Part shown: piece after piece, positions 1 through 23,481 of the stretch
Position numbering within the stretch: the stretch's first letter is position 1
Layout: each line of letters starts with the position of its first letter
Assembly: GCA_003153055.1 (NCBI GenBank)
Contig: PMBV01000094.1
Coordinates: 62,470 to 85,950 of the forward strand
Direction: 5' to 3'
DNA length: 23,481 nucleotides
DNA from: Myxococcales bacterium
Lineage (GTDB): Bacteria; Myxococcota; Myxococcia; Myxococcales; Myxococcaceae
Made by a program: the position numbers and the translations under genes
Notes under the pieces: model-generated
Seen by the model: the letters and a program-made list of their open reading frames with translations, nothing else
The model's database searches: none
Told to the model about the DNA's origin: nothing

Positions 1-358
1 TCCGAGCGGGCAGGACGGTGCGAGCATGCCTTGAGGTGCGCGGGGCCCGGTGCCCACCGACACAGAGGCGGTCTGGCCAGCGCCTCGCCCCGAGACCGCG
101 GTGACCACAGGGGCCACGAGCCCGGCCCTGCACCACTCGACCGACCGGCTGAGGGGCTCGTAGTGCTCGCCGGTGCCCCCCGCCTCGCTCGCAGAGCCAG
201 AAGCCCCAGGGCAGCGGGAGATAGCCCCAACTCGAGAAGGGCGCTCTCTCGACGCCAGGTCCGTGGCTCGCGGGTATGGGACGAGGGAATTGCGCCCGAT
301 TGCGTGAGCCGAGAGCCTCGCGGAGTTGCTGGCGACGCCGGGACGTCGCGACCGCGAC
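1..358. other. No supported gene (left window edge)
   Basis: I see no convincing gene here. One plus-strand frame stays open from the window edge to 408. Its translation is dominated by Arg, Gly, Pro and Ala with no recognisable motif, and it runs into the 3' end of the beta-barrel gene on the other strand, so I treat it as a GC-rich chance frame. The minus-strand frames show nothing family-like. The only structure noticed is a pair of overlapping inverted repeats at 333-358, listed separately. Confidence 0.5.
333..358 (-). terminator. Hairpins after the beta-barrel gene
   Basis: Directly after the TAA of the minus-strand barrel gene lie two overlapping inverted repeats. On the + strand they are GTCGC/GCGAC arms at 345-358 and CGACG/CGTCG arms at 333-348. 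No T-run follows on the minus strand, so this is at best a weak or factor-assisted terminator. The position, right after a stop codon, is the main support. Confidence 0.3.
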
Positions 359-1081
359 TTAGAACTCGAGGCCCAAGCCGAACATCACATGGAGGCTCGA
401 GAGATTGAGTGGCTTCGGGTTGCTGGCCGGTTCGAACAGCACCATGTTCTGGAGGGTTCCCTCGGCGAAAATGTAGCTGTGGTTGACTCCCATGCTGGTG
501 TCGAAGTCTCGCGCCAGGCGACGGTCGAGGAAGTCGAGGCAGAAGGCCAACCCGAGGGTTCCGGAGAGGCCCAGCTTGTACCCCTGCGCCTTGAGCCCGT
601 CTGCCACCTCGATGTCGGGGCCCTTGGTCACCCACCAGGGCATGATGACGGGCCCACCCTTGAGGTACGGCACCAGGGGAATGTCATACTTGATGTTCAG
701 CCAATCGAATCGGTACACCAGCAGCGCCTTGATCGGCACGATGTGGAGCGCGGTCGACTCCGACGAGGGTTGACCGGTGGCGACAACCACCCCCTTGCCG
801 TACTTCTCGGCATAGCCAGCCGAGAGCCCAATGGCCAACGATCCGAACTTTTGGAAGAACTGGAAGTCGAGCTCTGCTTCGCCCAACCACATGAAGCCGG
901 CCCCGAAGCTCTTCGCATAGGGACCAGTACCGGCGGAGTACCCCGAGTCGATGTTCGGGGTGTAAGGCGAGACCTTCGCCTCGAAATAGAAGGTCCGCGA
1001 CGAGGCCCCTCGGACTTCATCACCGAGCGCCAGCGCAGGGCTCAACGCCAGTACCGCCCACAAGAGCTGGGTCGCCTTCAT
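359..1081 (-). CDS. Outer-membrane beta-barrel protein, probably the MXAN_2562 family
   Basis: This is a 240-residue secreted protein. It starts with a signal peptide (MKATQLLWAVLALSPALALG, likely cut after Ala) and then shows alternating polar and aromatic stretches typical of outer-membrane barrel strands (for example FYFEAKVSPYTPNID and AGFMWLGEAELDFQFF). It ends in Phe (LHVMFGLGLEF), the terminal aromatic residue common in barrel proteins inserted by the BAM machinery. The frame is open further upstream, but I place the start at the ATG at 1081, because the signal peptide begins there and the ATG overlaps the stop of the upstream gene as ATGA. I recall a myxobacterial pair, MXAN_2561/MXAN_2562, with this order and these protein types; the match is from memory. 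Function is unknown. The tight coupling suggests a two-part surface complex with its neighbour. Confidence 0.8.
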   Translation of the reverse strand: MKATQLLWAVLALSPALALGDEVRGASSRTFYFEAKVSPYTPNIDSGYSAGTGPYAKSFGAGFMWLGEAELDFQFFQKFGSLAIGLSAGYAEKYGKGVVVATGQPSSESTALHIVPIKALLVYRFDWLNIKYDIPLVPYLKGGPVIMPWWVTKGPDIEVADGLKAQGYKLGLSGTLGLAFCLDFLDRRLARDFDTSMGVNHSYIFAEGTLQNMVLFEPASNPKPLNLSSLHVMFGLGLEF

Positions 1082-1998
1082 CGGGCGCTCCGCCGAGACA
1101 GAGCCCGGAGCAGGGCAATGGCAGCCAAGGGAACCAGGAACCCGATCAGGCCTCCGCGGTCGCTGGGGCTCTCGCCTGAAGAGTGCACGATGGCGCACCC
1201 ATTGCCCTCTTCGGTGCTGCCCGCGTCGCGCAGGATGCCAAAGAAACCCTCGGTTTGGACGGGGGTACTGGGGTCCGACACGAGCTCATCGCTGACGTTG
1301 CCCGCCGCGTCATACCCCTTGATTCCAACTGAGTAGGTCACACCGTTGGTGAGGCCCTTGATGCGAAAGGAGCCGGACCCAGAGGAATTCGGAGTGCTCT
1401 CTGTCGAGGCTACGTCGGCTCCACCTGACCTGGCAGTCGCGAGGACCTTCACCGTGTCAGAGTTGCTCGTGTAGCTGCACGAGAGGGCCGAGTCCTCCGC
1501 AGAACAGGAGATCGAGGAAGGAACAGCGGGGGGCTGGGTGTCGTAGGTGATCTTGTAGTTCGCCTGAATCGTCTGGGACGTCGCCCCGACCGGATAGCTG
1601 ATGCCAGCACAGACGTAGGCGGGCAGCGTGACTCCGGTTTGCCCGCAGCTCACGCCTCCGTCGGCCGAGCTGAAAATTGGGAGTGTTGAAAGAGGCACAT
1701 CGAATGTGCCCGAGCGTGTGCCGAACCACGCCGTGTAAGGCACCGCTGTGAACGAGGGGTCACCAGCGTCTGGGCCACTTCCACACGTGCCAGCCGTCGC
1801 CCACAGGTTCATGGGGTTCTGGGAGATGGCCGTGCCGGTGTACGTCCACTGCAGGGTGATGGGGTTGGAGGAGCAACCATCGCCCTTGAAAGTGAAGCTG
1901 GTCGCGGCGGTCCCGTTTTGTACGAACGTGATCGTTTGGGCGAGCGCCCCCGTGGAGCAAGCCATCACCCCGAACCAGATTGCGAGCTTAGAAGACAT
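1078..1998 (-). CDS. Secreted fibronectin-type-III-like protein with MYXO-CTERM-like tail (probably MXAN_2561 family)
   Basis: The protein has 306 residues. An N-terminal signal peptide (residues 1-20, ending GALA before QT) leads into a Cys-containing, Thr/Ser/Gly-rich beta-type region. From about residue 150 to 255 follows a fibronectin-III-like domain, with the phrase YSVGIKGYDAAGNVSDE typical of such repeats. The C-terminus carries a Cys at about 268, a hydrophobic segment at about 282-297 and a terminal Arg cluster (RRSAR). That is the layout of MYXO-CTERM surface-sorting tails, although the Cys-to-membrane distance is longer than in the classic signal. A strong Shine-Dalgarno (GAGGGGG) precedes the ATG. 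The stop overlaps the ATG of the beta-barrel gene, so the two are translationally coupled. The likely location is the cell surface, anchored at the C-terminus. Its role is unknown. Confidence 0.8.
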   Translation of the reverse strand: MSSKLAIWFGVMACSTGALAQTITFVQNGTAATSFTFKGDGCSSNPITLQWTYTGTAISQNPMNLWATAGTCGSGPDAGDPSFTAVPYTAWFGTRSGTFDVPLSTLPIFSSADGGVSCGQTGVTLPAYVCAGISYPVGATSQTIQANYKITYDTQPPAVPSSISCSAEDSALSCSYTSNSDTVKVLATARSGGADVASTESTPNSSGSGSFRIKGLTNGVTYSVGIKGYDAAGNVSDELVSDPSTPVQTEGFFGILRDAGSTEEGNGCAIVHSSGESPSDRGGLIGFLVPLAAIALLRALSRRSAR

Positions 1999-2059
1999 GC
2001 CTGGCCCCCTCGTTCAAGTCCTGTTCCACCGCATCTGACGTTCAGGCCACCGGAATGAC

Positions 2060-2070
2060 TGAGATTCTCA
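2060..2070. promoter_or_regulatory. Short palindrome between the usg-like gene and the MXAN_2561-like gene
   Basis: TGAGA-T-TCTCA is a perfect 11-bp palindrome in the 103-bp gap between two minus-strand genes. Its position suits an operator for the surface-protein pair. I could not find a convincing sigma-70 promoter next to it, so the assignment is tentative. Confidence 0.25.
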
Positions 2071-2101
2071 AGAGGATCGCCCTTCCCCTGGTGACAAATT
2101 G

Positions 2102-3100
2102 TCAGCGCTCGACGAGCTCGAGTACCAGCTCGGCGGCCGCATCGGCAGCGCGCAGGGCTCCGTCGACAGCCGCGACGAGCTGAACTCGCTCGCCCAGCGC
2201 CCGCACTCGGCCCACGTGCACCGTGGCATCGTCAGCGGTGAGCATGGGCATCGGGAAGACGTTGGTGTCTGGCTCGTCGAGCACCTTGAGCGATGACGAC
2301 TGCCCGAGGGCCGCGCGCACCGCCTCGGCATCGGCGGGCCGCGAGAGGTGCACCGAGAAGACCAGGAGCATGCCGTGGTAAATGGGCACCAAGACGCTGG
2401 TGCAGGTGAGCGCCGGCAGCGACGCACCGGTCAAGATGCGCGCCGCCTCGACCAGCAGCGTCCGCTCCAGCTTCGACAGGCCCCCCTCCACCTCGCCAAT
2501 GGCGGGAATCAGGTTGAAGGCCAACCGGTGAGGAAAGACTTCGACGTCTGGGTCCTTCCCGTTCATCAACTGGGCTGCCTGGCGAGACAGCCGCTCGACC
2601 CCCGTCGCACCGAAGAGGGCCGCGCCGCCCAGGAGCGTCACGTCGGCGAGGACGAGGCCGTACTTCTCTCGCAGCGGCTCGAGCACAGCCAGCGTGGCCA
2701 GTGTCGCCGGATTGGCCAGCGAGACGATGCGCCCAGAGAACGGCCGGTCGAGGATGCCGTCATTGATGCCCGGCGCCACCAGCGGCACCTTGGCATCGAC
2801 CCGAAACGCTCCCGAGCAGTCCACCACCCAGGAGCCGCTCTGCTCGAGACGGGCACCCAGGCTCCGCGACACGTCGGTCGGGGTGGCCAACACCGCGGTG
2901 TTGACCCCTCGAAAGGCGTCGGGACCGACTGGCTCCACCGGGAGCAGCTCGTCGCCGTACTCCACCTCTTCTCCGGCACTGCGCTCGGACGCATAGAGGC
3001 GAAGCTGCTCCGGCTCTACGTCCTTGGCGGCCAGCGCGGCCACCACTTGCCGACCGAGCACTCCAGTGGCTCCAACGACCGCGATGGTAGGCTTCGTCAT
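2102..3100 (-). CDS. usg: Usg-like aspartate-semialdehyde dehydrogenase homologue lacking the catalytic cysteine
   Basis: This 332-residue protein has the fold signatures of aspartate-semialdehyde dehydrogenase: a nucleotide-binding GATGVLG at residues 10-16, DCSGAFR at 94-100 (DNSSAFR-like), and a late His242 in the VPIYHGM segment. In active enzymes the catalytic Cys follows Asn-Pro as NPNC or similar. Here the segment is LANPATLATL (residues 128-137), with Thr133 where Cys would be. The protein therefore probably does not make aspartate semialdehyde from aspartyl phosphate. It resembles the Usg group of non-catalytic paralogues, whose role is unclear. The ATG overlaps the TGA of tsaB (ATGA), so it is the last gene of the envelope operon. 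An intact asd would be expected elsewhere in the genome. Confidence 0.8.
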   Translation of the reverse strand: MTKPTIAVVGATGVLGRQVVAALAAKDVEPEQLRLYASERSAGEEVEYGDELLPVEPVGPDAFRGVNTAVLATPTDVSRSLGARLEQSGSWVVDCSGAFRVDAKVPLVAPGINDGILDRPFSGRIVSLANPATLATLAVLEPLREKYGLVLADVTLLGGAALFGATGVERLSRQAAQLMNGKDPDVEVFPHRLAFNLIPAIGEVEGGLSKLERTLLVEAARILTGASLPALTCTSVLVPIYHGMLLVFSVHLSRPADAEAVRAALGQSSSLKVLDEPDTNVFPMPMLTADDATVHVGRVRALGERVQLVAAVDGALRAADAAAELVLELVER

Positions 3101-3828
3101 GGCTCGTCTTCCTTGAGGCGGGCCCTGGGCTCGACTCCGGGCAGCGGGGGAAACTTGGGGTTCTCTTCGGCGCCCGAGCCCCTGAGGTAGTGCGGCTCGA
3201 GGGCGAAGAGGGCCTGGGCATCGTAGCGGTCGGGCACCGTGGCCAGTCGAGCCAGCGCCACCGCCGAGGGCACCACCGGCCCGTCGAGGAGCTGCCGCGG
3301 GTCGACCCCGTGGGCCAAGAGCTGGGCGCGATAGTCGGGGAGCGCCGGCCCGATGGCTCGCGCCGCCGGGCGCTGCGAGAGCGCCTCGGCGAAGGCAGCC
3401 ACCGTGAGCGATGTCTCCGGCGCCAGCGCCGTCACCACCCGCTCGGAGCTCCGCTGGTAGCGGCCCAGGTACAGCTCGCCCCGCTTGACGACCGCGGCGC
3501 AGAAGAGCTCGACCTCGAGGGGCCCTTCGAGGGCCAGCGCGGCGAGCGACGACACGCCCACCAGCGGTCGCTCCAAGGCGTAGGCGAGCCCCTTCAGCGT
3601 CGACAACCCGATGCGCAGCCCGGTGAAGCTGCCCGGGCCGAGGCCCACCACGAAGCCGCGGAGCTTCTCCAGGGCGACGCCGTGCAGCTTGAGACGCTCC
3701 TGAATGAGCCCGGGGAGCACGTCACTCTGCCGCTGGGGAGGACCGACGATGAGCTGATCGACCACCGCCTCGCCCTCCAGGAGGGCCATGGAGAGCGACA
3801 GGGTCGAGGTGTCGAGCGCCAGGAGCAC
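3097..3828 (-). CDS. tsaB: tRNA threonylcarbamoyladenosine biosynthesis protein TsaB
   Basis: TsaB (YeaZ) is the ASKHA-fold partner that, with TsaD and TsaE, transfers the threonylcarbamoyl group to A37 of ANN-decoding tRNAs in the cytoplasm. The 243-residue protein begins with the typical ALDTSTLSLSMAL strand and contains the hallmark GLGPGSFTGLRIGLSTLKG at about 62-80. The C-terminal third is less conserved, as is usual for TsaB. It starts with GTG at 3828, nine bases after the rseP stop; I see no strong Shine-Dalgarno, so translation may depend on coupling to rseP. Its stop overlaps the next ATG. Confidence 0.93.
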   Translation of the reverse strand: MLLALDTSTLSLSMALLEGEAVVDQLIVGPPQRQSDVLPGLIQERLKLHGVALEKLRGFVVGLGPGSFTGLRIGLSTLKGLAYALERPLVGVSSLAALALEGPLEVELFCAAVVKRGELYLGRYQRSSERVVTALAPETSLTVAAFAEALSQRPAARAIGPALPDYRAQLLAHGVDPRQLLDGPVVPSAVALARLATVPDRYDAQALFALEPHYLRGSGAEENPKFPPLPGVEPRARLKEDEP

Positions 3829-3838
3829 CGCTACGCGC

Positions 3839-5482
3839 TTAGCGCAGGAGCCTCGTAATGTCGTTCTTGTTCGCCAGCACGAAGAGGAGCGCCAGCACCA
3901 CCAGGCCGATGATGGTCGCGACCTCCCTCGCCCGGGCGGGGATCGGCCGGCGGCGGATGCCTTCCCACAGGGCCGTCAACAGGCCGAAGCCGTCGAGGAC
4001 GGGAATCGGCAAGAGGTTCACCAGCCCGAGGTTCACCGACACCACCGCCATGGTCTTGAGGAACGTCTGGTAGCCCTCCTCCGCGCTCCGGGCCGCCAGC
4101 TGGGCCAAGAGAATGGGGCCTCCCACCGTGTCGAGCGGAATCTCTCGAGTGAAGAGCTTGCCCATCACCAGGGCGATGGCCCGCACTGACTCGGGCACGG
4201 CCTTGGCCGCGGCCGCCGCGGCGTCGAGCGGGCCCATGTGCACCAGCACCATGGAGGCCTCTGACACCTTGGCCAGCACCTCCCGTTCGGGCAAGTAGAA
4301 GGCCTGCCGCTGACGAACCCCGAGGTCGAACTCCTCGAGTGAGTCGGCCGTCGCGAGGGAGATCGCCGCCGACTTGATGGCTCCCGCGGGGGTTCGCCAG
4401 CTCAGCTCGATGGTCTTCGCCTCGGTGGCCTGAATCGCCTGATGCAACGTGAGCATCGAGGTGATGTCGGCCCCATTGACGGCCAGGAGCCGATCGCCAG
4501 CCTTCACGCCAGCCTTGGCCGCGGGCGAACCGGTGAGCACCGTCCACGAGTAGAGGTCAGCCGACTCGACCCCCAGCGCTCCGAGGCCCTGCCCGCTCTG
4601 CTTGTCGAGCTCCGCCGTCACCAGCCGGGGCACCACCACAGAGGCCCCATCGACGTTTTTGAGCTCGCTGCGAACGGCCACCACCTCGAGGCGGCCAGAC
4701 CGCGCGCTCAACACCGCGATGAGGTCCAGCTCGTCGTGAATCGGCTGCCCGTCGATGGTGAGGATTCGGTCGAAGGTCTTGAGCCCCGCCAGAGCCGGGG
4801 GAGACCCCTCGGGCACTCCGACGATGGCCGGCCGGGTCACCGGAGAGATGCCGAGGAACCCTCGCTGACGCTTCTCGGAGGGGGTGGCCTTCACGCCTTT
4901 CCTCGGGGTCACCGAGAGGACCTGCTCGTGGCCACCGCGGTCGATGGTGATGGCCACCGGCCGGTCGAACACTCCGTCGAGGCTGGGGCCAATCTCGTCG
5001 AAGGCCTTGATCGCCTTGCCATCGATCTTGGTGATGACGTCGCCGGGCAGCATGCCGGCGCTCGCGGCTGGGTACCCGGCCTCCAGCGAACCGACCCGCG
5101 AGGCGACCGCTTGGTGATCTCCAACGAAGGCGAAGAAAAAAGCGAAGAAAGGGAACACCAGGTTGAACGCAGGCCCGGCGCTCAAGATGAGCACCCGCTT
5201 CCACCAGGGAGACCCCAGGAAGCTCCGGGAGACGTCGGATTCGTCGATCTCCTCGCCGGGGTTCTGCCCCGCCATGGCGACGAACCCGCCCAGAGGGAGC
5301 GCGGCGATTTGGTACTCCGTTTCACCCCGGCGAAAGCCGAACAACTTCGGCCCAAATCCGATGGAGAACTTCAGCACCTTCACGCCTGCCCACTTGGCCG
5401 CCAGGAAGTGCCCGGCCTCGTGCACCGTCACCAGCACGCCGAGGAAGATGACGAAATAGATGATGTTCTGAAGGGCACCCAT
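3839..5482 (-). CDS. rseP: RIP-type zinc metalloprotease RseP with three PDZ repeats
   Basis: This is a 547-residue site-2-type intramembrane protease of the inner membrane that cleaves membrane-anchored anti-sigma factors and leftover signal peptides. The zinc motif HEAGH is at residues 21-25 inside the first membrane helix, and the third metal ligand lies in LPIPVLDG at 491-498. Further hydrophobic helices are at about 96-120, 475-495 and 520-537. E. coli RseP has about 450 residues and two PDZ domains. Here I count three PDZ-like units, at about 125-195, 208-272 and 303-368, each with the pattern SPAxxAGxxxGDxxxxxxGxxI. The ATG at 5482 lacks a visible Shine-Dalgarno and is preceded by a 7-bp-stem hairpin. 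The gene sits between cdsA and tsaB on the same strand. Confidence 0.95.
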   Translation of the reverse strand: MGALQNIIYFVIFLGVLVTVHEAGHFLAAKWAGVKVLKFSIGFGPKLFGFRRGETEYQIAALPLGGFVAMAGQNPGEEIDESDVSRSFLGSPWWKRVLILSAGPAFNLVFPFFAFFFAFVGDHQAVASRVGSLEAGYPAASAGMLPGDVITKIDGKAIKAFDEIGPSLDGVFDRPVAITIDRGGHEQVLSVTPRKGVKATPSEKRQRGFLGISPVTRPAIVGVPEGSPPALAGLKTFDRILTIDGQPIHDELDLIAVLSARSGRLEVVAVRSELKNVDGASVVVPRLVTAELDKQSGQGLGALGVESADLYSWTVLTGSPAAKAGVKAGDRLLAVNGADITSMLTLHQAIQATEAKTIELSWRTPAGAIKSAAISLATADSLEEFDLGVRQRQAFYLPEREVLAKVSEASMVLVHMGPLDAAAAAAKAVPESVRAIALVMGKLFTREIPLDTVGGPILLAQLAARSAEEGYQTFLKTMAVVSVNLGLVNLLPIPVLDGFGLLTALWEGIRRRPIPARAREVATIIGLVVLALLFVLANKNDITRLLR

Positions 5483-5495
5483 TGAGGGCGAGGTT

Positions 5496-5515
5496 AACCC
5501 GCGTGGAGGCGGGTT
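5496..5515. promoter_or_regulatory. Hairpin just upstream of rseP
   Basis: AACCCGC / GCGGGTT form a perfect 7-bp stem around a 6-base loop, 14 bases upstream of the rseP ATG and downstream of the cdsA stop. With no T-run after it on the minus strand, it may be an RNA processing or attenuation element rather than a terminator. The start codon beside it has no Shine-Dalgarno. Confidence 0.35.
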
Positions 5516-5552
5516 TCATCCTCCGGGCTCACATCATCGCCCGCGGCGCCCG

Positions 5553-6383
5553 TCAGCCCACCAGCAGCGACCGACCGAACTGCACGTACAGCAGCACCAT
5601 CGGGGCGTTGAAGATGAGGGCATCGATGCGATCCAACATGCCTCCGTGGCCCGGAATGATGCGCCCCGAGTCCTTCACCGAGTAAGCCCGCTTGAGCATC
5701 GACTCGCACAGATCGCCGGCCGGCCCCAAGACGCTCGCCAGGCCGCCCAGCACCAGACAATCGACGACGGTGAGGGAATGAAAGAAGAACTGCCGCTGGA
5801 TAAAGAGGAACCCCACCGAGCCCACGATGCCCCCGGCGAAGCCCTCCCAGGTCTTGTTGGGGCTCACTTCGGGGTAGAGCCGGTGCTTGCCGAACAAGCG
5901 CCCGAAGAAGTACGCCGCCGTGTCGTTGCCCCAGGTGATCACCAGCGAGGCGACGACCCACCAGCCTCCATCGCCCACCTGCCGGAGCGCCGCCAGCGCG
6001 GTGAGGCCCCCGGACCCATAGACGAAAGCCGTCAAGAGGTGCGCCGTGCGCACGGGCGCCTCGGGGAGCGGCCCCTTCCAGAGGTGCCAGATCCACCCTG
6101 AGAAGAGGACCAGCCCGATGAGCCCCAGCGCCAGCTGGCTCGAGGTATTCGGGGCCACCACCGGCAAAAACGGCATCACCCCCGCAAGCGCCACCGTGAA
6201 CCAGGCGACGGGCGAGAGCGACTTGAGCACGATGGAGAGGTACTCTTGGGTGCACGCTGCCGCGGCAAAGCCGAGGAGCCCGGCAGCCCAGTAGCCGCCC
6301 TGGTAGAGGAGCATGAGCACGACGGGCAACAGGACCAGCGCTGAACCGATTCTGATGACGAGGTTCCGGTTCTTGTCGGTCAC
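5553..6383 (-). CDS. cdsA: Phosphatidate cytidylyltransferase CdsA
   Basis: CdsA makes CDP-diacylglycerol from phosphatidic acid and CTP at the inner membrane, the branch point of phospholipid synthesis. The 276-residue protein is rich in membrane helices. Near its C-terminus it carries the full family signature, from SMLKRAYSVKDSG through IPGHGGMLDRID, with the acidic residues and the HGG expected for metal-dependent catalysis. The frame is open another 82 codons upstream, but that part is the shadow of uppS. I set the start at the GTG at 6383, which overlaps the uppS stop as GTGA and is preceded by an AGGGCAGG stretch. In many bacteria dxr lies between cdsA and rseP; it is absent here. Confidence 0.93.
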   Translation of the reverse strand: MTDKNRNLVIRIGSALVLLPVVLMLLYQGGYWAAGLLGFAAAACTQEYLSIVLKSLSPVAWFTVALAGVMPFLPVVAPNTSSQLALGLIGLVLFSGWIWHLWKGPLPEAPVRTAHLLTAFVYGSGGLTALAALRQVGDGGWWVVASLVITWGNDTAAYFFGRLFGKHRLYPEVSPNKTWEGFAGGIVGSVGFLFIQRQFFFHSLTVVDCLVLGGLASVLGPAGDLCESMLKRAYSVKDSGRIIPGHGGMLDRIDALIFNAPMVLLYVQFGRSLLVG

Positions 6384-7168
6384 GTTCCTGCCCTGCGAAT
6401 GGGTGCCACGGGCGCCGTCCGAACTTGGGCCCCGGTCAGACCGAACCGGCGCTCTCGATCCTGGAAGCCGACCAGGCACTCCAGGAGCTGGCGGGCACGG
6501 AAGTCGGGCCACAAGGTTTCGGTGAAGAAGAGCTCGGCGTAGGCGCTCTGCCACAACAAGAAGTTGGACAGCCGTCGCTCTCCCGAGGTGCGAATGACGA
6601 GGTCCACCGGGGGGAGCCCGTGGGTCCACAGGAGCGAGTCGACCGTCGCCTCGCCGACGGAGGCGGGATCGAGCTGCCCGGCGTGGACCTTCTCGGCCAC
6701 CCGCCGCGCCATCGCGACCAGCTCTTCCCGGCCTCCGTACGAGAGCGCCAACGTCAGCACCATCGAGCGGTTCTTCGCCGAGTCGGCCCTCAAGGCCTCG
6801 AGCGGCTCGCGCACGTACCGGGGCAGCTTGTCGAGCTCGCCGATGGCGTTGAGGCGAATGTCGTTGTCGAGGATCTCGGCGCGCTCCTTGAGGAGGTACT
6901 CACGCAGGAGATCCATGAGGCCCGCGACCTCGTCGGCTGGGCGCGACCAGTTCTGCGACGAGAAGGCGTACAAGGTGACGGCCTTGAGGCCCAGCCGCCG
7001 CCCGCACCGGGTGACGTCTTGCACCGAGGTGCTCCCTTCACGGTGGCCCTCGAGGCGGGGCAGCGAGCGCGACTCGGCCCAACGGCCGTTGCCGTCCATG
7101 ATGATGCCGACGTGTTGAGGGAGGACCCGCGCGGTCACGCGAGCCTCAAATTCCGAGATCGATTCCAT
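6380..7168 (-). CDS. uppS: Undecaprenyl diphosphate synthase UppS
   Basis: UppS is a cytosolic cis-prenyltransferase that elongates farnesyl diphosphate with isopentenyl diphosphate to make the C55 lipid carrier for peptidoglycan and O-antigen. The 262-residue protein has HVGIIMDGNGRWA with the catalytic Asp at residue 25, the LYAFSSQNWSRP segment, the ALSYGGREEL segment, and the late substrate-binding block RTSGERRLSNFLLWQSAYAEL. Two starts are possible: a GTG at 7180 and the ATG at 7168. I prefer the ATG because a GGAG Shine-Dalgarno at 7175-7178 sits six bases before it. It is the first gene of the minus-strand run uppS-cdsA-rseP-tsaB-usg and diverges from the kinase gene. Confidence 0.95.
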   Translation of the reverse strand: MESISEFEARVTARVLPQHVGIIMDGNGRWAESRSLPRLEGHREGSTSVQDVTRCGRRLGLKAVTLYAFSSQNWSRPADEVAGLMDLLREYLLKERAEILDNDIRLNAIGELDKLPRYVREPLEALRADSAKNRSMVLTLALSYGGREELVAMARRVAEKVHAGQLDPASVGEATVDSLLWTHGLPPVDLVIRTSGERRLSNFLLWQSAYAELFFTETLWPDFRARQLLECLVGFQDRERRFGLTGAQVRTAPVAPIRRAGT

Positions 7169-7174
7169 GTACGA

Positions 7175-7178
7175 CTCC
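7175..7178 (-). promoter_or_regulatory. Shine-Dalgarno deciding the uppS start
   Basis: GGAG on the minus strand, six bases upstream of the ATG at 7168. The alternative GTG at 7180 has no such element and would itself contain this site in its coding sequence. Confidence 0.65.
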
Positions 7179-7243
7179 ACGGCCGGCGGGGCACCCTACC
7201 CGAAAGGGCCGCCACGTCGAGGGGGAACTGGCATCGGGTGTCG

Positions 7244-7265
7244 CCATGGTGCCCGCACCATTGGT
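7244..7265. repeat. Inverted repeat in the uppS/kinase intergenic region
   Basis: CCATGGTGC (7244-7252) and GCACCATTGG (7255-7264) are nearly perfect inverted arms with one extra base in the second. The site lies in the roughly 250-bp divergent region, on the uppS side. It includes the 9-mer ACCATTGGT (7257-7265), which recurs as ACCAATGGT at 19046-19054 and ACCATTGGT at 19176-19184. It may be an operator or a 5'-UTR hairpin. Confidence 0.35.
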
Positions 7266-7372
7266 CGCCCATGACCTCCTCGGGCTCTAAAGGTCGCGGC
7301 GAGCCCTCGGGTGGGCGGAGAAGGCTCCCCACCGGCGAGCACAGAAGAGTGAAGGTGACTTGATCACGGAGT

Positions 7373-7402
7373 TTGACCCGGTGGCATGTGGGTTCCTAGC
7401 AT
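7373..7402 (+). promoter_or_regulatory. Candidate sigma-70 promoter for the kinase gene
   Basis: TTGACC (7373-7378, five of six matches to the -35 consensus) and TAGCAT (7397-7402, four of six matches to the -10) are separated by 18 bp. Transcription would start about six bases before the kinase ATG at 7415. No Shine-Dalgarno is visible before that ATG, so the message may be leaderless or nearly so. Confidence 0.4.
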
Positions 7403-7414
7403 CGACCTCCGTTC

Positions 7415-8584
7415 ATGCCTCCGAAGGTGATCGGTCCATATCGCGTGCTGGAGACACTTGGCAGTGGAGGTGTCGGCACCGTCTACCGTGCCATCGATCG
7501 CCGCACCGGAGAGGTGGCCGCGCTGAAGCTCTTGTCCACCGGTCCAGCCTTGGACCCCAAGGCCGCACGGCGCCTGGCTCGAGAATTCGAGACGCTCCAT
7601 ACGCTCTCTCACCCCAACGTCGTGAAGGTCTACGACACCGGCGTGTACCAGGGGTACCCCTACCTGGCGATGGAGCTGGTCGATGGGTTGACGCTCCAGC
7701 ACTACCTCTCGTTGGCCGACGAAGATCTCGCCAGCGACCAGGCGCTCCTGCGAGCCATCGAGCTGCACCGGCGCATCAGCCATGGACCCGCGCCCGAAGA
7801 CAAGGACGGGGGAGACGAGGCGGGCCTCGACGACGATGACGGCCCGGTGTTCAACCTCTCGACCTTCGGCGAAGAGTCTCCCAGCGACGACGACTACTCG
7901 AGCCCCAAGGCATGGGAGACTGGCCCTGACCGAGTGCGGGCGCTGGCCGATCTGGTCGACGAGCCTGACACGAACTCCACGACCTCGGGCGACGACACGC
8001 TCCCATTCCAGCCCCCCTCGCGGGCTGAGGCGCGGCCGCCAGCACACATCTTGACCGAAGCCGAGCTCGACACGCTCAATCGCCCGGAGCGCGTCGGCCG
8101 CCTGAAGGACGCCATGCTCCAGCTGTGCGAGGCCCTCGCCTACATTCACAGCTACGGGCTCATTCACAGAGATCTCAAGCCCTCCAACGTGATGGTGGAC
8201 GAAGACCGAACGGTGCGGCTCATGGATTTCGGGCTCGCCAAGTACATCTCGGATGATGCCGCGGTGACGGCCGACGGGCGGCTGGTGGGCACCTTCCGCT
8301 ACATGGCTCCGGAGCAGATTCTGGGAGAGAACCTCGACGGCCGCACGGACCTCTACTCGCTGGGCGTCATCCTCTATGAGCTGCTCGCGGGCCGCCCCCC
8401 CTTCGAAGCGAAGACGCCCTACGAGCTGTGGCAGAAGGTGCTCGAGACCGATGCGCCGCCCATCGCCTACTTGAACTCCGACAGCGACCGGGTGTTGTCG
8501 AGGGTCGCCCACCGGCTCATTCGGAAGGAGCCGGCAGATCGCCTGCAGACCGCCGAAGAGGTGTACGAGGCCCTCATCGAATGA
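7415..8584 (+). CDS. Hanks-type serine/threonine protein kinase with acidic insert
   Basis: This is a 389-residue cytosolic kinase without a membrane segment. The canonical motifs are intact: glycine loop GSGGVG at 16-21, ATP-anchoring Lys38 in AALKLL, hinge MELVDG at 86-91, catalytic HRDLKPSN at 251-258, DFG at 271-273 and APE at 298-300. It should therefore be active. Between the hinge and the helix before the HRD loop, about 125 residues (roughly 100-228) are inserted. This insert is rich in Asp, Glu, Ser and Pro (for example [10 protein letters not shown] and [10 protein letters not shown]) and is probably disordered. Such an insert is not part of the standard fold and may be a docking or autophosphorylation segment. 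The stop overlaps the ATG of the next gene (ATGA). The physiological target is unknown. Confidence 0.92.
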
Positions 8585-9549
8585 AGCACGTGCTGACCAT
8601 CGAAGCCTCTGACGCTGGGGCGCGCATCGATCGCCTCGTGGGCGCCCGGCTCTCGCTCTCGCGCGCCACGCTCAAGGACCTCTTCGAGCGCCACGCCGTC
8701 AGGGTCAACGGCCGCTGGGCCAAGAAGGGCGACACGCTCGAGCCCGGGCAGGTGGTGGAGGTCGATCACGAAGAGGTCCCGCGGGGCGTTCAGGCCGACG
8801 CCTCCCTGGGCCTCACCGTGCTGTACGAGGACGCAGCACTGGTCTTCGTCGACAAGCCGGCCAAAGTCCCCTGCCACCCCTTGAAGCCCAACGAGTCGGG
8901 CACCGTGGCCAACGCGCTGGTGGCCCGGTACCCGGAGCTGGCGACGGTGGGCGAAGATCCGCGCGAGGGAGGCCTCTGCCACCGGCTCGATGTGGAGACC
9001 TCCGGGGTTCTTCTGGCCGCTCGAACCCGCGAGGCCCATCAGGCCATGCGGGCTGCCTTCGGCCGCGAGGGAGAGATCGACAAGCGGTACCTGGCGCTGG
9101 TGTCGGGCCCCCTGTCTGACGAGGGCGTCATCGAGCTCGCCTTGGCGCACGCGGGGGACCACGTGCGACCGGCGACGTCGGCGGAAGGGCGTCCGGCGCG
9201 CTCCGAGTTCAAGGTGCTGGCCCGTCGAGGCCCGTTCGCGCTGGTGGAGGTGCACCTGGTGACTGGCGTCTTGCACCAGGTTCGCGCCCACCTCGCGGCC
9301 ATTGGCGCCCCCATCGTCGGCGATGCGCTGTACGACGGCCCACCCGAAGAGGGCCTCTCTCGTTTCTTCCTCCACGCCGCGTCCCTCGAGGTGACCCACC
9401 CCGAGACGAACCGGCGGCTCTCGGTGCGCTCGCCCTTGCCCGCGGAGCTTTCGGCGGTGCTCGATCGGCGAATCCCTGGGGCGAGCACGACGCCAGCGCT
9501 GGCCCTCAGGCCCGCGGTCGACCTTCCTCCTGCTCATCTTGTCTCGTAG
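8581..9549 (+). CDS. RluA-family rRNA/tRNA pseudouridine synthase
   Basis: This 322-residue enzyme isomerises specific uridines in structured RNA to pseudouridine. An S4-type RNA-binding domain occupies about residues 10-62 ([20 protein letters not shown], then VRVNG). The catalytic domain carries HRLDVETSG at 134-142 with Asp137 as the nucleophile, and [19 protein letters not shown] further on, as in RluA/RluC/RluD. The last 30 or so residues are an Ala/Pro-rich extension. The ATG at 8581 overlaps the kinase stop, so the two are co-translated; the extra open frame upstream to 8428 is the kinase's shadow. Which uridine it modifies cannot be told from sequence alone. Confidence 0.93.
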
Positions 9550-9564
9550 GTTGTGCCCTACGAG
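9543..9564. terminator. Hairpin embracing the stop codon of the pseudouridine synthase gene
   Basis: CTCGTAGG (9543-9550) and CCTACGAG (9557-9564) form a perfect 8-bp stem with the 6-base loop TTGTGC. The TAG stop (9547-9549) is inside the left arm. There is no T-run. The convergent gene arrangement supports a bidirectional transcript end. Confidence 0.5.
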
Positions 9565-9598
9565 GTGATCCGCGGGAACGGCGGCGTGGCGCGGCTGG

Positions 9599-9727
9599 TC
9601 AGGCTTCCACACGAGCCTGGTAGCGCGGCCCCGGGAGGGTGCGGGTGCCGAGGTAGGGGCGATCGGGGAAGCGAGCGACCGAGGCCTCGAGGAACTGGCC
9701 CAGGTTCGTCTTCTCGTGAGAGTCCAT
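9599..9727 (-). pseudogene. Fragment like the N-terminus of an AMP-binding acyl-CoA synthetase
   Basis: A 42-codon frame reads MDSHEKTNLGQFLEASVARF followed by PDRPYLGTRT. This closely resembles the opening of long-chain acyl-CoA ligases and related AMP-binding enzymes (xxLGxxLExSxxxxPDRPAL). After GTRTLPG the resemblance ends and a TGA stops the frame. The other minus-strand frames further down do not resume the family, and the region runs into the 3' end of the pseudouridine synthase gene. I read it as a truncated remnant, in line after the OPT transporter on the same strand. A short real ORF cannot be excluded. Confidence 0.4.
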
Positions 9728-9832
9728 GCCCGCCCCTGTCTGAGTTGGCCAACCCGTAGCGCCCCGGGACGGCGCTGTCACGCTCCAGCTGCGGGTTCGA
9801 CGCCGTCGCCCGAGGGGCTGAACCGGCCGCTC

Positions 9833-11617
9833 CTACCCAGCGCCGAGGAGCGCTCGGGCGAGCACGATGGTGATGCCCATCAGGCTCTCTCCGGCCACGA
9901 GCCCCGAGGCGATGGGCACCAGCCCAGCCTGGCCGAAGCGTGGCCACCGCCATCGAACGAGCGCCGCCACCGCGGCCCCGGCGAACATCGCCAGCGAGAA
10001 CGAGCCGGGGGTCACCATCGCAATGCCCAGCCCAGAGGGCGACGGAATCCATCGGCGCCAGCGAGCAGGCACGAACGTCTCCAGCACCGGCAACGCCACG
10101 CCCAGCGCACCACCCAGGGCGATGGCCCACCGCACCGTCGGAGACAGCCCCTCCAGCCCCTGGGTCAGCGCCCTGGAGACGCTGGCCCACACCAAGACCG
10201 AGGGCGCGGGGAACTCCTCCGAGCCCAGCACATCCGCCGTCGGGACGAGGAGGTTGAAAGCCGGCACCAGCACCAAGGCCCCGACGAGCAGGCCCAGGAG
10301 CTGGGCGTACACCTGCTGTCGCGGGCTCGCCCCCAAGAGGTGACCGGTCTTGAGGTCGCCGAGCAAGTCCGCCGCATGCAGCCCCACCCCAGTGGTGACG
10401 TTGGCGCTCATGATGTTGGCGGTGAGGTTGGCCGGGAGCACCACGCCGAACACCAGCTGGGTCAGCGGGCCCATGGCTTTGGTCGGGGTGACGTCGGTCT
10501 CGCCCGTCACCCGCGCGGCGATCACTCCCACCGCGAGAGAGAGCGGAATGGCCAGGAGCCCAGCCCACAGGGGAATGCCGAACAGGTGCCACATCAGCCC
10601 GACCATGATCGGCGAGAGCACTCCGAACCCCGCCACGAACCACCACAGCGGGGCCTCGTCGTCGCCCTCGCGTCCGTCACGGCGGCGGCGCTCCCAGGCA
10701 CCTCGGAGATCCATCACCCCCCGAGGGATGCCTCGCAGCTGGGGGAGGAACGACACGACGCCCGAGCTCGCCAGCAGCGCCGCTCCGGGCCAGAGGGTGA
10801 GCTCGACGATGCTCTTGAAGTCCACCGCGCGAATGGCGCCCGCCTCGACCAAGGCCGGGGCGAGCACCCCATAGGTGAGCACGGCACCCACGAGCATCGA
10901 CGAAGCGGTGCGGAGCCCCATGAGCGCCCCACCGCCCAACAACACGAGGCTCAGATCGAACCCGAGGGACCAGGCCGCCAGCGGGTGCCCGTGGAGCGCG
11001 AAGGGGAGCGTCAACCGCGCGGGAGGCCGGGGCCAGCGCCCGGGCCCCTCGCGCCACGCAGTGAAGAGCGCCGCCACCAGGCCAGCACCGAGCAGCCGCC
11101 GCGCGGTGGGTGAGCCGGAGCCCACGTGCAGGGAGCGGATCGTCTCGGCCGTGGCGACGCTCTGAGGAAAGGGCAGCTGTTCTCGATCGATGAGCTGGCG
11201 CTTCAGGGGAATGGCCGCGAAGACCCCCAGGGCCGCGATGACGGCGAACCACGCGAACATCGCGAACCCACCCGGGCGAGCGCCGGTCAACACCAGGAGC
11301 GCAGGGAGCGCCGCCATGTTGCCGCCACCGGTCATCCACGCCCCAGCCGAGGCCACCGTCGCCACCGCGTTGTTCTCCAGGGGCGAGAGCTCGCGAGTGA
11401 AGAGCCCCAGAAGGCGCAGCGCTCGAAACGCCACGAAGGCCACCACCGTCGCGGTGATGGTGACGCCGATGCTCCAGCCCGTCTTGAGGACGACGTAGAG
11501 GTTCGACAGGCACAGGCCGCCCCCGAGCAGGAGCCCCATCACCGCGGCCCGGAGGCTGAGCTGCGGAGCCCCCCGGTGCGCGCCCGACACCCGACGCGCC
11601 CCCGGGGCCTGGGTCAC
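9833..11617 (-). CDS. OPT-family oligopeptide / metal-chelate transporter
   Basis: This polytopic inner-membrane protein has 594 residues and at least a dozen hydrophobic helices, as expected for the oligopeptide transporter (OPT/YSL) family (COG1297-type). The N-terminal block NLYVVLKTGWSIGVTITATV matches the family's conserved first segments. ELSPLENNAVATVASAGAWM follows. In the middle lie a GETDVTPTKAMGPLTQLVFG segment and an ANIMSANVTTG segment, both typical of prokaryotic members. The family moves small peptides, glutathione conjugates or metal chelates, usually by proton coupling. The GTG start at 11617 overlaps the stop of the thioredoxin-reductase fusion (GTGA), making it the last intact gene of the peptide-modification operon. 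Whether it exports the modified peptide or imports a chelate is not visible in the sequence. Confidence 0.9.
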   Translation of the reverse strand: MTQAPGARRVSGAHRGAPQLSLRAAVMGLLLGGGLCLSNLYVVLKTGWSIGVTITATVVAFVAFRALRLLGLFTRELSPLENNAVATVASAGAWMTGGGNMAALPALLVLTGARPGGFAMFAWFAVIAALGVFAAIPLKRQLIDREQLPFPQSVATAETIRSLHVGSGSPTARRLLGAGLVAALFTAWREGPGRWPRPPARLTLPFALHGHPLAAWSLGFDLSLVLLGGGALMGLRTASSMLVGAVLTYGVLAPALVEAGAIRAVDFKSIVELTLWPGAALLASSGVVSFLPQLRGIPRGVMDLRGAWERRRRDGREGDDEAPLWWFVAGFGVLSPIMVGLMWHLFGIPLWAGLLAIPLSLAVGVIAARVTGETDVTPTKAMGPLTQLVFGVVLPANLTANIMSANVTTGVGLHAADLLGDLKTGHLLGASPRQQVYAQLLGLLVGALVLVPAFNLLVPTADVLGSEEFPAPSVLVWASVSRALTQGLEGLSPTVRWAIALGGALGVALPVLETFVPARWRRWIPSPSGLGIAMVTPGSFSLAMFAGAAVAALVRWRWPRFGQAGLVPIASGLVAGESLMGITIVLARALLGAG

Positions 11618-12903
11618 GCCGCCAGGTCTTTCGCCAACGCCATCGAGGCGATGGTGCCGTCGGACACCGCGGTCGTCATCTGCCGGTAGCGCTTCGACAC
11701 CACGTCACCCGCTGCGAAGACGCCGGGCACGCTGGTGCGCATGTCCTCGTCGACCACCACGTAGCCCCACTTGTCCAGCGCCAGCACGCCCTCGAGCCCA
11801 TCGAGGTTCGGCCGCATGCCGGCGAAGATGAAGACACCGTCGCAGTCCAGCGTGCGGAGGGTGCGGGTCTTGAGATCCTCCACCACCACCGCGTCGACGC
11901 CCTTGCCGCTCTTCGAGATGAACTCCCGTGGCTCGTGCTCGAAGACGAACTCGATCTTCTTCTCGGCGAAGGCCAGCTCCTGGGCGTGCTTGTTGGCCTG
12001 CAGGGTGCCGAACTGGTGCACGATGGTGATCTTCGCGGCGAACCGGGCGATGAAGAGCGACTCCTCGATGGCCGAGTTCCCGCCCCCGATGACGATGACG
12101 TGCTTGCCTTCGAAGTACTTGGCGTCGCACGTGGCACAGTACGAGATGCCCTTGCCCTTGAATTCCTGCTCGCCCTTGACGCCGATGGGGCGTGGAGAGG
12201 AGCCAGTGGCGACGATGACGCGCTGGGCGCGGATCGTCTCGAAGCCGTCCAGCTCGACGGTCTTCTCGCGGAGATCCACCCCCGTCACCTCGGCGGCGAG
12301 GCGGGGCACCACGCCCGCGGCCTTGGCGTGCTCCACCATGTAATGGGCCAGCATGTGTCCAGGCTGCGGCTGGGGGAAGCCGGGGAAGTTCGACACCTGG
12401 TGGGTGATGGCCAGGTTCCCCCCGCCCAGCCCGAGGTCGACCATCACGGTCTTGAGCTTGGCCTGGGCGCAGTAAATGCCCGCGGTGATGCCCGCCGGCC
12501 CTCCTCCCAGAATCAACACGTCGGCTTCGGTACGCACCGGCTTGGTGGTGGCGGTGATGGCCTGGGCACGCGTGGGCCCGACGAGGGCGTTCAACCCTTG
12601 AACCAGCGCCGACCGCTTGATGCCACCGGTCAGCCGGGTACCGACCTCTTTCCCTCCCTGAAAGAAGAGCACCGTGGGCGAGCCCCTCACCGAGAGGCTG
12701 TCGGCCAACGCGCGGTTCTCCTGGCGGAAGACCTTCACGAACGTGACGTCACGGCCGTACTGGGCGGCGAGCGCCTCGTACTTGGGAGCCAGCGCCTCGC
12801 ACGGCGGGCACTCGCTCGAATAGAAGTCGACGACCACGGCCTTCTCCGACGCGAGGACCTTGGAAAAGGCGCTCGCGTCGATCTCCTGAATCAACTCCGA
12901 CAT
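11614..12903 (-). CDS. Thioredoxin-thioredoxin reductase fusion (Trx at the N-terminus)
   Basis: The protein has 429 residues. Residues 1-108 form a thioredoxin domain with active site CPPC at 32-35 (instead of CGPC) and the cis-Pro segment RGSPTVLFF at 73-81. After a short linker, residues 125-429 form a low-molecular-weight thioredoxin reductase, with FAD-binding GGGPAG at 133-138, redox CATC at 256-259, second dinucleotide site GGGNSA at 273-278, and AAGD at 397-400. The best-known fusion (Mycobacterium leprae) has the opposite order. The HRRxxxR segment that binds the NADPH 2'-phosphate in typical reductases reads HQFGTLQAN here (296-304), so the electron donor may be NADH or something else. 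A GAGGTG Shine-Dalgarno precedes the ATG. It lies 27 bases after the radical SAM gene and overlaps the OPT gene, suggesting it keeps peptide or enzyme thiols reduced in this pathway. Confidence 0.93.
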   Translation of the reverse strand: MSELIQEIDASAFSKVLASEKAVVVDFYSSECPPCEALAPKYEALAAQYGRDVTFVKVFRQENRALADSLSVRGSPTVLFFQGGKEVGTRLTGGIKRSALVQGLNALVGPTRAQAITATTKPVRTEADVLILGGGPAGITAGIYCAQAKLKTVMVDLGLGGGNLAITHQVSNFPGFPQPQPGHMLAHYMVEHAKAAGVVPRLAAEVTGVDLREKTVELDGFETIRAQRVIVATGSSPRPIGVKGEQEFKGKGISYCATCDAKYFEGKHVIVIGGGNSAIEESLFIARFAAKITIVHQFGTLQANKHAQELAFAEKKIEFVFEHEPREFISKSGKGVDAVVVEDLKTRTLRTLDCDGVFIFAGMRPNLDGLEGVLALDKWGYVVVDEDMRTSVPGVFAAGDVVSKRYRQMTTAVSDGTIASMALAKDLAA

Positions 12904-12930
12904 ATTCTCACCTCATGTGACAACGACGAT

Positions 12931-14247
12931 TCACGACCCGAGCTGGTCTCGCCCGTAGACGGCGCAACCGAGGCCCAAGAGCTCTCTCACTGGCCTGCAA
13001 TCAGGAGCGCCGACTCGACCTGCCTGGTTCTTCGACACGGCCCCACAGCCGCCACCACAGGCGAGCTGGTTGGCACAACCTCGGCAGCCCTCCATCGACT
13101 GCACGTCACGGCGGCTCCATTCGCCGACCCGCTCGAGATCGAGCGAGCGCGTGGGAAAGAAGCTCCCGATGGCCTCGCCGGCCGCGCCCACGTTGGCGGT
13201 GCACGGGTAGATGGTGCCGGTGGCGTCGAAGGCAAACTCGGTCTTGGTCGCCGGGCACGAATCGAACAGCGGGTCGGGCAACCGGCCCTCGTCGAAGAGG
13301 AACCGGGCCACCGAGAAGGCGGGGCGATAGAAGCGGAGGATCTCGGGGTCCGCGTCGATGAGAGCCTTGAGATCCTCGTACAGCGACAACCGGGAGTAGA
13401 GCCGGGTGTTGTTGGTCTGGCAGTGGTGCAGCTCGTAGTTGCGCCCCAGCTGGGTCTTGAACTTCGGGTGGCCAGCCCAGCCCCGGTCGATGGCGAAGTG
13501 CGCCAGGCCAGCGAAGTCGGCGATGTTCTCCTTGTCGACGACCGTGCGGAGATTCACCGGGAGCCCGGCCTCGAGACAGGCGTCGACCCCTGCCACCACT
13601 CGATCGAACGTCGTGCCCCCGCCCTTGAGCCCGCGCCGGCGGTCATGAACCTCGCGGGTCCCGTCGAGCGTCACCTGCACCTCGCGGATGCGCCCCTTCG
13701 ACAGCAGGGGAACGAACCCCGCCAGGGTGTAGCCGTTGGTCACCACCGCGAGATCCAGCCCGCGAGCCGCGGTGCCTTCCACCATGCGCTCCACGGTGCG
13801 CCGGCTCCGTGGCGTCTCGAGCAGCGGCTCTCCACCGAAGAGCGTCACGTACTTTTTCCGGGTGGCGAAGGTGTCGTCGACGTAGCTGAAGAAGGCGTCG
13901 AGCACCGCGTCGGGGTCATGCCCCTTCGTGGGCGCGTACTCGTCTTGGAAACAGTACGAGCAGCCGAAGTTGCACGCGTACGAGGCCACGTAGAACAGCT
14001 GCACCTCGTCGGTCGCCCGCCCAGCGAGGAACGCCTGGTAGGCTGCCTGGTACCGACGCTGCTCTTCGTCTGGCTCGACGAGGTAGCCCTTCTGGGCCAG
14101 CTCGGCCTCGTTGAACAGCTCTCCCTTGGAGAGTCGTTCGCCGTCGGAAGCGGCCAGCAGATCGGCCTGGCCGCTCAACAGATTCACCAGAAGCCAGCGG
14201 TCACTGCCGGCGACCCGAGTGAGGAGATTGTGTTTCGATAGCTCCAT
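12931..14247 (-). CDS. Radical SAM/SPASM peptide-modifying enzyme
   Basis: This 438-residue enzyme has the radical SAM iron-sulfur motif CNFGCSYC (Cys92, 96, 99), then FGGEPLL at 137-143 and VTNGYTL at 169-175, as in the TIM-barrel core. The C-terminus is a full SPASM domain: C331-X12-G-X4-C349, then C388-X2-C391-X5-C397-X3-C401, then C417, with an extra C428. SPASM enzymes with this layout commonly mature ribosomal peptides by thioether, C-C or other crosslinks. The first 80 residues (LLVNLLSGQADLL and on) form an N-terminal region typical of such maturases. The open frame continues 40 codons upstream, but the ATG at 14247 has AGGAG six bases before it. It lies 53 bases after the Cys-rich peptide gene, its most likely substrate. 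It is not ArsS-like, because it carries the long SPASM extension. Confidence 0.92.
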   Translation of the reverse strand: MELSKHNLLTRVAGSDRWLLVNLLSGQADLLAASDGERLSKGELFNEAELAQKGYLVEPDEEQRRYQAAYQAFLAGRATDEVQLFYVASYACNFGCSYCFQDEYAPTKGHDPDAVLDAFFSYVDDTFATRKKYVTLFGGEPLLETPRSRRTVERMVEGTAARGLDLAVVTNGYTLAGFVPLLSKGRIREVQVTLDGTREVHDRRRGLKGGGTTFDRVVAGVDACLEAGLPVNLRTVVDKENIADFAGLAHFAIDRGWAGHPKFKTQLGRNYELHHCQTNNTRLYSRLSLYEDLKALIDADPEILRFYRPAFSVARFLFDEGRLPDPLFDSCPATKTEFAFDATGTIYPCTANVGAAGEAIGSFFPTRSLDLERVGEWSRRDVQSMEGCRGCANQLACGGGCGAVSKNQAGRVGAPDCRPVRELLGLGCAVYGRDQLGS

Positions 14248-14300
14248 GAAGGTCTCCTCGAATGGAGCCGCCGGACGTGCCGGTCGATTCCGACGGTGTA

Positions 14301-14405
14301 CTAGTCGTGGCAGCCGGCGACGTTCTTCGAAACCTTGGCGCAGCACTGGGCCACCACGGCACAGCAAGCGGGAGCCGACGTGTTCTTCTTGATGAGTGAT
14401 TGCAT
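14301..14405 (-). CDS. Cysteine-rich 34-residue peptide, candidate RiPP precursor
   Basis: This small gene reads from ATG at 14405 to TAG at 14301. The peptide starts MQSLIKKNTSAPA (a short basic, leader-like part). It continues CCAVVAQCCAKVSKNVAGCHD, where two vicinal Cys pairs separated by five residues and a last Cys give five Cys in 21 residues. A GAGGTGA Shine-Dalgarno lies seven bases upstream and contains the stop codon of the methyltransferase gene. The position directly before a radical SAM/SPASM gene is typical of precursor peptides. Vicinal dithiols are known tight ligands for trivalent arsenic and soft metals, which fits the ArsM-like neighbours. I do not recognise a named family. 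Alternatively it could be a small metallothionein-like chelator that works without modification. Confidence 0.78.
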   Translation of the reverse strand: MQSLIKKNTSAPACCAVVAQCCAKVSKNVAGCHD

Positions 14406-14412
14406 GTGTTGT

Positions 14413-14419
14413 TCACCTC
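14413..14419 (-). promoter_or_regulatory. Shine-Dalgarno of the peptide gene overlapping the upstream stop codon
   Basis: GAGGTGA on the minus strand serves two roles. Its TGA ends the methyltransferase gene, and the purine run sits seven bases before the peptide ATG. This implies terminating ribosomes could reinitiate on the peptide, tying its synthesis to the enzyme's. Confidence 0.6.
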
Positions 14420-15111
14420 GTCGCGTGGTTGTTCCGTGACCCCTCGAACGCGCCCGAGGGACGGATTGGTCGTTGACCAGAGAGTGTGAATTTCGCGAGG
14501 CGCGCGTGACCCCTGTCGTAGGGCTCGCTCTCGTCCGTCACCGCCACCTCGACGAGCCCAGCTCCAGCCACGTGCCCGAGGGAGGCCTCGCGAGGCTCCG
14601 CTCCAGCCCAGCACTCGGCCACCGCGACGGGGTCGTTCCGGTACTGCTCGGCGATGGGCTCCACCGCGAAGATGTCACTCACGATGAAGCGCCCACCAGG
14701 CTTGAGAACCCGGGCGATCTCCGCCCAGACGCGAGCCTTGTCGGTGGCGTGGTTCAGGGCGCAGTTCGACACCACCCAGTCGGCCACGGCATCGGGCAGC
14801 GCCAGCGCCTCGAGCGCGGAGTGAACGAAGGTGACGTTCTCGACACCCCCGGAGGCCGCCGCGGCCCGAGCCACCTCGAGCATCGCCGGGGTGAGGTCGA
14901 CTCCGTAGACGTGCCCCCCTGGGCCGACCAGACGGGCCAGCGCCAGGGCATCTCGACCTCGACCGCACCCGAGGTCGATGCACACCTGCCCCAGCTGGGC
15001 CTGGCACCCGCGGGCGGCCGAGCCACAGGAGAGGTTCGACTTGGTCTCGGCCAGAGCCGTGTACCGGTTCTGAATTGCCACGGCAGCCTGTCGTTCCACG
15101 TGTCGTTCCAC
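14413..15111 (-). CDS. ArsM-like class I SAM-dependent methyltransferase
   Basis: This is a Rossmann-fold methyltransferase of up to 232 residues. SAM motif I is CIDLGCGRGRDALALA at 44-59, with the acidic GVDLTPAML at 70-78. The later phrase WVVSNCALNHATDKARVW closely follows the arsenite methyltransferase pattern (SNCxxNxxxDK), with Cys117 matching one arsenic-binding Cys. Cys167 in AECWAGAE matches the CI(S/A)GA Cys. Cys29 and Cys36 lie N-terminal as in ArsM. It may methylate a metalloid or a peptide-bound one. It is the first gene of the minus-strand operon. The start is uncertain: GTGs at 15111, 15099 and 15081 are all in frame, with only weak Shine-Dalgarno elements; the first two lie in a direct repeat of GTGGAACGACA. 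Confidence 0.83.
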   Translation of the reverse strand: MERHVERQAAVAIQNRYTALAETKSNLSCGSAARGCQAQLGQVCIDLGCGRGRDALALARLVGPGGHVYGVDLTPAMLEVARAAAASGGVENVTFVHSALEALALPDAVADWVVSNCALNHATDKARVWAEIARVLKPGGRFIVSDIFAVEPIAEQYRNDPVAVAECWAGAEPREASLGHVAGAGLVEVAVTDESEPYDRGHARLAKFTLSGQRPIRPSGAFEGSRNNHATR

Positions 15112-15144
15112 GGAGTTTTCGAGCCGGAGGAGAGCAGATCGGAT

Positions 15145-15164
15145 TCATCGGACCTCCCCGATGA
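15145..15164. promoter_or_regulatory. Perfect dyad in the divergent promoter region of the peptide cluster
   Basis: TCATCGG (15145-15151) and CCGATGA (15158-15164) are exact inverted arms around ACCTCC. It sits in the roughly 95-bp gap between the two divergent operons, so one regulator could control both. A CATAAG at 15186-15191 could be a -10 for the plus-strand genes, but I see no matching -35, which would fit an activated promoter. No regulator gene is present in the cluster. Confidence 0.5.
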
Positions 15165-15206
15165 GTAGGGAACCTTTCACCCAAACATAAGTCTCAGAGG
15201 TGAGGT

Positions 15207-15839
15207 ATGCCCCCTCCAACGAGCCACCAGCGGTATGCCTGCGCCACCTGCGGCACCGCAGCGTCGTTCCGGGGCGATTGCTCCCGCATGCCCCAGGGGT
15301 GTCCGACCCTGACCCACGCCGAGCTCACGGGCGATGCGTCTCCCTACCTGGAACCTGGGAGGGCGGAGATCATGAAGGCCGCCGACGCCACGCCCTTCAC
15401 CCCTGACCGGCGGCTGAGGAACCGGGTCGAGGAGCTGGTGCACTTCGCCCAGGCCAGGGGACTCGACCGCATCGGCGTGGCCTTCTGCGTGTCGATGACC
15501 AAGGAGGCCCAGGCGCTGGGCCGCCTGCTGGAGGCTGAAGGGCTGGCCACCGAGCTCGTCTGCTGCCGGGTGGGCGCCATCGACTACGAGAAGGTCGGGC
15601 TGACCAAGGCGCACCCCGAAAAGTTCGCCGCTACGTGCAACCCCGTCGCCCAGGCCAAGCTGCTCAACGAGGCCCAGGTGAAGCTGGTGGTGCAGATGGG
15701 GTTGTGCCTGGGGCACGACCTCATTCTCCAGGAAGAGTCGCTCGCGCCCGTCACCACCCTGGTGGTCAAGGACCGGGCGTTCGATCATCATCCCATCACT
15801 GCCCTTCGCGGGGCGCGCGGCGAAGGAGTGACGAAGTGA
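15207..15839 (+). CDS. DUF1847 cysteine-rich protein, likely metal-binding
   Basis: This 210-residue protein opens with four cysteines in a metal-site-like layout (Cys12, Cys15, Cys25, Cys32: CATC, then GDC, then GCP). It contains further Cys at 94, 119-120 (a vicinal pair), 144 and 167, and conserved-looking blocks such as GLDRIGVAFCVSMTKEAQAL and LVVQMGLCLGHDLI. The pattern matches DUF1847, a family predicted to bind metal but with no established reaction. A GAGGTGAGG run precedes the ATG. The stop overlaps the GTG start of the next methyltransferase (GTGA), so the two are coupled. In this context it may bind or hand over a thiophilic metal(loid); that is inference. Confidence 0.83.
   Translation: MPPPTSHQRYACATCGTAASFRGDCSRMPQGCPTLTHAELTGDASPYLEPGRAEIMKAADATPFTPDRRLRNRVEELVHFAQARGLDRIGVAFCVSMTKEAQALGRLLEAEGLATELVCCRVGAIDYEKVGLTKAHPEKFAATCNPVAQAKLLNEAQVKLVVQMGLCLGHDLILQEESLAPVTTLVVKDRAFDHHPITALRGARGEGVTK
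15823..15828 (+). promoter_or_regulatory. Shine-Dalgarno deciding the start of the large ArsM-like gene
   Basis: AAGGAG lies seven bases before the GTG at 15836, inside the end of the DUF1847 gene. The frame is open to 15635, but the extra stretch is a shadow of DUF1847. Confidence 0.7.
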
Positions 15840-17029
15840 CCAGCTCAGCGACGACCGAGGTCCCGACCTTGCTGGAGGAGGCCATCGACCCCGAGGTCGC
15901 CGTACTCCGCGCCTACGCCGACGCCGCCACCGGGGCCCGCGGCCTGTGCTGTCCCGTGAGCTACGACCCCAAGCTCCTCGAGGCCATTCCCCCCGAGGTG
16001 CTGGAGCGCGACTACGGCTGCGGCGACCCGACCCCATGGCTCGAGGAGGGAGAGACGGTGCTCGACCTCGGCGCAGGCGGTGGCAAGGGCGTCTTCCTGG
16101 CGGCGCAGGTCGTCGGCGCGAAGGGCCGTGTCATCGGCGTCGACATGAATGACGAGATGCTGGCCCTGGCGCGGCGCTCGGCCCCGGTGTTCGCCCAGCG
16201 AGTGGGCTACGACAACGTCACCTTCCTCAAGGCCCGCATTCAGGATCTCGGGCTCGATCTCGAGAAGGTCGACGCGCAGCTGGCGCGGAGCCCCGTGCGC
16301 ACCTCGAGCGAGCTCGCCCACCTCGAGGCCGAGCTGGCCCGGCTGCGGCAGACCGAGCCTCTGGTGAGGGACGCCAGCGTCGACGTCGTGGTGAGCGACT
16401 GCGTGTTGAACCTGGTTCGGTCGGCGGACAAGGCAGCCCTCTTCCGGGAGATCCACCGGGTGTTGAAGAAGGGCGGGCGCGCGGTCATCTCGGACATCGT
16501 CAGCGACGAGGAGGTGCCTGGGCACCTGCAGGCCGACCCAGCGCTGTGGACGGGCTGCATCTCGGGCGCCATGCGCGAGCAGGCCTTCCTCCGAGCCTTC
16601 GAGGAGGCGGGCTTCTACGGCATCGAGCTGCTCACCCGAGACGCCAAGCCCTGGCGCACCGTGGAGGGCATCGAATTTCGCAGCGTCACCGTGAGGGCCT
16701 TCAAGGGCAAAGAGGGTCCCTGTTTCGATCACCACCAGGCCGTCATCTACCGAGGCCCGTTCTCGGAGGTGCGGGACGACGACGGCCATCGCCTGGTGCG
16801 GGGCGAGCGCGTGGCGGTGTGCGCCAAGACCTTCGGCCTTTACGCCCAGGCGCCCTACCGCTCGCACTTCGAGCTGGTCGAGCCCTTGGTGCCGGTCGCG
16901 CCCGAGACCGCCAAGCCTTTCCCCTGCGGCGCCGACATGCTGGTGCGGCACCCGAAACAGACCAAAGGTGAGGAGTACGCGCTCACCTCCGAGGCGGCCC
17001 CGGTGTGCTCGGGCCCTGGCTGCTGCTGA
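15836..17029 (+). CDS. arsM: ArsM-like arsenite methyltransferase with long C-terminal extension
   Basis: This 397-residue SAM-dependent methyltransferase has motif I VLDLGAGGGKGVFLAA at 75-90 and GVDMNDEMLALA at 101-112. All four arsenic-site cysteines known from ArsM have counterparts: the vicinal pair Cys38-39 in RGLCCPVSY, Cys62 in GCGDP, Cys189 in SDCVLNL, and Cys241 in GCISGAM. It should convert As(III) thiolates to methylated arsenicals, or act on a related metalloid. Two features are unusual. An insert at about 135-180 (DLEKVDAQLARSPVRTSSEL and on) interrupts the Rossmann core, and a C-terminal 130-residue extension carries Cys296, 329 and 364 and ends CSGPGCC. GTG start, good Shine-Dalgarno, coupled to DUF1847. 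Confidence 0.88.
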   Translation: MTSSATTEVPTLLEEAIDPEVAVLRAYADAATGARGLCCPVSYDPKLLEAIPPEVLERDYGCGDPTPWLEEGETVLDLGAGGGKGVFLAAQVVGAKGRVIGVDMNDEMLALARRSAPVFAQRVGYDNVTFLKARIQDLGLDLEKVDAQLARSPVRTSSELAHLEAELARLRQTEPLVRDASVDVVVSDCVLNLVRSADKAALFREIHRVLKKGGRAVISDIVSDEEVPGHLQADPALWTGCISGAMREQAFLRAFEEAGFYGIELLTRDAKPWRTVEGIEFRSVTVRAFKGKEGPCFDHHQAVIYRGPFSEVRDDDGHRLVRGERVAVCAKTFGLYAQAPYRSHFELVEPLVPVAPETAKPFPCGADMLVRHPKQTKGEEYALTSEAAPVCSGPGCC

Positions 17030-17036
17030 ACACCGC

Positions 17037-18821
17037 TCAGGCCCCGGTCGACGCCCGGAGCGCGGTGAGCTTGATGCCCAGTCGGGTGACGCCTCGGTAC
17101 TCGTCGAGTTGGAGCCGAAAGGCGAGATCCATCGGGCCTTGGGCGAGCGAAAGCAGTGGGGCCTGGCGGAACCCGATGGCGTCGAGCGACGGGGCACTCT
17201 CGAGCACGAGCTTCAGGTGCCCGGGCTCACCCTCCTTCTTGTTGTCGATGACCCGCGGCGCAGCCTGCTGCCCCTCGAGGGCCAAGAGCGGCTCGGCGTT
17301 GCCCATGCCGAAGGGCCCCAGCGCCCGGAGCGCCAGGTACGTTTGCTCGTCGAGCTCACCGGGTGACACCAGAGCGTCGATGCGCAGGCGAGGCACGAGA
17401 TCATCTTCGGTGAGGCGCGCGGAGGCGACCTTGTCGAAGTCGGCCGCGAAGGCAGGGAGCCGCTCAGGGTCGATGGACAGACCGGCGGCCGCCTTGTGAC
17501 CTCCGAACCGCTTGAGCGCGCCGCTGCACGCCTTGATGGCGTCATACAGGTGGAAGCCCTCGATGCTGCGGGCTGAGCCTTTGCCCATGCCCTCGTGAAC
17601 CCCGACCAGGATGGTTGGGCGATAGAAGCGCTCCACTACCCGCGACGCCACGATGCCCACCACCCCCGGGTGCCAGGTGGGTGCCCAGAGGACGAGCCCC
17701 TTCGCGCCTCGCCCGACGGCCGCTCCGGCCTGCTCGACGGCCTCGTTCAAGATGACCTTCTCGATCTCCTGGCGCTCGGCGTTGGCCTCGTCAAGGGCCT
17801 TGGCCAGCGGGGTCGCCGTCGCCTCGTCGGTCGCGAGCAGACACCGAAGCCCGATGGACGCGTCGTCGAGCCGGCCGGCGGCGTTGATGCGGGGGCCAAG
17901 CCGAAAGCCGACGTGCGAGGCCGTCACCTCTCCGAAGACACCGGCGACGGCCTTGAGCGCGCGGACTCCCGGTCGCCGTCCCGCGGTCAGCTCGGCGAGC
18001 CCGTGGCGCACCAAGATGCGGTTGGCTCCGGTGAGGGGCACCACGTCAGCCACCGTGGCGAGCGCAACGAGGTCGAGGTGCTGCTTCAGGTTGGGCTCGC
18101 GCTTGTCCGAGAAATAGCCCCGGTCTCGAAGCACCTTCCTCAGACCCATGCAGAGGTTGAAGGTGACGCCGCCAGCGCAGAGCCACTTGGTCGGGTAGTC
18201 ACAACCTGGCTGCAGGGGGTTCAGCACTGCCAGGGCCGGCGGCATCGTCTCGGGCACCGCGTGGTGGTCGACGACGATGACCTCGAGGCCCAGCTCGCCG
18301 GCTCGGGCGATCTCCGCGTGAGCAGTGATGCCACAGTCGAGGGTCACCAGTAGTCGGGCGCCCGACTCGGCGATCTTCTCGATGGCCGGAAGGTTGAGCC
18401 CGTAGCCCTCGCCCAGCCGGTGCGGAATGTACGTCTTCACCACCAGGCCGAGTTGCCCGAGGAAAGTCGTGAGGAGCGCGGTGGAGCTGACGCCGTCGAC
18501 GTCGTAGTCGCCGTAGAGCGTGACCGGGTGATGCTCGATCACCGCGAGCGCCAGGCGATCGACGGCGGCCCTGAGCCCCTTCATCGAGAACGGGTCGGGC
18601 AGATCGGTCAGGGCGTCGGAGAGAAACCGCTGCGCCAGCTCGGGCGTCTCGTGACCTCGGCTCACCAGCACCCGAGCCGCCACGGGATGCAACCCGAGCG
18701 CCTTGGAGAGGGTTCCGGCGGCCTCGTCAACGGTGCCCGAGGGGGCCTTCCTTCGCTCGTCGACTCGGTCCTGCGGGAGGATCCACTTCACGCGCAGGGG
18801 CGTACCACACGGGCCCGACAT
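17037..18821 (-). CDS. recJ: Single-stranded-DNA-specific exonuclease RecJ
   Basis: RecJ is a 5'-3' exonuclease on single-stranded DNA used in recombinational repair and mismatch repair. The 594-residue protein shows the DHH-phosphoesterase motifs in order: YGDYDVDGVSST at 103-114, LVTLDCGI at 158-165, VVDHH at 183-187, and a DLVALATVADVVPL block. The DHHA1 domain follows (GGHKAAAGLSI), then the C-terminal OB-like part. Length is close to E. coli RecJ (577). The start is uncertain. I use the ATG at 18821. An in-frame ATG upstream would add about 26 residues beginning MADASQARAEAG, and a GTG lies at 18791; none has a clear Shine-Dalgarno. The open frame continues far upstream to 20141 without protein-like content and is rejected. 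Confidence 0.93.
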   Translation of the reverse strand: MSGPCGTPLRVKWILPQDRVDERRKAPSGTVDEAAGTLSKALGLHPVAARVLVSRGHETPELAQRFLSDALTDLPDPFSMKGLRAAVDRLALAVIEHHPVTLYGDYDVDGVSSTALLTTFLGQLGLVVKTYIPHRLGEGYGLNLPAIEKIAESGARLLVTLDCGITAHAEIARAGELGLEVIVVDHHAVPETMPPALAVLNPLQPGCDYPTKWLCAGGVTFNLCMGLRKVLRDRGYFSDKREPNLKQHLDLVALATVADVVPLTGANRILVRHGLAELTAGRRPGVRALKAVAGVFGEVTASHVGFRLGPRINAAGRLDDASIGLRCLLATDEATATPLAKALDEANAERQEIEKVILNEAVEQAGAAVGRGAKGLVLWAPTWHPGVVGIVASRVVERFYRPTILVGVHEGMGKGSARSIEGFHLYDAIKACSGALKRFGGHKAAAGLSIDPERLPAFAADFDKVASARLTEDDLVPRLRIDALVSPGELDEQTYLALRALGPFGMGNAEPLLALEGQQAAPRVIDNKKEGEPGHLKLVLESAPSLDAIGFRQAPLLSLAQGPMDLAFRLQLDEYRGVTRLGIKLTALRASTGA

Positions 18822-19045
18822 GGCCGATGGGTTCCAATCAATTCCAGGGAGTTGGGGGTGGCCTGCCTCGGCTCGTGCTTGTGACGCGTCGGCCATGGGC
18901 GAGGCGCATGGGCCGTCTCTCAAAATGGGCCTTGATGCGGGAGCGTGACTTCGGGTCGTGGGATCCCGTGCGAGCATCACCAGCCCCTCGGCCGGTCGGT
19001 AGCGTCCCCGACTGAAGGCCTGAGGGCCAGGTCTCCAGCAATAGC

Positions 19046-19054
19046 ACCAATGGT
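19046..19054. promoter_or_regulatory. ACCAATGGT motif, first copy
   Basis: A 9-mer palindromic apart from its central base. The same motif occurs in inverse orientation about 120 bp away (19176-19184) and in the uppS/kinase intergenic region (7257-7265). All three copies seen are intergenic. Confidence 0.25.
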
Positions 19055-19169
19055 TACATCTGCCGCGAGGCTCGGGCTCGCGCGAGATGGCAGCGTGTGC
19101 GTTCGGGGGCGTTCTGACATCACCTGACGCGCACGCTCTCGTGCCCCACGAATCTTGCGGCGAACCGCG

Positions 19170-19184
19170 AATGGTACCATTGGT
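19170..19184. promoter_or_regulatory. AATGGTACCATT palindrome merged with the ACCATTGGT motif
   Basis: AATGGTACCATT (19170-19181) is a perfect 12-bp palindrome. Its right half runs into ACCATTGGT (19176-19184), the reverse complement of the motif at 19046-19054. It may be a regulator-binding site upstream of the TVP38-like gene. Confidence 0.35.
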
Positions 19185-19418
19185 GACGTCGCTGGAGACC
19201 CTCGCCCCTCGCCCCACGGCCTCGCAGGCCGGACGGCACGAGGAGCCGTCCTCGATGTGGCGAAGCCCGTGAGGGCCATCGACTCGAGATCGAGGGGCTG
19301 GTCGCAGGAGGCACGGCGAAGGACACCCCAGTCGCCCTCTCGCCCTTGGGCTGGGCTCTTCCTGCTCGCCGCGATGGGCACTGGACGGGCCGATCGCTCG
19401 CCTGCGAATCTGCCTCCC

Positions 19419-20117
19419 ATGAGAGCGGCGCGCATCGGAGCCATCGTCGTCATCGGCGCGCTGATGCTCGTGGCGCACCACTCCGGGCTGCTCGATGATC
19501 TCGGCGAGCCGGCGCGCCTCCAGCACCTCTTGCTCGACCTCGGCTGGTGGGGCTACCTCGCCTTCATCGCCGCCTACACCCTGCTCCAGCCGTTCGGAGT
19601 TCCAGGCACGGTCTTCGTCTTCGCCGCGCCGCTCGTCTGGCCCTGGCCTGTCGCCTTCGGGCTCTCGATGGTCGGAACCTGCGCGGCAAGCGTGGTGGGC
19701 TTCTCCTTTTCCCGCTTCATCGCCCGAGACTGGGTGGCGGCCCGCTTGCCCCACCGGTTCAACGCCTGGAACGACGCCCTCGCCCAGCGCGCCTTCACGA
19801 CGGTGTTTCTCCTGCGCCTCGTCTTCTGGATGCCCCAAGTGCTGCACGCCTTCTTCGGGCTCTCGAAGGTCGGGTTCTGGACCCACCTCTGGGGGTCGGC
19901 GGCGGGCTACGTGCTGCCGCTGTTGGTGGTGAGCTACTTTGGCCGGGCCGGAGTGGAGGCGCTGCTTCGCGCCCCGGAGTCGTTCTGGGCGTGGCTCGGC
20001 GTCGGCCTCCTCATCGCGGCGGGCCTGGTATGGCTGGTGAGCAGGCGACGGTCGCTCAGCGGAGTTGCTCGACGATCGGCGCTCCCTCAACCCGCCCCTC
20101 GAGCGAGACGGAGATGA
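19419..20117 (+). CDS. TVP38/TMEM64 (VTT domain) membrane protein
   Basis: This 232-residue integral membrane protein has an N-terminal helix (IGAIVVIGALMLVAHH), then a VTT-domain core. The core includes YTLLQPFGVPGTVFVFAAPL with the family's Phe/Val-Pro-Gly segment, the Gly-rich AFGLSMVGTCAASVVGFSFS leading into RFIARDW, a reentrant-type TTVFLLRLVFWMPQVLHAFFG, and a last helix (WAWLGVGLLIAAGLVWLV) with a basic tail. VTT/DedA-type proteins are linked to lipid scrambling and membrane homeostasis; the substrate here is unknown. The start is the ATG just before the first helix. Another in-frame ATG lies 15 codons upstream, and neither has a good Shine-Dalgarno. The 3' end overlaps the convergent DUF4833 gene by 62 bp. 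Confidence 0.82.
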   Translation: MRAARIGAIVVIGALMLVAHHSGLLDDLGEPARLQHLLLDLGWWGYLAFIAAYTLLQPFGVPGTVFVFAAPLVWPWPVAFGLSMVGTCAASVVGFSFSRFIARDWVAARLPHRFNAWNDALAQRAFTTVFLLRLVFWMPQVLHAFFGLSKVGFWTHLWGSAAGYVLPLLVVSYFGRAGVEALLRAPESFWAWLGVGLLIAAGLVWLVSRRRSLSGVARRSALPQPAPRARRR

Positions 20118-20565
20118 CACCGAGGAGCCACACCTGGGCAAAGACGTGCTCGAGCGTCGCGTCGCGACCGGCGATGGTCATCGTCGCCCAGGCCTCGCAG
20201 CCCTCCCCCACCCGCCGGGCCTCGAAGGTGAGCGGCCGTTCGGGCAACGCGCGAATCGCCACCCTGACTTTGCCGCCGTCGGGTCGACGCTCGATGACGC
20301 GCTGGGGCCCGAGCCCTATCAACGGGCGCTCGGCGTCGAGCAGACCCTCGGTCTCGTGGGCTCCCCGCTCACGCATCTGCCAGTAGACGCGCACCGGCTC
20401 CTCACCCTGGAGGGCGCAGGTGCGATCGAGCGACAGGCCGTAGACGACCTGGTTTCGATTGAGGCTCTTATCGATGACGAAGACCGGCGTGACCGGGCCG
20501 TCGGAAACCTCCGTGGCTCCACCGGCCCCCAGGCTCACCAGGACGACCATCAGCGCGTTCCTCAT
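20056..20565 (-). CDS. Secreted DUF4833 protein
   Basis: The gene encodes 169 residues. A short hydrophobic N-terminus (MRNALMVVLVSLGAGGATEV) looks like a signal peptide, so the product is probably periplasmic. The body matches DUF4833: VFVIDKSLNRNQVVYGLSLD, then CALQGEEPVRVYWQMRE, and a late WATMTIAGRDATLEHVFAQV segment. The family has no assigned function. Two close ATGs compete: 20565, which gives the signal peptide a charged n-region, and 20550, which has GAGGA about eight bases before it. The gene is convergent with, and overlaps by 62 bp, the TVP38-like gene. Confidence 0.82.
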   Translation of the reverse strand: MRNALMVVLVSLGAGGATEVSDGPVTPVFVIDKSLNRNQVVYGLSLDRTCALQGEEPVRVYWQMRERGAHETEGLLDAERPLIGLGPQRVIERRPDGGKVRVAIRALPERPLTFEARRVGEGCEAWATMTIAGRDATLEHVFAQVWLLGVISVSLEGRVEGAPIVEQLR

Positions 20566-20762
20566 CGGGTTGGCACCCTGCCCCGCCTCGATGGCTGCCC
20601 GGTGACGCTGGCGTTCCTGTGTGGCGAATTCGGAGCGACCTCCATGGAACAAATCTGTCCACCAACCGGCTCGCGCGCAGCCCTCCCGAGGTGCGACGGA
20701 GCCTCACCTGTTCGCTCGCCGCGCAAGTGTGCGATTCGCCGTCTGGCTCTTTAGGTGGATCA

Positions 20763-20781
20763 CCCGGCAGATTCAGCCGGG
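20763..20781 (-). terminator. Hairpin after the hydroxyacid dehydrogenase gene
   Basis: CCCGGC (20763-20768) and GCCGGG (20776-20781) form a 6-bp stem with a 7-base loop, a few bases past the dehydrogenase stop. There is no T-run. It is a plausible end for the minus-strand gph-dehydrogenase transcript. Confidence 0.4.
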
Positions 20782-20787
20782 CGGCGC

Positions 20788-21735
20788 TCAGACGACTCGA
20801 TTCCTCGGCTCGTGGCGCACGAAGGCCTCGAGGTTGTCGATCAACTGGTCGGCCAGAATCTGCATCGCCTGCTCCGACGCCCACGCCACGTGAGGGGTCA
20901 CGATGAAGTTCGGTAGGTCGAGCTCGAGCAGGGGATTGCCTTGACGGGGCGGCTCCTTCGACAAGACATCGAAGCCCGCTCCGGCGATCCACCCTTCGCG
21001 CAGGGCTCTGGCCAGCGCCTCCTCGTCGACCAGGCCCCCTCGAGCGGTGTTGATCAGCACCGCGTCGCGCTTCATCGACCTGAGCTCGGCCTCGCCAATC
21101 AGGCCACGGGTCTCAGCCGTCAAGGGACAGTGGAGCGACACCACGTCGGCCTCCGTGAGGACTTGGCGCAAGCCCACATAGCCTTCGCGGACCGTGGTGG
21201 CGGACGCGTGCTCGGCCCACAGGACGCGCATGCCGAAGGCCGTCGCCAGGTTCGCCACGGCTCGGCCCAGCACCCCACGCCCGATGAGCCCCATGGTCGA
21301 GCCCCGGAGATCGCGGATCGGGTGGTCGAAGAAGCAGAAGAAGGTGGCCCGCTGCCAGCGGCCAGCGGCGACGTCGGCGCGGTACTCCAGCAGCCGGCGC
21401 TTGAGCGCGAGGACCAGCATCATCACCTGCTCGGGAACCGCGCCCGAGGCATAGCCCTGAATGTTCGCCACCGCGAGGCCATGGGCCCGGCAATGCGCCA
21501 GGTCGATGTTGTCGGTGCCGGTGGCCGCGCAGGCGATCATCTTGAGGTTCGGCAGACGAGCGAGCACGGCGCCCTCCAGCCGCACCTTGTTGGTCACCGC
21601 GATGGTCGCGTCACGGAGCCGCGCCTCGACGTCTTCGGGGCCCGTCACGCCGAAGTCGACCCAGGTATGGGGAAAGCCCGGCGCCCGCAGGTGAGCGCGA
21701 ACGGAGTCACGATCCAAGAAGACGATGTGTTCCAT
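20788..21735 (-). CDS. D-2-hydroxyacid dehydrogenase, glycerate dehydrogenase (HprA)-like
   Basis: This is a 315-residue cytosolic NAD(H)-type dehydrogenase. The Rossmann motif GLIGRGVLG is at 149-157, with an acidic Glu175 after the second strand, favouring NAD over NADP. Catalytic Arg232 lies in NTARGG, Glu261 in LSKEPP and His282 in TPHVAWAS. The opening IVFLDRDSVRAHL and the segments FPHTW, ITNKV-like AVTNKV, ATGTDNIDL and RQGNPLL match the glycerate dehydrogenase / hydroxypyruvate reductase group, so the likely reaction is hydroxypyruvate or glyoxylate to glycerate or glycolate. It follows the phosphoglycolate-phosphatase-like gene by 49 bases on the same strand. Confidence 0.9.
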   Translation of the reverse strand: MEHIVFLDRDSVRAHLRAPGFPHTWVDFGVTGPEDVEARLRDATIAVTNKVRLEGAVLARLPNLKMIACAATGTDNIDLAHCRAHGLAVANIQGYASGAVPEQVMMLVLALKRRLLEYRADVAAGRWQRATFFCFFDHPIRDLRGSTMGLIGRGVLGRAVANLATAFGMRVLWAEHASATTVREGYVGLRQVLTEADVVSLHCPLTAETRGLIGEAELRSMKRDAVLINTARGGLVDEEALARALREGWIAGAGFDVLSKEPPRQGNPLLELDLPNFIVTPHVAWASEQAMQILADQLIDNLEAFVRHEPRNRVV

Positions 21736-21784
21736 CGCCGCAACGCTACGACGGGGCCCGGCCGATTCCGAGCGCGCCGGCGGC

Positions 21785-22501
21785 CTACTCGGCTTCCAGC
21801 CCGGAGCCCGAGGGGTCAGCCAGCAGACGGAGCAGATCCTCCGGTCGCTCGAGCAGGTACCTCGCCTTGGCCCCGACGAGCTCTTCCTTCGACCGAAACC
21901 CCCACAGGGCCCCGATGCCGATCATCCCCGCGGCGTTGGCCGTTCGCATGTCGATGGGCGTGTCTCCCACGAAGCCGATGTGCCGTGGGCTGACCGCGAG
22001 TGCCCGGCCCAACTCCCAGGCAGCGGTGGGATCAGGCTTGCGGGGCACTCCGTCACGCTCGCCTCGCACATCGACGAAGGCCCAGCGACCGAAGCACAGC
22101 GTCACCAAGTGCCGGGTGAACTCGTCGCGCTTGTTCGACAGCACGGCCATCGGCTTGCCCGCCTTCATCACCCCGTCGAGCATGGCCTCGATGCCAGGGT
22201 ACGGCGTCGAGCGGCGATGCGCCATGCGGTCATACGACTGGCGGTAGCCCTCGAGCAGCACCTTCACGTCGACGGGGAGCGCGTCCGACTCCAGGCGCCA
22301 GTCTCGCCCCTGTGCCGCCCGCACGGCTCGCCGAACCAGCACCTCGGCGCCTTCACCCACCAGGTCCTTGTAGAGCTCCATCGGCAGCGCCGGGAGCCCG
22401 TGGGTGACCAGCACCTCGTTGGTGGCCTCGCCGATGTCTCCCAGAGAATCGGCCAAGGTCCCGTCGAGATCGAAGATGAGCGCGTCGATGGAGGTGGGCA
22501 C
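21785..22501 (-). CDS. gph: HAD-family phosphatase, phosphoglycolate phosphatase-like
   Basis: This 238-residue HAD hydrolase has motif I FDLDGTLADS (nucleophile Asp11, acid/base Asp13), motif II AVLSNK (Ser near 122), a Lys in RKPDP (near 155) and motif III GFVGDTPIDM with Asp near 180. The helical cap after motif I (TNEVLVTHGLP and on) is the type C1 cap of phosphoglycolate phosphatases. It would dephosphorylate 2-phosphoglycolate or a similar small phosphate. The GTG start at 22501 is preceded by AAGGA. It begins eight bases after the DUF1801 stop and is followed by the HprA-like gene, a sensible pair for glycolate/glyoxylate salvage. A different sugar phosphate remains possible. Confidence 0.85.
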   Translation of the reverse strand: MPTSIDALIFDLDGTLADSLGDIGEATNEVLVTHGLPALPMELYKDLVGEGAEVLVRRAVRAAQGRDWRLESDALPVDVKVLLEGYRQSYDRMAHRRSTPYPGIEAMLDGVMKAGKPMAVLSNKRDEFTRHLVTLCFGRWAFVDVRGERDGVPRKPDPTAAWELGRALAVSPRHIGFVGDTPIDMRTANAAGMIGIGALWGFRSKEELVGAKARYLLERPEDLLRLLADPSGSGLEAE

Positions 22502-22509
22502 GGTTTCCT

Positions 22510-23070
22510 TCAGGCTTCGGCCGGGAGCTGCTCGCCCAGGGTCAGGTTGAGGACGACGGCCTCGCGGACGAGCTTCCGCAGCACCTCGGTCTTGAGCTCC
22601 TCGAGCGACGACAGCTTGAGGATCCGCTCCTCGCCGAAGCCTCGCAGCTCACCCGACGAGGGCAACGACCCGCCCCGGAGGAAGCGAACCAGCACCTCTC
22701 GCTCCTTGGGCTCGATGCGGGCGAACACGCCGCGGGCAAAATACGACGGACGTTCGTGCTCGAGAAACTCGAGGGCCTCGGGGGCGCTGTCGAGCAGAAT
22801 GGCTCGGAGCCGCGTCACCATCGGCTGGAGCGGTGTCGGCAGCCGCGCCAGGTAACCCTTCACCTCGGCGGCCTCGAGCGCGCGATCGAGCGCCGGGCTG
22901 TGAATGGTCCGGGGGGCGCCGGAGCGCTTGGCGGCGGCCTTCGGGGTGGGCGCTCGCTGACGACGGCCTTGACGGGCCGGTGATGCCTTGGGCTTCGCGG
23001 CGCTCTTCGTCTTGAGCTTCACGCCCGGGTTGACGGGTTTCCTCTTCGTCGTGCGTTTCGAAGAGCCCAT
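22510..23070 (-). CDS. DUF1801 protein with lysine-rich N-terminal tail
   Basis: This 186-residue protein has two parts. The first 55 or so residues are Lys/Arg/Ala/Pro-rich (SSKRTTKRKPVNPGVKLKTK and on, with AAKPKASPA and APTPKAAAKR units). This is similar in composition to histone-H1-like tails, so nucleic-acid binding is possible. Residues 80-186 match DUF1801/YdhG: LRAILLDSAPEALEFLEHERPSYF, then a VLVRFLRGGSLPS segment and LKLSSLEELKTEVLRKLVREA. The molecular role of the family is not settled. I chose the ATG at 23070, where the basic tail starts; the open frame 16 codons upstream is not protein-like. It lies 78 bases after aceA and is closely followed by gph. Confidence 0.8.
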   Translation of the reverse strand: MGSSKRTTKRKPVNPGVKLKTKSAAKPKASPARQGRRQRAPTPKAAAKRSGAPRTIHSPALDRALEAAEVKGYLARLPTPLQPMVTRLRAILLDSAPEALEFLEHERPSYFARGVFARIEPKEREVLVRFLRGGSLPSSGELRGFGEERILKLSSLEELKTEVLRKLVREAVVLNLTLGEQLPAEA

Positions 23071-23091
23071 GACGGCGCCACCGTACCTCAA

Positions 23092-23111
23092 GCGCCCTCG
23101 CGGCGGGGCGC
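23092..23111. terminator. Hairpin between aceA and the DUF1801 gene
   Basis: GCGCCC (23092-23097) and GGGCGC (23106-23111) form a 6-bp GC stem with an 8-base loop in the gap after the aceA stop. There is no T-run. It could end the aceA transcript or shape the DUF1801 leader. Confidence 0.35.
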
Positions 23112-23148
23112 GATTCAAAAGTCGAGGTCGGTGGCGAACGCCCGGGGC

Positions 23149-23481
23149 TCAGAACTGCTGGGCTTCGGTCGAGTCGTGGAGCGCCGCCGTCGAAGCCAGG
23201 CCCGAGGAGATGACCTCGGTGACCTGGTCGAAGTAGCCGGTGCCCACCTCACGTTGGTGGCGAGTCGCGGTATAGCCGTCCTTCTCGGCGGCGAGCTCGG
23301 CCTGCTGCAGCGTGCTGTAGGCGGTCATGCCCTGCTCGCGGTAGCGCGAGGCCAGCTCGAACATCGAGTGATTGAGGGAATGGAAGCCCGCCAAGGTGAC
23401 GAACTGGAACTTGTACCCCAGGGCCCCCAGCTCGATCTGGAACCGGGCGATGGTGGCGTCGTCGAGGTTCTTCTTCCAGTT
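23149..23481 (-). CDS. aceA: Isocitrate lyase, C-terminal part (5' end outside window)
   Basis: The last 110 residues of isocitrate lyase, the glyoxylate-shunt enzyme that splits isocitrate into glyoxylate and succinate, are present. They read [20 protein letters not shown] at the window edge, then [40 protein letters not shown] and [20 protein letters not shown], closely matching the conserved C-terminus of the family, and end in TEAQQF. The gene continues beyond 23481. The catalytic Cys motif (KKCGH) would lie outside the window. Nearby glycolate/glycerate enzymes use the same C2 metabolites. Confidence 0.96.

What the first reader, a model, noticed from the sequence alone, without database searches (positions are those of the whole stretch)
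9833..17029. Putative metalloid-linked RiPP system: peptide, radical SAM, two ArsM-like enzymes, Trx-TrxR, OPT transporter, DUF1847
Two divergent, tightly coupled operons combine a vicinal-dithiol peptide, a maturase, two methyltransferases with arsenic-type cysteines, a dedicated thiol-reducing fusion, a Cys-rich DUF1847 protein and a peptide/metal-chelate transporter. No arsR, arsB/acr3 or arsC is present, so this is not an ordinary arsenic resistance operon. A peptide that carries methylated or bound arsenic (or another soft element such as Se, Sb or Hg) would use every part.
Basis: partly seen in the sequence, partly recalled or inferred. Interest (0 to 1): 0.93.

Follow-up and report, generated by a model that had tools for sequence, protein, structure and literature searches.

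The report
Conserved peptide with arsenic-type methyltransferase partner
A tiny cysteine-rich peptide is kept almost unchanged in several bacterial groups together with the same small set of enzymes, one of them built like an arsenic-methylating enzyme, which points to an undescribed peptide system that may handle arsenic.

Summary
The conserved core is a 34-aa peptide, a radical SAM/SPASM maturase, a small ArsM-lineage methyltransferase (MT1) and a thioredoxin/thioredoxin reductase pair. The peptide's end, AQCCAKxSxxxxGCHD, is invariant at 11 of 16 positions in the 33 loci (of 36) where it was found, from Myxococcota, Bacteroidetes and Fibrobacteres records. In 195 Myxococcota genomes the maturase occurs in 24, the peptide in 23 of those and no other, MT1 in all 24 plus one. 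OPT (7 of 36 loci), MT2 (3) and DUF1847 (3 plus a fragment) are lineage additions. MT1 keeps the three cysteines that bind As(III) in ArsM (31 of 31 sequences); 15 of 15 ArsM-like and 0 of 14 other methyltransferase controls have all three. MT2 relatives sit beside the arsenosugar enzyme ArsS in 3 of 12 loci. The RiPP system is well supported; the arsenic link is plausible but indirect; arsenic on the peptide is untested. No NCBIfam cut-off shown is reached by maturase, peptide or MT1, and my paper searches found no description. Named Anaeromyxobacter species appear to carry it.

The parts
14301..14405 (-). precursor peptide, 34 aa; start MxSLIKK, C-terminal core AQCCAKxSxxxxGCHD ending at the stop codon
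   Evidence: found in 33 of 36 loci, 11 invariant core positions in 33 of 33
12931..14247 (-). radical SAM/SPASM peptide maturase, 438 aa
   Evidence: PF04055; CX3CX2C C92/C96/C99 and SPASM cysteines C331, C349, C388, C391, C397, C401, C417, each 16 of 16; best solved match 5wgg
14413..15111 (-). MT1: short ArsM-lineage SAM methyltransferase with the As(III)-binding triad C29, C117, C167
   Evidence: found in all 24 maturase-bearing genomes of the Myxococcota set
11614..12903 (-). thioredoxin (active site ECPPC, C32/C35) fused to thioredoxin reductase (CATC, C256/C259)
9833..11617 (-). OPT-family transporter; 4-base overlap with the Trx-TrxR gene; lineage-specific
   Evidence: TIGR00728 221.8 bits over cut-off 128.35; 7 of 36 loci, one of them cut by a contig end
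15207..15839 (+). DUF1847 protein; seven cysteines invariant in the five sequences aligned (window included); accessory
   Evidence: PF08901; adjacent in 3 of 36 loci plus a fragment in L004
15836..17029 (+). MT2: long ArsM-type methyltransferase with ArsM-type cysteines (C38/C39, C62, C189, C241) and a C-terminal GCC; accessory
   Evidence: adjacent in 3 of 36 loci; relatives in 13 of 195 genomes of the Myxococcota set
15112..15206 (.). divergent promoter region between the two operons, with a 7-6-7 palindrome at 15145-15164

Best explanation
It is a RiPP-type system that makes one conserved thiol peptide and uses it on a soft metalloid, most likely arsenic. The short leader (MxSLIxK) is recognised by the radical SAM/SPASM enzyme, which modifies the C-terminal core AQCCAKxSxxxxGCHD, most likely by a thioether or similar cross-link, as its nearest solved relative does (inferred). 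The remaining cysteines bind As(III) (inferred). MT1, which keeps ArsM's As(III)-binding triad but lacks ArsM's C-terminal part, methylates the metalloid on, or handed over by, the peptide (inferred). The dedicated CPPC thioredoxin and its reductase keep peptide and MT1 thiols reduced and help release the product (inferred). In the window's lineage an OPT transporter moves the product or the free peptide, and MT2 with DUF1847 is an added arsenic-linked module (inferred). Shown: gene content, invariance of the core, tight co-occurrence of peptide, maturase and MT1, and triad conservation. Not shown: any chemistry.
For: In 195 genomes, peptide and maturase co-occur in 23, maturase alone in 1, peptide alone in 0, neither in 171 (Fisher p 5e-29, not corrected for kinship); the same 5 of 296 Bacteroidota genomes hold both. 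MT1 in 24 of 24 maturase genomes. Gene order differs between and within clades (MT1-peptide-rSAM-TrxTrxR in the window; MT1-rSAM with peptide-Trx-TrxR apart in others), so the link is not just one inherited block. MT1 C29/C117/C167 invariant in 31 of 31 and 18 of 18, aligning with CmArsM C72/C174/C224; those residues bind As(III), and all three are needed for its first methylation (PMC3877260, passages read). Control from 20 genomes without the maturase: all three present in 15 of 15 ArsM-like and 0 of 14 other methyltransferases (one further ArsM-like row with an in-frame TGA, L128, left out there). Linked thioredoxin has CPPC in 25 and CAPC in 6 of 31 loci. MT2 relatives lie beside ArsS in 3 of 12 loci.
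Against: No ars regulator, pump or reductase in the window scan. MT1 is below the arsenite methyltransferase cut-off (167.5 of 263 bits), and an invariant residue close to C117 differs from the aligned ArsMs (SNCxxNH against SNCxxNL). Cysteines that bind arsenic in ArsM could serve another metal or a thiol substrate here. MT2 is adjacent in only 3 of 36 loci, and its genome-level association with the maturase (11 of 13 genomes) is open to kinship. In the Anaeromyxobacter-type clade the recurrent neighbours that I annotated are sulfur/redox-type or unknown (sulfide:quinone-reductase-like, rhodanese, DUF5714, DUF6125), not arsenic genes. One genome (G055) has maturase and MT1 but no detected peptide, and one (G199) has a solitary MT1.
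Confidence: 0.42

Rival explanations
1. Same peptide system, but no metalloid. MT1 methylates the peptide itself (a Cys thiol or the penultimate His) and the product is a redox-active thiol cofactor or metal-binding peptide (copper, zinc, mercury) that the dedicated thioredoxin pair recycles.
For: In the Anaeromyxobacter-type clade the peptide gene lies directly before Trx and TrxR in many loci; the core ends in CHD, a possible metal or cross-link site; sulfur/redox neighbours in that clade; the Trx active site is specialised.
Against: Does not explain why all three ArsM As-binding cysteines are invariant in MT1, a set absent from 14 of 14 non-ArsM controls.
Confidence: 0.3
2. The peptide is only a scaffold. 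The conserved C-terminal GCHD is modified, cut off and becomes a small cofactor (as PQQ or mycofactocin come from peptides; recalled), with MT1 as a tailoring methyltransferase and OPT as a transporter of the small product.
For: Near-invariance of the core at the extreme C-terminus across phyla is what a cofactor precursor would show; OPT fits small peptides.
Against: None of the 14 protein clusters present in four or more loci looks like a protease (labels, two judged by eye); invariance runs from A1 to D16, not only at the end; it leaves no clear task for Trx-TrxR.
Confidence: 0.13
3. Ordinary arsenic detoxification: a small metallothionein-like chelating peptide and arsenite methyltransferases; the radical SAM enzyme does not act on the peptide.
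For: MT2 is ArsM-like and its relatives sit with ArsS or a MIP channel in 6 of 12 loci.
Against: Peptide and maturase go together in 23 of 24 genomes; MT2 relatives mostly lie elsewhere in the genome; no ars genes in the window scan.
Confidence: 0.08
4. A secreted antimicrobial or signalling RiPP.
For: Radical SAM RiPP maturases often make such products (recalled).
Against: The core is conserved rather than diversified, 21 of 23 peptide-bearing genomes show a single match, and apart from OPT no transporter is among the clusters present in four or more loci.
Confidence: 0.03

Closest known systems
CteB/SCIFF, PapB and TIGR04463-type radical SAM/SPASM maturases of Cys-rich peptides
   Same: radical SAM plus seven-cysteine SPASM, N-terminal three strands then three helices in the model (the order of an RRE, recalled), small Cys-rich precursor next door; best solved match 5wgg, titled as a thioether-forming sactipeptide enzyme (that 5wgg is CteB is recalled)
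   Different: far below the family cut-offs (TIGR04463 117.7 of 525, PapB 92.7 of 340, SCIFF 72.3 of 425); precursor core unlike any that I recall; ArsM-like enzyme and Trx-TrxR in the core
Arsenite methyltransferase ArsM
   Same: MT1 and MT2 are homologues; MT1 has the C72/C174/C224 equivalents, MT2 also an N-terminal Cys pair
   Different: MT1 has 232 residues against 321-387 in the solved ArsM chains, lacks the N-terminal ArsM cysteine and C-terminal part, and goes with a peptide and its maturase
Arsinothricin genes arsQML and arsenosugar pair ArsM-ArsS
   Same: an ArsM-type enzyme paired with a radical SAM enzyme (PMC8552651, passages read; TIGR04167)
   Different: those radical SAM enzymes act on arsenic with small molecules; here the radical SAM enzyme is of SPASM peptide-maturase type and a ribosomal peptide is present; neither ArsL nor ArsS was found in the window scan
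Selenoprotein families of ArsM-like, MbdU and MduS type
   Same: related methyltransferase families, and DUF5714 (MbdU-like) next to some of these loci; the review PMC13188914 (passages read) says most of the metal-transport selenoproteins around them are implicated in metal(loid) resistance
   Different: the 33 peptide genes have Cys codons, no TGA, at the core cysteines; DUF5714 in only 6 of 36 loci

Membership tests
Radical SAM/SPASM RiPP maturase | CX3CX2C radical SAM motif | tested here: met
   C92, C96, C99 in 16 of 16 aligned
Radical SAM/SPASM RiPP maturase | seven-cysteine SPASM motif (motif recalled) | tested here: met
   C331-X12-G-X4-C349, C388-X2-C391-X5-C397-X3-C401, C417, each Cys 16 of 16
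Radical SAM/SPASM RiPP maturase | cognate precursor peptide in the neighbourhood | tested here: met
   33 of 36 loci; for 2 of the 3 misses the genome holds the peptide on another contig; the third, L045, has none detected
Radical SAM/SPASM RiPP maturase | N-terminal RiPP recognition element | tested here: inconclusive
   model shows three strands then three helices in residues 7-77; no RRE-specific search was run
Sactipeptide/ranthipeptide | thioether cross-links formed on the peptide | not testable with these tools
   needs mass spectrometry
Sactipeptide/ranthipeptide | score over the NCBIfam cut-off of a described maturase family | tested here: not met
   best TIGR04463, 117.7 of 525; none of the 25 families shown (of 67) is over its cut-off
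ArsM arsenite methyltransferase (MT1) | As(III)-binding cysteine triad | tested here: met
   31 of 31, 18 of 18
ArsM arsenite methyltransferase (MT1) | score over PRK11873 cut-off; full-length ArsM architecture | tested here: not met
   167.5 of 263 bits; 232 aa against 321-387 aa in solved ArsM chains
Arsinothricin-type ArsM NF040538 (MT2) | score over cut-off | tested here: not met
   333.2 of 500
ars resistance operon | arsR, arsB/acr3 or arsC present | tested here: not met
   none among the seven cluster proteins and 16 further window ORFs scanned
Thioredoxin/thioredoxin reductase | Trx CxxC and TrxR CATC active sites | tested here: met
   ECPPC and CATC; the score is below the TIGR01292 cut-off, 306.3 of 343.45

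The most novel reading that the evidence does not exclude
An arseno-RiPP: the ribosomal peptide chelates As(III) through its three invariant core cysteines, the radical SAM/SPASM enzyme fixes it to the peptide (through a cross-link or even a carbon-arsenic bond), and MT1 methylates the peptide-held arsenic. This would be a third radical SAM plus ArsM pairing after ArsL-ArsM and ArsS-ArsM, and the first on a ribosomal peptide known to me.
Probability: 0.12. Interest if true: 0.95.

Novelty: new variant of a known kind. Interest (0 to 1): 0.74.

Why it matters
A peptide whose last 16 residues are nearly fixed in records from at least three phyla, and which travels with one maturase and one ArsM-lineage methyltransferase, must make a defined molecule with a job worth keeping. 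If the metalloid reading is right, it joins RiPP chemistry to arsenic biochemistry and adds a possible source of organoarsenicals. If it is wrong, it still is an undescribed thiol-peptide system with its own reductase. Either way the question is directly testable, since named Anaeromyxobacter species appear to carry the whole core.

Tried and rejected
Seven-gene unit: rejected by the neighbourhood counts. Selenocysteine variants of the peptide: looked for in seven stretches from five genomes, none found. Anti-phage defence: PADLOC matches are generic radical SAM and methyltransferase domains. Rfam: no match at gathering score. DUF1847 fold: model too weak (mean pLDDT 63) and only one match under E 0.001, so no claim. 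A true MT1-maturase fusion (P0077, 724 aa): the stretch between the two looks to me like the peptide gene read out of frame, so probably a frameshifted contig; not used. The first ORF caller gave spurious GC-rich ORFs and was replaced; the replacement still missed the maturase in L039 and MT1 in L003, which tblastn shows. Papers: none for DUF1847, none for the four terms, none for the four; 49 papers hold one of the terms and the 20 listed all hit the string ohkg, none the peptide strings; some searches were seen as listings, with the start of abstracts. Haft and Tolstoy 2025, Haft and Gwadz 2023 and Lewis 2021 were not held and are unread. A systematic scan for ars genes in all 36 neighbourhoods was not done. 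On checking, the triad control proved weak, since most distant matches did not reach the outer two columns; I repeated it on longer reading frames, which gave 15 of 15 and 0 of 14, so the odds stay.
Full report
What is there. The window holds two divergent operons at the stated place. Minus strand: MT1 (14413-15111), a 34-residue peptide (14301-14405), a radical SAM/SPASM protein (12931-14247), a thioredoxin-thioredoxin reductase fusion (11614-12903) and an OPT transporter (9833-11617, 4-base overlap). Plus strand: DUF1847 (15207-15839) and MT2 (15836-17029, 4-base overlap). Of 16 further window ORFs scanned, those with matches are housekeeping or unrelated genes; none is an ars gene. The window's own genome is not held; its nearest titled relatives by maturase are Myxococcota MAGs at 65-71% identity, while unnamed metagenome proteins reach 89%.

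The peptide is real and conserved. One scan of GTDB genomes gave nine loci with a maturase relative, one titled Bacteroidetes and one Fibrobacteres; all nine carry MT1 and the peptide beside it. A profile search found the maturase in 24 of 195 genomes of the phylum of G003 (locus L003, titled Archangium; Myxococcota) and 5 of 296 of the phylum of G008 (L008, titled Bacteroidetes). With larger regions fetched, I compared 36 distinct loci: the window, nine from the scan and 26 from these genomes. The peptide was found in 33 of 36; the misses are L045, L032 and L059, and the genomes of the last two hold the peptide on another contig. The last 16 residues follow AQCCAKxSxxxxGCHD: 11 positions are invariant in 33 of 33, while the DNA has 31 different versions and locus GC runs from 35 to 76%, so the constraint is on the protein. 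A second, upstream CC pair, present in the window, is absent in the Bacteroidota and Fibrobacteres forms aligned.

Independent co-occurrence. Searching the same genomes with the peptide profile alone gave 23 of 195, all among the 24 with the maturase; only G055 has a maturase and no peptide. Fisher p is 5e-29, without correction for kinship. In Bacteroidota the five strong peptide matches are the same five genomes; two more at E about 0.007 are probably chance. MT1 at 277 bits or more is in 25 of 195 genomes: all 24 plus G199, which has a solitary MT1; the next best methyltransferase scores 194 bits. Only the best first-look candidates per genome were scored in these searches, so absences are not strict. 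Gene order varies: MT1-peptide-rSAM-TrxTrxR in the window's clade and most Bacteroidota loci, and MT1-rSAM with a separate peptide-Trx-TrxR group in much of the Anaeromyxobacter-type clade. The maturase there is 40-46% identical to the window's, less than the Bacteroidetes one of L008 at 53%.

What is core and what is not. Core: peptide, maturase, MT1, Trx and TrxR. TrxR was called in 30 of 36 loci; five of the six misses (L009, L032, L042, L048, L059) lie at contig ends, and L053 has thioredoxin but no TrxR in the 13 kb held. OPT is in 7 of 36 (one cut by a contig end), MT2 adjacent in 3 of 36 (window, L001, L003), DUF1847 adjacent in 3 of 36 (window, L003, L060) with a fragment in L004. Other recurrent neighbours are a 61-residue protein (13), a flavoprotein distantly like sulfide:quinone reductase (8), DUF5714 (6), rhodanese (4) and DUF6125 (3), labelled from one or two representatives each.

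The maturase. All radical SAM and SPASM cysteines are invariant in 16 of 16 aligned sequences, as is C276. The AlphaFold model is good (mean pLDDT 84.9), with residues 7-77 as three strands and three helices, the order of a RiPP recognition element (recalled); this was not tested with an RRE profile. The best solved match is 5wgg, a thioether-forming peptide maturase (TM 0.69). None of the 25 NCBIfam families shown is reached (best TIGR04463, 117.7 of 525 bits).

MT1 and arsenic. MT1's closest solved relatives are arsenite methyltransferases (E 6e-26). Its C29, C117 and C167 align with CmArsM C72, C174 and C224 and are invariant in 31 of 31 MT1s (numbering there is 4 lower) and 18 of 18. In CmArsM these three bind As(III), and all three are needed for the first methylation (PMC3877260, passages read). 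As a control I searched 20 genomes without the maturase and examined the 30 loci returned: 16 ArsM-like rows (E 1e-26 or better; classed by score, not by annotation) and 14 more distant methyltransferases. On longer reading frames all three cysteines are present in 15 of 15 ArsM-like sequences and 0 of 14 others; the sixteenth ArsM-like row, L128, has an in-frame TGA at the third column and Gly at the second and was left out. So the triad marks the ArsM lineage, and MT1 has kept it. MT1 is, however, below the arsenite methyltransferase cut-off (167.5 of 263) and shorter than ArsM.

MT2 and arsenic. MT2 relatives occur in 13 of 195 genomes, 11 of them with the maturase, mostly far from it (p 6e-10, uncorrected for kinship). 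DUF1847 is in 17 of 195, 11 with the maturase. I examined 12 of the 14 MT2 places: an ArsS-like radical SAM gene is next door in 3 (two confirmed over the TIGR04167 cut-off, 420.9 and 418.7 of 300 bits; the third by alignment only) and a MIP channel gene in 3 (two scanned, below the MIP subfamily cut-off). This supports arsenic for MT2, which is not core.

Redox partner. The linked thioredoxin has CPPC in 25 and CAPC in 6 of the 31 loci where it was read; a second thioredoxin with GCGPC occurs in four loci. That the usual site is CGPC, and that ArsM-type enzymes are recycled by thioredoxin, are recalled.

Mechanism and judgement. I commit to a RiPP system whose peptide works with MT1 on a soft metalloid, with Trx-TrxR as reductant (0.42 for the whole chain; about 0.85 for the RiPP part alone). 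The strongest rival is the same system without metalloid (0.30).

Hosts and literature. Sources name Anaeromyxobacter oryzae, A. oryzisoli and Anaeromyxobacter sp. SG17 for maturase relatives; equal contig lengths suggest that loci L057 and L050, which carry the full core, are the first two. That these are cultured is recalled. Paper searches gave no description of this system among what they listed; three closely relevant selenoprotein and RiPP papers were not held.

Noticed in passing
L128 (genome G030), also G041:C1:2445037, G044:C1:3720450, G018:C43:182493: ArsM-like matches with an in-frame TGA; in L128 the TGA falls at the Cys224 column, which fits the UxxG selenoprotein form of arsenite methyltransferase listed in PMC13188914. 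The other three were not looked at in detail.
   Followed up: partly
L054:10648-10833 and 12 other loci: A 61-residue protein with recurring cysteines and no Pfam or NCBIfam match occurs in 13 of 36 loci, directly next to the peptide gene in nine of them.
   Followed up: partly
L004:8045-9058, L043:8555-9301 and four other loci: DUF5714, related to the double selenoprotein MbdU, directly beside the maturase or MT1 in 6 of 36 loci.
   Followed up: partly
window 15145-15164: Palindrome TCATCGG-N6-CCGATGA in the divergent promoter, a possible operator.
   Followed up: no
L148 (genome G199) 9369-10022: A solitary MT1 without peptide or maturase in the 20 kb held around it.
   Followed up: partly
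L114:3790-4404: DUF1847 away from the peptide cluster, beside a NifX-like protein and a protein resembling DUF6125.
   Followed up: no
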